Shown here: piece by piece, positions 1-64,000 of the stretch
How positions within the stretch are numbered: the first letter of the stretch is position 1
How the letters are laid out: every line of letters starts with the position of its first letter
Assembly (NCBI RefSeq): GCF_031624395.1
Contig: NZ_JAMQON010000003.1
Span: forward strand, 62,001 to 126,000
From: Halomicroarcula saliterrae
GTDB taxonomy: Archaea > Halobacteriota > Halobacteria > Halobacteriales > Haloarculaceae
Direction: 5' to 3'
Length of the DNA stretch: 64,000 nucleotides
Made by a program: the position numbers and the translations under genes
Notes under the pieces: model-generated
What the model was told of the DNA's origin: nothing
Seen by the model: the letters and a program-made list of their open reading frames with translations, nothing else
Databases searched by the model: none

Positions 1-36
1 GGCCGGGAACTCGTCGTGAATCCGCGCGGGGTACAC
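1..36 (-). CDS. Possible first codons of a gene leaving the window leftward
   Basis: On the minus strand a GTG at 36-34 opens a frame that runs to the window edge (MYPARIHDEFPA...). A TATA-like TTTAGG lies about 28 bases upstream on the same strand (around 62-67), the usual spacing for a leaderless haloarchaeal transcript. Only 12 codons are visible, so no function can be given and the call may be wrong. Confidence 0.2.
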   Translation of the reverse strand, partial: MYPARIHDEFPA

Positions 37-311
37 ACCGGAGCGAACGGCCGGGTGGGCCTAAACCTTTCCAGTCGCCACAGCTCGAACAGCGCCGTCT
101 CCGCCCGCTCGCCGACTCGGCCGTGGCCCCATCGTGTGCCGTGTTGACACTCTCGGCGTGAGACCGTCACCCTTCGCTCGCGAAAATCGGCCGACGGTGG
201 CGTGGACGGCGCGCAAGCCCGTCGTGTCGTGCCCCGTGGTCACATACACACGGTCGTGATAATGGCACCCTCGCAACTCTTATACATATACCCCCTGTAC
301 ATTTGATTGCA
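37..311. other. Intergenic region with the cspA promoter
   Basis: No convincing gene is seen here; a 71-codon minus-strand frame at 61-276 has arginine-rich, shadow-like composition. The right end carries a TATA-like CTTATACATAT at about 277-287, some 28 bases before the cspA ATG, which predicts a leaderless transcript. Confidence 0.6.
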
Positions 312-506
312 ATGGCAAACGGAAAGGTTGATTTCTTCAACGACACTGGCGGCTACGGTTTCATCTCGACTGAGGACGCGGACGAGGACGTTTTCTTCCA
401 CATGGAGGACGTTGGCGGTCCGGACCTCGAAGAAGGCGAGGAGATCGAATTCGACATCGAACAGGCCGACAAGGGCCCCCGCGCGACGAACGTCGTCCGC
501 AACTAA
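312..506 (+). CDS. cspA: Cold-shock protein CspA family
   Basis: A 64-residue single cold-shock (OB-fold) domain, the normal size for the family. It has the RNP-1-like stretch GGYGFIST and the RNP-2-like DVFFHMED, which bind single-stranded RNA or DNA. Such proteins act as cytoplasmic RNA chaperones, often growth-phase or temperature responsive. The ATG at 312 is preferred over an in-frame TTG at 303: homologues begin MANGKV, and a TATA-like box sits about 28 bases upstream, implying a leaderless mRNA. The gene is monocistronic and is followed by a strong hairpin at 534-559. Confidence 0.95.
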   Translation: MANGKVDFFNDTGGYGFISTEDADEDVFFHMEDVGGPDLEEGEEIEFDIEQADKGPRATNVVRN

Positions 507-533
507 TACTGCCGGCTGTAAGTTCGCAGAGAT

Positions 534-559
534 ATTCGCCACCCCGATGGGTGGCGAAT
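534..559 (+). terminator. Hairpin downstream of cspA
   Basis: A perfect 11-bp inverted repeat (534-544 with 549-559) with a four-base CGAT loop, 28 bases past the cspA stop, followed by TACTTTCG. It could terminate the cspA transcript or stabilise its 3' end. Confidence 0.6.
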
Positions 560-690
560 TACTTTCGTTCGTTACAGCCACCAGTATACTCGGATCTCCG
601 GTCGCTTCGGCGACCACATCTGATACTTTGTTTTATCGACGCTCACCGACGAGCGGTCGCCGTGCCGGACCGGCGCTCGCCGAGCGACTG

Positions 691-699
691 TATATAAAA
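691..699 (+). promoter_or_regulatory. Strong TATA box
   Basis: TATATAAAA is a near-ideal archaeal TATA element, better than those before most protein genes here. Transcription would start near 718-723. The next protein start (885) has its own TATA-like TTAATTAG at about 850-858, so this promoter appears to serve the hairpin-rich stretch between them. Confidence 0.55.
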
Positions 700-719
700 G
701 CCGGGGCCGAACTGCTGGG

Positions 720-840
720 CCTGCAACGCTGGGGTGGGATATAGGGGAACCCGCACCGAACCCGAAAGTGCCGGCGGTGTCCCCGCCACCGGCCCTCTTT
801 GCCCTCACAGCGGTCCCCCCTCCGCTGTGACACCCCCCAT
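720..840 (+). ncRNA. Candidate structured small RNA
   Basis: About 120 bases without a plausible ORF follow the strong TATA box at 691-699. The stretch contains a hairpin at 770-793 (GCCGG paired with CCGGC plus an inner GG/CC) and a perfect 9-bp hairpin at 805-830 (TCACAGCGG with CCGCTGTGA) that could be the 3' end. I could not match it to SRP RNA, RNase P RNA or 5S rRNA. It may instead be a long structured leader for the downstream gene. This is inference from promoter and folding only. Confidence 0.35.
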
Positions 841-884
841 CTCCCCAGTGTTAATTAGTTGACAGCTCGTAGCTGTCGGTACCG

Positions 885-1184
885 ATGGCAGACACGACCA
901 GTCACGAGACGGAGCTGACCAGAGCGGAGACCGCACAGTTCCTGCGCTCGATCGCCGACGAGCTGGACGCTGACAAGGACCGCATCCGCGTCGCTATCGG
1001 GAACAAGCGCGTTCGGCTCTCGCCGCCCGAGCGCATCGCGACGGAGGCGACGGTGACAGAGCGGTCCCGACGCCTTCGGAAGGACGTCGAGGAACTGGAG
1101 CTGCGGTTCAGATGGACGCCCACGAAGGCGACCGCGGAAGCGACGACCGGCGGGGGCACCACGGGAGGCGCGGAGCGGGAGTGA
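885..1184 (+). CDS. Amphi-Trp domain-containing protein
   Basis: A 99-residue acidic protein. The N-terminal helix (ELTRAETAQFLRSIADELDA) followed by an alternating strand segment and LSPPERIATEATV matches the short haloarchaeal amphi-Trp family, whose function is unknown. The C-terminal 20 residues are a Gly/Thr-rich tail, probably disordered. A TATA-like TTAATTAG about 30 bases upstream suggests a leaderless mRNA. Its stop TGA overlaps the ATG of the next gene (TGATG at 1182-1186), so the two are probably translationally coupled. Confidence 0.75.
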   Translation: MADTTSHETELTRAETAQFLRSIADELDADKDRIRVAIGNKRVRLSPPERIATEATVTERSRRLRKDVEELELRFRWTPTKATAEATTGGGTTGGAERE

Positions 1185-1591
1185 TGTCCGGCGCACTGGC
1201 GGGGCCGGTGCTGCAGGCGAGCGTCGAGACGGCGGCCGTCGTCAGTGGCGTCCTCGTCTTCCTCGTGAGCTTCCTCGTCGGAACCGTGGCGATAGCGCTT
1301 GGGGCACAGGTGCTCGTCGACCGGGACACGGGGTTCCGGCGCGCGGCCGTCACGGCCCTGATCGGCGCGCTCGTCTACGCGCTGGTGGGCGTGTTTCTGG
1401 GCTGGATTCCGCTGCTCGGCCCGGTGCTGATGCTCCTCGCATGGGTCGCCGTCATCAACTGGCAGTACCCCGGCGGCTGGGGGACGGCGCTGGGCATCGC
1501 CTTCCTCGCCTGGCTCGTCGCGGTGCTGATCCTCTACGGGCTCGCACTGCTGGGTATCGCGACCGACGCCTTCGGCATCCCGGGGGTGTAG
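1184..1591 (+). CDS. Small integral membrane protein
   Basis: A 135-residue, very hydrophobic protein with about four membrane segments (roughly residues 15-42, 53-75, 78-95 and 100-125) and short charged loops such as LVDRDTGFRR. The start at 1184 is chosen because it overlaps the preceding stop in TGATG; the frame is open further upstream only as a shadow of the amphi-Trp gene. No catalytic motif is visible and I do not recognise a characterised family. Co-transcription with the amphi-Trp gene is likely. Confidence 0.8.
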   Translation: MSGALAGPVLQASVETAAVVSGVLVFLVSFLVGTVAIALGAQVLVDRDTGFRRAAVTALIGALVYALVGVFLGWIPLLGPVLMLLAWVAVINWQYPGGWGTALGIAFLAWLVAVLILYGLALLGIATDAFGIPGV

Positions 1592-1645
1592 AGGGGCACC
1601 GCCGGGTTGCGAACATTTTTATGCGAAAAATCAGCCATGGATTTT

Positions 1646-2890
1646 ATGCTCAGGAGACGACGAAACGTGCTTCGAGTCGTCGGCGGAGTCTTGGCAGGGA
1701 GTCTCGCCGGCTGTCTCGGTTCGGAGTCGGAATCGACGCCCACGAACGAGCCCAGCGAGACACCGGGTAGTACCGACGGGCTACAGCGCAGCGGTATCCC
1801 CGAGTGGACCTCGTGGGCGCCGAGCCCCGCCGCGCTGGGCCTCGACGGCGGATACGAAGTGGTGTCGTTCGAGCCGGCCGAGGTCGCGTCCTACAGCGAG
1901 ATCCTCCCGTCGAGCGCGACGAACTTGTCCACGACCGACCTCGGGATAGACGGCCTCGGGCCGATTACCGACCAGCGGCGAGGGATACTGCTATCGGACG
2001 GCATCGCGGCGCTGTTTGGGCCCCACGAGACCGACAACGTCCGGGCCTACCTGACCGACTGGGGGCTGGAACGCCAGCGAACCGTCAACGGCGTGGAGAT
2101 ATACGCGTTCGAGAGTCAGGACCTGCAGGACGCCTTCGGCGTCGCGTCGGACGTCTTCATCCGTGCGGGGACACGCTCGAAGCTGGGTGTCGACACCGTC
2201 GAAGCGGTCGCAGCCATGGCCCGGGACGACGAGCGGCTCCCGGCAGCCGTCCCCGATATCGGGACGGTACTGGCGCTCGTTGCGCCGGGCGAATCGGTCG
2301 CAGTCCGGTCGAACACCCCCGATATCGCCTCCGTCGACGGCGCGAGCGCCGAAGGGTACAGCTGGCGGCTCGGAACGGACCGCACGACTGTGTCGGCCGC
2401 GTTCGTCGGCGACGCCGTGGGAGCCGACGCAGTGCGGTCGTGGGCCAGCGAGAGCGAGCGCTTCGACTCCGCGTCGGTGGCGGCTCCCGCGGACGGGTCG
2501 GCCGTCACCGCGACCGCATCTGTCCAGACTGGGGATGTAGGCTCCCTGGACCCGAACTGGGCGACGGAGTCGACCGAACCGGCCCCACAGGTCCAGTGGC
2601 GAGCGACGTACGACGCGGACGCCGGTCACGTGACGATCGAGCACCGCGGCGGCGACAATATCGACGCAAGCGACCTCTACGTCCGTGGAAGCGGGTTCGC
2701 CGACGCCGGTGGGGCCGACCAGACCGCGGCGGGCCCGTGGCAGGGAGAGACAAGCGACAACGACGGCATCGGCGCCGGCAACACGGTCGCTGTCGGCGTC
2801 ACGTCATCGTACGATATCCGTCTCGTCTACGAATTCCCGGACAGCGACCGCACGGCGACGCTGTTCAGCGACCGAGGCCCCGATGCCTGA
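1646..2890 (+). CDS. Putative Tat-exported lipoprotein, function unknown
   Basis: A 414-residue secreted protein. The N-terminus MLRRRRNVLRVVGG has a twin-arginine-like run, a hydrophobic segment, and the lipobox LAGC with Cys at about residue 23, followed by a Ser/Thr/Glu-rich linker typical of haloarchaeal lipoproteins anchored outside the membrane. The rest is a soluble acidic domain with no motif I can assign. Start: the TATA-like ATTTTTATG at about 1614-1622 lies 27 bases before ATG 1646, favouring it over ATG 1637, which adds three residues. It stands alone, convergent with the next small gene. Confidence 0.75.
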   Translation: MLRRRRNVLRVVGGVLAGSLAGCLGSESESTPTNEPSETPGSTDGLQRSGIPEWTSWAPSPAALGLDGGYEVVSFEPAEVASYSEILPSSATNLSTTDLGIDGLGPITDQRRGILLSDGIAALFGPHETDNVRAYLTDWGLERQRTVNGVEIYAFESQDLQDAFGVASDVFIRAGTRSKLGVDTVEAVAAMARDDERLPAAVPDIGTVLALVAPGESVAVRSNTPDIASVDGASAEGYSWRLGTDRTTVSAAFVGDAVGADAVRSWASESERFDSASVAAPADGSAVTATASVQTGDVGSLDPNWATESTEPAPQVQWRATYDADAGHVTIEHRGGDNIDASDLYVRGSGFADAGGADQTAAGPWQGETSDNDGIGAGNTVAVGVTSSYDIRLVYEFPDSDRTATLFSDRGPDA

Positions 2891-3097
2891 TTACGCCAGA
2901 TCCTCGACATCCGCCGCCCGCACCTCGCGGTCGTCGGGCAGCCGGTCGATGCAGTCGTAACAGAGCAGGTGCTCGGTGCCGTCGCCCAGTTCCAGAATAA
3001 TCCCCTCGGTGGGGCGACTCTCCTGTGTCCAGATGTTGGCGATACCGCCGCCGATGGACACCGAGTCGTTACAGCCGTCACAGGTGTCCGAAGCCAT
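2891..3097 (-). CDS. Small zinc-ribbon-like protein
   Basis: A 68-residue protein with two Cys pairs, CDGC near residue 6 and CYDC near residue 46, which could bind one zinc. Between them lies a short beta-rich segment. This matches a small haloarchaeal zinc-ribbon family without known function. It is convergent with the lipoprotein gene and ends one base after its stop, and is divergent from the YkgJ-type gene with a 65-base shared promoter region. Confidence 0.75.
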   Translation of the reverse strand: MASDTCDGCNDSVSIGGGIANIWTQESRPTEGIILELGDGTEHLLCYDCIDRLPDDREVRAADVEDLA

Positions 3098-3162
3098 ACC
3101 CGCTGTAGCGGCGACGGGCGTAAGGCCCTTTCTTTTTGTTGTTGGATTGTCTACACTACACC

Positions 3163-4020
3163 ATGGAGGTCGACTGCGAGGGGTGTGCGGGCTGTTGTAT
3201 CGACTGGCGACCGCTCACCGGCCGCGATATCGACCACGAGCGGACGGGGCCGTTCGACCCGTTCGACGACAGCTACAACCTCGTCCCCCTCGGCCGCGAG
3301 GAGATTCGGGGCTTCGTCGAAGCGGGCTACGGCGACGCGCTCCGCCCGCGGCTCTGGCGGGCCACCGACGACCGGTCGGTCACCCTCGACGGCGTGGACG
3401 TGGCCGCCATCGACGGCCGGCCCGTCTTCTTCGTCGGCCTCCGGAAGCCGCCCAAACCCGTCGCGCCGTTCGACCGGCCGCCGACGTGGCTCCGAAGCTG
3501 CGCCTTCCTGGACCCGACGACGCTGCAGTGTCGCATCCACGACGGCGACCTGTATCCGGACGCCTGCAGCACCTACCCCGGCGAGAACCTGCTGCTCTCG
3601 ACCGAGACGGAGTGTGAGCGCGTCGAACGCGTCCACGGCGGCCGCCGTCTGCTCGACGACGAGCCCCCTGACGTGACGCCGCGCTTTGGCCCCGACGCGG
3701 TCGGCGAGCGGGTGTTCGCCCACCCCGAGCCCGACCGGGTGGCCGGTCGCGTCGAGCGCTTTCGCGACGGTGAGCTGACCCCTGCGGACCGCGCCGAGTT
3801 CGTCGCCGTCGCCGCCGCGTCGAGTCCGGGGACGCTCGCGGTCAACGGCGACCGCTACGAGCAGGTGCTGGAGACGGTACTGGAGGCCGATTCGTGGGCC
3901 GGCCGTGCCATCGAGACGTGGGAACGGGCGGTCGAAGGCATCGGCGAGCGCGCCACGGACGCTCCCGAGCCCAGTGACGTGGAGGACGCCGACGGCGCAC
4001 CCCCGACGCCCGGCTGGTGA
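3163..4020 (+). CDS. YkgJ family Cys-cluster protein
   Basis: A 285-residue protein. The N-terminus MEVDCEGCAGCCIDW carries the CxxCxxCC cluster of the YkgJ/CxxCxxCC family (predicted metal or Fe-S binding). More Cys residues follow in the FLDPTTLQCRIHDGDLYPDACSTYP part, another hallmark. The C-terminal half, from about residue 170, is a lineage-specific acidic alpha-rich extension ending in a disordered tail. The ATG at 3163 is used because it places the Cys cluster at the very N-terminus as in homologues. The substrate is unknown. Confidence 0.8.
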   Translation: MEVDCEGCAGCCIDWRPLTGRDIDHERTGPFDPFDDSYNLVPLGREEIRGFVEAGYGDALRPRLWRATDDRSVTLDGVDVAAIDGRPVFFVGLRKPPKPVAPFDRPPTWLRSCAFLDPTTLQCRIHDGDLYPDACSTYPGENLLLSTETECERVERVHGGRRLLDDEPPDVTPRFGPDAVGERVFAHPEPDRVAGRVERFRDGELTPADRAEFVAVAAASSPGTLAVNGDRYEQVLETVLEADSWAGRAIETWERAVEGIGERATDAPEPSDVEDADGAPPTPGW

Positions 4021-4261
4021 CTCGGTCGCAGCGTTCTGCTCGTGGCTATTCAGACCGCGAGAGCCAGAAAGGCCGGCCAGCTCCGTTGGAGGCCTCCCGG
4101 TAGTTCGCAACGCTGTCGACAGCCACTGCTGGCGGGGCTGTCCGGCTGTTCAGCCGCGCCGCGATACCGAGACACACCGCTGCGACGACGGTGCATTTTA
4201 ACCGCCTGCAGTCCTCTCTGTGGGACATGCACGCACGTCCGGTCCCGAGCGGGGGCGAGCG

Positions 4262-4993
4262 GTGAGCAACGAGAACCCCCACCCCGACTACGGCGAGACG
4301 TGGGTGTACGAGAGCATCGTCGGCGCGCTGCCGGGCATCCGACTGCCGACGTGGGCGGCCCTCGCCATCCAGCTCGTCGTCTTCGAGGTTGCCGTCGTCG
4401 GGCTGTCGTGGTACTACGACACGTGGAACGTCGCCATCGCGGCGACGGCGGTCATCTTCGTCGCCACCGTCGGCAGTATCGAGATGCTCCGCATCAGCAC
4501 GCTCGTCCGCCGTATCGACGTCCCGCCGACCTACCGGGCGCTGCTTTTCTCCTCGAACATGGAGGTGGTGCTGTCGGTGCTCGCGTACATCGCCCTGCTG
4601 ACCCACATCTTCGTCTTCGACCCGCAGACGGCCAGTTCCCCGTTGCTGAACACGCTATTCGGCCCCGAGCCACCGGTGCTGGTGGTGTATCTCATGTTGC
4701 TCATCCTGTGGGACATCTGCTATCGCATCGGCACCGGCTGGTGGGCCAGCGTCACCGGGCTCTGGCGGTCGCTGCGTTTCCGGTTCGACCCCGAGACGGC
4801 CCGGGTGTTCCAGCGTGCGGATATCGAGACGTGGGGCTTTGGCGTTCTCCAGCTCGTGCTCGTCCCGTTCGTACTGAACCAGTCGGTGCTGCTCGCGGCG
4901 TTGCTCGCTCACGTGGTCGCGGTCACGGTCGTCACTGGCGCCTCCGTCGGGCTGTTAGAGGTCAGGTCGAGAAGCGGCGTCAATCGGAGTTGA
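4262..4993 (+). CDS. Multi-pass membrane protein (haloarchaeal family)
   Basis: A 243-residue protein with about six membrane helices after a polar N-terminus. The start SNENPHPDYGETWVYESIVG resembles a haloarchaeal family of unknown function. GTG 4262 is preferred; an in-frame GTG at 4220 would add 14 residues of unlikely composition. No transporter motif or catalytic residue can be named. Its last 14 bases overlap the end of the convergent DUF5786 gene. Confidence 0.75.
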   Translation: MSNENPHPDYGETWVYESIVGALPGIRLPTWAALAIQLVVFEVAVVGLSWYYDTWNVAIAATAVIFVATVGSIEMLRISTLVRRIDVPPTYRALLFSSNMEVVLSVLAYIALLTHIFVFDPQTASSPLLNTLFGPEPPVLVVYLMLLILWDICYRIGTGWWASVTGLWRSLRFRFDPETARVFQRADIETWGFGVLQLVLVPFVLNQSVLLAALLAHVVAVTVVTGASVGLLEVRSRSGVNRS

Positions 4994-5153
4994 TCTGCTT
5001 GAACTGGTCGAGCAGCTCCTCGGTGGATTCGCCGCTGTCGTAGTCGACCGACCCGTGATACGCTGTCCGGTCGTCGTCCTCCGACAGCACTACCTCGTTG
5101 TTCTTGCGCTCACGGCGTTCGTGTTCGTCGTCGTCGTATGCTCCCATCGACAT
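4980..5153 (-). CDS. DUF5786 family small acidic protein
   Basis: A 57-residue protein read from ATG 5153 to TGA at 4982-4980. It begins MSMGAYDDDEHERRERK and contains RTAYHGSVDYDSGESTEELL, the pattern of the DUF5786 family found across haloarchaea. It is highly acidic and soluble with no known role. The 3' end overlaps the convergent membrane-protein gene by 14 bases, which supports a compact, genuine gene. Confidence 0.85.
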   Translation of the reverse strand: MSMGAYDDDEHERRERKNNEVVLSEDDDRTAYHGSVDYDSGESTEELLDQFKQINSD

Positions 5154-5380
5154 AGGTTACCACACTACAAGTTGTGTGGTAGTCGTTATCAATGTAACGG
5201 CGCACTTTTTTCCTTGTCGGCGTTTTCCGCTCGTTTCGGTCACCGCGAGATAAGCGGCGACGACACCACGTCGTGCGGGTGTGAGCCGGTAGCCCACGAC
5301 CCGTTCCCCGAAAAAGCGCCTTCCCCGCGTCCGGTCTCGATGCCGTGAACACCGCGCGGAGAGCGGGGACGAGGCGACGC

Positions 5381-5791
5381 TCAGAGTTGTTTCTCTATAA
5401 CGTACCCCCACTTCTCGTACGCTCTGTTCTCGTAGTATCGATGGGTTCCGTCTTTCGCGAGTGGCGATGCCAGCGCGACGTACTCGCATCCTCGCTCTCT
5501 GGCCCACTCCTCGACGAACGCGACGAGCGCAGTTCCGTATCCCTCCTCCCTCCGAGCGTCGTCGACGACGAGATCGTAGAGCCACGCGTGGCGAGCATGG
5601 TGGAGCAGACACGTGACGAGGACGCCAGCAGCGCCGACTAGCTCCCCCTCAACGAATCCACCGAACAAGCGGTACTCGTCGTCTCCCGTCCACTCCAGTA
5701 TCTCGTTTGGCTCGGCGTCACACCACAGTTGACGGAGAACTGGAACGGCCTCACGCCGCTCGCTTTCGTCCCGTAGCTCCCGGATTTCCAT
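5381..5791 (-). CDS. GNAT family N-acetyltransferase
   Basis: A 136-residue single GNAT domain, normal length. It has the N-terminal strand-helix IRELRDESERREAVPVLRQL, core strands around YRLFGGFVEGELVGAAGVLV, and a motif A region HAWLYDLVVDDARREEGYGT that forms the acetyl-CoA pyrophosphate loop (consensus Q/RxxGxG/A appears as REEGYGT). The C-terminal YYENRAYEKWGYV is the usual motif B. The substrate cannot be deduced. It stands alone, flanked by about 230 and 175 gene-free bases, divergent from the next gene. Confidence 0.85.
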   Translation of the reverse strand: MEIRELRDESERREAVPVLRQLWCDAEPNEILEWTGDDEYRLFGGFVEGELVGAAGVLVTCLLHHARHAWLYDLVVDDARREEGYGTALVAFVEEWARERGCEYVALASPLAKDGTHRYYENRAYEKWGYVIEKQL

Positions 5792-5967
5792 GCGTTTAAA
5801 TCATACAGCTGGCGCTGGAAATATGTTCGCGTGATATCTCCGACCGATCGGCTCACACTCCTACTGAGTGGCTGTTCGGGACAGACGACCGAAGCAGGTG
5901 TCCTTCGAGACAGTTGCCCGGCTCCAGCAACGGAACGCACAAGAGCACTGACCGGTTATAACACACC

Positions 5968-6942
5968 GTGGCTGGCCCGATTCGATTTCGACACTCGACA
6001 GAACGCTGGAACGAGGACCGTGTCCGGCGTGACCTTCTCTCACCGCTCGACGACACGTTCGGCGCAGAACTGAACGGCCCGTGGTTCGCCCCGCCCGACG
6101 GGTGGGCGGCCCGCCGGCTGGAGATGGACAACGGCGACCTGGCGCTCTTTACGTGGAACGGACAAGAGGCGTACTGGCTCGGCAACACGCAGACGCCCGA
6201 GACGCTCTGGCGGACGGACAAGCGGACGTTCGAGCGAAGCCCCCGACCGATCGCCGACTGGGCCCAGCGGGAGCTGCTGGCCCAGCTCGAGGTCGAGGAC
6301 CCGTGGCTCGCCGAGCACGAGACACTGGCGTACTTTTTCCTCCCGGTCTTTCTCTCGAAGGACGGCCGCGACTCCACCCGGACGTTCTTCCGGGACCACG
6401 CCGGGGGCTTCCCCGACGCCGGCCGCGACGAGGGACTCCGGTTCTACGACGACTTCCTCGCGACCGGCGTGCTCGACGACTACCGCTACACGATGGCCAG
6501 CAAACTGGGCACCAGTCAGGGCTTCGACCTCTCGCGGATGCAGGCGACGATGGGGGAGTTCAACACCGCCAAGCTGCTCGTCGACTCGGGCAACGACATC
6601 GTCCCCGAGGTCGAACTGGACTCGGGCCACTCGGTCGATTTCCGCGTCGAGGACACCCTCGTCGAGGTGACCCGCCCGCGCCCGCCCAGCCGGCGGCAGG
6701 TCGACACCGCCATCGGCGCCCTGAAAGCGTCGGGCGACGCCAAGACCCGCGACCAGCTGGCGGCCCACCCCGGCGCCGTGCTCGTCGTGGACTGTACCTC
6801 CTTCCACGACGACGAGTGGCGGCGCGTGCTCGCCGAACAGCCGAGCGTCGGCTACGAGCCGCTCGTCGTCTTCCGCTACCGACCCGACGGCCGCCTCGAA
6901 GGCTACGCCCGCGGCTCGGTCCCGTTCCCGCTCCCGTTCTGA
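5968..6942 (+). CDS. DUF5784 family protein (haloarchaeal)
   Basis: A 324-residue soluble protein with GTG start. The sequence from RFRHSTERWNEDRVRRDLL through the central MASKLGTSQGFDLSRMQATM is that of a conserved haloarchaeal family listed as DUF5784. The segment GHSVDFRVEDTLVEVTRP, with Asp followed by E-V, resembles the beta-hairpin core of PD-(D/E)xK nucleases (D-x(n)-ExT), and AVLVVDCTSF could be the next strand. That nuclease idea is inference only. It is monocistronic. Confidence 0.65.
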   Translation: MAGPIRFRHSTERWNEDRVRRDLLSPLDDTFGAELNGPWFAPPDGWAARRLEMDNGDLALFTWNGQEAYWLGNTQTPETLWRTDKRTFERSPRPIADWAQRELLAQLEVEDPWLAEHETLAYFFLPVFLSKDGRDSTRTFFRDHAGGFPDAGRDEGLRFYDDFLATGVLDDYRYTMASKLGTSQGFDLSRMQATMGEFNTAKLLVDSGNDIVPEVELDSGHSVDFRVEDTLVEVTRPRPPSRRQVDTAIGALKASGDAKTRDQLAAHPGAVLVVDCTSFHDDEWRRVLAEQPSVGYEPLVVFRYRPDGRLEGYARGSVPFPLPF

Positions 6943-7070
6943 CGGCCCCGGCGACGCCGCGCCGATTTTTTCGTTCACGTTACAGTAAATACACCCATCA
7001 ACAGGACAAACGTTTCATACTCCCGTAGCGAACGCCGCGGTAGCGGCCGACAACTCGGCCGAGATTCAGT

Positions 7071-7739
7071 ATGGACATAGACAAATTCATCAGCGAGAAC
7101 CGACCGGACGAGGGTGGCGACACCTTCCAGCTCGAAAACAGCAAACTCCTCGACATCGCCGTCGACGGGAAGGTCGTGACCAAGGCCGGGGCGATGGTCG
7201 CCTACGAGGGTGACCTCACCTTTACCGGCTCGTCGAACGCCGAAGGCGGTATCAAGGGGTTCATCAAATCCAAGGCGACCAGCGAGGGGACACCCGTGAT
7301 GAACGTCGAGGGGACCGGCCACCTCTACGTCGCCGACGACGCCAAAGAGATCCAGGTTATGGACCTCGACGCCGGCGAGTCCATCTCCGTCAACGGCAAC
7401 GACGTGCTGGCGTTCGAGTCGAGCGTCGACTACAGCATCTCGACCATCGGCAGCATCTCCGGCGCCTCCGCGGGCGGCCTGACCAACGTCTTCCTCGAAG
7501 GCCCCGGCAGCATCGCTATCACGACCCACGGGAACCCGCTCGTACTGACGCCGCCGGTCAAGACCGACCCACAGGCCACGGTCGCCTGGAGCGCCAACAA
7601 CTCGCCGTCCAGCAGCGTCAACCGCAGCCTCTCCGATATGGTCGGCCAGTCGTCCGGCGAGCAGTACCAGCTGGAGTTCTCGAACCCCGACGGGTTCGTC
7701 ATCGTCCAGCCCTTCGAAGAAGGCAACCCACAGCAGTAG
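7071..7739 (+). CDS. AIM24 family protein
   Basis: A 222-residue protein of the AIM24 family (named after the yeast mitochondrial biogenesis protein; the bacterial and archaeal roles are unknown). The beta-rich fold shows as repeated Gly-ended strands: NSKLLDIAVDGKVVTKAGAM, GTGHLYVADDAKEIQV, and the glycine-rich central GSISGASAGGLTNVFLEGPG. The latter (F-x-G-x-G) is a family hallmark. No signal peptide, so probably cytoplasmic. It is followed 45 bases later by the thioesterase gene in the same direction. Confidence 0.85.
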   Translation: MDIDKFISENRPDEGGDTFQLENSKLLDIAVDGKVVTKAGAMVAYEGDLTFTGSSNAEGGIKGFIKSKATSEGTPVMNVEGTGHLYVADDAKEIQVMDLDAGESISVNGNDVLAFESSVDYSISTIGSISGASAGGLTNVFLEGPGSIAITTHGNPLVLTPPVKTDPQATVAWSANNSPSSSVNRSLSDMVGQSSGEQYQLEFSNPDGFVIVQPFEEGNPQQ

Positions 7740-7784
7740 CCCGGCGACGACCGGTTTTTAATCCCGGCCGCTCTACGCGGTGGC

Positions 7785-8228
7785 ATGCCCAACGTCGCCG
7801 ACACGCATATCGTCAACCGCGAGCGCGTCCAGCCGACCCACGCCAACAACTACGACTCCGCCCACGGCGGTCTCGTGATGAAGTGGATGGACGAAATCGG
7901 CGCGATGTCCGCCATGCGGGCCGCCGAACAGTCCTGTGTCACCGCCCAGATGTCCCGCGTCGACTTCGAGCGGCCCATCCCCATCGGTGACAACGCCCTC
8001 GTCGAGTCCTACGCCTACGCCACCGGCCGCACGAGCGTCCGCGTGCGAATAGAAGTCAGCGCCGAGAACCCCCACACCGGCGAGACCGAGCCGACCACCT
8101 CGGCTTACGCCACCTTCGTCGCCGTCGAGGACGGCAAACCGACGCCGGTTCCGGACCTCGAAGTCGAGGGCGAGAAATGCAAGGAACTCCAGGAGAAGGC
8201 ACTGGCCGAGGAGCCGAGTCGGGAGTGA
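7785..8228 (+). CDS. Acyl-CoA thioesterase, hotdog fold
   Basis: A 147-residue single hotdog domain of the YciA/BFIT type. The segment NNYDSAHGGLVMKWMDEIG holds the long hotdog helix with the Asn and Asp/Glu positions used for thioester hydrolysis, and MSRVDFERPIPIGDNALVES forms the central strands. It should hydrolyse medium- or long-chain acyl-CoA in the cytoplasm; specificity is not visible. It lies 45 bases behind the AIM24 gene with a weak TTTTTAAT promoter-like element between them. Confidence 0.85.
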   Translation: MPNVADTHIVNRERVQPTHANNYDSAHGGLVMKWMDEIGAMSAMRAAEQSCVTAQMSRVDFERPIPIGDNALVESYAYATGRTSVRVRIEVSAENPHTGETEPTTSAYATFVAVEDGKPTPVPDLEVEGEKCKELQEKALAEEPSRE

Positions 8229-8264
8229 CAGCACGAGAGCGGTCGTGCGTAGCTTGAGGTGTTG

Positions 8265-8720
8265 CTATAGCGCCCGTCGCAGAGCGGAGCCACCGACACC
8301 GCCGAGACCCCCAAGCACCGCGCCGACGACGAACCCAAGTCCCGCACCGAGTGGCGCCCAAGAGCGCGCGAGCCCCGAGAACGTCGGGGTTTCGACGGTG
8401 TGTGCCGGTGTCATACCCAGCAGGAGGACGACGAGTCCGAGCGCGAACAGGACACCGACAACCGCGGTTCCGAGGGCGGCCGCGACGCCGGCAAGTAGCA
8501 TGTCGACCCGCCGCCCAGCCCCGTGCAAGAATCCGGTAAGCGCGCCCCCGACGACGGGACAGACCAGCAGCGGGAGCGCGAACAGCCAGACCGGAAGCGA
8601 GTCGCCGACGACGTTGGCCGTCCCGAGGCCGACCAGCGGGAGCAGCACCGCCACGAGAACGGTCGACACGACAGTCGTCGTTGTTCCGACAGCCACACGC
8701 ACGGCCGCCCAGAGCGCCAT
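8265..8720 (-). CDS. DUF5518-like membrane protein
   Basis: A 151-residue protein with four strongly hydrophobic segments (about residues 12-32, 42-62, 70-100 and 115-145) and Gly-rich helices such as GAGLGFVVGAVLGGLGG. The pattern (LPLLVCPVVGGALTGFL after the second helix) resembles the haloarchaeal DUF5518 family of unknown function. It is convergent with the thioesterase gene and stands alone. Confidence 0.65.
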   Translation of the reverse strand: MALWAAVRVAVGTTTTVVSTVLVAVLLPLVGLGTANVVGDSLPVWLFALPLLVCPVVGGALTGFLHGAGRRVDMLLAGVAAALGTAVVGVLFALGLVVLLLGMTPAHTVETPTFSGLARSWAPLGAGLGFVVGAVLGGLGGVGGSALRRAL

Positions 8721-8951
8721 ACGTCCGCGATAGGCCAGTAGCTAATTAAATGTCAATGGCCCCGGTAGGCGTTCAGGCAACTCCCGGGCCGGACCGCGAA
8801 TCCGGAGGAGGCGGTTGCTCACGTCGTTCGCACCGACAGACTACCTTCTGAAGGGAAGCAAAACACGCGACCATTCGAGCATATGGATGTTGACCGATGA
8901 CCGTGCAGTTGCTCACTATCAGCCGTTCGCAGCAAAACAGCCGATTACTTT

Positions 8952-9149
8952 TCAGCCGTCTTTTTCGTGACTGCAGGAGAGAGTGTCATCGCCTAAAGCT
9001 GAGTCAAGTACTGTGACAATATCTGCTATTTCCTGTGTGTATTCTCCCTCTGCGCCGGCTTGTTCGAGCTCTCGCGCGTAGTCGCGGAGGTAATCGGCGG
9101 CCGAGGCGGCGGTGATACGCGGGACGGTGACAGTGTTCGATTGCGCCAT
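8952..9149 (-). CDS. 65-residue partner of the Mrr-like nuclease
   Basis: A small protein starting MAQSNTVTVPRITAASAADY, with an amphipathic helix (AADYLRDYARELEQAG) and a C-terminal Cys-containing tail. It begins 9 bases after the stop of the Mrr-like gene on the same strand, so the two form an operon. Earlier in-frame starts would overlap the nuclease and are less likely. No family recognised. Possible roles are immunity or specificity subunit, but nothing in the sequence decides this. Local GC is lower than in neighbours. Confidence 0.6.
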   Translation of the reverse strand: MAQSNTVTVPRITAASAADYLRDYARELEQAGAEGEYTQEIADIVTVLDSALGDDTLSCSHEKDG

Positions 9150-9157
9150 ATGCCGAT

Positions 9158-10165
9158 CTATATCTGGACGAACTTCTTGCTGTGCCCGTCGGACACCGCT
9201 TCGACGTCCGGCAACACGGTGAGCCACTGCGCGACAGTACTCGCTCGGCGTGAAACGCTCGTTTCAGCGAGCGTCGTTTCCACAGACAGCTTCTCTTTCA
9301 GTGCATCGTAGGTCAATTCCCCCTCACGTTCGATCAGTTCGTACATACGCCGGATGATTTCCACCTCCCGAACTGCATCGACCAGTAACGACTCAGCAGC
9401 CTCTGTGTCACCCCGTTCGTGGAGTCTGAGGTACTTTACACCATCACTCGTGAGTCCCCACCGACGTACGTCACGGCCGTCCACCGACTTCGGCGTGTCC
9501 TTGTGAACGAACCCCAGTAACCATCCTGCAGTACCATACAGATCAGCGTGTCTCGGGTCGAAATCGGAAACTTCGCCGTGAATCGCTCTCTTGGAGCCAT
9601 CCGTCTTTTCGATAGCCTTCAGAAAGAGCCGGAGTGTCTCGAAACTGTTCGCGAGCGGGACCTCAGTTGATGGAACAGTATCTTGCTGTTCCGGCTCTTT
9701 TAGCGCCTCCCAGAACTCCCCGTCCACCTCGTACCCATCTCGAATTTCGTTCACGCCGATCCGGTGCTGTACCATCGTCATCGCGAGACGTTCACCATCA
9801 ACGAGATGTATCTGCAGATCTTTGGCCGCCTCTACGGCAGGCGCTGTGAACGAACTGGACGTGATATACGTCCCAGTTTGATAGTTCGCCTGAGTCAAAG
9901 CACCGCTAAACCGCTGGACGTGGTTGTTCCCGACGGTGTTACCCTCGGTATAGCGTTTGACCTGTGCCCCGAACAACGCGGTAAAAACGTCCTCGTCGAT
10001 GTAACCCTCAATATCGATGCCCTCATCTTGGCGGAAAGCCGTCACGTGTAGCGAATCTGTATTCAACCGACGGGCAAGAACCATCTTACACAGAATCTCG
10101 AACATCTCCGGAGTAGTTTCGTACATACGATCACGGAGATATTCTCGCATAGAAACCGCTTGCAT
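9158..10165 (-). CDS. Mrr-like restriction endonuclease
   Basis: A 335-residue protein. Residues 20-140 form an Mrr-type PD-(D/E)xK domain: FEILCKMVLARR helix, D51 in DEGID, the QVK motif (Q68-x-K70), and the later ITSSSFTAPAVEAAK and IHLVDGERLA typical of Mrr_cat. The middle and C-terminal parts (about 190-335) look like winged-helix segments (WGLTSDGVKYLRLHERG; LTYDALKEKL). Mrr enzymes cleave modified DNA; the target here is unknown. A TATA-like TTTATATG about 27 bases upstream (10189-10196) supports ATG 10165. Codon GC is lower than in neighbours and the gene lies beside a tRNA, consistent with transfer. Confidence 0.85.
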   Translation of the reverse strand: MQAVSMREYLRDRMYETTPEMFEILCKMVLARRLNTDSLHVTAFRQDEGIDIEGYIDEDVFTALFGAQVKRYTEGNTVGNNHVQRFSGALTQANYQTGTYITSSSFTAPAVEAAKDLQIHLVDGERLAMTMVQHRIGVNEIRDGYEVDGEFWEALKEPEQQDTVPSTEVPLANSFETLRLFLKAIEKTDGSKRAIHGEVSDFDPRHADLYGTAGWLLGFVHKDTPKSVDGRDVRRWGLTSDGVKYLRLHERGDTEAAESLLVDAVREVEIIRRMYELIEREGELTYDALKEKLSVETTLAETSVSRRASTVAQWLTVLPDVEAVSDGHSKKFVQI

Positions 10166-10360
10166 GAGTTGAGTCTGCGTCTAAGGACATATAAACGTGT
10201 GCGCCGAACTCAGAGACCGTCACGAAGCCTCAGTCCGCGATATTAGCTGTTCGCTCGACTCCGTTGCGCGCGACTGGCAGGAATTCAAATTCCGGTGTCG
10301 GCTTGCCGACTTCAGCAGTCGCTCGGCGATATGACGCCTCGCGTCCGTTCGTCGCAGAAA

Positions 10361-10431
10361 GCCTAGGCCGGAATTTGAATCCGGGGTCTCGTCCTTACCA
10401 AGGACGCGCTTTACCGCTAAGCTACCCAGGC
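10361..10431 (-). tRNA. tRNA-Thr (anticodon GGU)
   Basis: Read on the minus strand, the 71 bases fold into a full cloverleaf. The acceptor stem pairs GCCTGGG with CCTAGGC (one G-T), the D arm is GCT...AGC with GG, the anticodon stem CGTCC/GGACG encloses TTGGTAA (anticodon GGT), and the T arm is CCGGA-TTCAAAT-TCCGG. No CCA is encoded and no intron is present. Confidence 0.95.
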
Positions 10432-10494
10432 ACGCACTTCCTTCTATCCCGCAATTGTCTTTAGGCGTTTCGATTCCGACCGACGACGGAGCGG

Positions 10495-11130
10495 TCAGTG
10501 GTCGGCGGCGGCTTCGGTCCCCGGGTCGGAGTCCGTTTCGGCCGCCAGAGCCGCGGCCACGTCGCCGTCGACGAGGGCGACGCTCTCCGGGAGCCCGTCC
10601 GCGGCGAGGTCGGCCCCGAGCGCGCGCAGGTCGGGGGTGAGCTCGTGGTCGGCGGCGGTCACGCCGGCGACGACGGCGAGCTCGCAGATGTCGACCTCCA
10701 GCGCGTCGTCGAGGGCGGTGTCGCCGGTGCTCCGGAGTTCGGTCTGGTCCCGACCGAAGGCCCGGACCACGTCGACGGCGGCCTCGGCGGCGTCGGTGCG
10801 GGCCAGCAGGTAAAAGCCGCGGGAGACGAGGATGTCGGCGATGAGGATATCCAGGTCGGCGGCGTCGCGGTCGCCGGTGGTCCAGGGGTCGTCGTGGGCG
10901 AGCCGGCGAGTGAGTGTGAGCCCCTCGTAGATGAGCTGGACGCCGGCGGCGATATCCTCGTCGCCGTCGACCGACCGGCCCCGTACCGCTGTCGCGGTGA
11001 CGAGCGTCAGCACGCCCGGGGCGAACGAGGCATCGTCGAGTCGGGCGGTGATACGTTCACGGAGCCGGTCGGGCTCGATGTCGTCGACGCTCGCCAGTGC
11101 TGCCTGGCGGACCGCCGCCACTTCCTCCAT
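10495..11130 (-). CDS. Alpha-helical haloarchaeal protein (DUF7114-like)
   Basis: A 211-residue acidic, mostly helical protein starting MEEVAAVRQAALASVDDIEP. Segments such as QLIYEGLTLTRRLAHDDPW and DLDILIADILVSRGFYLLAR have the helix-and-Asp look of all-alpha isoprenoid-synthase-like proteins, but no DDxxD metal site is present, so I treat that as weak. I believe it belongs to a conserved haloarchaeal family of unknown function. It is divergent from the enoyl-CoA hydratase gene with 60 bases between start codons. Confidence 0.65.
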   Translation of the reverse strand: MEEVAAVRQAALASVDDIEPDRLRERITARLDDASFAPGVLTLVTATAVRGRSVDGDEDIAAGVQLIYEGLTLTRRLAHDDPWTTGDRDAADLDILIADILVSRGFYLLARTDAAEAAVDVVRAFGRDQTELRSTGDTALDDALEVDICELAVVAGVTAADHELTPDLRALGADLAADGLPESVALVDGDVAAALAAETDSDPGTEAAADH

Positions 11131-11190
11131 TGGTGTGACCTTTCGGAGGCAAGGCCAAAGACCTTTGGAAACACCGATATCAGCGGAACC

Positions 11191-11862
11191 ATGCTCCGGA
11201 CGACCGTCGACGGCGACGTGCGCGTGCTGACACTCGACCGACCCGCGCGGCGCAACGCGCTCGACCGCGCCGCCCTGCGTGCGCTTTCGGAGGCAATCGC
11301 GGACGCGACCGAGCCGGTCGTCTATCTCCGCGGCGCGGGCGAGGCGTTCTGTGCCGGCGCGGACCTCGACGTGGTGCAGGCGCTCGACGCGGCGGGCGCC
11401 GCAGACTTCGCCGCGCTGGGCCAGCGGGTCGCGAACGCGTTCGAGGGGTACGACGGCGCGGTCGTGGCCGGTGTCGACGGGCCGGCCCGCGGCGGCGGCG
11501 TCGAACTGGCGCTCGCCTGTGACCTGCGGGTGGCGACCCCGGCGGCGACGTTCGCGGAGACTGGCGTGAAACTCGGCCTCTTTGGCGCGTGGGGCGGGAC
11601 GACTCGTCTCCCGCGAATCGTCGGTGCGGGCACGGCGATGGACCTGGCGCTGTCGGGCCGGACCGTCGACGCCGAGACGGCGCTGCGGATGGGGCTCGTC
11701 TCCCGGGTGACCGACACCCCCCGCGACGTGGCCGACGAACTGGCCGCCGTCGACCACCGGGCGCTCCGGACGCTGAAGCGACGGCTCAGAGACGACAGCG
11801 ACCAGCAGACCGGCGACGAACGCGAGCGAGAGGCCTTCGCAGAGCTGGTAGAGTCGGGGTAG
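11191..11862 (+). CDS. Enoyl-CoA hydratase/isomerase family protein
   Basis: A 223-residue crotonase-fold protein, slightly shorter than the usual 255-260. It has the first oxyanion-hole segment AFCAGADLD and the second, GPARGGGVELALACDLRVA, with the Glu of GVELAL in a position used for catalysis. FAETGVKLGLFGAWGGTTRLPRIVG is also typical. It probably hydrates 2-enoyl-CoA in fatty-acid or amino-acid breakdown. The C-terminal helix is short, so substrate and isomerase/hydratase activity are open. The frame is open far upstream, but the ATG at 11191 fits the domain start. Confidence 0.9.
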   Translation: MLRTTVDGDVRVLTLDRPARRNALDRAALRALSEAIADATEPVVYLRGAGEAFCAGADLDVVQALDAAGAADFAALGQRVANAFEGYDGAVVAGVDGPARGGGVELALACDLRVATPAATFAETGVKLGLFGAWGGTTRLPRIVGAGTAMDLALSGRTVDAETALRMGLVSRVTDTPRDVADELAAVDHRALRTLKRRLRDDSDQQTGDEREREAFAELVESG

Positions 11863-11900
11863 CAATACGTTCAAAACCCCCGCCCGCATACGGTGGCCCA

Positions 11901-12611
11901 ATGGTTGACTGCGACTACTGTGGGGCGTCGTTCGACGGCGAGGAAGCCTATCTCGACCACCTCGCCGACAGTCACGAGGGGGAACTCGGCGCTATCGACC
12001 AGCGACGGGTCGACAGCCGCGGGAGTGACGACGACGACGGCGTCTCGCTGAGCGTGGTGGCGGCCGGCGTCGGCCTCGTCCTGGTCGTCGGTGCGGTCCT
12101 CTACGTCACACAGCTGAGCGGCGGCGGCGGTGCCGAGGGTATCGAGGGGGCCGCGCTGAACGAGTCGGGCGACAGCGAGCGCCTCTCGTCGGTCGAGCGG
12201 TTCCCCAGCGAGGGGAACCAGCACGTCGACAGCGGCACTGATATCAGCTACGCGCAGTCGCCACCGCTGTCCGGCACTCACTACTCCACGGCGGCCCGGG
12301 GCGGCTTCTACGAGGAGCCACAGCCGGCGGGTAACATCGTCCACGGGCTGGAACACGGCGCGGTCGTCATCTACTACGACGAGGACGCGATGAACGAGTC
12401 GACCCGAACCAGCCTGCAGGCGTTCGCCGACACCCACACCGGCCAGTGGCGCAGCGTCATCGTCGTCCCGAACCCCGACGCCGAGCCCGAGTCCGACTTC
12501 GTCCTGACGGCCTGGCGCCACCGCATGTACATGGACAGCTACGACGCCCGGACCGTCTTCGCGTTTCTCTCCGAGTTCCTCGGCCGCGGCCCCGAGAACC
12601 CGGTTCGGTAA
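11901..12611 (+). CDS. C2H2 finger, membrane anchor and DUF3105 domain protein
   Basis: A 236-residue protein in three parts. Residues 1-25 are a C2H2-like finger (CDYCGASF...HLADSH). A polar linker leads to one membrane helix at about 49-70 (SVVAAGVGLVLVVGAVLYV). The rest is a DUF3105 domain with its hallmark HYSTAARGGFYEEP and NIVHGLEHGAVVIYY. The topology puts the finger inside and DUF3105 outside the cell. The function of DUF3105 is unknown. It follows the hydratase by 38 bases, possibly co-transcribed, and is followed by a terminator-like hairpin. Confidence 0.9.
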   Translation: MVDCDYCGASFDGEEAYLDHLADSHEGELGAIDQRRVDSRGSDDDDGVSLSVVAAGVGLVLVVGAVLYVTQLSGGGGAEGIEGAALNESGDSERLSSVERFPSEGNQHVDSGTDISYAQSPPLSGTHYSTAARGGFYEEPQPAGNIVHGLEHGAVVIYYDEDAMNESTRTSLQAFADTHTGQWRSVIVVPNPDAEPESDFVLTAWRHRMYMDSYDARTVFAFLSEFLGRGPENPVR

Positions 12612-12676
12612 CCGATATTTGTTCTCGAATTAGTCATTGTGCCGAGCTGTTTCCCAGCTCGAACACTGCTGTGAAC

Positions 12677-12719
12677 AGCCAGAAAGCCCCCGAGTTTAGC
12701 CAGTCGGGGCTTTTTGGCT
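12677..12719 (+). terminator. Stem-loop terminator after the DUF3105 gene
   Basis: An imperfect 16-bp inverted repeat (left arm 12677-12693, right arm 12704-12719, one bulged C and one G-T) with an 10-base loop. The right arm includes a run of five T. It lies 66 bases past the DUF3105 stop and before the next promoter. Confidence 0.6.
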
Positions 12720-12846
12720 GTCCGCAGTGCTGCCGTTGTCCACTGATTCCGTGGCTGTCTGGCCCTCAGCAGTAGCCACCGCCACACAAACCACGAACGC
12801 TAGACGCGGAACGAACTTTATGTTTCCTGACGCCCTAGCTGTCCCC

Positions 12847-14823
12847 GTGAACCGTACGGCAGCGCTCGACGCCGTCATCTTCGGGGTAGACATCCAGAGC
12901 GGCGACGTCCGCGGGGACGCCCCCTCCTACGCGCTGGTGGTGTTCGACGGCGACGAGCTCCAGCGAGACGTCGTCTCGCGGCGGAAACTCAGGCGGCGCA
13001 TCGACGGCGAGGAGCCCGCCATCGTGGCGACGGACAACATGTACGAACTGGCCGCCGACAAGGACCAGCTGGTCCACTTTCTGGGCTCGCTGCCCGACGA
13101 GACGATGCTGGTGCAGGTGACCGGCGACGAGCGACCGGAACCGCTCTCTCGGGTGGCCAAGCGCCACGGCGTCCCCTACGGCAAAAAGCCGATGAAGGAA
13201 GCGGAGGCGGCGGCCAGACTCGCGGCCGCGAACGTCGGTCAGGAGGTGTCGGCCTTCACCGATACCACGGAGGTGAAGGTCGCCCGGGGCCGCTCGACCG
13301 GGAAAGGCGGCTGGTCCGAGGACCGCTACACGCGGCGCATCCACGGCGCTGTCAAGACACAGGCCCGGGAGGTCGAGTCCGAACTCGACGCCGCCGGACT
13401 GGCCTACGAGCGCGACGTGACCGAGAAGTACGGCGGTTTCGCCAACGCCGTCTTCCGCGTCGAGGGGCGGCCGCGGGACATCCCGGTCTCGACGCACCGC
13501 TCGGGCGATACGCGAATCGAAATCGAGCGCGTGCGCCGTGACGGCATCGAGTTCCGCCCGCTGGCCAAGCGCCGGGACCACGTCGTCGTCGGCGTCGACC
13601 CCGGGACCACGACGGCGGTGGCCATCGTCGGCCTCGACGGCGAGGTACTGGACGTCTACTCCTCCCGGACCAGCGACCAGGCCGACGTCATCGAGTGGAT
13701 TATCGAGCGCGGCCGACCGGTCGTCGTCGCCGCCGACGTGACGCCGATGCCCGAGACCGTCGAGAAGTTCCGCCGGTCGTTCGACGCCGCCGGCTGGAAG
13801 CCCGAGCGCGACCTGCCGGTCGACGAGAAGAAACACCGGACCCGCCACGAGAGCTACGACAACGACCACGAGCGGGACGCGATGGCCGCGGCGCTCTATG
13901 CCTTCGACCACCACGAGAGCCAGTTCGAGCGCGTCGCCGAGAAGGTGCCGCCCCGCCACGAGGTCGGCCCCGTCGTGGCCCGCGTCGTCGCCGGCGAGGA
14001 GTCAGTCGAGAGCGTGCTGCGTGACATCGAGGGCGAGGACGACCCGGAGGAGGAGAGCGCCGGCCACCAGCCCCGGGAGCTCACCGCCGACGAGAAGGAG
14101 ATAAAGCGCCTGAACGCCCGCATCGACCGTCTCGAAGACCACGTCGAGGAGCTGAAAGGCACAATCCAGCGGAAAGACGAGCAGCTCACGGAGAAGGACA
14201 AACAGCTGGAGAAGGCCAGACAGGACGGGCGCCGTGAGGTCCGCAAGGACCGCGAGGTCACCCGGCTGGAGCGGCGCAACGACGCGCTGGAACGCAAAGT
14301 CGAGGACGAACAGGCGAAACGCGAGGAGCTGGCCGAGAAGCTCGACCGCCTGAAAGACCTCTGGCGGCTCGACCACTCGAACTTCGCCGACGTCTCCGAG
14401 CACGAGGAGGGGCTGGTCCCGGTGAAGGTCGTCGAGCAGTTCACCCGCGACGCCATCGACGAGGCCGACGAGCAGTTCGGGCTCGTAGCGGGCGACATCG
14501 TCATGTTCCGGGACGCCTCCGGCGCGGGGAAATCCACGGCCCAGCGGCTGGCCGACGTCGACCCGCGGCTGGTGCTTCGCAACGAGAACCTCTCCGACGC
14601 CGCCGACGAGGTGCTGTTCGACCACGAGATTCCCGTCGCTCCCGCCGAGGTGGTCCCCGTTCAAGAGGTCGACGAACTCGCCATCGCCCGCGAGGAGGCC
14701 GTCGAGGACGCCATCGACGACTGGCACGACCGGGCCGAGGAGCGCCGGCAGGAGCGGAAAACCGAGATGGTCGACCAGATTATCAGCGAGCATCGGGCCG
14801 ACAGGCCAGTGAGCGGCGAGTAG
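12847..14823 (+). CDS. DUF460 domain protein (RNase H-like fold with coiled coil)
   Basis: A 658-residue protein of the archaeal DUF460 family. The central VVVGVDPGTTTAVAIVGLDG with RHESYDNDHERDAMAAALY is an RNase H/YqgF-like module with acidic residues in the right places, so a nucleic-acid role is likely. From about residue 410 to 510 there is a charged coiled coil (ELKGTIQRKDEQLTEKDKQL), then a C-terminal domain with VMFRDASGAGKSTAQRLADV. Start: GTG 12847 lies 27 bases after a TATA-like CTTTATG, giving a leaderless mRNA; ATG 12820 would overlap that box. It is a lone gene. Confidence 0.85.
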   Translation: MNRTAALDAVIFGVDIQSGDVRGDAPSYALVVFDGDELQRDVVSRRKLRRRIDGEEPAIVATDNMYELAADKDQLVHFLGSLPDETMLVQVTGDERPEPLSRVAKRHGVPYGKKPMKEAEAAARLAAANVGQEVSAFTDTTEVKVARGRSTGKGGWSEDRYTRRIHGAVKTQAREVESELDAAGLAYERDVTEKYGGFANAVFRVEGRPRDIPVSTHRSGDTRIEIERVRRDGIEFRPLAKRRDHVVVGVDPGTTTAVAIVGLDGEVLDVYSSRTSDQADVIEWIIERGRPVVVAADVTPMPETVEKFRRSFDAAGWKPERDLPVDEKKHRTRHESYDNDHERDAMAAALYAFDHHESQFERVAEKVPPRHEVGPVVARVVAGEESVESVLRDIEGEDDPEEESAGHQPRELTADEKEIKRLNARIDRLEDHVEELKGTIQRKDEQLTEKDKQLEKARQDGRREVRKDREVTRLERRNDALERKVEDEQAKREELAEKLDRLKDLWRLDHSNFADVSEHEEGLVPVKVVEQFTRDAIDEADEQFGLVAGDIVMFRDASGAGKSTAQRLADVDPRLVLRNENLSDAADEVLFDHEIPVAPAEVVPVQEVDELAIAREEAVEDAIDDWHDRAEERRQERKTEMVDQIISEHRADRPVSGE

Positions 14824-15075
14824 CGAGGGTCGCAGGGAAGACCCTCGACGGAACGGCGACCGAAGGGCGCCGTGGAGTAGGAGATACCGAGCGGGGTGAG
14901 GTGTCCACGAACGGGCGAGCGGTGACTGGAAGGAATCGCGAGCAGTAGCGAGGTCGCGAAACGCACACGGCGGCTCCCTTCGGTCACCGCGTCGCTTTCG
15001 AGGAATCTCCCTGCGGTCGATTCCTCGCGAAGCGGGGGATACTTGACGCCCCCTCGCGTACGCTCGCCCGACACG

Positions 15076-16083
15076 ATGGACGCCCCGCTGTGGACCGAGA
15101 CGCACGCGCCGGCACTCGAAGATATCCCGCAGCCGGAGGCCCGCGAGCACCTGCAGGGAGCCATCGAGGAGCCGATGAACCTCCTCGTGCACGGGCCGAA
15201 GGGGTCGGGCAAGACCGCCGCCGTGCGGGCCTACGCCCGCGAGGTCCACGCGAACCCGGACGCCGATTTCACCGAACTCAACGTCGCCGACGTGTTCGAC
15301 ATGACGAAAAAGGAGGTGTCGAACGACCCCCGTTTTTCCTCCTTTATCGACAGCAAGCGCCGCCGGGAGTCCTCGAAGGCGGACCTCATCAACCACGTCC
15401 TGAAGGAGTCGGCGAGCTACACGCCGATGTCGGGCAGCTACAAGACCATCCTGCTGGACAACGCCGAGGGGATTCGCGAGGACTTCCAGCAGGCGCTGCG
15501 CCGGGTGATGGAGCAGTACTACGAGGCGACGCAGTTCGTCATCGCGACCCGCCAGCCCTCGGCGCTCATCCCACCGATTCGCTCGCGCTGTTTCCCGGTC
15601 GTGATGCGGGCACCGACCCACGCCGAGACCGTCGGCGTGCTCGCCGATATCGTCGAAAGCGAGGGCGTCGAGCACGACGACGACGGGCTGGAGTACGTCG
15701 CCGGCTACGCGGAGGGGGACGTCCGGTCGGCGATTCTCGCCGCCCAGACCACCTACGAGGAGACCGGCGAGGTGACCATGGAGACGGCCTACGAGACCCT
15801 GACCGGGCTGGAGGCCGACGACGCCGTCGAGTCGATGGTCGAGGCCGCCGAGGAGGGCCGTTTTACCGACGCCCGGTCCGAGCTCGACGACCTGCTCGTC
15901 GACGAGGGGTACGGGGCCGACGATGTCGTCGAGGAGCTGCTCGACGTGGCCCGCTCGCGCTACTCCGGACAGCGGCTGGCGACGGTCCACGAACTCGCGG
16001 GCGAGACCGACATGGCGCTGACGGAGGCCGCCAACGAGCGGATTCAGCTCTCGCGGCTGCTTGCCGATATCGGCCAGCTGTGA
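15076..16083 (+). CDS. rfcC: Replication factor C small subunit 2
   Basis: A 335-residue AAA+ clamp-loader subunit that helps load PCNA at primer ends. Walker A is GPKGSGKT. The Walker B region is ILLDNAEGI, with Asn in place of the usual Glu of DExx, so this subunit may bind but hydrolyse ATP poorly. Sensor and arginine-finger regions are present (FVIATRQPSALIPPIRSRC). The C-terminal collar helices run to residue 335. The divergent sequence matches the second small subunit of haloarchaea rather than the standard RfcS. ATG 15076 gives the conserved MDAPLWTETHAP start. Confidence 0.85.
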   Translation: MDAPLWTETHAPALEDIPQPEAREHLQGAIEEPMNLLVHGPKGSGKTAAVRAYAREVHANPDADFTELNVADVFDMTKKEVSNDPRFSSFIDSKRRRESSKADLINHVLKESASYTPMSGSYKTILLDNAEGIREDFQQALRRVMEQYYEATQFVIATRQPSALIPPIRSRCFPVVMRAPTHAETVGVLADIVESEGVEHDDDGLEYVAGYAEGDVRSAILAAQTTYEETGEVTMETAYETLTGLEADDAVESMVEAAEEGRFTDARSELDDLLVDEGYGADDVVEELLDVARSRYSGQRLATVHELAGETDMALTEAANERIQLSRLLADIGQL

Positions 16084-16116
16084 CGGCACAGCACGAGGCG
16101 GCCGCCGGTGCGTGTC

Positions 16117-16578
16117 TCAGCGAAGCGACCCGTTCGTCTCCCGCAGGTCGCGGATGTCCTGGGCGAGGTCGGCGACGACGTGGACGTACAGCGTCACGGC
16201 GGCCAGTACGGCGAGCGCCGGCGCGGGGACCCAGAGCGCGGCGACCAGCGGTCCGCCGATGAGCATGTGACTGAGGAGGCGGTCGAGCTTGCTTATCTCG
16301 TAGGGCTCGAAGATGGACCCCTGGTCGGTAAACACCGCACGCGGGTGTCGCAGGCAGTAGCGAATCGCCCGCGGGTCGCCCGTGTTGTACCAGGCGACGA
16401 GGAAGTGGTCGAAGTCGATGCCGACGCCGACGGCAGCGGCGAACGCGACCCAGCCGAGTCCGGTCAGGAGGTCCAGCCCGGCGTACAGCCCGGCGGCCAG
16501 CCCGACGGCGACCGAGAGCAGGAAGTGGTCTCGCGAGTAGATAGGAATCCCTCGACAGCCGGTTCGCGCAGCCGGCAC
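16117..16578 (-). CDS. Membrane protein, YdjM/DUF457-like
   Basis: A 153-residue protein with about four membrane helices. It contains SRDHFLLSVAVG, GVGIDFDHFLVAW and LLSHMLIGGPLVAAL. The His and DFDH residues at helix ends resemble the metal-dependent membrane hydrolase-like YdjM/DUF457 family. A catalytic role is not proven for that family. GTG 16578 is the only reasonable start; an upstream CCATAAG element lies too close to be a clear promoter. It is convergent with rfcC. Confidence 0.65.
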   Translation of the reverse strand: MPAARTGCRGIPIYSRDHFLLSVAVGLAAGLYAGLDLLTGLGWVAFAAAVGVGIDFDHFLVAWYNTGDPRAIRYCLRHPRAVFTDQGSIFEPYEISKLDRLLSHMLIGGPLVAALWVPAPALAVLAAVTLYVHVVADLAQDIRDLRETNGSLR

Positions 16579-16716
16579 TTATGGGTTCAGTTCGGCCGCT
16601 GACCGCCGCGGGGTGCAGGGGCTGTCCCCACCCGTGATAGCACGGAGCGTGCGACCGCGAGTTGTGCCTTCGAAATCCTTTTAGGCGCTTCGACGGGAAT
16701 CTATGGACAACGAACC

Positions 16717-17025
16717 ATGGATATCGACATCATCGAGGAAGACGAAAATCCCATGTTGCACCGAACGGACGTCCGTTTCGAGGTCGTCCACGACGAGGCC
16801 ACCCCCTCCCGTCTCTCTGTCCGGGACTCGCTCGCGGCGACGCTGAACAAGGACGCCGAAGAGGTCGTCATCCACAAGCTCGACACGAAGTTCGGCATGC
16901 GAAAGACCGTCGGCTACGCGAAGGTCTACGACAGCTCCGAGTACGCCCGCGACGTCGAGCAGGACCACATGCTCGAGCGCAACAAGATCGTCGCCGACGG
17001 CGAAGAGGAGGCCGAGGAGGCATAA
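16717..17025 (+). CDS. rps24e: 30S ribosomal protein S24e
   Basis: A 102-residue ribosomal protein starting [19 protein letters not shown], with the S24e signature [20 protein letters not shown]. Length and sequence match archaeal S24e, a small-subunit protein. It is the first gene of a conserved archaeal cluster: its TAA stop (17023-17025) overlaps the ATG of S27ae, and Kae1-Bud32 follows. A TTTTAGG promoter-like element lies about 35-40 bases upstream. Confidence 0.98.
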
Positions 17026-17156
17026 TGCCCCGTTCAGACTACTACGAAGACGGCGAACTGACCAAGGAGATGTGCCCGCGCTGCGGTGACACGGTGCTTG
17101 CCGACCACGACGACCGGCAACACTGTGGCAAGTGCGGCTACACCGAGTGGAAATAG
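17025..17156 (+). CDS. rps27ae: 30S ribosomal protein S27ae
   Basis: A 43-residue zinc-ribbon ribosomal protein. Four Cys residues in CPRCGD and [11 protein letters not shown] bind one zinc. It lacks the ubiquitin fused to it in eukaryotes. The ATG overlaps the stop of S24e by one base (TAATG), implying coupled translation. Confidence 0.97.
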
Positions 17157-17162
17157 GGCGCG

Positions 17163-18893
17163 ATGCGGATTCTCGGTATCGAAGGCACCGCCTGGGCAGC
17201 CAGTGCTGCGCTCTACGAGACGGAAACCCCTGACAGCGCCGGCGACGACCACGTGCGCATCGAGACCGACGCGTACCAGCCCGACAGCGGCGGCATCCAC
17301 CCGCGCGAGGCCGCCGAACACATGGGCGAGGCGATTCCACAGGTCGTCGAGACGGCCGTCGGCCACGCACGGGAGCGGGCGGCGGCGGACGGCGACCCGG
17401 TGTTCGACGCGGTTGCCTTCTCCCGGGGGCCGGGGCTGGGCCCCTGTCTCCGCATCGTCGCCACCGCAGCGCGGGCCGTCGCCCAGCGGTTCGACGTGCC
17501 CCTCGTCGGCGTCAACCACATGGTCGCACACCTGGAGGTGGGTCGACAGCGTTCGGGCTTTGACTCCCCCGTCTGCCTGAACGCCTCCGGCGCGAACGCC
17601 CACGTGCTCGGCTACCGAAACGGTCGCTACCGGGTGCTGGGCGAGACGATGGACACCGGCGCGGGCAACGCCATCGACAAGTTCACGCGTCACATCGGCT
17701 GGCAACACCCCGGCGGACCGAAGGTCGAACAACACGCCCGCGACGGGGATTACCACCCGCTGCCCTACGTGGTCAAGGGGATGGACTTCTCCTTCTCTGG
17801 CGTCATGAGCGCGGCCAAGCAGGCCGTCGACGGCGCGAGCGGCGGTTCGGCAGGCGAGCGCGGCGAGTCCGACGGTGTCCCGGTCGACGACGTCTGTCGC
17901 GGGCTGGAGGAGACTATCTTCGGGATGCTGACCGAGGTCTCCGAGCGGGCGCTGTCGCTGACCGGCGCGGACGAACTGGTGCTTGGCGGCGGCGTCGGCC
18001 AGAACGAGCGCCTCCAGGGGATGCTCGGGGAGATGTGCGAGCAACGCGGCGCGCAGTTCTACGCCCCCGAGAACCGCTTCCTGCGGGACAACGCCGGAAT
18101 GATCGCGATGCTGGGCGCGAAGATGTACGCCGCCGGCGACACCGTCGCCATCGAGGACTCCGCCATCGACTCGAACTTCCGGCCCGACGAGGTGGCAGTG
18201 ACGTGGCGCGGGCGGGACCCCGTGGGTCCCGCCGGACGAGCGAGCGGGCACAGCCCGCGAGCCGACGAGAGCGTCGACCGGCCGGCCGGAGACGGGGCCG
18301 AACTGCAGGGCGCCGAGGCGACGGTCACCATCGAGTCCGACCGCGTCCGCAAGGACCGCACGCCGCGGAGTTACCGCCACCCGGAACTCGACGAGCGGCT
18401 GCGGACCGAACGCACCAGACAGGAGGTGCGGCTGACGAGCGAGGCCCGCCGCCACGGCGTCCCGACGCCGCTGGTGCTCGACGTGGACCCCGACGAGGCC
18501 CGAATCGTGTTCCAGCGCGTCGGCGAGGCGGACCTGCGGGAGTCGCTGTCCGCCGAGACCGTGGCCGCCGTCGGCGGGCACCTCGCCCGTATCCACGACG
18601 CCGGCTTCGTCCACGGGGACCCGACGACGCGGAACGCACGCGTCGCGCCGCGAACCGGAGCGAACCGCGAGCGACGCGTCTACCTCATCGACTTCGGGCT
18701 GGGGTACCACACCAGCGAGCCCGAAGACCACGCGATGGACCTCCACGTGCTGGCCCAGTCGCTGGCCGGGACCGCCGACGACCCCGACGGGTTGTTCGCC
18801 GCGGCCCGTGAGGCCTACCGCGCCGAGAGCGACCACGCCGACGCGGTGGTTGCCAGTCTGGCCGACATCGAGGGCCGCGGGCGCTACCAGTAA
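17163..18893 (+). CDS. kae1: Fused Kae1-Bud32: tRNA t6A synthase and kinase/ATPase
   Basis: A 576-residue fusion of the two KEOPS core subunits that make N6-threonylcarbamoyladenosine at A37 of ANN-decoding tRNAs. The Kae1 half (about 1-345) has the metal ligands in NHMVAHLEVG, the loop GAGNAIDKFTRHIGW, and VLGGGVGQNERLQG. The Bud32 half (about 380-576) has FVHGDPTTRNARV (catalytic Asp) and VYLIDFGLGY (Mg-binding Asp). The linker around residues 350-378 contains an extra Gly/Arg-rich stretch encoded by palindromic DNA (18211-18260). It sits 6 bases behind S27ae. Confidence 0.97.
   Translation: MRILGIEGTAWAASAALYETETPDSAGDDHVRIETDAYQPDSGGIHPREAAEHMGEAIPQVVETAVGHARERAAADGDPVFDAVAFSRGPGLGPCLRIVATAARAVAQRFDVPLVGVNHMVAHLEVGRQRSGFDSPVCLNASGANAHVLGYRNGRYRVLGETMDTGAGNAIDKFTRHIGWQHPGGPKVEQHARDGDYHPLPYVVKGMDFSFSGVMSAAKQAVDGASGGSAGERGESDGVPVDDVCRGLEETIFGMLTEVSERALSLTGADELVLGGGVGQNERLQGMLGEMCEQRGAQFYAPENRFLRDNAGMIAMLGAKMYAAGDTVAIEDSAIDSNFRPDEVAVTWRGRDPVGPAGRASGHSPRADESVDRPAGDGAELQGAEATVTIESDRVRKDRTPRSYRHPELDERLRTERTRQEVRLTSEARRHGVPTPLVLDVDPDEARIVFQRVGEADLRESLSAETVAAVGGHLARIHDAGFVHGDPTTRNARVAPRTGANRERRVYLIDFGLGYHTSEPEDHAMDLHVLAQSLAGTADDPDGLFAAAREAYRAESDHADAVVASLADIEGRGRYQ
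18211..18260 (+). repeat. In-frame palindromic insert in the Kae1-Bud32 linker
   Basis: A perfect 10-bp inverted repeat (18211-18220 with 18224-18233, loop CGT) is followed by GCGGGC-ACA-GCCCGC. Both lie exactly between the two domains and encode a Gly/Pro/Arg/Ser-rich linker. They look like small GC-rich palindromic units accepted in frame. Confidence 0.5.
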
Positions 18894-18933
18894 TCCGGAA
18901 CGCACACTTTGCTCGCGTGCCTACGGCAGGGAG

Positions 18934-19350
18934 ATGCGCTATCTAATCTGGGCTGTCGTCGCACTGCTTGGCTACACACTCGTCCCGCCGCTGGTGAAGC
19001 TGGCCACCGCCGACATCCCCAACGAGGTCGTCCTGCTCATCTCGAACGGGATGCTCGTCGTCGCCGGCATCGCCATCGTCGTCGCCTCCGACATCTCTGT
19101 CACGCCGTATCTCACCCACGAGCGGGCTATCTACGCTTACGGCGCCGGTATCGCCCTCACCGTGGGTATCGTCTCGTACTACCGGGCGCTGGCCGCCGGC
19201 CCGGTCAGCGTCGTCGTCCCCATCTTCGGGATGTTCATCGCCACCAGCTCTATCCTCGGCATCGCCGTCCTCGACGAACCGCTCACCGGGCGAAAGGTGG
19301 CCGGTATCGGGCTGGCCGTCGCCGCGGTCTACCTCACGTCTGTCGAATAG
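18934..19350 (+). CDS. EamA/DMT-type transporter, half size
   Basis: A 138-residue membrane protein with about five helices, equal to one EamA domain. Family features are the N-terminal helix-break LVPPLVKLA, YYRALAAGPVSVVVPIFGM and the final AVLDEPLTGRKVAGIGLAVAAVYL. Full-length members have two such repeats, so this would work as a dimer. The substrate, probably a small metabolite, is unknown. It lies 40 bases behind Kae1-Bud32. ATG 18934 is preferred because the upstream open frame is a shadow of the Bud32 end. Confidence 0.85.
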   Translation: MRYLIWAVVALLGYTLVPPLVKLATADIPNEVVLLISNGMLVVAGIAIVVASDISVTPYLTHERAIYAYGAGIALTVGIVSYYRALAAGPVSVVVPIFGMFIATSSILGIAVLDEPLTGRKVAGIGLAVAAVYLTSVE

Positions 19351-19510
19351 CGGTCGCGGTGGCCGGGAGCGAAGGGTGCGACGACCGTCGCACCCGAGCG
19401 ACCCGGGGAAGGGCAGGTCGTCCCGAGTGAGCATCCGGCGAGCGCGATGCCCCGGGCGAAAAAAGGTCGGGTGGCAAAGTTGTTTAACGGATGCGTGAGT
19501 AACGCCCGAT

Positions 19511-19786
19511 ATGGTAGACAAACCCCAGTCAGGGGAACTGTTCGGCGTCCCGTACAACTTCGAGCGGCCCAGTCTGAAGCGGCTCCTCTCCTCGTACTGG
19601 CAGCCCGGCGACGGGATGCTCGTCGAGAAGCCCTTCGGCATCGGGTACACGCTGAACCTGGCGAACTGGCGCGCGTGGGTCGTGCTGGCCGTCGCCGGTG
19701 CGATGCTGTATCAGGAACGCAGCGGCGGGAGCGACGAGTTCGAGGACGAGGAAGCCGACGAGCCGGTCGAAGTCGTCGTCGACTGA
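19511..19786 (+). CDS. DUF5808 domain protein
   Basis: A 91-residue protein. MVDKPQSGELFGVPYNFERP with SYWQPGDGMLVEKPFGIGYTLNL is the DUF5808 pattern known from haloarchaea. One short hydrophobic segment (AWVVLAVAGAMLYQ, about 57-70) may associate with the membrane, and the C-terminus is very acidic. The role is unknown. A TTGTTTAACGG element about 30 bases upstream may be its promoter. Confidence 0.8.
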   Translation: MVDKPQSGELFGVPYNFERPSLKRLLSSYWQPGDGMLVEKPFGIGYTLNLANWRAWVVLAVAGAMLYQERSGGSDEFEDEEADEPVEVVVD

Positions 19787-19852
19787 GACGAGCCCCGACC
19801 CAGTCGGAAGCGGTTTCGACGCCTCTTTTGCGGCGGTCGGCGGAGTATCGCT

Positions 19853-20524
19853 ATGCTCAACTTCGTGACCACGAACCCCGGCAAGGTCCGGGAAGCGACG
19901 GCGTATCTGGACGACGAGGTAGTTCAGTTCGACTTCGACTACCCGGAGGTTCAGGCGGACGACCTCGGCGCGGTGGCGGCCCACGGCGCCCGCGAGGCGT
20001 ACCGGGCGGCCGACGGGCCGGTCATCGTCGACGACGCCGGGCTCTTCATCGACGCGTTCGACGGGTTCCCGGGGCCCTACTCGTCCTACGTCGAGGACAG
20101 GGTCGGCATCGACCGGGTCTGGCGCATGACCGAGCCCGAGAGCGACCACGGCGCGGCGTTCAAGACGGTCATCGCCTACTGCGACGGCGAGGGGTTCACC
20201 GCGACGCCGGAGCCCGGCGGTGTCGACCGCGGGGAGACACCAAGCGAGCCCCGCGGGCAGGACCTCGCGGGGGAAGCGAGCCGCGGCGGAGCGACCACCG
20301 ACGAGCAGGTCGCCGGCGGCGAGGGCGCGCTGCCGGTGAAGCTGTTCGAGGGGCGTGTCCCCGGCGAACTCGTGGCCCCCCGCGGCGAGGGCGGGTTCGG
20401 CTTCGACCCCATCTTCGAGCACGACGGCACCACGTTCGCGGAGATGAGCACCGACGAGAAAAACGCCGTCTCCCACCGCGGGCGGGCGCTGGCGAAGTTC
20501 GCCGAATGGTATGTCACACGCTGA
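19853..20524 (+). CDS. rdgB: XTP/dITP pyrophosphatase (RdgB/HAM1)
   Basis: A 223-residue member of the HAM1 family, which removes non-canonical purine nucleotides (XTP, dITP) as a house-cleaning step. It has TTNPGKVREATAYL for triphosphate binding, DDAGLFIDAFDGFPGPYSSYV with the metal-binding acidic pair, GFGFDPIF, and the C-terminal SHRGRALAKFAEW. An insertion of about 30 residues (from GGVDRGETPSEP to TTDEQVAGG) interrupts the loop before LPVKLFEG; it is encoded by palindromic GC-rich DNA. The 3' end overlaps the next gene by 14 bases. Confidence 0.93.
   Translation: MLNFVTTNPGKVREATAYLDDEVVQFDFDYPEVQADDLGAVAAHGAREAYRAADGPVIVDDAGLFIDAFDGFPGPYSSYVEDRVGIDRVWRMTEPESDHGAAFKTVIAYCDGEGFTATPEPGGVDRGETPSEPRGQDLAGEASRGGATTDEQVAGGEGALPVKLFEGRVPGELVAPRGEGGFGFDPIFEHDGTTFAEMSTDEKNAVSHRGRALAKFAEWYVTR
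20249..20272 (+). repeat. Palindrome inside the RdgB loop insertion
   Basis: CCCCGCG at 20249-20255 pairs with CGCGGGG at 20266-20272 around a 10-base loop. It is the core of an in-frame insert of roughly 90-100 bases that RdgB homologues normally lack. The coding result is a Gly/Arg/Glu-rich disordered loop. Confidence 0.45.
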
Positions 20525-21287
20525 GCCCGGAACCGCGCTCATCACGGGCGCGTCCGCCGGTATCGGCGAAGCGCTGGCCCGCGAGTTCGCCGCCCACGGC
20601 CACGACGTGGTGCTCGTCGCGCGCCGGGCAGAGCGCCTGCGATTACTCGCCGCCGACCTCGAATCGCAGGGCGTGACGGCGACGCCTATCGTTCGGGACC
20701 TCGACAGCGCGTCGGCCGCCGTGGAGTTACACGGCGAGGTCACCGACCGCGGGCTCGGCGTCGATATCCTCGTCAACAACGTCGGCGTCGGTACGTACGG
20801 CCCCTTCGCCGAGAGCGACCTCGACGAGGAGCGGACCCAGTTACGGCTGAACGTCGTGCTCCCGGTCGAACTCACGCGGCTCTTTCTCGACGAGTTTCAG
20901 GGTGGTGGCAAGGTGCTCAATCTCGGCTCGATGGCCGGACGGGCCCCCGGACCGGGGCTGTCGGGCTACTACGCGAGCAAGGCCTACGTCAACAGCTTCA
21001 CCGAAGCCATCGCCGAGGAGCTGCGCGGCGAGGTAGACGTGACGCTGGTCTGTCCGGGCCCGGTGGACACGGAGTTCACCGAGCGGGCCGGGATGAGCGA
21101 CTCGTCGATCGGGTCGGTCAGCTCGAACACGCCGGAGGCGGTGGCCAGCGCGGCCTACACCGGACTGATGAACGGGGAGACCGTGGTCGTCCCGAGCCGG
21201 GCGATGCGTGTCGTCGACGTGCTGGGCCGGATTGCGCCGCGGTCGGTCGTCCGCCGCGTCACCCAGTGGGTAAACAGCGGCCGCTGA
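20511..21287 (+). CDS. Short-chain dehydrogenase/reductase
   Basis: A 258-residue classical SDR using NAD(P)H. The cofactor motif is TGASAGIGEALAREF (TGxxxGxG), followed by VARRAERL, where Arg residues favour NADPH. NNVGVGTYG is the NNAG equivalent and YYASKAY holds the catalytic Tyr and Lys. The substrate is unknown. The ATG lies inside the end of rdgB (14-base overlap), so co-transcription and coupling are likely. Confidence 0.9.
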   Translation: MSHAEPGTALITGASAGIGEALAREFAAHGHDVVLVARRAERLRLLAADLESQGVTATPIVRDLDSASAAVELHGEVTDRGLGVDILVNNVGVGTYGPFAESDLDEERTQLRLNVVLPVELTRLFLDEFQGGGKVLNLGSMAGRAPGPGLSGYYASKAYVNSFTEAIAEELRGEVDVTLVCPGPVDTEFTERAGMSDSSIGSVSSNTPEAVASAAYTGLMNGETVVVPSRAMRVVDVLGRIAPRSVVRRVTQWVNSGR

Positions 21288-21372
21288 CGGCTCCCCGGGC
21301 CACGTCGCATGTATTTTCAAGTCGTGGGAACGACGACCGTAGTTGAAGTACCGGAATCCGAGATATGCAGGT

Positions 21373-23064
21373 ATGTCGCGACAGCTCATCGAACAGTACA
21401 AGCGGTTAATACGGCGTTCGCTGGACCTCGTCGGCGTGTCAGGCTCTATCGAGCGGAAGGTGCTCGCGGCCGTCGGCCTCCAGTTCGGTGTGTCCGTCGC
21501 GCTCGCCGTCGTCGCCGTCCGCTTCAGCGGCCTCGTCCAGTTCGCGCTGACGGCGCTCCTGCTGGCCGGCGCGACGGTCGCGTTCGCCAACACCGTCTTC
21601 ATCACCCGCGAGGACCTCGTCAACCCGGTCGTGACGCTCTCGGCACGGGCCGACCGCATCGCGGCCGGCGAGATAGCCGTCGCCGTCCCCGACAGCGACC
21701 GCGAAGACGAGGTGGCGAGCCTGCTCGACTCGTTCGACGCCATGCAGGCCACGCTGTCGACGGTGGCCGAGCAGGCCGACGCGCTCGCACAGCAGGAGTT
21801 CGACGACCCGGTGCTGGAGGAGGAGGTGCCGGGCACCTTCGGCGAGTCGCTGGACCGGATGGCGACCAGCCTCGACACGTACACGACCGAACTACGGGAG
21901 ACGACCGAGAACCTCGAACAGCAGTCGGCGGCCCTCTCCGAACTGGTGGCGGCCTTCGGCGAGGCGACCCAGCGGGCGAAAGCCGGCGACCTGACGGCGA
22001 CCATCGACGCCGAGTTCGACGAGGTGGACGAGCAGTTCCAGCGGGTCGTCACCGACTACAACGACCTCCTTCGGACGCTCGCGGACACCGTGGGCGAGGT
22101 GACCGACTTCGCCGACGAGGTGGCCGAGTCGAGCCACCGCGTCACCGAGAGCGTCGGCGAAATCGACCGGGCGAGCGACGAGATCGCGCGCTCGGTCCAG
22201 GACATCTCGACGGACGCGAGTCGGCAGGCCGACCGCCACGAGGCGGTCGCCCGGGACATGAACACGCTGTCGGCCACCGTCGAGGAGATAGCCGCGACGG
22301 CCACCGACGCCGCAGAGACCGCGGAGCGAGCGGCCGAGCGGGGTCGCGAGGGGCGGGCAGAAGCCGCGACGGCCATCGACGAACTGGAGCTGATGACCGC
22401 CCGTATCGACGAGATCGCCGACTCGGTCGAGGGGCTCGTAGCGGAGATTGCCGAGATAGACGAGGTGGTCGACCTCATCACCGAAGTGGCCGAACAGACC
22501 AACATGCTGGCGCTGAACGCCTCCATCGAGGCGGCGCGGGCCGACGCGGACGGCGACGGCTTCGCGGTCGTCGCTCGGGAGGTGAAATCGCTGGCCGAGG
22601 AGACTCGGGACGCCGCCGCGGAGATATCCGAGCGCATCGACGCCGTACAGGACACGGCCGGCGAGACGGTCAGCGACGTGGAGGCGACCAGCGAGCGCGT
22701 GGCGGACAGCACCGACAGCATCGAGGCGACGCTGCGTGACTTCGAGGACATCGTCGGCGTGGTCGGCGAGGTCAACACCGCCATTCAGGAGATATCCGAC
22801 GCGACCGGCGAGCAGGCCGAGACGACTCAGGAAGTCGTGTCGGCCGTCGACGAGGTCGCGACGGTCAGCGACCGGACGAAGGCCGAGGCCGAATCCGTCG
22901 CCGCCGCCACGGAGGAACAGACCGCCACCATCTCCGAGGTGACCGGGGAGGTCGAATCGGTCGCGATGCGCACCGACGACCTGCACGACCTCCTCCAGCA
23001 GTTCGACGTGACCGAGTCGCGGACGACCGCCACCGAGGTGTTCGCCACCGGCGCGGACGACTAG
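21373..23064 (+). CDS. Methyl-accepting chemotaxis transducer (Htr family)
   Basis: A 563-residue transducer. Two membrane helices lie at about 29-50 and 53-75 with only a few residues between them, so there is no outer sensor domain. A HAMP linker follows (about 76-130), a second HAMP-like stretch may lie around 195-245, and then a long coiled-coil signalling domain with the highly conserved tip [17 protein letters not shown]. It should signal to CheA/CheW. The short N-terminus suggests it senses an intracellular, membrane or partner-bound cue. The stop shares the palindrome CTAG with the convergent PIN-like gene. Confidence 0.92.
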
Positions 23065-23528
23065 CCCCGCGGGTCGCGGTCCGGACCGGGGTACGCGCCG
23101 CCCTCGACGAACCCGTACAGCGACTCGGCGTCGAACAGCGCGGCGAAGGCGTCCGGCGTCCGGACGCTGACCTGCATGTGCTCTTTGAGCGCCATCCCGG
23201 TCTTCGCGCTGCGGAGCGTCTCGTCGTAGCTGAGCACGTGCGCGGCGTCGCCCCGATAGGCCGAGGCGAGCGCCGGGTGGTCGCCGTCGGGGTGGTCGAC
23301 CGGTTCGCGCTCGGCCTCGATACGCTCGCGCCAGTCGGCCGCCAGCGCGTCGTCGGCCAGCGCCGCGACGACGGCCTCGGCGTCGGCCAGAAGCTGGTCG
23401 CTGGCGACGAGCGTGACCCAGGAGTGTCGGCGGACGTGGTCGAGCGCCTCGCGGGCGTCACCGCCACACAGCAGGTCCGCGGCGAGCACGTCGGCGTCGG
23501 CGACGACGCGAGCGGCGACCTCAGACAT
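23061..23528 (-). CDS. PIN-like protein (VapC-like, DUF7384 type)
   Basis: A 155-residue protein. [16 protein letters not shown] resembles the first strand and Asp of PIN domains (vDxNvl), [16 protein letters not shown] the middle, and [14 protein letters not shown] the later acidic site. PIN proteins cleave RNA and are often toxins. The gene overlaps a 34-codon ORF (ATGTCTGA, 23521-23528), the arrangement of antitoxin-toxin pairs. Assignment to the haloarchaeal PIN-like DUF7384 group is from memory. Its stop shares CTAG with the chemotaxis gene. Confidence 0.7.
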
Positions 23529-23625
23529 CGTCGGCCTCCTCGCGCCGCGCGGCGAGAGCGTCCCGGACGTCGTCGACGGTGGTTCGGTGCTCCGTGGCGC
23601 GCTCGAACAGGTCGGCCCAGTCCAT
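23521..23625 (-). CDS. 34-residue partner of the PIN-like protein
   Basis: A tiny ORF starting ATG 23625, MDWADLFERATEHRTTVDDV, ending with a TGA that overlaps the ATG of the PIN-like gene by 8 bases. Its composition (charged, two short helices) and a TATA-like GATTTTTG about 27 bases upstream support a real leaderless gene. It is a candidate antitoxin or structural partner, by position only. Confidence 0.6.
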   Translation of the reverse strand: MDWADLFERATEHRTTVDDVRDALAARREEADDV

Positions 23626-23904
23626 ACCCGAGCGTACGAAGCGGGGACAAAAATCGGTGCCGTCTGCCACCTGTCTGACGGGAGTTTATGTCGGGGCCAC
23701 CCTTCCCACCGATACGGGCGCGCACTGGCAGCTACGTTCGCTACCCATGCTATCGGTAGCACGTCCCATCCTCCTGTCACGCGCCCGGATACTTGCACCC
23801 CCTTTTGCCGCCGTCGACCCGACAGCCACACCGCCGGCTGTCCGTTCGCGGGGTCGTTCACGTCCCGGACCGCCGGACCCGTTCGAGGCGGAGCAGCCGG
23901 GGTA

Positions 23905-24564
23905 TCAGGCCTCGCTACGCAGCGCCGAGCGGACCTCGTCGAGCCCGTCGTGTGTCGTCATCACGGCGAGGCTGTCCCCGGCCTCGATGGTCGTCTGTGG
24001 CAGCGGAATCGTCATCGACTCGTGGGCCCGGCCGTGGGCGTAGATATGTGCGTCGCCGGGTAGTGACACCTCGACGACGCGCTTGCCGATAGCCGAGGAG
24101 CCCTCGGGCACGTCGACCGAGGCGATGGAGAGCTGTTCGGTCAGGTCGGCGAGCACGTTGAAGTCACCGCCCAGCAGCGCGGTCTTGGCGCCGGCAGCGC
24201 CCAGCCGCTCGGGGTAGATGATGTCGTCGACGTCGGCGGCGTACTTCTCGTATATCTCCTCGCGGTAGTCGGCGTCGATGCGCAAGACGGTGCGACAGCC
24301 GTGTTCCTTGGCTATCATGCAGGCGGTGAAGTTGGTGTTCAGGTCGCCCGTGAGCGCACCGATGGCGTCCGCCTCGTCGATGTCCGCCTCCAGTAACGTG
24401 GACTCCTCGCTCCCGTCACCGTGGACGACCCGGAACCCGGCCTCAGTCGCGCGGTCGACCTTCCCCCTCGCGCGCTCGACGATGACGACCTCGTGGCCTT
24501 CGCTCTGGAGGATGTGGGCTGTCCGGGTCCCGACACGGCCGTAGCCGACGATGACGAACTTCAT
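23905..24564 (-). CDS. trkA: TrkA-type potassium uptake/channel regulator
   Basis: A 219-residue soluble RCK protein. MKFVIVGYGRVGTRTAHILQ is a complete NAD-binding Rossmann motif, followed by the acidic strand end VVIVERA and the GDG loop. From about residue 140 there is a TrkA-C (RCK_C) domain with GDAHIYAHGR. It should gate a K+ transporter or channel in response to NAD(H) or other nucleotides. ATG 24564 puts the Rossmann motif at the start as in the family. No membrane partner is adjacent. Confidence 0.9.
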   Translation of the reverse strand: MKFVIVGYGRVGTRTAHILQSEGHEVVIVERARGKVDRATEAGFRVVHGDGSEESTLLEADIDEADAIGALTGDLNTNFTACMIAKEHGCRTVLRIDADYREEIYEKYAADVDDIIYPERLGAAGAKTALLGGDFNVLADLTEQLSIASVDVPEGSSAIGKRVVEVSLPGDAHIYAHGRAHESMTIPLPQTTIEAGDSLAVMTTHDGLDEVRSALRSEA

Positions 24565-24776
24565 GCACCGGGATACGACAGCCAGCACCAAAAATGTGAA
24601 CGTGTGTCAGGGTCGGGTCGCCCGCGACCGTCGCGCCGAGACACAGCGCCACACCGGTATCTCCTAGCCCGGCGTGAGAGAGGTGGTGTCCCGTCTGGCG
24701 GCTGCCGGCAACTGACCAGCCTGTCGAGACGGGTCACCGGAACGAGAAGTGTCGTCTTACCGCATCAGGACCGGGT

Positions 24777-25706
24777 TCACGGAGTTCCAGTGGGCGTCTC
24801 CGTTCCGGCCTCGGTTTCGGTCGGAGTTTCGGTCTCAGTCGGGGTTTCAGTCTCAGTCGGGGTTTCGGTCTCAGTCGGGGTTTCGGTCTCGTTCGCAGTC
24901 GTTTCGTTCGCAGTCGTCTCGTTGACGACAGTCACGTTCGCGGTGTCCGTGACCGGGGTGTCGTTGACCAGCACCGGGTCGTCGAGCAGCCCCGAGGTCT
25001 CGACGTAGTCGAGCGTCTGGTTCCCGGAGTTCTCGAGGTGGAGCATCGCGGTGAGCTCCTGTCCCGTCGCCAGTTGCAGTTGCGTCTCGTTCGTCTCGTT
25101 GCCCATCTCGGCGGGCGTTTCAGTCGGCGTCTCGTTGCCCATCTCGGCGGGCGTTTCAGTCGGCGTCTCGTTGCCCGTCTCGGCGGGCGTTTCAGTCGGC
25201 GTCTCGGTCGGCGCTTCAGTCGTCGTCTCGTTGTCCGTCGCGTTCTCTATCAGGGAGTCCTGGGCGTCGTAGTTGGCTCCGGGCACGTCGAACAGCGTGA
25301 TGGTCACGTCGCTGTACGTCCCGGCGGGTAGATACTCAGAAGCGCCGACGACGCTGCCGACAGTCTGTTCGCTGGCGAGGCTCTCGTCGTGGATGACGAC
25401 GTAGCCGGGTTCGGTCAGCGTCACCTCGGAGACCGTCACCGTCTGGCCGTCGGTCTCCTGGTCGTCGAACGTCACCGACGGTGTCTCGGTCGTTTCGTTG
25501 TCCGTCGGCGTTCCGACGCCGTCGTCCGGCGTCGGCGTCTCATCGGTCGGCGTCTCGTCAGTTGGCGTCTCGCCGTCGGGGGTCGGCGTCTCGTTGGTCG
25601 GTGTCTCCTGCTGTGCTACCGGACCGGATACGGCACCGGCCTGTGCTGTGAGGGCCGCGACTGCGACCACGGCAGCGATGGCGACGAGTGTTTTGTTCCG
25701 TGTCAT
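24777..25706 (-). CDS. Secreted Thr/Pro/Glu-rich DUF7282-like protein
   Basis: A 309-residue exported protein. A Sec-type signal (MTRNKTLVAIAAVVAVAALTAQA) precedes a Thr/Pro/Glu linker. A folded domain at about 75-150 (VTFDDQETDGQTVTVSEVTL; GYVVIHDESLASEQTVGSVV) matches the haloarchaeal DUF7282 pattern. It is interrupted by about 13-residue repeats (ETPTETPAEMGNE) and ends in TETETP repeats. No C-terminal membrane anchor is visible, so it is either released or held by another route. Many Thr and NxT sites suggest glycosylation. It is monocistronic, with a TATA-like region upstream. Confidence 0.75.
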   Translation of the reverse strand: MTRNKTLVAIAAVVAVAALTAQAGAVSGPVAQQETPTNETPTPDGETPTDETPTDETPTPDDGVGTPTDNETTETPSVTFDDQETDGQTVTVSEVTLTEPGYVVIHDESLASEQTVGSVVGASEYLPAGTYSDVTITLFDVPGANYDAQDSLIENATDNETTTEAPTETPTETPAETGNETPTETPAEMGNETPTETPAEMGNETNETQLQLATGQELTAMLHLENSGNQTLDYVETSGLLDDPVLVNDTPVTDTANVTVVNETTANETTANETETPTETETPTETETPTETETPTETEAGTETPTGTP

Positions 25707-25882
25707 GTCTTTTCCTTGTAACGCAGGCGAGGGGACAAAAGGCGGATAGATAAACGGAACCGACAGTTCAGAACCGAAGAGACTGGCATCCGTCACGGAC
25801 AGACCGGTCGGTGAGCGAAGGGACATCTTATCCGACCGGCTTTCGACACGCGTTTACGCCGGGGCGGCCGACAACTGGCAAT

Positions 25883-26800
25883 ATGCGAGTGACGTTCCTC
25901 GGGACGAGTGGGGCCATCCCGACGACCCAGCGCAACACAAGCAGTGTCTTTTGCAACCGGGACGGCGACTATCTCCTCTTTGACTGTGGCGAAGGCACCC
26001 AGCGCCAGATGATGCGCTACGGGACCGGCTTCGCCATCGACCACCTGTTCGTGACCCACCTCCACGGCGACCACGTGCTGGGGATTCCGGGCCTGCTACA
26101 GACCTTCGATTTCAACGACCGCGAGGCGCCGGTGGCGATTCACACGCCCGCGGGCACCCGCGGCAACGTCAAGCAACTCATCGAGGCCAACGGCACCACG
26201 CCGTCCTATCCGGTCCGCATCAACGAGGTGTCGGCGGGCGACACCGTGCTGGACCGGTCGGAGTACGAGGTCCGGGCGATAGCCACCGAGCACCGCTGTA
26301 CGTCGGTCGGCTACGTCGTCGCCGAGGACGACCGCAAGGGCGAGTTCGACCGCGAGAAAGCCGAGGAAGAGCTTGGCATCCCGCCGGGGCCGAAATACTC
26401 GAAGCTCCACCGCGGCGAGGCGATAGAACACGACGGCCGCACCGTCGAGCCCGAGGAAGTGGTCGGGCCGCCCCGGCCCGGACGCACCGTGGTCTACACC
26501 GGCGACACCCTGCCGACCGAGAGCGTCGTCGCGGCGAGCGAGGGAGCGGACCTGCTGGTCCACGACGCGACCTTCGCCCAGGACCGGGCGGACCGCGCGG
26601 CGGCGACGGCTCACTCCACCGCGGCGGAAGCCGCCGACGTGGCTCGCCGCGCCGGTGTCCGAACGCTCGCCCTGACACACCTCTCGACGCGCTACGCCGG
26701 TCAGGCCGACACGCTCGGCGCCGAGGCCCGCGAGGTCTTCGACGGCGAGGTCGTCGTCGCCGAGGACGGGATGGAGCGCCACGTCCAGTTCCCCGACTAG
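25883..26800 (+). CDS. rnz: Ribonuclease Z (tRNA 3' endonuclease)
   Basis: A 305-residue metallo-beta-lactamase enzyme that trims the 3' trailer of pre-tRNA. THLHGDHVLG is the zinc motif HxHxDH, VYTGDT supplies another Asp, and LALTHLSTRY the final His. The exosite arm region is present around KGEFDREKAEEELGIPPGP. Length is normal for the short form (RNase Z-S). ATG 25883 gives MRVTFLGTSGAIPTTQRNTS, the standard start. Confidence 0.97.
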   Translation: MRVTFLGTSGAIPTTQRNTSSVFCNRDGDYLLFDCGEGTQRQMMRYGTGFAIDHLFVTHLHGDHVLGIPGLLQTFDFNDREAPVAIHTPAGTRGNVKQLIEANGTTPSYPVRINEVSAGDTVLDRSEYEVRAIATEHRCTSVGYVVAEDDRKGEFDREKAEEELGIPPGPKYSKLHRGEAIEHDGRTVEPEEVVGPPRPGRTVVYTGDTLPTESVVAASEGADLLVHDATFAQDRADRAAATAHSTAAEAADVARRAGVRTLALTHLSTRYAGQADTLGAEAREVFDGEVVVAEDGMERHVQFPD

Positions 26801-26924
26801 CGAGGTCACGACCGACGGGAACCGCGAGCAGCGGCGCGAAAGCGGACTCCGGGCGGCTTCGCGGAATAAGGCGGGACCGCGGCCCGATAGTGTGAGCTTT
26901 ACGTTTCCACGCGCATCGATACGC

Positions 26925-27992
26925 ATGGCATACCGGATGGTACACGTCGGTCTCGGCGGGCAGGGCGAAACGTGGCTCACTGAGGCGATTCCACCGAACG
27001 TCGAAGCGGACCGAATCGAAGTCGTCGCCGCAGTCGACACCGACCCCGAGCGACACGAGCTCGCCCAGGAGAAACTCGACCTCTCACCCGAGCGCTGTTA
27101 CACCGACCTCGACACCGCTCTCTTCGAGCACGAGGCAGACTTCTGTTCCGTGGTCACGCCGCCGGCGGCCCACGAACCGGTCGTCGACATCGCCCTCAAC
27201 CACGGGCTCGACATCCTCTCGGAGAAGCCGATCGCCGACACGCTCGAAAGCTCGGTCCGAATCGCGCGGGCCGTCGAGGCCGCCGGCGCGAAGATGGGGC
27301 TGACGATGACCCACCGCTTCGACCGGGACAAGACGACGTTCCGGAAGGCCGTCAATCAGGCGAGCCCCGTGGACTACCTCACGGCGCGGTTCACCGGCAA
27401 CGTCCGCGAGCGTGGCCACTACTCCACGTACGTCCACGAGATGGAGAACATGCTCCTGCTGGACGGGGCCATCCACCATCTGGACATGCTCGCAGACTTC
27501 GCCGACGCCCCCTGTGAGCGGGTGTACGCCGAGACGTGGGTGCCCGAGGAAGCAGATTACGAGGGCGACTGCGCCGGGTTCGTGACGCTCACCTTCGCCG
27601 ACGGCACTCGCGCCCACTACGAGGGGAGCTACGCGAACGCGGCCACGCTCAACGGCTGGGGCCACGAGCAGTTCCGCGCCGAGTGCGGCGACGAGACCGT
27701 CGTCCTCGACAACCGCGGGGTCGAGCGGTTCCCCCGCGACCCCGACCGGGTCGGCGAGAGCGCGCGCCGCGACGAGGGCGAGTGGGTCGACCCCGTCGAG
27801 CGTCCCACGTGGACCAACGCCTGGCTCATCGAGCAGTTCTGTGACTGGCTCGACGGCGACGAGCGGATGGCGACCGACGTGGAATCGACGCTGGAGTCGA
27901 TGGCCATCGTCTTCGCCGCGATAGAGAGCAGCGAGACCGGAGAGGCGGTTGAGGTGCCGCGGCTCCTCGACGAGGCGCGAGCCATCGCCTGA
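26925..27992 (+). CDS. Gfo/Idh/MocA family oxidoreductase
   Basis: A 355-residue protein. The N-terminal Rossmann domain starts VHVGLGGQGETWL and continues VAAVDTDPERHE; DILSEKPIADTLESSV holds the EKP motif, whose Lys is catalytic in the family. The C-terminal alpha/beta domain starts near residue 125 with LTARFTGNVRERG. Likely an NAD(P)-dependent sugar or inositol dehydrogenase; substrate unknown. No sugar genes are adjacent. Confidence 0.88.
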   Translation: MAYRMVHVGLGGQGETWLTEAIPPNVEADRIEVVAAVDTDPERHELAQEKLDLSPERCYTDLDTALFEHEADFCSVVTPPAAHEPVVDIALNHGLDILSEKPIADTLESSVRIARAVEAAGAKMGLTMTHRFDRDKTTFRKAVNQASPVDYLTARFTGNVRERGHYSTYVHEMENMLLLDGAIHHLDMLADFADAPCERVYAETWVPEEADYEGDCAGFVTLTFADGTRAHYEGSYANAATLNGWGHEQFRAECGDETVVLDNRGVERFPRDPDRVGESARRDEGEWVDPVERPTWTNAWLIEQFCDWLDGDERMATDVESTLESMAIVFAAIESSETGEAVEVPRLLDEARAIA

Positions 27993-28124
27993 ATTCGGAC
28001 GACGCGGTACCTGAGCTGAAGACGCCGTATCCGTCGCCTTCTGGAGCCGAAAGACCGGGTTACCGAGTCCGCTCGGCCCGAAAGCTGACCATACTTAACA
28101 GACGGAGCGACGCAGCCACGGCGT

Positions 28125-29297
28125 ATGCACGTGGCCGTCATCGGGTTCGGGAACGCCGGCGGAAAGATCGCGGACGCCATACTGGAGTTCGAGGCCGACA
28201 CCGGCCGCGCGCTCTGCAAGGACGTCCTCGCCGTCAACGCCGCCGAAATCGACCTGTCGAAACTCCAGCGTATCCCCGAGGAACGGCGGCTGCTCGTCGG
28301 GCAGACCCACGAGCGTGTCAAGGGCCGCGGCGTCGGTGCCGACCCCGAATTGGGCGCCGAGGTGACGCGTCGCGACCTCGGCGAGATAGACCGGGCGCTC
28401 GACAGCGTCCCGATGTACGAGGTCGACGCGTTCCTCGTCGTCGCCGGCCTCGGCGGCGGCACCGGCAGCGGCGGTGCCCCCGTTCTCAGCGAACACCTCC
28501 GGGAGATGTACGCCGAGCCGGTGTACGGCCTGGGTGTCCTCCCCAGCACTGACGAGGGCGGGCGGGCGTCACTGAACGCTGCCCGCTCGCTGCAGTCCTT
28601 CACCGACGCGACGGACAGCCTCGTCCTCTTCGACAACGACGCCTGGCGACAGGCCGGCGAATCGATGGAGAGCGGCTACGACCACGCCAACACCGAACTC
28701 GCTCGCCGGGTGACGACACTGCTCGGTGCCGGCGCGCTCGACGACTCGATGGTCTCGGAGACCGCGATGGACGCGAGCGACATCAACCGGACGCTGTCGA
28801 CCGACGGCGTGAGTACCATCGCCTACGCGAGCGCCGAACTGGACCGCACCACCAGGTCCGGCCTGCTCGACCAGTTCCGGGAGAACGGCCACGCGGAGAG
28901 CGACACCGACTACGCACAGAAGGTCCACGGGCTCGTCCGGCGGGCCGTCAGAGCGCGCCTGACCTGTCCCGCCGAGGTCGACTCCGCGGAGCGCTCGCTC
29001 GTCGTCGTCTCCGGCCCGCCCGAAGAGCTCTCCCGGAAGGGGCTCCAGCACGCCCGCCAGTGGCTCGAATCGGAGACCGACAGCGTGGAAGTGCTGGCCG
29101 GTGACGACCCGCGTGAGAACGCGACCGAGCTCTCCGCAGCCGTGCTCCTCTCGAACGTGACGACCGTTCCGCGCGTCGACGAACTCCAGAAGCGGGCCGT
29201 CGACGCCCAGTCGAGAATCGAGGCCGACGAGGCGGCCCGCGACGACGAGGTCGCCGAGCTGATCACGGACGAGAACGACCAGCTCGACCCGCTCTGA
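28125..29297 (+). CDS. cetZ: CetZ tubulin-like cytoskeletal protein
   Basis: A 390-residue GTPase of the tubulin/FtsZ superfamily. MHVAVIGFGNAGGKIADAIL opens the GTP-binding domain, ERVKGRGVGADPELGAEV is the CetZ version of the loop, and LGGGTGSGGAPVL is the tubulin signature. LVLFDNDAWRQAGES is typical of CetZ rather than FtsZ. CetZ proteins control cell shape and motility in haloarchaea, usually as several paralogues. The C-terminal tail is acidic. It is not beside a division cluster. Confidence 0.92.
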   Translation: MHVAVIGFGNAGGKIADAILEFEADTGRALCKDVLAVNAAEIDLSKLQRIPEERRLLVGQTHERVKGRGVGADPELGAEVTRRDLGEIDRALDSVPMYEVDAFLVVAGLGGGTGSGGAPVLSEHLREMYAEPVYGLGVLPSTDEGGRASLNAARSLQSFTDATDSLVLFDNDAWRQAGESMESGYDHANTELARRVTTLLGAGALDDSMVSETAMDASDINRTLSTDGVSTIAYASAELDRTTRSGLLDQFRENGHAESDTDYAQKVHGLVRRAVRARLTCPAEVDSAERSLVVVSGPPEELSRKGLQHARQWLESETDSVEVLAGDDPRENATELSAAVLLSNVTTVPRVDELQKRAVDAQSRIEADEAARDDEVAELITDENDQLDPL

Positions 29298-29329
29298 CGT
29301 GGTCCCGTGGGCCGTCTCCGGGGTCGGTG

Positions 29330-29935
29330 TCAGCCGGTGCGGTGAACCGATCCCCGCGGCTCGTACTCCATCTCCGTAGTCACGGCGTCGGCGACCGACG
29401 GCCCCCACTCGCGCTCGACCACGTGAACGGCCAGGTCCAGTCCGGCGGTGACGCCGCCGGCGGTCAACACGTCGCCGTCGTCGACGACCCGGGCGTCGAC
29501 CACCTCGGCGCCGCTCGCCCGCAGGTCCCTCATCGCATCGCCGTGGGTGACCGCTGGCCGGCCGTCCAGCAGGCCGGCGCGTTCGAGCAACATTCCGCCG
29601 GTGCAGACGCCGGCGACGGTCGTCCCGGCGTCGTGAGCCGAGGCGAGCGCGTCGGGAAGCCGACCGCGTTCGGCCTCGGCGCGGGCTCCCGCGTCGGCCC
29701 CGTCGGCCCAGCCGCCCCCGGGAACCACGAGCAGGTCCGGCGCGGAATCAGCCAGCCGCCCTTCGGCCCCGATACTGAGGCCGTGGCTGGCTGTGACCGT
29801 CGGCTGGTCTCGAAGGGTACGAAGTGACACGTCCCACGGCGCCCCGGCCAGCGCAGCGGTCTCGAACACCTCGTACGGCCCGATGGCGTCGAGTTCGTCG
29901 AACCCGTCGAAGCAGGCGATAGCGACGGTGTCCAT
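29330..29935 (-). CDS. DJ-1/PfpI family protein
   Basis: A 201-residue class I glutamine-amidotransferase-like protein. TVAGVCTGGMLLERAGLL carries the nucleophile-elbow Cys, and DLLVVPGGGW supplies the small loop before it. FDGFDELDAIGPYEVFETA at the N-terminus is typical of the subgroup related to isonitrile hydratase and to the N-terminal domains of AraC-type regulators. The substrate is unknown. It is divergent from the PhzF-like gene across 91 bases. Confidence 0.88.
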   Translation of the reverse strand: MDTVAIACFDGFDELDAIGPYEVFETAALAGAPWDVSLRTLRDQPTVTASHGLSIGAEGRLADSAPDLLVVPGGGWADGADAGARAEAERGRLPDALASAHDAGTTVAGVCTGGMLLERAGLLDGRPAVTHGDAMRDLRASGAEVVDARVVDDGDVLTAGGVTAGLDLAVHVVEREWGPSVADAVTTEMEYEPRGSVHRTG

Positions 29936-30026
29936 ACCGTTGCCACTCGCAGAGTCCACAAATAGATATGGAATGGCACAACACGCTCGCGACAGCTTTT
30001 TTCGCCGCTCCGCCGATGCTCTCGAC

Positions 30027-30905
30027 GTGTCCCACCCCCTCCACATCCTCGACGTGTTCGCCCGCGAACCGTACACCGGAAACCAGCTCGCGGTCGTCAC
30101 GGACGCCGGCGACCTCACCGACGAGCGGATGCAGGCCGTCGCCGCCGAGATGGACTACTCCGAGACCACGTTCGTCACCGGCCCGCCCGACGAGGGCGCG
30201 TGGCCGGTCCGCATCTTCACGCCGACCGCCGAGATACCCTTCGCCGGCCATCCGACCCTCGGGACCGCGGCGGTGGTTCGTGACCATCTCGCCGACGGTC
30301 AGCCGGAGACGGTCACGCTGGACCTCGACGTGGGCGAGATACCGGTCTCGGTCGACGCCACCGACGGTCGCGAGCGGTTCTGGATGCGCCAGCGGCCCCC
30401 GGCGTTCGGCGACCGACTCGACCACGACGCCCTCGCGGAGGTGCTGGGGCTGCCGGCGGACGCGCTCGACAGCGCCTGGCCCGTCCAGGTGGTCTCGACC
30501 GGGCTCCCCACTATCGTCGTCCCGCTCGGCGACCGCGACGCGCTGGCGGCCATCGACCTCGACCGCGCGGCCTACGACCGCGTGACCGGCGGCCGCGACG
30601 CCAAGAACGTGCTCGCGTTCTGTCCGGACCCGCGCGAGGCCGACAACGACCTCGCTGCGCGGGTGTTCGCCCCGTTCTACGACGTTCCGGAGGACCCGGC
30701 GACCGGCTCCTCGAACGGCTGTCTGGCGGCGTATCTCGCCCGGTACGAGTACTTCGGCGGCCCGAGCGTGGCCGCTCGCGTCGAACAGGGCCACGAGATG
30801 GGGCGTCCGTCGCTGCTCCATCTCGACGCCGACGCTACCGGCGACCCCGTCGACGTCGAGGTCGGCGGCGGCGTCGTCCCCGTCGTTCGCGGTGCGTTGC
30901 TGTAG
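30027..30905 (+). CDS. PhzF family epimerase/isomerase
   Basis: A 292-residue protein with two diaminopimelate-epimerase-like domains. Hallmarks are ILDVFAREPYTGNQLAVV, MDYSETTFVT (catalytic Glu), FTPTAEIPFAGHPTLG, and the C-terminal DPATGSSNGCLAAYL. It probably isomerises a small metabolite; the natural substrate is not known. GTG 30027 fits the family start; in-frame upstream starts lie in low-complexity sequence. Confidence 0.9.
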   Translation: MSHPLHILDVFAREPYTGNQLAVVTDAGDLTDERMQAVAAEMDYSETTFVTGPPDEGAWPVRIFTPTAEIPFAGHPTLGTAAVVRDHLADGQPETVTLDLDVGEIPVSVDATDGRERFWMRQRPPAFGDRLDHDALAEVLGLPADALDSAWPVQVVSTGLPTIVVPLGDRDALAAIDLDRAAYDRVTGGRDAKNVLAFCPDPREADNDLAARVFAPFYDVPEDPATGSSNGCLAAYLARYEYFGGPSVAARVEQGHEMGRPSLLHLDADATGDPVDVEVGGGVVPVVRGALL

Positions 30906-31012
30906 CCAGTTCTACGCAGCGTCGCCTGTGGCCGTTGCACGGTCGGGAGACCCCTGACCCCGGCATCGGTAGAGAGTGGAAAGCATACGTGAGTTCGATT
31001 CGAAACGAGAGT

Positions 31013-31480
31013 ATGGCTCGGCGACCGACTCGCTCGGCGCTGCTGCTGGTAGCAGGGGTGAGCGGTATCGCAGTCGGTGTGTATCTCCCGTGGGTCCAGA
31101 CAAACCCGAGTTTCCCATCTACCGCGGAGGTCCCGACAGTTCTACTCGACGGGATGCTTCCGGGGATTAGGGGACTCGATTTTGTGCTGCTCGGCGGGGC
31201 TGGTCTCGTGGCTGTGTTGTACGTGGCCAGCGTCGGGGAAGGGGCGCGGTCAGTACTGACGGTGCTGTCCGGTCTCGGAACCGTACTCCTGTGTCTGTAT
31301 CGTCTGTTCGCTACTCCGATTACCGGGTTCGACGCCGCGATCGGATTCGATGCGACGTTCGTCCCCGCCGAGGGATGGTATCTCACAGTTCTCGGCGGGT
31401 TGCTACTGGCCGTCGCGGGGGCGGTCCAGCGACCCGATAACCCGGTGCGTAAAACCCTCAGAACTGCGCTGACGGGTTAG
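31013..31480 (+). CDS. Membrane protein, function unknown
   Basis: A 155-residue protein with four hydrophobic segments (about 9-30, 55-75, 80-105 and 125-145). Between the first two lies a polar loop (LPWVQTNPSFPSTAEVP). The pattern fits a small haloarchaeal membrane family with no known function. Codon usage has more A/T than its neighbours. It is convergent with the aldo/keto reductase gene, 10 bases apart. Confidence 0.7.
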   Translation: MARRPTRSALLLVAGVSGIAVGVYLPWVQTNPSFPSTAEVPTVLLDGMLPGIRGLDFVLLGGAGLVAVLYVASVGEGARSVLTVLSGLGTVLLCLYRLFATPITGFDAAIGFDATFVPAEGWYLTVLGGLLLAVAGAVQRPDNPVRKTLRTALTG

Positions 31481-31490
31481 AGACGGCGGC

Positions 31491-32465
31491 TTATTCGTGC
31501 CCGTACACCGGAACGGGCTCGTAGGGCTCCTCCAGATACGCCACGTCCGACGCCGAGAGAGAGATATCGAGCGCCCTGACGGCGGCTTCCAGATGCTCGA
31601 TGCTGGACGTGCCGACGATTGGAGCGGTGACGTTGTCGTTTTCGAACTGCCACGCCAGCGCGATCTGGGCCATCGTCACGCCGTAGTCGGCGGCGAGTTC
31701 CTGGACGCGCTCGTTTATCTCCCGACTGCCCGGTCCCTCGGCGTAGGGCACTTCGGCGTTCTCCGTCTCGTGGACGCCCCGCGTCGTCGACGTGAACTCC
31801 TCGTGGGGCCGCGTCAGGTAGCCCGCACCCAGCGGGCTCCACGGAATCGTCCCGACGTTCTCGCGGTCACAGAGCGGGTACATCTCGCGTTCCTCCTCGC
31901 GGTAGGCCAGGTGATAGAGGTCCTGCATCGTCTCGAAGCGGGCCAGTCCCTCGCGGTCGCTGACGTGGAGCGCGCGCTGGAACTGGTGGGCCCACATCGA
32001 CGACGCGCCGATGTGACGGACCTGCCCGCGGGAAACGGCGTCGTCGAGCGCCCGCAGCGTCGTCTCGATGGGCGTGTCCTCGTCCCAGCGGTGAATCTGA
32101 TAGAGGTCGACGGTGTCCATCCCCAGTCGGGAAAGCGAGTTCGACAGCTCCTGCTCGACGGTCTTTCGGGAGAGCCCGGTGGCGTTCCGGTGGTCGCTCG
32201 CGCCGGGGAACCGGACTTTCGTGGCGACGACCTGCTCGTCGCGGTCGTAATCGGCCAGCACGTCGCCCAGAATCGCCTCGCTCTCGCCGGCCGAGTAGAC
32301 GTTCGCCGTGTCGAAGAAGTTCACCCCGAGTTCGATGGCGCGGTCGATGAGGTCGCGGCTCTCGCCCTCGTCGAGCATCCACTCGCGGCCGCTCCCGAAG
32401 CTCATACAGCCCAGACATATCTTGCTGACCTCGATACCCGTCGATCCCAGCGTCGTGTACTCCAT
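31491..32465 (-). CDS. Aldo/keto reductase
   Basis: A 324-residue (beta/alpha)8 NADPH-dependent reductase of the YajO/Tas-like AKR group. The tetrad residues lie in FFDTANVYSAGESE (Asp and Tyr), VVATKVRFPG (Lys) and LYQIHRWD (His). VSKICLGCMSFG is the usual N-terminal hairpin region and PIVGTSSIEHLEAAV binds the cofactor. It reduces aldehydes or ketones; the substrate is unknown. ATG 32465 is chosen, with a TTTACAAC element upstream. It is divergent from the VOC gene. Confidence 0.92.
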   Translation of the reverse strand: MEYTTLGSTGIEVSKICLGCMSFGSGREWMLDEGESRDLIDRAIELGVNFFDTANVYSAGESEAILGDVLADYDRDEQVVATKVRFPGASDHRNATGLSRKTVEQELSNSLSRLGMDTVDLYQIHRWDEDTPIETTLRALDDAVSRGQVRHIGASSMWAHQFQRALHVSDREGLARFETMQDLYHLAYREEEREMYPLCDRENVGTIPWSPLGAGYLTRPHEEFTSTTRGVHETENAEVPYAEGPGSREINERVQELAADYGVTMAQIALAWQFENDNVTAPIVGTSSIEHLEAAVRALDISLSASDVAYLEEPYEPVPVYGHE

Positions 32466-32540
32466 AGATACCACATCCGTTGTAAATACATATGCGTTCG
32501 GACCGGTACAGTCATTCCCCGGCCGGACACACCGGCCGGT

Positions 32541-32915
32541 ATGGAACTGGCACACGTCGCCGTCTGTGTCTCGGACCTGGACCGCGCGCTCGATTTCTAC
32601 GGGGAGCTCGGCTTCGAGGAGACCCACCGCTTCACGCTCGGCGGCGTGGAGAACGTCTACGTGGGAAAACCGGGGAGCGACGCCGACCTCCAGCTTCGCT
32701 ACGACCCCGACCGAACGACGCCCATCGCGCCCTCGCGAGCCGACACCGACCATATCGCGTTCACCGTCGACGACGTCGAGGCGACCTTCGAGAGCGCTAT
32801 CGAGGCCGGCGCGGCGACAGTGCTGGAACCGACCGAAATCGAGCCGGCCGACGCCTACGCCGCCTTCGTCGAGGACCCCGAGGGGTACACTCTGGAGTTC
32901 TACCGCGGGCTGTAG
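32541..32915 (+). CDS. VOC/glyoxalase-like protein
   Basis: A 124-residue vicinal-oxygen-chelate protein with two beta-alpha-beta-beta-beta modules. Metal-ligand candidates are His5 in ELAHVAVCV, Glu in LQLRYDP (weak), His in DTDHIAFTV and Glu in GYTLEFYRG. It is close to lactoylglutathione lyase and dioxygenase-like proteins, but the substrate is not clear. A zinc-ribbon membrane gene follows 38 bases later. Confidence 0.88.
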   Translation: MELAHVAVCVSDLDRALDFYGELGFEETHRFTLGGVENVYVGKPGSDADLQLRYDPDRTTPIAPSRADTDHIAFTVDDVEATFESAIEAGAATVLEPTEIEPADAYAAFVEDPEGYTLEFYRGL

Positions 32916-32953
32916 CCCCGAGGAGCTACCCCTGTGGGGACCGAAGCCCTGGC

Positions 32954-33199
32954 ATGGTCACGGGCGGCGAGCTATACCTCCTCGCGGTGACCGTGCTGGC
33001 CCTCGTCGCGCTCGCTGTGGCGGTTCCCGTGCTGCTCGACATCGCGCGCGAAGGCCGCGAGCGACTGCGAGCGGGCGGACCGACGCGGCCGGCGGACGAC
33101 GCGGACAGCGACGGGGCGGACGGCGTACGCTGTCCCCACTGCGAGACCGAGAACGAGCCGGGCTACGCGTACTGCGAGGAGTGTTCTCGGGCGTTATAA
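32954..33199 (+). CDS. Membrane-anchored zinc-ribbon protein
   Basis: An 81-residue protein. One N-terminal membrane helix (about 6-30, LYLLAVTVLALVALAVAVPVL), a charged linker, and a C-terminal zinc ribbon CPHCETENEPGYAYCEEC with four Cys. The topology places the zinc ribbon in the cytoplasm. Haloarchaea have many such DUF7577-type proteins of unknown role. It ends 4 bases before the convergent exchanger gene. Confidence 0.75.
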   Translation: MVTGGELYLLAVTVLALVALAVAVPVLLDIAREGRERLRAGGPTRPADDADSDGADGVRCPHCETENEPGYAYCEECSRAL

Positions 33200-33203
33200 C
33201 CCG

Positions 33204-34172
33204 TCAGAGCAGGCTGAGCGCCCAGCGGACGAGCTCCGAACCGGCGAAGAGGCCGCCCTCGGCGCGGGAGAGCTCGCGGCCGGTCCAAAGGGCGGCGACG
33301 ACCAGGGTCGAGACGACGACGAGCCACCAGAGCGTCGACAGCGCCGTCTGGCTCACCGAAAGCGGCCGGACGAGCGCCGCCAGCCCCAGGACGCCGAGGA
33401 GGTTGAAGATATTGCTCCCGACGATGTTGCCCACCGAGACGCCGAGACTCCCCCGGCGGACGGCCACGAGCGAGACCGCGAACTCCGGGGTCGAGGTCCC
33501 GGCCGCGACGATTGTCCCCCCGATGACCCACTCGGAGATGCCCGCACTGCGTGCGAGTGTCGAGGCCGCGCCGATGAGCAGGTCACCGCTCACGAGCACC
33601 ACCGCCAAGCCGGCGACCAGAAGGCCGATATCCCGCCCGGGGACCGAGAGCCGCTCGGGCAGCCCCCGCGTAACGTCCGGCTGGTCGGTCGGCGGCTCCT
33701 CGTTCGAGGACGACCCCCCGCGCCGGAGCAGATACACCGTGTAGGCGACTAACAGCCCCGCCAGCACGGCCCCGTCGAGACGGCCGACGGTGCGGTCGAG
33801 CAGGACTGCGGCGCCGACGGCCGTACTGGCGAGCAGCGCGACGCCGTCCCGTCTGACGAGCGACGACTCGACGGGGATAGCCCCGAACAGCGAGACCACG
33901 CCGAGGATAAAGGCGAGGTTGTAGATGTTCGACCCGAGGACGTTGGAGACGGCGATGTCACTGAAACCTTTGAACGCCGCGTCGAGCGAGACGGCGAGCT
34001 CGGGTGTCGACGTGCCGACAGCGACGACCGTCAGCCCGATAACGAGCTCCGAGAGCCCGGCGCGCCGGGCCAGTCGCACCGCCGAATCCACGAGGAGTCG
34101 CGCGCCGACCCACAGCCCGACGACCGTCAGCGCTACGACGACCAGCTGGACGACTGGCCCGCCTCCTATCAT
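33204..34172 (-). CDS. Calcium/sodium antiporter (CaCA family)
   Basis: A 322-residue, roughly ten-helix exchanger of the YrbG/CaxA type. The two alpha-repeats carry TSTPELAVSLDAAF with LGSNIYNLAFILG and, in the second half, TSTPEFAVSLVAVR with VGSNIFNLLGVLG. The Glu and Asn in these repeats bind Ca2+ and Na+. A cytoplasmic loop of about 30 polar residues separates the halves. It exports Ca2+ using Na+ entry. Confidence 0.95.
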   Translation of the reverse strand: MIGGGPVVQLVVVALTVVGLWVGARLLVDSAVRLARRAGLSELVIGLTVVAVGTSTPELAVSLDAAFKGFSDIAVSNVLGSNIYNLAFILGVVSLFGAIPVESSLVRRDGVALLASTAVGAAVLLDRTVGRLDGAVLAGLLVAYTVYLLRRGGSSSNEEPPTDQPDVTRGLPERLSVPGRDIGLLVAGLAVVLVSGDLLIGAASTLARSAGISEWVIGGTIVAAGTSTPEFAVSLVAVRRGSLGVSVGNIVGSNIFNLLGVLGLAALVRPLSVSQTALSTLWWLVVVSTLVVAALWTGRELSRAEGGLFAGSELVRWALSLL

Positions 34173-34523
34173 TACGTGGACCGAGCAGCGGCGCAGTTAT
34201 GAAGGTTCGTGAGGGCTCCAGACGGTACCAGGGTCTGAATCACCACGCCAAATTCCAGTCGTTGCGGTGCTGTAGCATACGGCGGCCGCAGGCCGCCGTT
34301 TCACCGGAATCGAGGCCGAAGGCCGAGATTCCGGCCTTTTTCGCCCACGTTTTTCAAGGAGCCCTCTCCGCAGCGAGCCGCAGGCTCGCGAGGAAGGGCG
34401 ACGCTGAAAAAGGTGGTACGTCAGGACTGGGAGTGAGCGAACCCTCCGGGTTCGCGAACGCCGAGAGACGAGCGGCGCTCGTCTCTCGGAATTTGAACAG
34501 ATGGGAGACGTTCCGGGGTGCTC
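34173..34523. repeat. Intergenic chain of palindromes
   Basis: About 350 gene-free bases packed with inverted repeats. Examples are CGGCGGCCGCAGGCCGCCG near 34280-34300, GGAATC...GATTCC around 34310-34335, and a perfect 13-bp hairpin at 34461-34473/34477-34489 (loop GGC). AT-rich TTTTTC/GAAAAAGG blocks are interspersed. It resembles non-coding repeat elements scattered in haloarchaeal genomes; short frames here have no coding look. Confidence 0.55.
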
Positions 34524-34664
34524 GCTTCGCTCCCGGGGCTGCGACTCCCGTGCTCAAATCCCAGCCGGCCGCTTCGCTCCCGGGGCTGCGACTCCCGTGC
34601 TCAAATCCCAGCCGGCCGCTTCGCTCCCGGGGCTGCGACTCCCGTGCTCAAATCCCAGCCGGCC
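34524..34664 (+). repeat. Three perfect 47-bp tandem repeats
   Basis: Units at 34524-34570, 34571-34617 and 34618-34664 are identical, with a fourth truncated start from 34665. Each contains GTGCTCAAATCCCAGCCGG, which matches the T-arm and 3' end of the neighbouring tRNA-Ser (TTCAAATCCCAG) but on the opposite strand. The last copy therefore forms an inverted repeat with the tRNA gene end. They are not CRISPR: there are no spacers. Confidence 0.9.
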
Positions 34665-34699
34665 GCTTCGCTCCTCGCGTATTGCTCGGGGCAGAAGAC

Positions 34700-34780
34700 G
34701 CCAGGACTGGGATTTGAACCCAGAATCCCGAAAGGGAACACGCTTTCCAGGCGTGCGCCTTACCGTTCGGCCATCCTGGC
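34700..34780 (-). tRNA. tRNA-Ser (anticodon GGA)
   Basis: An 81-base class II tRNA on the minus strand. The acceptor pairs GCCAGGA with TCCTGGC. The anticodon stem CACGC/GCGTG encloses CTGGAAA (anticodon GGA). A long variable arm folds as TTCCC-TTTC-GGGA. The T arm is CTGGG-TTCAAAT-CCCAG. No intron and no encoded CCA. Confidence 0.95.
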
Positions 34781-34806
34781 TCATCGGAGTGTCCGAGGGC
34801 GGTCGG

Positions 34807-35010
34807 TTAAGGGCTTTCGTTTCCGGGCAGACGGCCGTGGGCCGCGTAGGTGAGCGCTGTGGCACCGACCAGCACGACGATCGTGACACCGGCTTTCGCG
34901 CCGAGCGTGACCCGCAGGTCGGCAAGCAGCTCGTACCCCTGCAGCAAGACGAGGAAGGCCAGCGCGGCGACGACGCCCCACAGCAGGCTCGACTTGGTGC
35001 GAAGGTCCAT
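34807..35010 (-). CDS. Two-helix small membrane protein
   Basis: A 67-residue protein with helices at about 9-30 (LLWGVVAALAFLVLLQGYEL) and 40-58 (AGVTIVVLVGATALTYAA). The ATG (35010) overlaps the TGA of the RidA gene by one to four bases, so the two form a translationally coupled operon. It belongs to a small haloarchaeal membrane family of unknown function. Confidence 0.75.
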   Translation of the reverse strand: MDLRTKSSLLWGVVAALAFLVLLQGYELLADLRVTLGAKAGVTIVVLVGATALTYAAHGRLPGNESP

Positions 35011-35387
35011 CAGCGGACGGCGACGGCCTCGATCTCGACGGCGACGCCCTTCGGGAGCGCGTCGACCCCGACGGCCGAGCGGGCGGGCGGTTCCTCGTCG
35101 AAGAAGTCGGCGTAGGTGTCGTTCATGGCGTCGAAATCGTCGATGTCGTCGAGGAAGACAGTGACTTTCAACACGTCGTCCATCCCCGCGCCGGCCTCGT
35201 CGAGGACGGCCGCGACGTTTGCGAGCGCCTGCTCGGTCTGGGTGGCGACCGGTGCGTCGTCGAGCAGCTCACCGTCGGGAGTCAGCGGAATCTGGCCGGC
35301 GGTAAAGACGAGGTCGTCGGTCGCCGTCGCCTGGCTGTACGCGCCGACGGCGGCGGGCGCGTCGTCGGTGTGGACGATGTCTTTCAT
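35010..35387 (-). CDS. ridA: RidA family enamine/imine deaminase
   Basis: A 125-residue YjgF/YER057c/UK114 protein, standard length. IVHTDDAPAAVGAYSQATATDDLVFTAGQI is the typical start, and PPARSAVGVDALPKGVAVEIEAVAV carries the conserved Arg that binds the imine carboxylate. RidA hydrolyses reactive 2-aminoacrylate and related enamines released by PLP enzymes. The neighbouring threonine ammonia-lyase gene, 37 bases away on the same strand, makes exactly such intermediates, so the pairing is functional. Confidence 0.95.
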   Translation of the reverse strand: MKDIVHTDDAPAAVGAYSQATATDDLVFTAGQIPLTPDGELLDDAPVATQTEQALANVAAVLDEAGAGMDDVLKVTVFLDDIDDFDAMNDTYADFFDEEPPARSAVGVDALPKGVAVEIEAVAVR

Positions 35388-35424
35388 GCCTGAGAGGGGG
35401 CCCGCGAAGCCTATAAAACCGCCG

Positions 35425-36636
35425 TCAGACCAGCACTTCGACGGGGTAGCCGCGGTCGCGCAGCGCGGCGAGCAACTGGTCGACGTGGTCGGGACCGCGG
35501 GTTTCGAGGTCCAGTTCGACCTCGGCGTCGTTCATCGCCACGTCGCGGTTGGTGCGGTCGTGCTCGATGGCGTAGATGTTGACCTGCTGGGCCGAGAGCA
35601 CGCCGACGAGTTCCTCCAGCGCACCGGGGCGGTCCTTCAGTACCGTCTTGATGCGGAGATAGCGGCCGGTCTCGACGAGTCCGCGGACGATGACGTTCGT
35701 GAGCGTGTTCAGGTCGATGTTGCCCCCACACAGCGCCGGGACGATGACTTCGTCGTCGTCGTAGTCGAACTTCGACTCCACGACGGCGGCGAGCGCGACG
35801 GCGCCGGCCCCCTCGGCGAGGGTCTTCGAGCGTTCCAGCAGGGTGGTGAGCGCCACGGCTATCTCCGAGTCCGAGACGGTCACCACGCTGTCGACGCGGT
35901 CGCGGATGACCTCGAAGGTGTGCTCGCCCACGGTCCGGGTGGCGATGCCGTCGGCGATGGTCTCGACGCTGTCGCGTTCGATTCGCTCGCCCTTGCGCAG
36001 CGACTCCGCCACGCTGGAGGCCCCCTCGGCCTGGACGCCGACGACGCGAATCGAGGGGTCCATCCCCTTCAGCGCGGTGGCGATGCCGCTGATGAGCCCC
36101 CCGCCGCCGATGGGGACCACGACGGTATCGACCTCGGGGAGTTCGTCGTAGATTTCCAGCCCGATGGTCCCCTGGCCGGCCATCACGTAGTCGTCGTCGA
36201 AGGCGTGGACGTAGGTCCGGCCCTCCTCGCGCTCTATCTCGTGGGCGCGTTCAGCGGCCTCGTCGTAGTCCTCGCCGTACAGCACCACGTTCCCCCCGTA
36301 GCTCCGGGTCGCCTTCACCTTCGAGATGGGCGCGTGTTCGGGCATCACGATGGTCGAGTCGACGCCGATTCGGGTGGCCGCCAGCGCGACGCCCTGGGCG
36401 TGGTTGCCGGCGCTCGCGGTGACGACGCCGTTCTCGCGCTGTTCGTCCGACAGCGTCGCGATGCGGTTGGTGGCACCACGCAGCTTGAACGAGCCGGTGC
36501 GCTGGAACAGTTCGAGTTTCAGATGGACCTCGGCACCGGTCATCGCGGAGAAGGTGTGAGAGTACTCCAGCGGCGTCTGCCGTGTGGTCTCGGCGACCCG
36601 GTCCCTGGCCGCCTGCACGTCCTCTACAGAGAGCAT
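35425..36636 (-). CDS. ilvA: Threonine ammonia-lyase
   Basis: A 403-residue PLP enzyme converting threonine to 2-oxobutanoate and ammonia, the first step toward isoleucine or a catabolic route. GSFKLRGA holds the PLP Lys, SAGNHAQGVALAA binds the substrate carboxylate, and PIGGGGLISG binds the PLP phosphate. A single C-terminal ACT domain (about 325-403, RIKTVLKDRPGALEELVGVL) suggests feedback control. ATG 36636 has a TATA box (TTATACATA, 36662-36669) 29 bases upstream, so the mRNA is probably leaderless. Confidence 0.95.
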   Translation of the reverse strand: MLSVEDVQAARDRVAETTRQTPLEYSHTFSAMTGAEVHLKLELFQRTGSFKLRGATNRIATLSDEQRENGVVTASAGNHAQGVALAATRIGVDSTIVMPEHAPISKVKATRSYGGNVVLYGEDYDEAAERAHEIEREEGRTYVHAFDDDYVMAGQGTIGLEIYDELPEVDTVVVPIGGGGLISGIATALKGMDPSIRVVGVQAEGASSVAESLRKGERIERDSVETIADGIATRTVGEHTFEVIRDRVDSVVTVSDSEIAVALTTLLERSKTLAEGAGAVALAAVVESKFDYDDDEVIVPALCGGNIDLNTLTNVIVRGLVETGRYLRIKTVLKDRPGALEELVGVLSAQQVNIYAIEHDRTNRDVAMNDAEVELDLETRGPDHVDQLLAALRDRGYPVEVLV

Positions 36637-36973
36637 AGCACCGGCTACTGGGCGTGGCGAGTTATACATAGTGCACGGTGAGTCCCTACCCTTTCGGGAG
36701 TGAAACGAAGCCGTCCGCTTCGTGCAACAACCCCAGAAGAACGGGAAGAGAGGCTCGAAACCCACGGTCACCAGTTCGCACGTCGTCTCCGACGAACGCA
36801 TTACGACGACTACATCTCCCTCCTAGAACCGACGGTCGCATGGAAGGCGACCAGATCCTGCACGACGGGGACACGATATCATTGCTGTGGCGACGCACTG
36901 TCCTCCGAACTGACAAATGAAAATCAAAAGCTATAAACATGATGGCTGATATTAATCTAGTGGAGTTCACTTA
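36637..36973. other. Gene-free start of the AT-richer island
   Basis: The left end holds the ilvA promoter. The rest has short competing frames on both strands (for example a plus-strand 78-codon frame at 36700-36936 with ETHGHQFARRLRRTHYDDYI), none with good codon bias. These may be decayed gene fragments. From about 36915 the sequence turns AT-rich and carries the promoter of the 39-codon ORF. Confidence 0.45.
36932..36965 (+). promoter_or_regulatory. TATA box and ribosome binding site for the 39-codon ORF
   Basis: TATAAA at 36932-36937 would start transcription near 36958-36962. GGAG at 36962-36965 lies eight bases before the ATG at 36974 and is complementary to the 16S anti-SD. If the start is at or just before 36960, the leader is about 14 bases. 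Confidence 0.5.
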
Positions 36974-37093
36974 ATGGCAAACGTTGATTTCCGAGCCGAC
37001 CTGAAGCACCGCGTTGATATGCTCAACGACTCAGCAGTTCCGCCGCTGAGGGCAAGCTGCCACACCCCCGACGACGTCGGAGACTGGTTCTAG
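36974..37093 (+). CDS. 39-residue peptide ORF ending Asp-Trp-Phe
   Basis: The ORF reads MANVDFRADLKHRVDMLNDS, then a proline pair, one Cys at residue 29, and a C-terminus DDVGDWF. A TATA box and a well-placed GGAG precede it, unlike most random small frames. I recognise no family. In context (ABC exporter and isoprenoid-synthase-like protein within 3.4 kb) it could be a secreted peptide precursor with Cys or Trp as the modification site; that is inference. A 40-codon antisense frame (from MVRDTADAVS) is also open, so the coding strand is uncertain. Confidence 0.4.
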   Translation: MANVDFRADLKHRVDMLNDSAVPPLRASCHTPDDVGDWF

Positions 37094-37596
37094 GGTCAGT
37101 CGCAGTGATCGATCGGTGAGTGTCGACACCGCGTCGGCGGTATCCCGAACCATCTTTTGGGTCCGCGAGTTCCCGTACGTGACGAGTGAGCCGAGGTGCT
37201 GTCGGTATTGCGGAGTGAACAGGGCAGGAGCGTACGTCTACTCCCCCCGGAAACAGTCAGCACAGACCCACAGTGTGTAGGAGCGCTCCAGCCAGTGACT
37301 CAGAGACGGAGACACTCCGTTCGACTGGCCGGTCACCACTGGAATGGCGTGGTCAACCACCAATGGCGACGGCGCTCTGCAAATCCCGACAACGGGTGTG
37401 AGCGGACCCGAAACGGGAACCGCGAGGTCAACCCCCACGGAGAGCGCCGCAATGGGAAACTGCGGGGCGATGACTCGGGTGGTGGATGGCAGCCGCGCCG
37501 GTGACGGCGCGAATGACGTCACTCGCTCGGTTGTCGGGCCACACGTTCGGAATCGACGTCTGCAGAGCAACGACCGGATGGTCCAGTCGACACAGG
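37094..37596. other. 503-base region without a secure gene
   Basis: Frames stay open on both strands. The longest plus candidate is 89 codons (37344-37613), with a G/S/T/R-rich sequence and lower GC3 than real neighbours; it would overlap the permease stop. A minus-strand run (about 37030-37230) reads YAPALFTPQYRQHLGSL without a start codon and may be a relic. I call no gene here. Confidence 0.4.
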
Positions 37597-38406
37597 CTAG
37601 TAATGACCCATAATTCCGCGTCGTTTTGTCACCTTCATCGCGTATCCGAAGACACCGTACCCGACCACCAGATATCCTATCGTCACCGCGCTCACCCCGC
37701 CAAGGTCGGTCAGCGGGAGTTGCCAGAGTGACGTTCCCTGGGAGATTACCACCACGATGAGGTCGGTTCCCCACGCGAGCGGAAGCAGGTTCGTAAACAG
37801 GGTGGCGGGGGAACTGATGGCGCCCAGAAGCAGCACCTGCACTATCATGAAGATACTGCTGACACGTTTGTACACCAGCGCCAAACCCCCGAAGGCGTAG
37901 CCGAGTCCAGTGGCAGACAACATCGTGACGACGGCCAGCGGGACGACACTGAGGGGGTCTATCCAGACCCATGTCCCCGTGGGAATCATCATGAAGAGGA
38001 GCATGATATGGCCGATGACAAGCGTGTAACTCAGTTGTACGGTGATTCGCGTCGAAATTACAGTAAACAGCCCGAATGGACTCATGTACGTCTGTTCCAG
38101 CGTTCCCCATCTCGCTTCCCGGGAGAGTGTCTGGGCAGAGGTCTGAAACGAGCTCCAGGACATCGTCCAGATGAAAAAGCCGACGATGATTCCAGTCAGG
38201 TTCTCGGTGACGAGCGTCGGTGTCACCGTCCGACCGCCGAAGAAGATCAACAGGAACATGACGTAGGTCGCGCCGATACCGCCGACAGTATTGAACCAGT
38301 ATCGTCGAAGAATGATGGATTCTTTCTCGAACGTGACGCGAACCAGCGCCCGCAGGCTCGTCTCGTTCGCTGTCGATGACCCCGACTGCTCGACCTGGTT
38401 GCTCAC
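37597..38406 (-). CDS. ABC-2 type permease
   Basis: A 269-residue protein with six membrane helices, the ABC-2 arrangement of drug, polysaccharide and peptide exporters. A cytoplasmic N-terminus (about 35 residues) precedes RRYWFNTVGGIGATYVMFLL. The coupling segment LSREARWGTLEQTYMSP is typical of the family (E-x-G-T-L-E). The GTG start overlaps the ATPase stop (GTGA, 38403-38406), so it is translated with the ATPase. Codon GC is lower than in the surrounding housekeeping genes. Confidence 0.9.
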   Translation of the reverse strand: MSNQVEQSGSSTANETSLRALVRVTFEKESIILRRYWFNTVGGIGATYVMFLLIFFGGRTVTPTLVTENLTGIIVGFFIWTMSWSSFQTSAQTLSREARWGTLEQTYMSPFGLFTVISTRITVQLSYTLVIGHIMLLFMMIPTGTWVWIDPLSVVPLAVVTMLSATGLGYAFGGLALVYKRVSSIFMIVQVLLLGAISSPATLFTNLLPLAWGTDLIVVVISQGTSLWQLPLTDLGGVSAVTIGYLVVGYGVFGYAMKVTKRRGIMGHY

Positions 38407-39446
38407 GAGTCGACACCCTGTTGGCCCGTGACGAACCCGGACTGTCCATCCGTGGCCGGTGTCTCCTGTCTCTGGACATCGGCTTCTTCCTCGAGTATCG
38501 AGACGAACACGTTCTCGAGGTCGGCCGTGATCGGCTCTATCCGGTCCAGACTTGCATCGGATGCTTCGAGCACGTCGGTGAAGTTGTAGAAGTCAGTCTC
38601 GTCGCGGAGGGTCACACTGAACGACCTTCGGTCTCCCGCCCAGTCGGGGTCGTACCCCTCGAGTGATTGCTCGGCGGGAAATCTCTCGCTGAGATGGACC
38701 CGATAGGCCTGGGTCGAAAACGCCCCGAGCAGTGACTCCAGGCGGTCTTCGACGGCGAGTTCCCCGTCGTCGAACAAGAGCACCCTATCACAGACGGACT
38801 CGATCACGTCCATGTCGTGACTGGAGATGATTACCGTCCGGTCTTCCTCTGTCGCCAACCGACGGAGTTCCGACTGGAGGTCGCGGCTCCCTTCGACGTC
38901 GAGCCCGAGGGTCGGTTCATCGAGGAAAACAATCGGCGTCGAGCGGGCCAGGACGCAGGCGAGACAGGCCTTCTGTTTCATGCCCCGAGAGAGCGACCGA
39001 ACCTGTTCGTCAGCCTTCGATTCGAGGTTGACCAGCGAGAGCAGTCGTTCGTGTCGCTCGGTTTCTCTGTCCGGATGTCGACCCTGCAGCCCGGTGAAAT
39101 ACCGGAGGTTCTCCCGGACGGTAAGCCGCCAGTAGAGATTGCGTGCCCCTTCGAGCATGCCACTCACGCGGTTGTACACCTGTTTGGTCTCGACAGTGGG
39201 GTCGAGGCCGTCTATCAACGCTGTTCCGTCGGTCGGTTCGATGATGCCGAGGATGGATTTGATCGTCGTGGTCTTTCCGGCACCGTTCGGACCGAGAAAG
39301 CCGACGATTTCACCTTCGTTTATATCGAACGACACACCGTCGACAGCAGTTATCTCGCCTTCAGGGCCGGAAAATCGCTTTGTGAGTCCCCGGACCTCGA
39401 TTATCGGGTGGGAACTCCCGGCAACTCCTGTCGAATGATTTCTCAT
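38403..39446 (-). CDS. ABC transporter ATP-binding protein (exporter type)
   Basis: A 347-residue ATPase. Walker A is GPNGAGKTT, the signature SLSRGMKQK (LSxGxxQ variant), Walker B IVFLDEPTLGLD, and the switch His in ISSHDMDV. Residues 245-347 form a C-terminal regulatory extension common in DrrA-like exporters (RVHLSERFPAEQSLEGYDPD). Start ATG 39446 has an AT-rich promoter (GTTTATTA, 39471-39478) about 28 bases upstream. It forms a two-gene operon with the permease and is divergent from the isoprenoid-synthase-like gene. Confidence 0.95.
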   Translation of the reverse strand: MRNHSTGVAGSSHPIIEVRGLTKRFSGPEGEITAVDGVSFDINEGEIVGFLGPNGAGKTTTIKSILGIIEPTDGTALIDGLDPTVETKQVYNRVSGMLEGARNLYWRLTVRENLRYFTGLQGRHPDRETERHERLLSLVNLESKADEQVRSLSRGMKQKACLACVLARSTPIVFLDEPTLGLDVEGSRDLQSELRRLATEEDRTVIISSHDMDVIESVCDRVLLFDDGELAVEDRLESLLGAFSTQAYRVHLSERFPAEQSLEGYDPDWAGDRRSFSVTLRDETDFYNFTDVLEASDASLDRIEPITADLENVFVSILEEEADVQRQETPATDGQSGFVTGQQGVDS

Positions 39447-39470
39447 TATATTTTTATATTTTATGAGCGA

Positions 39471-39650
39471 TAATAAACGTACACCCTGAAAGTTCAGACG
39501 GAGTGACAACCCACGCTAGCGAAAGCCGCTTCTGGACATCGTGGCGACCATCAGTGGACCGTCATGAGAGGGGTGTGTGCGTGCAGCCGTTGTCACGGTG
39601 GCCGCTGGTTACACCGTCCAGTTTACAACATAAAATTAATAAATATTATT
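39471..39650. promoter_or_regulatory. Divergent promoters of the ABC operon and the prenyl-synthase-like gene
   Basis: Minus-strand TATA-like GTTTATTA at 39471-39478 serves the ATPase gene. Plus-strand ATTAATAAAT at 39635-39644, in a very AT-rich run, lies about 26 bases before the ATG at 39665. Both predict leaderless mRNAs. The sequence between holds a 32-codon frame from 39564 (Cys-rich MRGVCACSRCHGG) that overlaps the second promoter and is probably not coding. Confidence 0.5.
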
Positions 39651-39664
39651 GTAGATATATAGGT

Positions 39665-40519
39665 ATGGAGACAGATGGAGGTAACAGTCTTGAGGGCTCC
39701 GGAGACTATCTTCAGGAGTTCTACGAGCAAAAACTAATCCAGGTTCAGACACTTCTAGAAGAGGAGTTCGGGTCCGATGAGACCCGACAGTACGTCTATC
39801 GGCTCGCGTTTAAAGGAAACGACGTGTTACCGAAGCGTGATCGGCGTCCGAAACCCACGACCGCGTTTCAGGCAGACCAGATTCACCGTATCCACGGCGG
39901 TGACGAGGAGACCCGCCAGACACTGCTGCAGTTCGCTATCATCGTTGCAGAGTACTACGATATCGTCGACGATGTGATAGATGGCGATGTGAAACCGGGT
40001 CACGAGCGGGAAGCCATAGTGGCCCTCCAGTTCCTCATGCCGGTACTCGTCCGACTCCTCCACCGGCTCGGTGACGATGCCGTGGAGTACTGGACGTGGG
40101 AAGCGACGGAACTGGTCGAGTGCTGTGTCCACGAGCCGACTGCGGACGAGAAACAGACCGAAGCGGGGTATCTCGACCTGCTCGAAGAACAGGCACTCTT
40201 GCGGAGTTCGATAACTGGACTCGCCGCCATCGTGGCCGGTGCCGACGACGAGGAGATCGCCCGCGCGGAGGAGGTCGGACGGACGGTTCATAAACTCATG
40301 CAGTTCACGACCGATCTCAACCAGTACGGCTCCGACGACGACCCGTCGAATGCTGTTGCACTATTCGATAAGGAAGCGTTTTCGGGACAGTATCAGCAGT
40401 TCAAAGACGAACTCGACGAGACACTCGCTGCCTATCCCGAAGACTATGCCTCTCAGATGCGGGCGCCGTGGCAGGGCGGACACATGTCGAAATATCCCGA
40501 CGAATCAAAGGATAATTGA
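39665..40519 (+). CDS. Polyprenyl synthetase-like (isoprenoid synthase fold) protein
   Basis: A 284-residue helical protein related to trans-isoprenyl diphosphate synthases. KRDRRPKP (about 57-64) resembles the diphosphate-binding GGKRxRP region. YYDIVDDVIDGD (D99, D102, D103, D106) is the first Asp-rich motif DDxxD. The second motif is not canonical: QFTTDLNQYGSDDDPSN replaces the usual QxxDDxLD. Chain elongation is therefore uncertain; ComQ-type peptide prenyltransferases show a similarly altered second motif. It stands alone next to an ABC exporter, not among lipid genes. GC is lower than that of its neighbours. Confidence 0.7.
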   Translation: METDGGNSLEGSGDYLQEFYEQKLIQVQTLLEEEFGSDETRQYVYRLAFKGNDVLPKRDRRPKPTTAFQADQIHRIHGGDEETRQTLLQFAIIVAEYYDIVDDVIDGDVKPGHEREAIVALQFLMPVLVRLLHRLGDDAVEYWTWEATELVECCVHEPTADEKQTEAGYLDLLEEQALLRSSITGLAAIVAGADDEEIARAEEVGRTVHKLMQFTTDLNQYGSDDDPSNAVALFDKEAFSGQYQQFKDELDETLAAYPEDYASQMRAPWQGGHMSKYPDESKDN

Positions 40520-40530
40520 TATTTTAGCTG

Positions 40531-40720
40531 GTGTTGTCCGAGTTGGCTGCACCGCTCTCGGCTCACCGAAGGCAGGGTCGCCTGTCCGCCCGTGGCGGCC
40601 CAGCGGGCGTATCTCGTCGACCGTGGGACGCTGACACCCGAGGAAACCGAGGCGTGATACGACCGCCAAGAGTCGATGGAACGGTCAGACGTTCTGGTCG
40701 CGTCGCAGAACCGTTCAGCG
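40531..40720 (+). pseudogene. Decayed gene fragment
   Basis: Protein-like sequence appears in two frames. ELAAPLSAHRR (frame of 40531) is followed after a one-base shift by VACPPVAAQRAYLVDRGTLT, then TPEETEA, a TGA at 40655-40657, and YDRQESMERSDVLVAS in the same frame. A Trp-to-stop change plus a frameshift would explain it. I do not recognise the parent protein. Confidence 0.35.
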
Positions 40721-41087
40721 TCGCAGTGTCGAACACAGTTCAGTGGCGTGATTGAACATTACCCGTCCAGACGACCGAGCGGGCGAGGAGTCCGAGGGTC
40801 TGAACTGTCGGTGCGAATATCATCCTGAATCCCACGACGACAGTCGTGCGTAGCTCCAACTGCTGGGATCGGCGAAAACGGATAGGGTGGAGCGTGTGAC
40901 TGCAGTCGAAGCGAACAGGCGAGAGTACTTAAACCCAGCCGAAGCGGAGTGAAAGTGTAATCACGGGACGAGGAGACCGTGCAGACAGCCATCACTGCGG
41001 TGTCAGGACCGGGGAACGCGATAAATAACTGACGGCCGACTCGCTTGGCAGAACTGTTTTAGGCGGCCTCGGCAAGATATGGAGTAG
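40721..41087. other. Intergenic right end of the island
   Basis: No secure gene. A TATA-like TACTTAAACC at 40926-40935 is followed by GAGGAG and a 17-codon frame (GTG 40979 to TGA 41032), too short to call. The channel gene has its own TGTTTTAGG element at about 41055-41062, 28 bases before ATG 41088. Confidence 0.45.
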
Positions 41088-42719
41088 ATGGATACGTGGC
41101 AGCGGCGGACGCTGATATACATCGTCGGGCTGGCCGGCGTCATTCTGGGTTTTGCAGCCGTCTACGACTACGGGATGTCGGCCTTCGAGAACGACCCTCG
41201 CAGCTTCCTCCGGTCGCTCCAGTTCGTCGTCGAGACGTTCACGACCACCGGCTACGGCTCCGACTCACCGTGGCAGAGCGCGGAGATGCTCGTCCTCGTG
41301 ATGGTGATAGACATCACCGGCGTCATCCTCATCTTCCTCGCGCTGCCGGTCCTCCTCTTCCCACTGTTCGAGGAGGCAATAGAGACGAACGCCCCGACCA
41401 CCGTCGAGCGCGACCTGGAAGACCACGTCGTTATCTGCCAGTTCACCCCCCGTGGCGAGACGCTCGTCACCGAACTCGAATCGTGGGATGTGGACTACAT
41501 CGTGGTCGAACCGGACAGCGACCGGGCCGACGACCTTTACGAGGAGGGATACCACGTCATCCACGCCGACCCCCAGTCCGTCGAGGGGTTAGAGCAAGCC
41601 CGCCTCTCCAGCGCCCGCGCACTCGTCGCCGACGCCTCCGATCAGGTCAACACGAGTATCGTTCTCACCGCCCGCGAAGTCGACGAAGACGTGCGGCGGG
41701 TCAGCGTCGTCGAGGAGCCCGACCGGGCGAAGTACCACGACCTCGCCGGCGCCGACGCCGTCCTCTCGCCGCGCCGGCTGTTGGGCGAGAGCCTCGCCAG
41801 CAAGGTCACGACCGGCGTCTCGACGACGCTGGGCGACTCCATCGAGGTCGGCGAGGACTTCGACATCGCGGAGCTGCCGATCCACCGGGGGAGCGGCCTC
41901 GTCGGGACGACCCTCGCCGAGAGCCAAATCCGCGAACAGACCGGCGTCAACATCATCGGGGCGTGGTTCCGCGGCCAGTTCGTCAGCCCGCCCTCGCCCG
42001 ACGCCGAACTCGACGGCTCGACCGTCCTGCTGGCCTCCGGGACCGCCGACCAGCTCGAATCGCTGAAGTCGATGACCCTCTCCAGCGTGCGGGGCTTTCG
42101 CCGCGGCGAGACGGTCATCGTCGGCTACGGCGAGGTCGGACAGACCGTCGCCGGCCACCTCGAAGAGGCCGCCGTTCCGTACACGGTGCTCGACCGGAAA
42201 GCGAATGACGGCGTCGACGTTGTCGGCGACGCCACGGAGCCCGACGACCTGCGAGCGGCCGACGTGCAGAACGCCCGCACGGTCATCCTCGCGCTCTCGG
42301 CGGACACCGACACCGAGTTCGCGACGCTCGTAATCCGGGACCTCAACCCCGAGGTCGAAGTCATCGCCCGCGCCGAGGAGACCGAGAACGTCACCAAGAT
42401 GTACCGCGCGGGGGCCGACTACGTCCTCTCGCTGGCGACCGTCAGCGGCCGGATGCTCGCGTCCACGATTCTGGAAAACGAGAACGTCATCTCCATGGAC
42501 CAGCAGGTCGAAATCATCCGGGTCGACGCCGGCAAACTCGCCGGGACGAGCCTCGGTGACGCGGACGTCCGCTCCCGGACCGGCTGTACGGTCGTCGTCG
42601 TCGAGCGCAACGGGACCGTACTGACCGACCTCGGACCGGACGTGCGCGTCCAGTACGGTGACAGCCTCGTCATCGCCGGAACGGATGCCGGTGTGGCGCA
42701 GTTTCAGCGCCTCTTCTAA
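41088..42719 (+). CDS. Potassium channel with two RCK domains
   Basis: A 543-residue two-helix K+ channel. Helices lie at about 8-28 and 66-92, with the selectivity filter TTTGYG at 52-57. A first RCK/TrkA-N domain starts near 112 with VVICQFTPRGETL, where the nucleotide-binding glycines are partly lost. TrkA-C follows near 240-320. A second TrkA-N (about 340, TVIVGYGEVGQTVA) is canonical and a final TrkA-C ends the protein. It conducts K+ under control of nucleotide or ion binding to the gating ring. The mRNA is probably leaderless. Confidence 0.93.
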   Translation: MDTWQRRTLIYIVGLAGVILGFAAVYDYGMSAFENDPRSFLRSLQFVVETFTTTGYGSDSPWQSAEMLVLVMVIDITGVILIFLALPVLLFPLFEEAIETNAPTTVERDLEDHVVICQFTPRGETLVTELESWDVDYIVVEPDSDRADDLYEEGYHVIHADPQSVEGLEQARLSSARALVADASDQVNTSIVLTAREVDEDVRRVSVVEEPDRAKYHDLAGADAVLSPRRLLGESLASKVTTGVSTTLGDSIEVGEDFDIAELPIHRGSGLVGTTLAESQIREQTGVNIIGAWFRGQFVSPPSPDAELDGSTVLLASGTADQLESLKSMTLSSVRGFRRGETVIVGYGEVGQTVAGHLEEAAVPYTVLDRKANDGVDVVGDATEPDDLRAADVQNARTVILALSADTDTEFATLVIRDLNPEVEVIARAEETENVTKMYRAGADYVLSLATVSGRMLASTILENENVISMDQQVEIIRVDAGKLAGTSLGDADVRSRTGCTVVVVERNGTVLTDLGPDVRVQYGDSLVIAGTDAGVAQFQRLF

Positions 42720-43051
42720 AGTACCTTTTTCCGGCTCGGGTGTCCTCGCGGCGCTTCGCGCCACTGCGGGCACCACTCGCCGCAAAAATCTACGCTAAAA
42801 TGGCCGAAAGCGCGCCATCGGCGCGCTTTCGGAGAACCGGCGGCTCCGCCGCCGGACGCACTCAGCGCCAGCCTGCCCTTCCCCGTGTTCGCGCGATGGA
42901 ACGCGCTCACGGCCACAGACAGTCGTGAAGGCGGCTGTCACAGAACCCATCGCGGTGGGGCTCACGCGCCAAAGCGACTGTAACTTGCGACAGCAAGCAT
43001 TCCTTTTCACCGGTTGCGAGCGGTATCTCTCGTCGAGCGGTCTCCAGACAG
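42720..43051. repeat. Intergenic region with strong palindromes
   Basis: No gene. A perfect 13-bp hairpin at 42804-42816/42820-42832 (three-base loop) is followed by CCGGCGGC-TCC-GCCGCCGG (42837-42855). The A-rich CGCAAAAATCTACGCTAAAATGG precedes them. It may end the channel transcript or be a copy of a dispersed non-coding repeat. The right end holds the promoter of the next gene. Confidence 0.5.
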
Positions 43052-43342
43052 ATGTCTTCGGACGACGACACCACCAGCACGGCGGAAATAGAGAATCGAA
43101 TGCAACAGCTGGGCCGCTACTCTCAGTTCGTAAAGGCCGGGCTCGGTGTCATTCTCGGTGCGTTCCTCCTGGCGGTGGTCGTTCTGTTGCCGGCGAATCT
43201 GGACGCTGCCACGGCCGCGGTCGACGCGATTCTCCTCCCCCTGATATTCGTCGGAATGGGGCTCCTGTTGTTCGGTATCGGGATGCATCTGCACCTGCTG
43301 CATCTGAATCTGGTGCGGCAGTTGCGGAAGGAGAGGGACTAG
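43052..43342 (+). CDS. Two-helix membrane protein
   Basis: A 96-residue protein: an acidic N-terminus (MSSDDDTTSTAEIENRMQQL), helix one at about 30-52 (AGLGVILGAFLLAVVVLLPA), helix two at about 62-82 (LPLIFVGMGLLLFGIGMHL), and a basic C-terminus. The topology places both ends inside. No family recognised. It ends one base before the convergent citrate synthase gene. Confidence 0.75.
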   Translation: MSSDDDTTSTAEIENRMQQLGRYSQFVKAGLGVILGAFLLAVVVLLPANLDAATAAVDAILLPLIFVGMGLLLFGIGMHLHLLHLNLVRQLRKERD

Positions 43343-43343
43343 G

Positions 43344-44489
43344 CTATCGCTCGTCCAGCGGCACGAACGTCGTCTCGGCCGGGTCCGGGCCGACGTACCG
43401 GGCGCGGGGGCGAATGAGCCGGTTGTCCTCGATGTACTCGATGACGTGGGCGACCCAGCCGCCGACGCGGGACATCGCGAAGATGGGGGTGTAGATGTCG
43501 ATGGGGATGCCCATCTGGTAGTACGTCGAGGCGGAGTAGAAGTCGACGTTGGGGGCGAGCCCCTTCTCCTCCATGAGGTAGTCCTCGATGGTCGTGGACA
43601 TCTCGTACCACTTCAGCGAGCCGGCGGCCTCGCCGAGCTCCTTCGAGCGCTCGCCCAGAATCTTCGCGCGGGGGTCCTTGACGTTGTAGACGCGGTGGCC
43701 AAAGCCCGACACCCGGCGACCCTCGTCGAGAGCGGTCTTCACCCAGTCGAGGGGGTCCTGTTCGGCGTCGTCGACCTCTTTGAGCATCTCCATGACGTCC
43801 TGATTGGCGCCGCCGTGCAGCGGTCCTTTCAGCGTGCCGATAGCGGCGGTGACCGAGCTGTGGAGGTCCGACAGGGTGGAGGCGGTGACCATCGCCGAGA
43901 ACGTCGAGGCGTTGATACCGTGGTCGGCGTGGAGGACGAGGGCCTGGTCGAAGACGTCCGCGAGGACGTCGTCGGGCACCTCGTCGTTGAGCATGTAGAG
44001 GAAGTTCTCGGCGTGGCCCAGGTCCTCGCGGGGCTCGACCGGGTCGTCGCCGCTGCGGATGCGGGTGAAGGCGGCGATGATGGTGGGGACCTTCGCCGTG
44101 ATTCGGCGACCGGTGGCGAGGTTCACGTCCTCGTCGGTCGGGTCGGCGTCCTCGGGCGCGGGGTCGAACCCGGAGAGCATCGAGACGGCCGTCCGGAGCG
44201 CGGCCATCGGGTTCTCGTCGGCCTCGGCCATCTCGCGGACCGTCGCGAGCACGGCGTCGTCCACCTCGCGCTCGCCCGCCATCTCCGAGGCGAACGCGTC
44301 GAGTTCGCCGCTGTCGGGCAGGTGGCCGTACCAGAGGAGGTACAGGACCTCCTCGTAGCTGGCACCGTTCGCGAGGTCCTCGATGGTGTACCCCCTGTAG
44401 ACGAGTTCGCCCGCGTCACCGTCGATCACGCTGAGACCGGATTCGGTGACGAGGACTCCCTCCAGCCCTTTCTTGAGGTCGTCGGACAT
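43344..44489 (-). CDS. citZ: Citrate synthase
   Basis: A 381-residue type I citrate synthase joining acetyl-CoA and oxaloacetate at the entry to the TCA cycle. Catalytic regions are LHADHGINASTFSA (His), LKGPLHGGANQDVM (His) and SGFGHRVYNVKDPRA (His/Arg); the active Asp lies near VDFYSASTYYQMG. The length fits archaeal and Gram-positive enzymes. ATG 44489 is preferred over an in-frame TTG two codons earlier. Isolated gene. Confidence 0.96.
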   Translation of the reverse strand: MSDDLKKGLEGVLVTESGLSVIDGDAGELVYRGYTIEDLANGASYEEVLYLLWYGHLPDSGELDAFASEMAGEREVDDAVLATVREMAEADENPMAALRTAVSMLSGFDPAPEDADPTDEDVNLATGRRITAKVPTIIAAFTRIRSGDDPVEPREDLGHAENFLYMLNDEVPDDVLADVFDQALVLHADHGINASTFSAMVTASTLSDLHSSVTAAIGTLKGPLHGGANQDVMEMLKEVDDAEQDPLDWVKTALDEGRRVSGFGHRVYNVKDPRAKILGERSKELGEAAGSLKWYEMSTTIEDYLMEEKGLAPNVDFYSASTYYQMGIPIDIYTPIFAMSRVGGWVAHVIEYIEDNRLIRPRARYVGPDPAETTFVPLDER

Positions 44490-44720
44490 ACCCAAACCGT
44501 ATCCGACCGGTCGGGAAAAGCATTTTCTTTCCGGGCGTCACTGTCACATGGTCGCCGTCACGAAACTGGACGTTCAGTCACCCGAATGCGGTTGGATTAG
44601 GATTTCTCTAACTCCAGACGGCTCGAATAGCGATTCCGTCGCCGAAGCGCGAGAAGAGCTGTCGTGGGAGAAGATGCCATAGAGCGAACCCTTTTCAACA
44701 GCGGTGTCAAATCGGGGAGT

Positions 44721-45953
44721 ATGGAGCCCACGGGTACGGTCAAGTACGAGCCGGTGAGTGTCAAAGCGGTGCTTTCGGAGATGAAAGACACCGCCGAGTT
44801 GCTCATCGACCTCTCGTACTCGGCCGTGTTGCTGGGAAGCGACGACGTGGCCAGCGAGGTGCTGGAGCTCGAAGCCAAGATGGACGTGCTCCAGCTTCGC
44901 GCGCGGATGAGCCTGCTGATGGCCTGCCGGTCGACGGACGACGCCGAGACGCTGGCACCGGTGCTGGGGATGGTCGGGGCCGCCGAGAAGATAAGCGACG
45001 CCGCCGGGGATATCGCCAAAGTAGTACTGGAGGATATCGGCCTGCCGGACACGATGCGAGCGGCGCTGCCCGAGGCCGTCGAGACGCTCGTTCGAGCGAC
45101 GGTCACCGCCGACTCGCCGCTCGCCGGTCAGACGCTCGGTGCGCTGAACCTCGAAACGGAGACCGGCGTACGCGCGCTAGCCATCCGCCGGCAAGGGAAC
45201 TGGCTGCTCAACCCCACCCGGGAGACGGAGCTGGCAGCCGACGACGTGGTCCTGCTTCGCGGGCCCGAAGACGGCGTCAGCGACGTCTACCACGACGCCA
45301 CCGGCGAGCGCTACGAGCCGCCCGAACCGCCGGAGGGCGACACGCAGGACCTCGAACGCGCCGTCGACTCCATCGTTCTGATGAAAGACATGGGCGAGCT
45401 CGCCGTCGACCTGGCCTACGGCGCCGTGCTCTTCGACAGCGAGGCCGTCGCCGAGGAGGTCGTCGAACTCGAAGCCGAGGTCGACGCCCTCCAGTCCAGA
45501 TTCGAGGCGTGGACCCTCCGGGCGGCCGCCGACATGGACGACCCCGTCTCGCTGCGCGGGCTGGTCCACCTCGCCCGCTCGACGGAGGTCATCTCCGACG
45601 CCGCCCTCGAAATCAGCGAGGGGGTGTTGCGGGGGCTCTCGACACACCCCGTCGTCGCCGAAGCGGTGCGCGAATCCGACGAGATACTCGTCCGCGCGAC
45701 GGTGACCGACGACAGCGCGCTGGCCGGCCGGACCATCGGCGACGCCGCGGTCAAGACGGAGACTGGGATGCGAATCATCGCTATCCGGCGGGCGACTGGC
45801 CAGAGCGACCGCACCGGCCGCGAGGGCGGCGAGTGGGTCGTCTCGCCGGGACCGGAGACACCGCTACGGGCCGGTGACGTGTTGCTCGCGAAGGGGACCC
45901 GCACGGGCGCGGAACGGTTCACGACGCTCACGGAGACGAGCGGGCCAGCCTGA
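44721..45953 (+). CDS. PhoU and TrkA-C duplicated regulator
   Basis: A 410-residue protein made of two similar halves. Each has a PhoU-like helical domain (VKAVLSEMKDTAELLIDLSYSAVL in the first, VDSIVLMKDMGELAVDLAYGAV in the second) followed by a TrkA-C/RCK_C domain (about 130-200 and 340-405) with SPLAGQTLGAL and SALAGRTIGDA. No membrane helix or Rossmann domain. Likely a regulatory subunit for a K+ channel or ion transporter. It lies between citrate synthase and a small membrane protein, with no obvious channel partner. Confidence 0.88.
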   Translation: MEPTGTVKYEPVSVKAVLSEMKDTAELLIDLSYSAVLLGSDDVASEVLELEAKMDVLQLRARMSLLMACRSTDDAETLAPVLGMVGAAEKISDAAGDIAKVVLEDIGLPDTMRAALPEAVETLVRATVTADSPLAGQTLGALNLETETGVRALAIRRQGNWLLNPTRETELAADDVVLLRGPEDGVSDVYHDATGERYEPPEPPEGDTQDLERAVDSIVLMKDMGELAVDLAYGAVLFDSEAVAEEVVELEAEVDALQSRFEAWTLRAAADMDDPVSLRGLVHLARSTEVISDAALEISEGVLRGLSTHPVVAEAVRESDEILVRATVTDDSALAGRTIGDAAVKTETGMRIIAIRRATGQSDRTGREGGEWVVSPGPETPLRAGDVLLAKGTRTGAERFTTLTETSGPA

Positions 45954-46203
45954 CCGCCGACACGACGGTGAACACCGCCGTCAGCAGGCCGCCAAGCGAG
46001 ACGACCAGCACGAAGGCGAGCGCCCCGTAGAGGTACGTCGGGCGCGTGGTCCCGGGGAGGACGAAAAGCGGGGCGAGGACGAAGAAGGCGACCAGCCCCG
46101 CCGTCACGAGAGCGGCGAGGCCGAAGCCGTACTTCGCGTTGCGCACCACGTTCAGCGCGGCGACCATCGCCGCCGCGCCACTCTCGGGCTCGGACTCTGA
46201 CAC
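45928..46203 (-). CDS. Two-helix membrane protein
   Basis: A 91-residue protein with helices at about 25-50 (GLAALVTAGLVAFFVLAPLFVL) and 58-85 (LYGALAFVLVVSLGGLLTAV). GTG 46203 gives MSESEPESGA, a plausible start; an in-frame TTG at 46227 is also possible. The 3' end overlaps the convergent PhoU/TrkA-C gene by 26 bases. Role unknown. Confidence 0.7.
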   Translation of the reverse strand: MSESEPESGAAAMVAALNVVRNAKYGFGLAALVTAGLVAFFVLAPLFVLPGTTRPTYLYGALAFVLVVSLGGLLTAVFTVVSAVRLARSSP

Positions 46204-46319
46204 GGGCCGACGTACGGACTGGGGCAAAAAGACCCCATCGGTGTCGTCGCGGGGCGTGCGGGCGGTTTCGCGCCGCCGAATCCGAACCAGTAAAGTCGGA
46301 CAACTCCAATGGGCGGGTA

Positions 46320-47276
46320 ATGGTAACTCTCGGTACGGCGAGTGCCGCTCCCGGTGAGATAGACACCGGGCGTCTGGAGGTCGGCGAGAGTCGCGACGGC
46401 AGTCCCATCGGTCTGCCGGTCGCGGTCGTCAACGGGTCCAGAGACGGAAAGACGCTCTACATGCAGGCGGCGAGCGACGGCGACGAACTGAACGGCGTGG
46501 GCGTCATCCAGCGGGTCGTCCCACAGATAGACCCGACGGAGCTTTCGGGGACGATTCTCGTCTGTGGCATCGTCAACTACCACGCGTTCCAGGTCGCACA
46601 ACACCGCAACCCCATCGACGACACGAAGATGAACCGGGCCTACCCCGGCGACGCCTCCGGTACCTCCAGCGAGCGGATCGCGGCGGCCACCTACGACGCC
46701 GCCGTCAGCGCCGACCTCGTCGTCGACCTCCACCAGGGGTCGACCTCGCGGATGATAGAGGAGGTCCGCGTCCGCTGTGGCTCCCGGCACCGCCTCCACA
46801 GCGAGTGCCTCGAACTCGCGAAGGTGTTCGACTGTGGCCACATTCTGGACCAGAAGGGCCCGGACGGCCAGCTCGCGCGGGCCGCGCCGGACGAGGGCGT
46901 CCCGACCATCGACCCCGAACTCGGCGGCTGTGTCGGCTGGGACGAACAGTCGATACGGGCCGGCGTCGACGGCGTGTTCAACGTGCTCCGGTACTACGAC
47001 TTCCTGACCGGCACGTACAGCCCGTCGCCACAGGCCCGCGCCACCGGCTTCGAGCAGTACGGCTCACCGGTCGGCGGGCTCGTCGATTTGCGCCCCGAAC
47101 TCGGTGACCGCGTCAGTCGCGGGGACACGCTGTTCGAGGTGACCGACGTGTTCGGCGCGACGAAATCCGAGATAACCGCCGACTCGGCCGGCATCTTCTG
47201 GCGCTCGCGCCGGCTCCCGCAGGTCGCCACCGGCGAGTACGTCTGTTCGGTCGGGACGAACATCGACACGTACTAG
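46320..47276 (+). CDS. AstE/AspA family deacylase
   Basis: A 318-residue zinc-carboxypeptidase-like protein related to aspartoacylase and succinylglutamate desuccinylase. The first zinc region reads ASDGDELNG, where the family has HGDE; the ligand His appears replaced by Asp. RAYPG is the usual substrate motif (NRAYPGD), DLVVDLHQG supplies the second His, and EVTDVFG with SAGIFW forms the C-terminal beta domain. Acyl-amino-acid hydrolysis is the likely activity if the altered site still binds metal. Confidence 0.85.
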   Translation: MVTLGTASAAPGEIDTGRLEVGESRDGSPIGLPVAVVNGSRDGKTLYMQAASDGDELNGVGVIQRVVPQIDPTELSGTILVCGIVNYHAFQVAQHRNPIDDTKMNRAYPGDASGTSSERIAAATYDAAVSADLVVDLHQGSTSRMIEEVRVRCGSRHRLHSECLELAKVFDCGHILDQKGPDGQLARAAPDEGVPTIDPELGGCVGWDEQSIRAGVDGVFNVLRYYDFLTGTYSPSPQARATGFEQYGSPVGGLVDLRPELGDRVSRGDTLFEVTDVFGATKSEITADSAGIFWRSRRLPQVATGEYVCSVGTNIDTY

Positions 47277-47476
47277 CGCCACAACACCAGCGACACGGGT
47301 GTCTCGGCGTCGACCGAGACCCACTGTGAGTCGACCTCGGCCGGGTCCACGTCGGCGGCGTAGCAGATGTATCGCTCCGTCCCGTCCGAGCGACTTCTGA
47401 CGACCGCCGGGAGGACGCCCTCTTCCGGGTCCGGCGACGGCGTGCGCTCGCCAGCTGACTGGTGTTCAGTACCCAT
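47273..47476 (-). CDS. DUF7511-like protein, copy 1
   Basis: A 67-residue protein. The core ERYICYAADVDPAEVDSQWVSVDAE followed by VSLVLWR fits the haloarchaeal DUF7511 pattern (short beta-rich domain). The N-terminus is disordered. It overlaps the end of the deacylase gene by 4 bases and lies 57 bases downstream of a second, similar gene on the same strand. Confidence 0.7.
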   Translation of the reverse strand: MGTEHQSAGERTPSPDPEEGVLPAVVRSRSDGTERYICYAADVDPAEVDSQWVSVDAETPVSLVLWR

Positions 47477-47533
47477 AGACGGTCTCAGACCCGGAAACAG
47501 TATTGTTACCAGTCGATTACGTGATAGAAGGCG

Positions 47534-47749
47534 TCACCGAATGTCGTCGAGGTCGACGAGGAGGGTCTCCGGGGCCGCGAGCCAGTGGGTTGCCAGCTCG
47601 ACGTCGGGCCTATCTTCCGGGTACAGGAGCGCACGCTGGCCGCCGTCGGCAGTCGGTTCCAGCTCCGCGGTGAGGAGTGCCTCGCTGAACTCGTCCTGTG
47701 GAAGTGGCGGTCGTGTCTCGATCTCCGGTTGCGACGACTCACTGCTCAT
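47534..47749 (-). CDS. DUF7511-like protein, copy 2
   Basis: A 71-residue protein starting MSSESSQPEIETRPPLPQ. The core RALLYPEDRPDVELATHWL followed by LVDLDDIR aligns with its neighbour, so the two are probably a diverged tandem pair. Function unknown. A TTGTTATAAC-like palindromic element lies upstream (about 47772-47783). Confidence 0.7.
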   Translation of the reverse strand: MSSESSQPEIETRPPLPQDEFSEALLTAELEPTADGGQRALLYPEDRPDVELATHWLAAPETLLVDLDDIR

Positions 47750-47850
47750 ACGGTCGCTACCGGTACGAAACGTATTGTTATAACTTCCATAACCGGGGTC
47801 CAGCGAGGGTTTGCCCGGCCTACTGTGTGGCCGCCCCGGTATCGGCGACA

Positions 47851-49143
47851 CTACCGCTCCGGATGTGTCACCCCGTCGAACCCGCCCCGGACCAGCGGCT
47901 TGGCGATGTGCCGACGAGCCACCGGCGGGACCTCGTACCAGCCCGGTTCGAGGTCGCGGGCGACGGGTTCCGGGACCTTCCCGTCGGCGCTGGTCCCGCA
48001 GTCCCGACAGCGGTAGCCCTGATTCCGCCCGGCCGAGGACATCGTCGCTCCGCAGTCGGGGCAGTCGGGCGTCGCCGGCTCGGTCCGGACCAGCTCGCGG
48101 ACGGCGAACTTCTCGAGTTTCAGGGTCCCGTCGCTCACCTCGCCACAGACCGTGAGTTCGTCGCCCTCGCGCAGCGCTCGCACGCGGTCGCGAAAGCTCT
48201 TCGTGGGCTCGAAGGCGGCACACCGGAGCCGGGCGTCACCGTCGGCGAGCGTCAGGAACACGTGGCCGCCCTCGCGGGTCTCCGGGCCGTCGGCGACGGT
48301 GCCGGTGACGCGGTAGGCGCTGTCGTCGGCCACCGAGTCGACGGTCCCCGCCTGCAGATGCACGTCGGTCCCCTGGTTGGTCACGAACGTCGCCCGGCGG
48401 TCGACCGGCTCGCTCTCGATGGCGTCGGCGACGGCCCGGCAGGCGTCGGGCTCGTCGCCCCGAATCCCGTAGAGGATCGGACAGGGCGTCCGGGGCACAC
48501 AGACCGGGTAGCCCGACGCGCTGTCGACGGTGTCCCACACCGTCGGGTAGTGGGCCTCGGCGGCGGCTCGAACGCTCCCGGCGTCGACCTCGCGCTCGGT
48601 GCCCCAGCGCGACGCCTCGCGGTAGGCGATGTGTTCGTAGGTCCAGTCGTCGATAGCGGCCCACGCGCCGACGGCCGCGAGCGCGCCGACGAGCCCGCGG
48701 CCGTTGCCCCGCTGGGCCCGGGCAAAGCCCGCGGTGTCGGCAAGCAGCGTCGCGGTCGTTCGGTCCTGAATCTCCCTGATCGCGTCGAGGGCGAACTCGG
48801 CGACCTGTGCCGGCACCGCGTCGGGCTCGCAGTCGGCGACGACGACGCCGGGGTTCGTCTTCGGGTCGTCGGTCTGAGCGAGGGCGAGCGTCTCGCGGGC
48901 CAGCGCGAGCGCGCGGTCGGGGTCGAGGTCGGTGTGTACCGAAAGTGCGGCGTTACCGCGGGTCTTGTGCTCGACGGCCGGGTTGAGACGGACGAGCAGC
49001 AGACGCTCGACGCTGCCGCCGGCGTCGCGTATCCGCTCGGCGAGCCGGGCGGCGGCGTAGGTCGTACACATTCCCGTCTCCCGGGAGTCGGTATCGTCCA
49101 GTCCGACGACGGTCACACCCTCGGGTACTGGGTTCTCCGGCAT
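47851..49143 (-). CDS. tiaS: tRNA(Ile2) 2-agmatinylcytidine synthetase TiaS
   Basis: A 430-residue archaeal enzyme that attaches agmatine to C34 of tRNA-Ile(CAU) so it reads AUA. The N-terminal kinase-like domain begins [21 protein letters not shown] ferredoxin-like domain contains [18 protein letters not shown]. An OB domain follows ([21 protein letters not shown]), and the C-terminus is a zinc ribbon (CPDCGATM...YRCRDCG). Length is normal. It is divergent from the HTH regulator gene. Confidence 0.95.
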
Positions 49144-49372
49144 AGCGGTTTCGTCGCTGTTCGAGGTCGGCCAGAAACAGTCGCCCGGTTGTCTGTTTCA
49201 CCGGACGGGAGAGAGGGCAAGGGCTGTCAGGCGGTGTGGACACAGGGGTACCGTCGGCGTTCAGACGGTGACACCGGTAGCTACGGCGACGTTCAGGCCG
49301 CGACTAACCGAGTCTCCAGCGACGGCACAACGCATATATGGGGTGACTGGCTTAGGGCCGAATAGAGAAACG

Positions 49373-50341
49373 ATGTCACGGTCGGCACTGGTAGGCAACG
49401 TCACCGCTATGCTCGAGGACGCCGGGTTCCTCGTGAGCGACCGGTGTGCGATTCGACCCAAGAGCTTCGACATCGCGGCCCGCCGCGGCGAGGACGTGTT
49501 GCTCGTGAAGATTCTGGGCAACATCGACGCCTTCGACGCCCGAACTGGAGCGGAGATGCGCCGGCTGGGGACCTATCTGAACGCGACCCCGATCGTCGTC
49601 GGTCTCCGGACGCGCGACGAGGAGCTGAAACCGGGCGTGGTCTACTTCCGCAACGGCGTCCCGGTGCTCTCGCCCGACACCGCACTGGACCTGTTCGTCG
49701 AGGAGGTCCCGCCGCTCATCTACGCCGCACCGGGCGGGCTCTACGTCAACATCGACTCCGAGGTGCTGGCAGACATCCGCGAAGAGAAGGAGTGGTCGCT
49801 GGGGAAACTCGCCAAGGAACTGGGGGTGTCCAGACGGACGGTCTCGAAGTACGAGGACGGGATGGACGCCTCCGTCGAGGTCGCCGCCGAGCTGGAGGAC
49901 CTCTTCGATGCCCCCCTCACGTCACCGGTCAGCGTCCTCGACGGCGCCGAAGAGATCCGGGACGAGGAGCCGACGCCGGAAGACCCCGACGTGGCGCCCG
50001 AGGACGAACCCATCGCCACCGTCTTCACCCGCATCGGCTTCGAGGTCCACCCGACCAACCGCGCGCCGTTCAAGACCGTCAACGAGAACGCCCGCCGGCG
50101 CGAGCAGGTGCTGACCGGCCACTCGACGTTCACCGAGGCCGCCGAGAAGCGCGCCCGCATCATGTCGTCGGTGGGTGCGGTCACCCGGACCCGCTCGGTG
50201 TACGTCGTCGACGAGCTGACCCGTGAGTCCGTCGACGGGACGGCGCTCATCGAGGAGGCGGAGATGGAAGATATCGAGGACGCCGACGACCTCCGGGACC
50301 TCATCATGGAGCGCGGCGAGGAGCCCGAAGAAGTGGCCTGA
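49373..50341 (+). CDS. Archaeal HTH-type transcriptional regulator
   Basis: A 322-residue protein conserved across Euryarchaeota. Residues 1-120 form an N-terminal domain ([22 protein letters not shown]) like a decayed nuclease fold. A cro/C1-type HTH lies at about 130-185 ([25 protein letters not shown]). The C-terminal domain starts [21 protein letters not shown]. Targets unknown. A CATATATG element around 49332-49340 may be the promoter. ATG 49373 matches the family start. Confidence 0.88.
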
Positions 50342-50414
50342 GAAGCGGTCGGTGGTTTCTATTCCCCGTGCCGGCGCCGAAAGAATTAGCGTCGATGCCG
50401 TCGAACGGCCGCCA

Positions 50415-51101
50415 ATGGCGACACGACTCACTGAGGGGCTCTGGCATATCGACTGCCAGACCCGCGACAAGCCGAACGTCTACGTCGTCGAGGGGGATGG
50501 CGGCCGGACGCTCGTGGATGCCGGGTGGGCGGGGGACGAATCGGGGGTCCGAGACGGGCTCGCCGATGCTGGGGTCGACCCGGAGACTATCGACCGCGTA
50601 CTGCTGACACACTACGACGCCGACCACGTCGGCACGCTAGCGCGGCTGACGCCCGACCTGGACGCGCCGGTGTTCATCCACCACGAGGACCGCGACTACG
50701 TCGCCGGTGAGAGCCTGCCACCGTGGACCGCGCGGTTCGGTCTAGAGGCGCTACACCGGCTGTACTACCGACAGCTCACGCTCCCCGACCTCCCGGTTCG
50801 CCCGGTCCGCGACGGCGACGATATCGGCGGGTTCGAGGCCCGCCACACGCCGGGACACACGCCCGGCCACACGGTGTACGTGCACGACGGCGTCGATGCG
50901 GCGTTCCTGGGTGACCTCGTCAACGCCAGGGGCGAGCGGCTCCGACCGACCGGGCGGGCGACCAACTACGACAGCGAGCGGCTCGAAGCGAGTATCCGGG
51001 AACTGCTCGATGACGTGCCGGAGTTCGAACACGCGTGCCCGGGTCACGGGCCGCCGCTGACCGACGGGTTCAGGCGACTGTCACGAGCGGTCGACGGCTG
51101 A
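50415..51101 (+). CDS. MBL-fold metallo-hydrolase
   Basis: A 228-residue metallo-beta-lactamase protein. LLTHYDADHVGTLARL is the HxxxDH zinc motif (the first His is Tyr-shifted: THYDADH), ARHTPGHTPGHTVYVH and FLGDLVNA supply further ligands, and CPGHGPPL the last. It is related to glyoxalase II-like hydrolases, substrate unknown. It follows the HTH gene by 73 bases in the same direction. Confidence 0.88.
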   Translation: MATRLTEGLWHIDCQTRDKPNVYVVEGDGGRTLVDAGWAGDESGVRDGLADAGVDPETIDRVLLTHYDADHVGTLARLTPDLDAPVFIHHEDRDYVAGESLPPWTARFGLEALHRLYYRQLTLPDLPVRPVRDGDDIGGFEARHTPGHTPGHTVYVHDGVDAAFLGDLVNARGERLRPTGRATNYDSERLEASIRELLDDVPEFEHACPGHGPPLTDGFRRLSRAVDG

Positions 51102-51195
51102 TACTGCGGCCACAACGGTGTTCGGACAGCGGTGCACCTCGAAAAACGCTCACTCACTCCCTTCGAGAACGGTAACGAGCCGGTTACGGACCTAC

Positions 51196-51450
51196 TTACG
51201 CCGCGTTGCCGTACGTCTCTTCGAGGTACTCTACGATGTCGTCTGATTCGGGCATCCCCTCGACGCCGTGGTCGGGGTCCACGAGCACCGGGACGCCCGT
51301 CTGGCCGGATACCTCCTCGACCTCGGTGCGCTCGCTGTGGGAGCGCGGAACCATGTGTGAGTCGTAGTCCAGCCCCAGTTCGTCGAGCTTCGTGGTCACC
51401 TTCGCGCAGTACGGACACCCCTCCAGTTCGTAGAGTTCGAGATTCGCCAT
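51196..51450 (-). CDS. Glutaredoxin-like protein
   Basis: An 84-residue thioredoxin-fold protein. LYELEGCPYCAKVTTKLDEL has the CPYC redox pair, TGVPVLVD the cis-Pro, and ESDDIVEYLEETYG the C-terminal helix typical of glutaredoxins with GST-N-like features. Haloarchaea lack glutathione and use gamma-glutamylcysteine, so the partner may be that thiol. ATG 51450. Confidence 0.92.
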   Translation of the reverse strand: MANLELYELEGCPYCAKVTTKLDELGLDYDSHMVPRSHSERTEVEEVSGQTGVPVLVDPDHGVEGMPESDDIVEYLEETYGNAA

Positions 51451-51565
51451 TACGCGAGCTTCTACGGGGTCGACCGGAAAAAGCGCGTCGGTGGTGTGTT
51501 CGGACGCCACCAGACGGATGGCAGCGGCTCCGCGAGGCAGTTCGTGCTCGCGGTTCCACCACTCG

Positions 51566-52105
51566 TTACGCGTCGATATCGTCCGGCGCGTCGGCGAGCA
51601 GGTCCGAGGCGGTCACCAGCGATTCCAGTTCGAGGTCGTGGTCGGCGAGGTTCTCGGTGGCGCCTTCCTCGCGGTCGACGACCACGAGGACACGTTCGAC
51701 GACCGCGCCAGCGTCCCGAAGCGCCTCGGCCGCGTCGACGGCGCTCTGGCCCGTCGTCGCGATGTCTTCGATGATGACGACCTCCTCGCCGTCTTCGAGA
51801 GCGCCCTCGACGAGGTTCGCCGTGCCGTACTCCTTCTGTTGCTTGCGGGCGATGACGTAGGGGCGGCCCGTCTCGACGCTGGTGACGGCGACCAGCGGGA
51901 CCCCGCCCAGCGCGACGCCGCCGAGCTTCGCGTCACCGAGGCGCTCGGCGAAGGCCTCGGCGATGAGTTCGAGACACCGCGGGTTCGTCTCGAAGACGTA
52001 CTTGTCGACGTAGTAGTTCGAAGTCCCACCGTGGGAGAGCTCGAACTCCCCGTACTTGACCGCGTCCGCGTCCCGGAGCGCCGCGATGAGTTCCTGCTTG
52101 GCCAT
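51566..52105 (-). CDS. pyrE: Orotate phosphoribosyltransferase
   Basis: A 179-residue PRTase converting orotate and PRPP to OMP in pyrimidine synthesis. The PRPP motif is [40 protein letters not shown] is the mobile loop with catalytic Lys. [22 protein letters not shown] is the substrate region. Length is normal for archaeal PyrE. It is divergent from the phosphohexomutase gene across 135 bases. Confidence 0.96.
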
Positions 52106-52240
52106 ACCCCATCTGGACCGGCGGGTGGCTAATGGCTGTTGGAATCGCGTTCCGCGCCGTGAGACCACACAGTAACGGAGTTTGACAGGATTTCCGGCTG
52201 TCGACATTCATAAGCCAATCGGCCACGCAGTCTTCCATGA

Positions 52241-53599
52241 ATGCACGTGTTCGGGTCGAGCGGCGTCCGAGGCGTCGCCGGCGAAGAGCTGACGCCACAG
52301 GACGCCATGCAGGTCGCACAGGCCGCGGGGAGCGTGTGGACCACGGACACCGAGCGGGTCGCCGTCGCTCGGGACACCCGGACCACCGGGCGGACCTACG
52401 AGAACGCCGTGACGAGCGGGTTCACCGGTGTCGGGTTCGACGTCGACAGGCTGGGTATCGTCCCGACGCCGGGGCTACAGGCGTACTGCGAGTCCGAGGG
52501 CGTGCCGGGGCTGATGGTGACGGCGAGTCACAACCCGCCGGCGTACAACGGTATCAAGCTCATCGGCCCCGAGGGCGTCGAACTGACGCGCGAGACGCTG
52601 GACGACGTCGAACGGGCGCTGGCGGAGGAGCCGACCCACGCCACGTGGGACCGGATGGGGACCGACCGGCGCGTCGAGAGCGCGCGGCGGGCCTACGAGA
52701 CCGGCATACTGGCGTCGGTCGACCGTGACCGCATCGCCGGCGCCGACCTGACCGTCGTCGTCGACCCGGGCCACGGCGCGGGGGCGCTCGTCAGCCCCGG
52801 CCTGTTCCGGGAGCTGGGCTGTACGGTCCACACCGTCAACGCCCAGCCGGACGGCCACTTCCCGGGCAGGAATCCCGAACCCGTCGCGGCCACGCTGGGG
52901 GACCTGCGAAGCTACGTCGCCGCGACCGACGCCGACCTGGGCATCGCGCACGACGGCGACGGCGACCGAGCGATGTTCGTCGACGAACGGGGCGAGCATA
53001 TCGACGGGAGCGCGATGTTCGCGGCGCTGGCCGCCGCAGAGCTCGAAGACGGCGACGGGGTCGTCAGCGCGGTCAACGCCTCACAGCGCCTCGTCGACGT
53101 CGTCGAGGAGGCCGGTGCGACCCTCTCGCTGACCCCCATCGGCTCGACGTACATCGTCAGCCGCATCCGGGAGCGACAGGCGGCGGGGACCCACGTCCCC
53201 ATCGCCGGCGAGGGCAACGGCGGCGTCCTCTTCCCGAACTACCGCATCGCCCGCGACGGCGCCTACACCGCCGCTCGCTTCTGTGAACTGCTCGCGGACC
53301 GGTCGGCCCGCGAGCTGGTGGCGCCCTACGACGACTACTACAACGTCCGGCGGAACCTCCACGTCGACGACGAGAGCGCCCGCGAGTCGATGCTCGCCGG
53401 TATCGAGGCCCACGCCACAGACGCCGACGCCGAGCTCGACACGACCGACGGCTGGCGGCTGGACTACGGCGACGGCTGGGTGCTGGCCCGGCCCTCGGGG
53501 ACGGAGCCGGTCGTCCGCGTCTACGCCGAAGCGCGGGCCCCGGAGCGGGCCGAGGAACTGGCCGGCCAGATGGTCGGCGCGGCCGAGCGGGGCGGATAA
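52241..53599 (+). CDS. glmM: Phosphohexomutase (phosphoglucosamine/phosphomannomutase)
   Basis: A 452-residue alpha-D-phosphohexomutase with four domains. FGSSGVRGVAGEELTP opens domain 1; VTASHNPPAYNGIK holds the phosphoserine; DGDGDRAMFVDERG binds Mg2+; GEGNGGVLFPNY is the sugar-specificity loop; and RPSGTEPVVRVYAEA binds the phosphate. The loop does not by eye separate glucosamine from mannose or glucose substrates, so the symbol is the likeliest choice only. It feeds nucleotide-sugar synthesis for glycans. Confidence 0.88.
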   Translation: MHVFGSSGVRGVAGEELTPQDAMQVAQAAGSVWTTDTERVAVARDTRTTGRTYENAVTSGFTGVGFDVDRLGIVPTPGLQAYCESEGVPGLMVTASHNPPAYNGIKLIGPEGVELTRETLDDVERALAEEPTHATWDRMGTDRRVESARRAYETGILASVDRDRIAGADLTVVVDPGHGAGALVSPGLFRELGCTVHTVNAQPDGHFPGRNPEPVAATLGDLRSYVAATDADLGIAHDGDGDRAMFVDERGEHIDGSAMFAALAAAELEDGDGVVSAVNASQRLVDVVEEAGATLSLTPIGSTYIVSRIRERQAAGTHVPIAGEGNGGVLFPNYRIARDGAYTAARFCELLADRSARELVAPYDDYYNVRRNLHVDDESARESMLAGIEAHATDADAELDTTDGWRLDYGDGWVLARPSGTEPVVRVYAEARAPERAEELAGQMVGAAERGG

Positions 53600-53799
53600 G
53601 ATTCTTGATGCTGTGTTCGACGTAGCGGAGACTGACGTGTCGACAGGGAATCGCCCTGGCATACAACAACCTGGTCTTGGTGACACCCTCAATCGGTGAG
53701 AGGTGGTAGCAGCCGTGCTGCATACAGGGCGCATATCTCGCAGGGCACACTCCGAGAGCAGAAAATTGAATGAGCCGATACAGAAGACGAGCGTGGCGG

Positions 53800-53976
53800 T
53801 TAGTTCCGTCTGTAGGCCAACCAATACGAGAGTGGGAGCGTCACCGCTAGAATTAGCAATGTCGATATCACTTGGCTATAGAGGTCCGGAGGCAACACCT
53901 GAGCGGCAGTAGCGAATCCGAGTATGATCAGGAGCGATTCGTACACACCGAACTTCAGACGCCGTGATAGAGCCAT
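53800..53976 (-). CDS. 58-residue two-helix membrane protein
   Basis: The ORF runs from ATG 53976 to TAA 53802-53800. It begins MALSRRLKFGVYESLLIILG, has helices at about 10-27 and 35-52 (VISTLLILAVTLPLSYWL), and ends YRRN. A TATA-like GGTTATATT on the minus strand (about 53999-54008) lies 27 bases before the start, predicting a leaderless mRNA. No family recognised; the gene is isolated in an AT-richer gap. Confidence 0.65.
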   Translation of the reverse strand: MALSRRLKFGVYESLLIILGFATAAQVLPPDLYSQVISTLLILAVTLPLSYWLAYRRN

Positions 53977-54130
53977 TAATAAAGTGTGAGTTGATCAGAA
54001 TATAACCCTGCCGGTAGCGGTGTCACACGTTCAGTCTCAGTGTGTAATTGGTTCAATAATCTCGGTACGACACAGGCGCAGTCATCGTGCTGACTACACC
54101 CGCTGTGTTCAGCATCCAGTTCCGCACAGA

Positions 54131-55243
54131 CTACAACGCATCGTACTCTTCGAGCGCGTCCTCGACAGCCGCTTGCTCCTCACGAGCGTCCCGCAGTTCG
54201 TTCGCAACGGCCCCGCTCGACAGCCGCTCGCGCTCGCTCTCGTCCAATTCCGCCCGGGCCAGCGCGCTCTCGCGCAGCCGCTCGTAGTCCTCGCGTCGGG
54301 CCAGTACTCGGACCTCACGCAGTTTCTCGACCACGCCCTCGCCGGCAAACCCCGAAAGCACCGAGCGGTACTCCCGGACGAGCCACGGGAGGTGGTCGGC
54401 CGGCGGCGGCGGCCAGCCCACCGTCAGCGGGTCGGCGTCGAGATTCCGGAGGTAGGTCCGCCGGGTGCCCACGGCCCGCTTGAGCGCCGCGGTGTCGTCG
54501 ACGTAGTGGTCGAGCTTCGAGGCGGAGTAGTCGGCGTATTCGAGCAGTTTCGGTATCGGTTCGGTGCCGGCCGCGTGGCTGTGGACGTAGTCGAACAGCT
54601 CGCTCGGCGGCGACTGGAACGGCACCAGCGGGAACGCGTCGGCCCGGGACACCGCCGACAGCACCTCGCGGGCCGACGCGGTCGACCGGAACTCGTCGAA
54701 GGCCGCCCGGACGGCCTCGTCGTAGGTCTTGATGGGGTAACGCAGCTTCTCGACCGGCGCGTCGAGGTCCGCCTCGCCGAGCCGCCGGAGTCGTTCGAGT
54801 TCGTCGATGCGGTCGTCCAGCTCACGCAGTCGCTTGCGAGCCACGCGGCGGGCGTCGGCGTAGCGCTCGCGGGCGTCCTCCCACTCGTCCAGCAGCGCCA
54901 CGCGCTCGCCCACCGGTTCGAGCTTCCGTCGGGCGGTCTCGAAGTCGGACTCGCTGAGGCGGCGCTGCTGGAGGTGGTCGTCGACGGCCTCGAACGTCTC
55001 CTTCTCCGGGAGGTCGTCGGCCAGGTCGTCGGTCAGCGTCGCCACCCGTCCCTCGAACTCGGTGAACGCCTGGAAGTTCCCGCTCCCCGTCGCCGTGTCC
55101 CCGTAGCGGTCGAGCAGCTCGAGCAGCTCCCGGTAGCGCTCCTGACAGCGTCGCAGCCGGTCCTCGCCGACGTCCTCGACGCGCTCGCGGGCCTGTCGAC
55201 GCTGCGTGGCAGCGTCCCGAAGCCGTTGGGCAGCGTCGGCCAT
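54131..55243 (-). CDS. Coiled-coil protein (DUF7118-like)
   Basis: A 370-residue, almost fully helical, highly charged protein. Residues 1-170 and 320-370 are coiled-coil rich (LRRCQERYRELLELLDRYG; LRDAREEQAAVEDALEEYD). The middle, with FPLVPFQSPPSELFDYVHSH, is more globular. I believe it is a haloarchaeal family of unknown function. The ATG overlaps the TGA of hisI (55243-55245), so the two are an operon and translationally coupled; whether it touches histidine synthesis is unclear. Confidence 0.75.
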   Translation of the reverse strand: MADAAQRLRDAATQRRQARERVEDVGEDRLRRCQERYRELLELLDRYGDTATGSGNFQAFTEFEGRVATLTDDLADDLPEKETFEAVDDHLQQRRLSESDFETARRKLEPVGERVALLDEWEDARERYADARRVARKRLRELDDRIDELERLRRLGEADLDAPVEKLRYPIKTYDEAVRAAFDEFRSTASAREVLSAVSRADAFPLVPFQSPPSELFDYVHSHAAGTEPIPKLLEYADYSASKLDHYVDDTAALKRAVGTRRTYLRNLDADPLTVGWPPPPADHLPWLVREYRSVLSGFAGEGVVEKLREVRVLARREDYERLRESALARAELDESERERLSSGAVANELRDAREEQAAVEDALEEYDAL

Positions 55244-55605
55244 CAGTAGACGTCGTCGGGGTCGAACACCTGCTCGCCGACCGTCTCGCCGTCGACGGTC
55301 CGGTGGAAACAGGACTCGTAGCCGGTGTGACAGGCCCCGCCGGACTGGTCTATCAGGTACAGCAGGGCGTCCCCGTCACAGTCGACCCGCACTTCCTCGA
55401 TTTGCTGGGTGTGGCCACTCGTCGCGCCCTTCTTCCAGAGCTCGTCGCGGCTCCGGGAGTAGTAGTGGGCGTAGCCCGTCTCGCGCGTCTGTTCGAGGGC
55501 TTCCTCGGTGACGTACGCGAGCATCAGCACGTCGCCCGACTCGGCGTCCTGTGCGACCGCCGGGAGGTACTCGTTGTCGTCGAAAGCGAGCGTGACGTCG
55601 GTCAT
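55243..55605 (-). CDS. hisI: Phosphoribosyl-AMP cyclohydrolase
   Basis: A 120-residue HisI, which opens the purine ring of PR-AMP in histidine synthesis. The metal site includes [31 protein letters not shown] with three Cys. [20 protein letters not shown] is the substrate loop. It is stand-alone, without the HisE domain. Its 3' end overlaps the coiled-coil gene. Confidence 0.96.
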
Positions 55606-55647
55606 GTTCGGACGGTCGCCTGTGGCTAGTATAGGTCTTTTGCACGG

Positions 55648-56859
55648 TCAGGCGAACCCGAGCGCCGAAAGCAGCGCGTACAGCACGTCGCCGTAGACCA
55701 GCGCCGTCACCAGCCCGACGAACATCGGGACGAGGAACGGGATGCCCGGCGACACCCACACCTCGTCGGCGTCGACCACCAGTTCGAGCCCCTCACGGAG
55801 CGTTTCGGCGTCAGTGCCGTAGGCGGACCCCTCGATATCGTCGAGGAACCGCTCGGCCCCCCACGGGTCGGCCGTGCCGGCGGTGCCGAACTGGTCGGCG
55901 GAGCCCTCCGGCATGGGCATGCCGCCGTCAGAGCGTCCCTCTGACGAGTCTCGCCTCACGTCGTTCGGCTCACCGCCCTCGGACCGTGGCTCCGATGTGC
56001 CTCGCCTCGCGTCGTTCGGCTCACCGCCCTCGGACCGTGGCTCCGATGTGCCTCGCCTCGCGTCGTTCGGCTCACCGCCCTCGGACCGTGGCTCCGATGT
56101 GCCTCGCCTCACGTCGTTCGGCTCACCGCCCTCGGTGACGAACGAGCCGTCACCCGGCGGGTTCGGCTCGTCCGGCAGCGAGTCGGGGTCGCGGTGGGCC
56201 GCGGGGTCGGCCCGCAGCGCCGCCAGCGTGGCGCCGCGCCACTCGAGGTACATCCGGAGCGCGTCGAGGTCGAGTCCGGACCGGGTGAACCCGTCGGGGC
56301 ACTCCAGCAGCCGGCCGTACTGCTCGGGAATCTCGGGGACAGGGACCGGTTTGCCGAGGAACATGGCCCAGGAGAACCGCCCCCGGGCGAGGTTGCCGGC
56401 GGCGACGCCGAGCGGGTAGACCACCCCCGCAAGCACCGTGTTCGAGAGGATGGTCAGGGAGAAGACGCCGATGAGCGACGGCTCCAGCGGGAGCGCCGCC
56501 GTCGTGAGGTAGTAGGTCGGGTAGATGGGAAAGAGGACGGAGACGAGCATGAACGCCTTGGCGTCGGCCCCGCCGAAGCCGCCGATGAGCCAGAAGCCGT
56601 AGGCGAGCGGCGCCACGAACCCCAGACTGATGGCGACCTGAACGAAGAACAGCGGGTCGGCCGCGGGGTCGGGCGGCCGGCCGAACGCCCCGCCGTTCAC
56701 GACGGCGTAGGTGTCCCAGACGAGCAACACGACGGCCAGCACGGCCAGCGGGACCCACGTCCTGTTCGGGACCCGTCTGGTCTCGATATCACGGTACGCC
56801 GCCCAGCCGAACACGGGGACGGCAAACAGTCGCAACAGGTCCGGTATCGACCCCAGCAC
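55648..56859 (-). CDS. Prepilin/preflagellin peptidase (A24 family)
   Basis: A 403-residue membrane aspartic protease that cleaves type IV pilin and archaellin signal peptides. The catalytic Asp residues are D24 in [13 protein letters not shown] and D99 in [13 protein letters not shown] (GxGD-like). About eight helices; the last two are at the C-terminus (residues 360-400). Between helices lies a cytoplasmic loop of over 150 residues containing three and a half 17-residue repeats ([17 protein letters not shown]), not present in standard PibD/FlaK (about 230-250 residues). Those repeats are encoded by 51-bp tandem DNA repeats. Confidence 0.92.
55960..56135 (-). repeat. 51-bp tandem repeats inside the peptidase gene
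   Basis: Three full units (55960-56010, 56011-56061, 56062-56112) and a 23-base partial fourth. The unit encodes [17 protein letters not shown] in the protein. The copies are nearly identical, so the expansion is recent. Being 51 bp, it keeps the frame. Confidence 0.92.
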
Positions 56860-57114
56860 GACTCCCCATCCCGCGTGGACGGCCCTAATGGTTCCGGTCG
56901 GTTCGGTGCCGAAACCGGACGCTCCGCGCCCCGAGCCGGGACAGTTCGGGGTCGTACATTATCATATATCAATGTTTGCGGTAGATTGATTAGCGTAGCT
57001 TGACCTTGAAGGTTGTATGGGCGGGAGACTGGCACGAATTAAACTGGATATCGGTGGGAGCGGTGACGAGAGCAATCAACGGGCGACCGGGACGCTGTCT
57101 CGGGAGGTGTGAGT

Positions 57115-57849
57115 GTGGCACTCGACAGTCCGACGCCGACCCAGCAGTACATCGTCGACTTGGTGGACTCCGAACCGGGGATGTCGAACGCCGACATCGC
57201 CGAGGAGACGGGCACACACACCGCGCTGGTCCGTGACCTCCGGAAGACGAAGCAGGCGGCCGCGGAGAGCGACGACGACGCGAGCCCGGGCGCGCTCTCG
57301 TCGCAGACACGGGTCCTCGACGACCTCTCGGGGACCCAGGCGGCCGTGCTCCAGCGGGCGGCGGCGGAGCCCGACCTGTCGAACGCACGACTGGCCGAGG
57401 CGGTGGGGACACACACGGCGCTCGTCCGCGACCTCCGAAGCGACGTTCAGGCGGAGGTGCTGGCCCACACCCTCCGGAATCCGGACGCGACGAACGCCGA
57501 CATCGCCGAGGAGCTGGGGACCCACACCGCTATCGTCAGAGACGCCCGAAGTGGGCTCGAAGCGGAGATTCTCGAACGGTCGGTGCGGAACCCCGGACTG
57601 TCGAACGCACAGTTGGCCGAGGAGCTGGGGACCCACATCGCCACCGTCAGGGACGCGAGAGCGGCCTACGAGGACGGCATCGGAGACGTCGACCTGACGC
57701 CGAGCGACGACGGGGGGACCGAACCGGCCGATTCCACCGCGAGCGAGCCCGCGACGACGGACGGCGGCGACGGAATGAGCGGGACCGTCGTCGCCCTGCT
57801 CGTCGGCGTGGTGCTGCTGGTCGCGGTCCTCGTTCTGGTGTCGATGTAG
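57115..57849 (+). CDS. Membrane-anchored protein with HTH repeats
   Basis: A 244-residue protein. Four similar 40-45-residue units each read roughly MSNADIAEETGTHTALVRDLR, a helix-turn-helix pattern. One unit is interrupted by a Ser/Asp linker (about 55-70). After an acidic Thr/Ser linker (175-215) comes one C-terminal membrane helix (VVALLVGVVLLVAVLVLV). The HTH units would face the cytoplasm. GGGAGG at about 57102-57107 lies seven bases before GTG 57115, deciding that start over GTG 57109. Confidence 0.75.
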   Translation: MALDSPTPTQQYIVDLVDSEPGMSNADIAEETGTHTALVRDLRKTKQAAAESDDDASPGALSSQTRVLDDLSGTQAAVLQRAAAEPDLSNARLAEAVGTHTALVRDLRSDVQAEVLAHTLRNPDATNADIAEELGTHTAIVRDARSGLEAEILERSVRNPGLSNAQLAEELGTHIATVRDARAAYEDGIGDVDLTPSDDGGTEPADSTASEPATTDGGDGMSGTVVALLVGVVLLVAVLVLVSM

Positions 57850-57927
57850 CTATCGAGACAGAGAAAACGGGAACGAGTGCGTCTCATCCCCGAGAAACTG
57901 TGCGTTCGGTGAACGCAGAGCCGTTGC

Positions 57928-58317
57928 TTATATGACGCGGTTCTGCAGGTAGTCGAGGTGCTTGGCGTTGTAGACGATCTTGACCTCGTCGGCGTCGGGA
58001 CTGCCGATACAGGTCAGTCGGACGTTCTTCTCGTCGACTTCCTCGTCGCTGAGAATCTGCTGCATGTCCATGTCGATTTCGCCTTCGAGGACGATGGCAG
58101 CACAGTTCGCACAGGCGCCGGCGCGACACGAGAAGGGCCAGTCGTAGCCCTGTGCCTCCGCCGCCTCGAGGATGTACTCGCCCTCGTTGACGTCCAGCGA
58201 GCCGTGGTCCTCGTCGTCGAGGTCCTGGTCCGCGGCTTCCGCGAAGACGTCGTCGTCGTACATGTCCCAGCCGTTGTCGTCCACTACTTCGTAGTTTAGG
58301 TACTCTACCGTGGGCAT
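57928..58317 (-). CDS. Halobacterial [2Fe-2S] ferredoxin
   Basis: A 129-residue plant-type ferredoxin. The cluster ligands are C64, C69, C72 in [11 protein letters not shown] and C103 in RLTCIG. The N-terminal 30-residue acidic insertion ([22 protein letters not shown]) is the hallmark of halobacterial ferredoxins. It is the main electron carrier for 2-oxoacid oxidoreductases. ATG 58317 gives mature PTVEYLNYE; a GTG one codon upstream is in frame. Confidence 0.97.
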
Positions 58318-58398
58318 CACTGCCGGGTTCGGACCCCGTCTTGTTAGACTTTGCCCTTCGCACAGACCAGATGTACAATTGTGACAGACGGAGCGGGC

Positions 58399-59604
58399 TC
58401 AAAACACTGGAAGAAAGCGAAAGACGAGGTAAGCGGCGACCGTCGCGACGGAGGGGACGACGTTCTGGAGGAAGATGACGCGAGCGGTCGTCGCCGGTTC
58501 GAACAGGTCCGAGGCGCGCGGGATGTCCTCGCGGGACTCGGCGCCGATTGGCTCGGGTTCGTTGGGCTCGGGAGTCCCCTTCGTCCCGCCGACGGTGGGG
58601 GCGTCGTCGGCGTCGGCGGTCAGGGCACCCACTGAAACGTCAGGGGCCTCCTGCCCGGTCACCGTGTCCGAGAGCCGGGTCATCCGCGTCGCGCGGCCCC
58701 ACCCGAGGCCGACGATGCTCATCGTGGCGATGATGACGAAACTGGCGGGAATCCCGAGCGCCGAGAGGAAGGTGACGATGGTCGAGGCGACCGTCGCGAC
58801 GACGATGGCGGCCACGAGCGGCAGGTCGGTGAGGTCGTTACCGACGGTGTCCATCGTCCGCCGGGCGATGGTAAACGCGCCGAGACCGATGGCGGCCCCG
58901 CCCAGCAGGATGGCCGGGTAGAGGTCGAGCGAGCCGTTGCCCACCAGCGGGGCGACGGCGTTGGCGACGTTCGACGCGCCGGCGGAAAAGCCCATGTAAC
59001 AGCCGATTCCGATGACGACGACGGTGCCGACGAACTCCCGCCGTGTCGTGTTCTCGCCGAGCGAGGGGCGCGGAATCGCCCCCGAGCGGTCGAAATCGAG
59101 CAGCGCCCCCTCGCTCTGTGAGACGGCGAACCACGCGACCAGTTTCGGGTAGAAATATCGTCCGATGACGCCGCTGACCCAGAAGGCGAGGATGGGGGAG
59201 ACGAGCCACCAGATGACGATTTCGAGCATCAGTCCCGCGTTGAGCGTCCCCCGGGCGAGTCCGAGTCCCGCGATGGCGCCGACGGCCGTCATCGAGGTGG
59301 AGGCCGGCACGCCGACGACGTTCGAGAGGAACAGCGCGATGCCGATGAAAAAGAGGACGACGATGCTGATGAGCGGCGAGAACTGCGTCGCGACGAGGTC
59401 GCTCCCGAGGCTCTGGACGACGGCGGGGCCGACGATGAGCCCGCCGGCCATCGCGAAGACGGTCATCAGCGCCGCGGCCGAGAGCTTCGAGAGCGTGTTG
59501 CTCCCGACGGCCGGGCCGAAGGCGACCCCCGTCGACGAACCCCCGATGTTGAAGCCGACGAAGATAGCGACGAGAACCCCGAGTGCGAAGAGAACCTCGA
59601 CCAT
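58399..59604 (-). CDS. PiT-family inorganic phosphate permease, copy 1
   Basis: A 401-residue protein with about 10-11 helices. The two PiT repeats appear as GFNIGGSSTGVAFGPAVGS and SAGASNVANAVAPLVG. In classical PiT proteins both contain Asn-Asp (GxNDVANA); here the Asp is missing in both. A cytoplasmic acidic loop lies at about 310-370. Likely phosphate uptake coupled to Na+ or H+, though ion coupling may differ. It is a tandem paralogue of the next gene, 53 bases away, on the same strand. Confidence 0.9.
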   Translation of the reverse strand: MVEVLFALGVLVAIFVGFNIGGSSTGVAFGPAVGSNTLSKLSAAALMTVFAMAGGLIVGPAVVQSLGSDLVATQFSPLISIVVLFFIGIALFLSNVVGVPASTSMTAVGAIAGLGLARGTLNAGLMLEIVIWWLVSPILAFWVSGVIGRYFYPKLVAWFAVSQSEGALLDFDRSGAIPRPSLGENTTRREFVGTVVVIGIGCYMGFSAGASNVANAVAPLVGNGSLDLYPAILLGGAAIGLGAFTIARRTMDTVGNDLTDLPLVAAIVVATVASTIVTFLSALGIPASFVIIATMSIVGLGWGRATRMTRLSDTVTGQEAPDVSVGALTADADDAPTVGGTKGTPEPNEPEPIGAESREDIPRASDLFEPATTARVIFLQNVVPSVATVAAYLVFRFLPVF

Positions 59605-59657
59605 ACGGGAAGCAGACGGGGTGGGGAGTAAAGGCTACTGTCTGGTGGCGAGGCGTG

Positions 59658-60818
59658 CTACAGCGCGTACTGGAAGACGAGGTAGGACGCCACGGCCGAG
59701 ATAGAGGGAGTCAGTATCCACAGCATCACGACCCGGCCCGTCGCCGAGGGGTTGAACAGGTCGCCGGCGGTGGTCGTCGACTCGGGGTCCTCCTCACCGA
59801 TGCCCGGGACCTCGCCGGGCTGGCCGCCGTCGGGGTCGGCGGGCTCGTGGTCGGCCGCGAGTGCGTTGACGGAGACGCCGCCGCCGTCACCGCTCCTGGC
59901 GGCGGAGCCCTTGACGGCCGCCCCGGCGGCGTCGGCCAGCGTCGTCGTCCGCGTGGCCCGGCCCCACCCGAGACCGACGACACACATGGTCGCCGAGACG
60001 GCCAGACTCGCCGGAATGCCGGCATAGGAGAGCAGGCTGATGATAGTCGCGCTCACCGTCTCGACGATGAGCGCGGCGAGGATGGGGAGCTCGGTGAGGT
60101 CGTTGCCCACCGTATCGAGCGTTCGCCGGGCGATCGTGAAGGCGCCGACTCCGATGGCCGCACCGGCCAGCAGGACGGCCGGATACAGCTCGATAGCGCC
60201 GTTGCCCACCAGCGGGGCGACGGCGTTGGCGACGTTCGACGCCCCCGCCGAGAACGCCATGTAACAGCCGATGGCGACCACGAGGAACTGCCCGACCCGC
60301 TCGCGCCGGGTCGTCCCCGGCCCCTCGGTCTCGAAGACGATGCGGGCCGCAAGGTGCGGGTAGAGGTAGCGGCCGACGACGGCCGAGAACCAGAAGGCGA
60401 CGATGGGCGCGACCAGCCACCAGGAGACGATTTCGCCCATGACGGCCCAGTCGAGGGTCCCGCTGGCGACGCCCAGGCCGGCGATGGCGCCGACGGCGGT
60501 CATCGACGTGGACGCGGGCACCCCGAAGAGGTTCGAGACCAGCAGGGCGACGCCGACGAAAAACAGGACCGTCACGCTGGCGAGCAGCGTGAACTGGCTG
60601 CTGGGGACGATCTGTCCACCCATCGTCTCGATGACGCGGGTGCCGACGGTCGCCCCGCCCAGCAGCGCGAAGCCGGTCATCAGGGCTGCTGCCGAGACCT
60701 TCGAGATGGTGTTGCTCCCGACGGCCGGACCGAAGGCGACCCCCGTCGAAGAACCGCCGATGTTGAAACCGACGAAGACGGCCACGAGGAGGCCAAAGAC
60801 TAAGAGCAGTTCTACCAT
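59658..60818 (-). CDS. PiT-family inorganic phosphate permease, copy 2
   Basis: A 386-residue paralogue of the adjacent permease. It shares GFNIGGSSTGVAFGPAVGS, VGVALLVSNLFGVPASTSMT and FSAGASNVANAVAPLVGNGA. The most divergent parts are the acidic loop (AVKGSAARSGDGGGVSVNAL) and the C-terminus. The pair arose by duplication and may form an operon (copy 2 first). As in copy 1, the PiT Asp residues are replaced. Confidence 0.9.
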   Translation of the reverse strand: MVELLLVFGLLVAVFVGFNIGGSSTGVAFGPAVGSNTISKVSAAALMTGFALLGGATVGTRVIETMGGQIVPSSQFTLLASVTVLFFVGVALLVSNLFGVPASTSMTAVGAIAGLGVASGTLDWAVMGEIVSWWLVAPIVAFWFSAVVGRYLYPHLAARIVFETEGPGTTRRERVGQFLVVAIGCYMAFSAGASNVANAVAPLVGNGAIELYPAVLLAGAAIGVGAFTIARRTLDTVGNDLTELPILAALIVETVSATIISLLSYAGIPASLAVSATMCVVGLGWGRATRTTTLADAAGAAVKGSAARSGDGGGVSVNALAADHEPADPDGGQPGEVPGIGEEDPESTTTAGDLFNPSATGRVVMLWILTPSISAVASYLVFQYAL

Positions 60819-60884
60819 AGAATCGTCAAGTTCGACGAGTCGGTAAAGGGTTCCGACACCGGGCTCGGGGGCGGCGGCGAACGG

Positions 60885-61718
60885 TTACTTCTCAGGGTCT
60901 TCGCTGTCCTCGGCGTCGGCCAGCCGCTGGCGCTTCTCGGCCGCGGTCTCTTCGACCTCGCTCGCGGTCTCCTTGGCCGCTTCGACCTCCTCGGTGACGG
61001 ACTCGGCCGTCTGTTTGGCGTCGCTGGTCTTGTCTTTCACTTCGGTCGTCTTGTCCTTGGCCGCCGTGGTCTTGTCTTTCAGTTCGGTGGCCGTGTCCTT
61101 GACCTCGGTCGTCTTGTCCTTGACCTCGGTCGTCCGGTCCTTGGCCTCGGTCACCGTCTCGACGGCGTCGTCGTCGCCGGTCTGTGCGGCGGTCTGTTCG
61201 ACCTCGTCGGCGGTCTGTTCGACCTCGTCGGCGGTCTGTTCGACTTCGTCGGCGGTCTGTTCGACCTCGTCGACGGACTGTTCGACTTCGTCGGCGGTCT
61301 GCTCGACGTCCTCGGCGGCCTCGTCGACGACTTCGGCCGCGGTCTCGACCTCGGTCGCGGTCGTTTCGATCTCCTCTGCGGTCTGTTCGAGCTGCTCTGC
61401 GGCCTCTTCGAGTTCGGCGGCCTTGGTCGCGACGTCTTGATTCGTCCGTTCGAGGACGTTGGCGAGCACCAGGAACTGGAGAATGCCGACGACGATGAAC
61501 GCCGAGACGGCGACGCTCGCAGCGGTCGCGACCAGCGACGCGGTGGCGCCCCCGACCGATATGACGCCGACGGCGACGGCACCCCACAGCAACGTGAGGG
61601 CGATAGCGGCGGCGGTAATCGCCTGTGCGAACAGTCTGTACTGGCGCTCGTAGCGACCGAACATCGCGGACTCGAGCCGTCGAGCGAGCGGTGTGAGAAA
61701 CAGGATTCCTGCGGACAT
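60885..61718 (-). CDS. Membrane protein with LEA-like coiled-coil tail
   Basis: A 277-residue protein. Two helices at about 30-52 and 56-85 (ITAAAIALTLLWGAVAVGVI; ASVAVSAFIVVGILQFLVL) are followed by nearly 190 residues of heptads. The first block repeats VEQTADE, the second KDKTTEV. Such low-complexity Thr/Lys/Glu/Ala heptads resemble LEA-type desiccation proteins and chemotaxis-like coiled coils. DNA shows matching 21-bp repeats (about 61190-61300). The role, perhaps membrane or osmotic protection, is inference. Confidence 0.75.
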   Translation of the reverse strand: MSAGILFLTPLARRLESAMFGRYERQYRLFAQAITAAAIALTLLWGAVAVGVISVGGATASLVATAASVAVSAFIVVGILQFLVLANVLERTNQDVATKAAELEEAAEQLEQTAEEIETTATEVETAAEVVDEAAEDVEQTADEVEQSVDEVEQTADEVEQTADEVEQTADEVEQTAAQTGDDDAVETVTEAKDRTTEVKDKTTEVKDTATELKDKTTAAKDKTTEVKDKTSDAKQTAESVTEEVEAAKETASEVEETAAEKRQRLADAEDSEDPEK

Positions 61719-61828
61719 GGTAGGGGATTCTTGTCGGGCCGGATAAGGATGTGGGCTGTGGGCCGGGCGACCGGCCCGAGCTGCCGGGGACCGACACGCT
61801 TTCGACCGGCGCCGTCCGACCCACAGCC

Positions 61829-62563
61829 ATGTTTCAGGCGTTCGAGGTCGTTCCGGCGGTCGATATGCAGGACGGACAGGTGGTCCAGCTGGTCGGTGGC
61901 GAGCGCGGCACCGAGAAGACCTACGGCGACCCGGTCGCGGCGGCGGAGCGGTGGGTCGACGCCGGGGCCCGGACGCTTCACTTGGTCGACCTCGACGGCG
62001 CTTTCGAAGGCGAGCGGGCCAACGCAGACGCCATCGACGCGGTGCTGTCCGCCGTCGACGACGACGTGGGCGTCCAGCTGGGCGGGGGCATCCGGACCGC
62101 CGACGACGCCGTCGCGCTGCTCGACCGCGGCGTCGACCGCGTGATTCTGGGGACGGCCGCCGTCGAGAACCCCGATATCGTCGCCGAGATAGCCGACGAA
62201 CACCCCGACGGCGTCCTCGTCAGCCTCGACGCGAAAGGTGGCGAGGTCGTCGTCTCGGGGTGGACCGAGGGGACGGGGCTGGACCCCGCCGAAGCCGCCG
62301 GCCGCTACGAGGAGCTCGGTGCGGCGGGCATCCTCTTTACCGATGTGGACGTGGAGGGCCAGCTAGAGGGGGTCCGGACCGACCCCGTCGAGCGGCTCGT
62401 CGAGGCCGTCGACATCCCCGTTATCGCCAGCGGCGGCGTCGCGACCGTCGAGGACGTGGTGGCACTCGAAGCCGCGGGCGCGGCGGCCGTCGTCGTCGGC
62501 AGCGCGCTGTACGAGGGCGAGTTCACGCTCGAATCGGCGATGGCCGCCGTCGAGGAGTCCTGA
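61829..62563 (+). CDS. hisA: Phosphoribosylformimino-5-aminoimidazole carboxamide ribotide isomerase
   Basis: A 244-residue (beta/alpha)8 enzyme of histidine synthesis. VVPAVDMQDGQVVQL carries the first catalytic Asp and LFTDVDVEGQLEG the second (the pattern is DxxG). VQLGGGIRTADDAVALL and PVIASGGVATVEDV bind the two phosphates. ATG 61829 gives the expected start. Not in a his operon, although hisI is 6 kb away. Confidence 0.95.
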   Translation: MFQAFEVVPAVDMQDGQVVQLVGGERGTEKTYGDPVAAAERWVDAGARTLHLVDLDGAFEGERANADAIDAVLSAVDDDVGVQLGGGIRTADDAVALLDRGVDRVILGTAAVENPDIVAEIADEHPDGVLVSLDAKGGEVVVSGWTEGTGLDPAEAAGRYEELGAAGILFTDVDVEGQLEGVRTDPVERLVEAVDIPVIASGGVATVEDVVALEAAGAAAVVVGSALYEGEFTLESAMAAVEES

Positions 62564-62564
62564 C

Positions 62565-64000
62565 CTACGCCAGCGAGACGAACGGCAGCGTCGCTTTCTC
62601 CGAATCGGAGTACGCCAGCGCGTCGCGCTGGCTCGCGCCGTCGGGCGTGACGAGGTCCATCACCAGCGGCGCGTTGTCGACCGCGCCGGCTTTCGCCCCG
62701 CCGAAGGTGTAGCCGCCGGCGGTCTCCTCGACCGACCGGAGCGAGCCGAAGTCCTCCGACTGGACCATCCCGACGAGCTCGAACTCGGCGGCGTCCCGCC
62801 CGTCGAAGGCCTCGCGGTCGACCCCGAGCGTCACCGTGCCGGCGTCCCGGTCGGTCGAGACGTGCGGGACGACGGCGTTCCCGTCGTCGTCGAGCACCGG
62901 GCCGCCGCTGGCGTCGACCAGACCGACGTTGAACCCGTCGACCCGGAGGCGGTAGTGCCACTCGTCCTCGAAGGTGACGTTCGCGCCGAGGTCGTCGAGG
63001 CTGGCGGTCGACCCGCCGGAGTTCTCGGGGTCCCGGAGCCAGCAGACGAACATTTGCGGCGAGAACCGGCCGCCGAAGGACTCCGTGAGGTTCGCCACCT
63101 CGAAGCTGTACCGCTGGAGGGTCGGCGTCTGGCTGACGGTGACCGAGCGCAGGTCGAACGCCCCCGCCTCGAAGTCGTCGGCCGTCGGGTAGGTGTAGGC
63201 ACCGGGGCCGTCGTCGTCGCCGGCGGGGTCGTCGATGGTCGCGACGGTCGCCGGGGGCTGGACCGCCACCGTCTCGCTCGACAGCACCGTCCCGTCGCCG
63301 CGGCGGACGGTCACGTCGTACTCGCCGGGCGAGTCGAGGGTGTACTCGAAGGGGACGGTCACGTCCGTCGCGTTCGGCGGGAGCCGGACGTTCGTCCGCG
63401 TCACCACCTCGTCGTCGACGAGCAGTTCGACCGGCGTCCCGCCGACGAAGGCGCTGTCGTTGTCGCCCGTGGCGGTGACGAACGGCTCCTGAACGAACGG
63501 CTCCGCGTCGACGGACACGTCGAACGACTGGGTCGGGCGCTCGTACTCGGGGAGGTCGTTGATTTCGCCGCCGCGAGCGCGACGGAACCGCACGGCCGTC
63601 CCGCCGCTGCCGACCATCGACGCGAGCAGCGTCGTGCTCGGGTCGACGACGGCCTCCGTGACGCGGACCGCGGTCGGGTCGGTGCCCGCGTCGACGCCGT
63701 CGGTGTAGATTTCGGCGACGTACTTCGGTCCCTGCGGGCCGCGACCGTTGCCGTTGCCACGGCCGTTCCCCGGGCTGAGAAAGTCGAGCGACACGTCGAT
63801 AGCGCGGCCCGCTTCGTCGGTCATCGCGCCGAGGAACCACTCCTCGCCGGACCGTCGGGCCGTGACGGTGTAGTCGCCGATTTCGGCGTCGACGACGGTG
63901 GTGTCGTCCCACCCGCCGGCGGGCACCGCTTCGAGGAAGGCGAACTCGGACACCGGGTCGAAGTTCTCGTTCGCGGGCGTGTACCCCTCGTAGTCGGCCG
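62565..64000 (-). CDS. GH97-type glycoside hydrolase, C-terminal part
   Basis: The frame runs off the right edge, so the N-terminus and catalytic domain are missing. What is seen starts with YEGYTPANENFDPVSEFAFL, then AVPAGGWDDTTVVDAEIGDY and EEWFLGAMTDEAGRAIDVSL, which match the C-terminal domain of GH97 alpha-glucosidase/galactosidase-like enzymes. After a linker come an Ig-like region (residues 150-260 of the visible part) and a glucodextranase C-like domain (DFEAGAFDLRSVTVSQTPTL). It probably acts outside the cell on alpha-glycans. Confidence 0.75.
   Translation of the reverse strand, partial: ADYEGYTPANENFDPVSEFAFLEAVPAGGWDDTTVVDAEIGDYTVTARRSGEEWFLGAMTDEAGRAIDVSLDFLSPGNGRGNGNGRGPQGPKYVAEIYTDGVDAGTDPTAVRVTEAVVDPSTTLLASMVGSGGTAVRFRRARGGEINDLPEYERPTQSFDVSVDAEPFVQEPFVTATGDNDSAFVGGTPVELLVDDEVVTRTNVRLPPNATDVTVPFEYTLDSPGEYDVTVRRGDGTVLSSETVAVQPPATVATIDDPAGDDDGPGAYTYPTADDFEAGAFDLRSVTVSQTPTLQRYSFEVANLTESFGGRFSPQMFVCWLRDPENSGGSTASLDDLGANVTFEDEWHYRLRVDGFNVGLVDASGGPVLDDDGNAVVPHVSTDRDAGTVTLGVDREAFDGRDAAEFELVGMVQSEDFGSLRSVEETAGGYTFGGAKAGAVDNAPLVMDLVTPDGASQRDALAYSDSEKATLPFVSLA

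Follow-up and report, generated by a model that had tools for sequence, protein, structure and literature searches.

The gene at positions 57115-57849 of the window, by which we mean the whole 64,000-nucleotide stretch of the Halomicroarcula saliterrae genome analysed here, encodes a small protein with repeated helix-turn-helix (HTH) units and a hydrophobic C-terminus, and it raises the question of what such a protein does at the membrane. A preliminary description had inferred a membrane-bound DNA tether or a signalling regulator. To our knowledge, the positioning and holding of the haloarchaeal chromosome are poorly understood.

Organization of the gene and its product

The gene stands singly between a divergent prepilin peptidase gene (55648-56859, minus strand) and a convergent 2Fe-2S ferredoxin gene (57928-58320, minus strand), and its features are collected in Table 1. 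We placed the start at the GTG at 57115 rather than at the in-frame GTG at 57109, on account of the preceding Shine-Dalgarno-like sequence and the homologous ATG in the orthologues L004 and L006.

Table 1. Features of the multi-HTH gene and its upstream region (window coordinates)
Feature	Position	Strand	Remarks
Conserved upstream element TAGATTGATTAGCGTAGCTTGACCTTGAAGGTTGTATG	56982..57019	+	133 nt ahead of start; proposed promoter/operator
Shine-Dalgarno-like GGAGGTG	57103..57109	+	by eye
Tail-anchored multi-HTH gene	57115..57849	+	244 aa, GTG start; ORF, frame and coordinates verified
HTH repeat 1 (residues 4-47)	57124..57255	+	outside the confident AF2 model
HTH repeat 2 (residues 69-112)	57319..57450	+	alignment, AF2 model
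HTH repeat 3 (residues 106-149)	57430..57561	+	starts 37 residues after repeat 2; continuous helices with neighbours (model)
HTH repeat 4 (residues 143-186)	57541..57672	+	alignment, AF2 model
Acidic S/T-rich linker (residues 187-219)	57673..57771	+	composition
C-terminal transmembrane helix (residues 220-244)	57772..57846	+	hydropathy; zero residues beyond

The acidic linker and single C-terminal helix described earlier are both present by composition and hydropathy: the linker has 33 residues, 30% of them Asp or Glu and none Lys or Arg, and the C-terminus reaches a hydropathy of 3.3 over 19 residues and stays hydrophobic up to the last one. The transmembrane (TM) helix was called by Kyte-Doolittle hydropathy, without a dedicated TM predictor, and a C-terminal hydrophobic helix was found in 13/13 orthologues. 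None of the 13 has an N-terminal signal-like stretch (maximum 15-residue hydropathy 0.03-0.78), and the N-terminus is thus probably cytoplasmic. A Pfam search found no sensory domain in the protein, and since nothing lies beyond the TM helix, a sensor of external signals on the same chain is unlikely.

Several neighbouring features were also recorded. Within the prepilin peptidase gene, positions 55927-56130 encode four tandem 17-residue copies of GGEPNDxRRxxSExRSx in a peptidase loop, which are degenerate in genome G007 (L005) and missing from Haloarcula rara (L007), a member of the genus to which the window's genome also belongs. On the other side, 58399-59604 and 59658-60818 are adjacent transporter genes, the first matching Pfam PHO4 and the second alike by eye only, and the product of 60885-61718, judged by eye, begins with a hydrophobic segment and continues as a long repetitive region of coiled-coil character (VEQTADEVEQ...), to which no role was assigned.

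The repeats are predicted to fold as wingless HTHs

The proposal of four HTH-like repeats was borne out by the alignment of four 44-residue units, whose motifs read SNADIAEETGTHTALVRD, SNARLAEAVGTHTALVRD, TNADIAEELGTHTAIVRD and SNAQLAEELGTHIATVRD; the consensus SNAxIAEExGTHTAxVRD holds across all of them with few substitutions. Identity to repeat 1 is 50%, 43% and 41% for repeats 2, 3 and 4 (44 gap-free columns). Furthermore, the protein matches Pfam HTH_24 at 1.2e-13, over the cut-off and far above chance, and PF13404 (Lrp-type HTH) at 3.8e-8, also over the cut-off, while a sequence search of solved structures returned nothing up to E 1.

We then modelled residues 66-192 with AF2 from a 28-row alignment of three-repeat blocks (pLDDT 89.1, pTM 0.74); this replaced an earlier model built from three near-identical rows (pLDDT 53.8), in which helices 2 and 3 were merged. 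The predicted helices span model residues 8-19, 25-32, 36-56, 62-69, 73-93, 99-106 and 110-125, so that each of the modelled units, repeats 2-4, consists of three helices with no strand and is thus an HTH of the wingless type. With repeats 2, 3 and 4 spaced by 37 residues, helix 3 of one unit, the recognition helix, runs on into helix 1 of the following unit (model residues 36-56 and 73-93).

Structure prediction of the repeats had been suggested as a check in the preliminary description, and repeats 2-4 came out as HTHs whose nearest solved folds include those of Lrp/AsnC proteins. The best VIA-align rows were Lrp/AsnC-type regulators (9w4v, Z 7.4; 1i1g, Z 7.0, rmsd 1.5 over 45 residues), the halophilic Lrp 8q90 scored Z 6.2 (rmsd 1.5 over 44), and sigma region 4, response-regulator and TrpR HTHs were also among the rows. 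In total, 212 of 998 chains reached Z >= 5 and none Z >= 8, and Foldseek gave zero rows at E <= 0.001. Since middling Z values are common among helical proteins, the fold call rests on the agreement of these rows with the Pfam matches and the motif; as modelled, the units resemble Lrp/AsnC-like wingless HTHs.

Distribution of the family and its history in Haloarcula

The survey of repeat number among relatives proposed earlier proved informative, with four repeats in 4 Haloarcula proteins and seven in 9 others; seven repeats plus the C-terminal helix occur in 5/5 Halonotius and 4/4 genomes of the genus "g55". Profile matches to the repeats at E <= 1e-12 were obtained in 7 of 391 class genomes, all Haloarcula (2 sampled carriers), Halonotius or g55, and at E <= 1e-10 in 3 of 392 phylum genomes, one from each of the three genera. 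Relaxing the threshold to E <= 1e-7 raised the count to 18 of the 391 class genomes, the 11 added genomes having one weaker match each. A scan of genome contigs returned four loci (two Haloarcula-type, two Halonotius), and a tblastn search of plasmid and phage collections with the g55 protein as query found no match.

Halonotius also carries paralogues without a TM-type stretch at five loci (L045, L046, L058, L060 and L061), with three to six repeats per ORF. Those with six repeats and no membrane helix are L045:4365-5513, L046:4285-5433 and L058:922-2058, and a folD-like gene follows the L046 copy by eye. A separate 878-aa Halonotius ORF (L047:2902-5538) contains one repeat unit and then a long coiled coil weakly matching SMC-type models.

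Within Haloarcula, the ferredoxin locus was recovered from 30 of 32 genomes surveyed. The gene is intact in 4 of these loci, reduced in one (G007) to a remnant that comprises the last repeat plus the tail and contains a stop, and missing from 24, in which 94-169 bp separate the peptidase match from the ferredoxin gene; the remaining locus (G010) is incomplete at one end and was left out of the tree. In a tree of the ferredoxin gene and flank from 29 loci, one clade with support 1.0 united the carriers with G007 and with G397, from which the gene has been lost. Since most Haloarcula examined lack the gene, and two genomes within the carrier clade have a decayed copy or none, it is dispensable there.

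Pairwise dN/dS was 0.14-0.33 for the whole gene (6 pairs; L007 trimmed by two codons), 0.06-0.23 for repeats 2-4, 0.39-0.61 for the acidic linker (one pair undefined) and 0.18-0.68 for the TM helix. Purifying selection is strongest on the repeats, and the linker and TM helix are least constrained.

A conserved element precedes the gene

Upstream of the gene, Haloarcula, Halonotius and g55 share an element with the core TAGATTRATTAC..RT.G.TT..AGT. Its distance to the start is 125-133 nt in 12 carriers and, in the thirteenth (G403), 128 nt; for L042 and L057 it was counted from the homologous ATG, which lies 36 codons within the longest ORF. The core is followed by GTATG in 12 of the 13 and by ATATG in G403. 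Across the Haloarcula upstream block, 37-39 of 41 positions agree in the 4 carriers, against at most 21 in the other 26 loci.

We built the alignments and a search pattern from 12 of the 13 carriers, leaving out G403. With up to 3 mismatches allowed, the pattern was found at the expected place in 13/13 carriers (0-3 mismatches, the window copy having 3), partly by construction since it derives from 12 of them, and it was absent from 4/4 non-carrier genomes, one of which (G007) is 58% complete. Eleven carriers have a single match per genome, and three extra matches (2-3 mismatches) fell in G302 (two) and G250 (one), compared with two matches of a reversed control pattern in 17 genomes. These searches gave no hint that strong sites are spread across the carrier genomes.

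Hairpins apparent in single leaders were not upheld by RNAalifold, whose consensus contained zero pairs (gapped alignment; 5' end of L057 incomplete), and we therefore read the element as DNA. The distance between the AT-rich core and GTATG would be consistent with an archaeal TATA box and start site, followed by a leader of about 90 nt. Conservation across genera suggests that a dedicated factor acts at this promoter, and the simplest candidate for it would be the multi-HTH protein itself.

We favour, with confidence that is about evenly balanced, a tail-anchored protein that faces the cytoplasm and binds DNA multivalently from the membrane, most likely at the element in its own promoter. The HTH array would sum several weak DNA contacts to tight binding, and the C-terminal anchor would fix the bound DNA at the membrane. 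The specific target would most likely be the conserved element, giving autoregulation, and broader binding of low specificity is also possible; the main output would be either transcription control or physical anchoring of DNA. A point against multivalent binding is that, in the AF2 model, the fusion of each recognition helix with the next helix 1 in a compact array could limit simultaneous access to DNA.

An origin-like neighbourhood in g55

The three g55 genomes examined here (L042, L043 and L044) have the seven-repeat gene divergent from an Orc1/Cdc6 gene, identified by Pfam Cdc6_C for L043 and by 96-97% identity to it for L042 and L044; a TBP gene lies beyond (Pfam for L043, by eye for the others). 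The interval between the orc1/cdc6 and seven-repeat genes (L043:3310-4402) contains 6, 6 and 4 copies of the ORB-like repeat TTTCANNGGAAANNNNGTGTG, respectively, with one facing the rest, an arrangement that we take to be the layout of a haloarchaeal origin. Among 148 loci, the exact TTTCANNGGAAANNNNGTGTG pattern was found at g55 loci only, and the origin link is thus a clue from one genus.

An origin link was not adopted for the window gene: an ORB-like pattern had no match in the window at up to 2 mismatches, and the closest Orc-like match along its contig, some 134 kb away, is not notable. Separately, another contig of the window's genome carries an Orc/Cdc6 gene (G000:C8:6858-8054) 81% identical to that of g55, which suggests that this replicator gene was transferred between genera.

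A bolder alternative is that the protein is a dedicated archaeal DNA-to-membrane tether, an HTH solenoid whose tandem units, joined through their shared helices, would grip DNA lengthwise while a tail anchor holds it at the membrane, in g55 directly at a replication origin. We regard this as tentative and rather unlikely. If true, it would amount to a positioning or segregation device, for which we know of no described archaeal counterpart.

Do the repeats contact DNA or protein?

Recognition helices were compared over 106 distinct repeats (107 in total, from 19 proteins or ORFs). A26, R37 and D38 are invariant and V36 is present in 99%, while position 32 is Arg, His or Lys in 92% and R40 occurs in 61%. 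The recognition helix has a mean net charge of +1.06 and the whole repeat -5.5, as against +0.86 (sd 1.4) and -2.0 in HTH_24 controls from the same genome (n = 14 usable of 30, with 16 dropped for having no match or a score <= 5 against the repeat model; several of the 14, aligned without gaps, are shifted by one position). The check for basic recognition helices called for earlier thus found them net basic and comparable with those of the genome's own Lrp-type HTHs, and the repeats overall more acidic than the controls. Position 33, expected to face DNA, is Val, Leu or Ile in 87% of repeats, which counts against DNA contact, and R37 may be structural, forming a salt bridge to acidic residue 24, rather than DNA-contacting.

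Under a rival reading, the HTH units would dock on proteins (RNA polymerase, TFB or some other anchored partner, for example), and the whole would serve as a scaffold at the membrane with no DNA binding of its own. The recognition helix, R/H-hydrophobic-T/A/P-L-V-R-D, combines an invariant acidic residue with a hydrophobic DNA-facing position, and the repeats bear a large negative charge; in addition, TFE-alpha models pick up several repeats in relatives (NF004910 at 1e-12 for L008, far below the cut-off), and the Foldseek rows include TFE-alpha 6pln (prob 0.90, E 1.9). However, no TFE model was hit by the window protein at E 0.1, the recognition helices of the repeats equal in charge those of the genome's own Lrp-type HTHs, halophile DNA-binding proteins are generally acidic, and the element conserved in the promoter points to a cognate site in DNA. 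We therefore consider a scaffold unlikely.

Single-HTH relatives and the origin of the architecture

The single weaker profile matches (E <= 1e-7) led to 12 ORFs that we read individually. In eight of them, the HTH is followed by one or more stretches above hydropathy 1.6, with three such stretches in L149 and L150; the remaining four comprise L152, which is borderline, the PAS-histidine kinase L153, and two proteins that look Lrp-like by eye (L156 and L160). The kinase, from Halonotius (L153:24-1352), bears one repeat-like HTH at its N-terminus.

Six of these proteins (L151, L154, L155, L157, L158 and L159) share the motif, linker and C-terminal hydrophobic helix of the multi-HTH protein, and differ in having one HTH, with a recognition helix that is mostly CSxxxV... 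instead of GARVxLVRD. A profile of six single-HTH, TM-bearing proteins matched 31 of 292 class genomes, namely 5 multi-repeat carriers and 26 others (five of the six seeds come from genomes among the 26, and hydropathy was verified solely for the 12 ORFs); the genome that contains the window was not matched. The profile runs nearly end to end over the last repeat, linker and TM helix of four seven-repeat proteins, covering positions 5-100 (G099), 6-101 (G302), 9-98 (G250) and 9-95 (G097) of 111, and only 10-83 in G174. Single-HTH haloarchaeal proteins with a C-terminal TM helix are thus the probable ancestral form, and the family would have arisen when the repeat of such a tail-anchored regulator with one HTH was amplified. 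Given these proteins in other haloarchaea, the window product looks like a repeat-amplified tail-anchored transcription regulator, suggesting that a membrane regulator family can grow in this way.

A further alternative is an ordinary one-component transmembrane transcription regulator (TTR), responding to a membrane or cytoplasmic cue or released by an intramembrane protease, with a few target genes and extra HTHs that only raise affinity. The protein has the DNA-binding domain plus TM region by which TTRs are defined in the published account (PMC10269533), and the single-HTH profile matches in 26 genomes besides the 5 multi-repeat carriers favour the same role. We nonetheless judge it quite improbable, as no sensory domain or extracytoplasmic tail was found, no neighbour gene common to Haloarcula, Halonotius and g55 was seen by eye as a partner or target, and four to seven HTHs exceed the need of such a regulator.

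A functional link to the prepilin peptidase was dropped, as the neighbours differ in other genera. An exported array handling DNA outside the cell, for adhesion or DNA uptake, would draw on the adjoining peptidase gene and on the likeness of the acidic S/T-rich linker to those before the C-terminal helix of anchored haloarchaeal surface proteins, but is very improbable, given 0/13 orthologues with a signal-like N-terminus and no prepilin peptidase seen by eye beside the gene in Halonotius or g55.

The preliminary description is partly supported: the predicted HTH fold of repeats 2-4, the net basic recognition helices and the C-terminal hydrophobic helix in 13/13 orthologues agree with it, and its DNA tether or signalling regulator would be possible roles. 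An external sensor on the chain is unlikely. The small, dispensable and apparently anchored protein, with its countable HTH units and candidate DNA site, offers a simple test system in which the units, the anchor and the site can be deleted one at a time.

Comparison with known systems

In the open-access literature, no paper on multi-HTH tail-anchored proteins was among the matches listed. Lrp/AsnC family proteins carry a C-terminal RAM (AsnC) ligand-binding domain. Their N-terminal HTH (1i1g, 8q90) superposes on one repeat of the window protein, which differs in its tandem repeats, its membrane anchor and the lack of a ligand-binding domain: no RAM or AsnC domain is among its 23 Pfam matches up to E 1, and its C-terminus is linker and TM helix. 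Assignment to TFE-alpha fails as well, since the fold is winged there while our model has no strand, and the best relative scores 47.6 bits against the NCBIfam equivalog, with a cut-off of 180 bits.

ArnR/ArnR1 of Sulfolobus acidocaldarius, likened here by description, are archaeal proteins with an N-terminal HTH and a C-terminal membrane anchor that bind promoters, and differ in having one HTH, HAMP and sensor domains and two TM helices (PMC6396743). RocS of Streptococcus pneumoniae likewise combines an N-terminal HTH for DNA with C-terminal membrane binding, and has been proposed to tether DNA to the membrane for segregation; as described, it has a single wHTH, a coiled coil that gives multivalency by oligomerising, and an amphipathic helix instead of a TM helix (PMC11500499). 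The window protein shares the HTH, shows no DUF536 among its Pfam matches and has a TM-type helix, and is thus outside the RocS type. RocS illustrates how an HTH joined to a C-terminus that binds the membrane can act in chromosome segregation (PMC11500499), and as an analogue in outline it might still be a model for the action of the window protein.

The nearest likeness is to the TTRs, which also join a DNA-binding domain to a single membrane helix on one chain, occur in archaea and in many cases have no sensor domain, as set out in PMC10269533; in the window protein, the former is predicted from HTH_24 and the AF2 fold, and the latter from hydropathy. Membrane-bound regulators being common (PMC10269533), the anchoring is not the odd part of the architecture that had been called unusual; the array of four to seven HTHs is, and neither "tandem" nor "multiple DNA-binding" appears in the main text of that paper. 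By its sequence and predicted fold, the protein at 57115-57849 appears to be a conserved, repeat-amplified variant of the TTRs, with an unusual HTH array and a putative promoter element linked to its gene.
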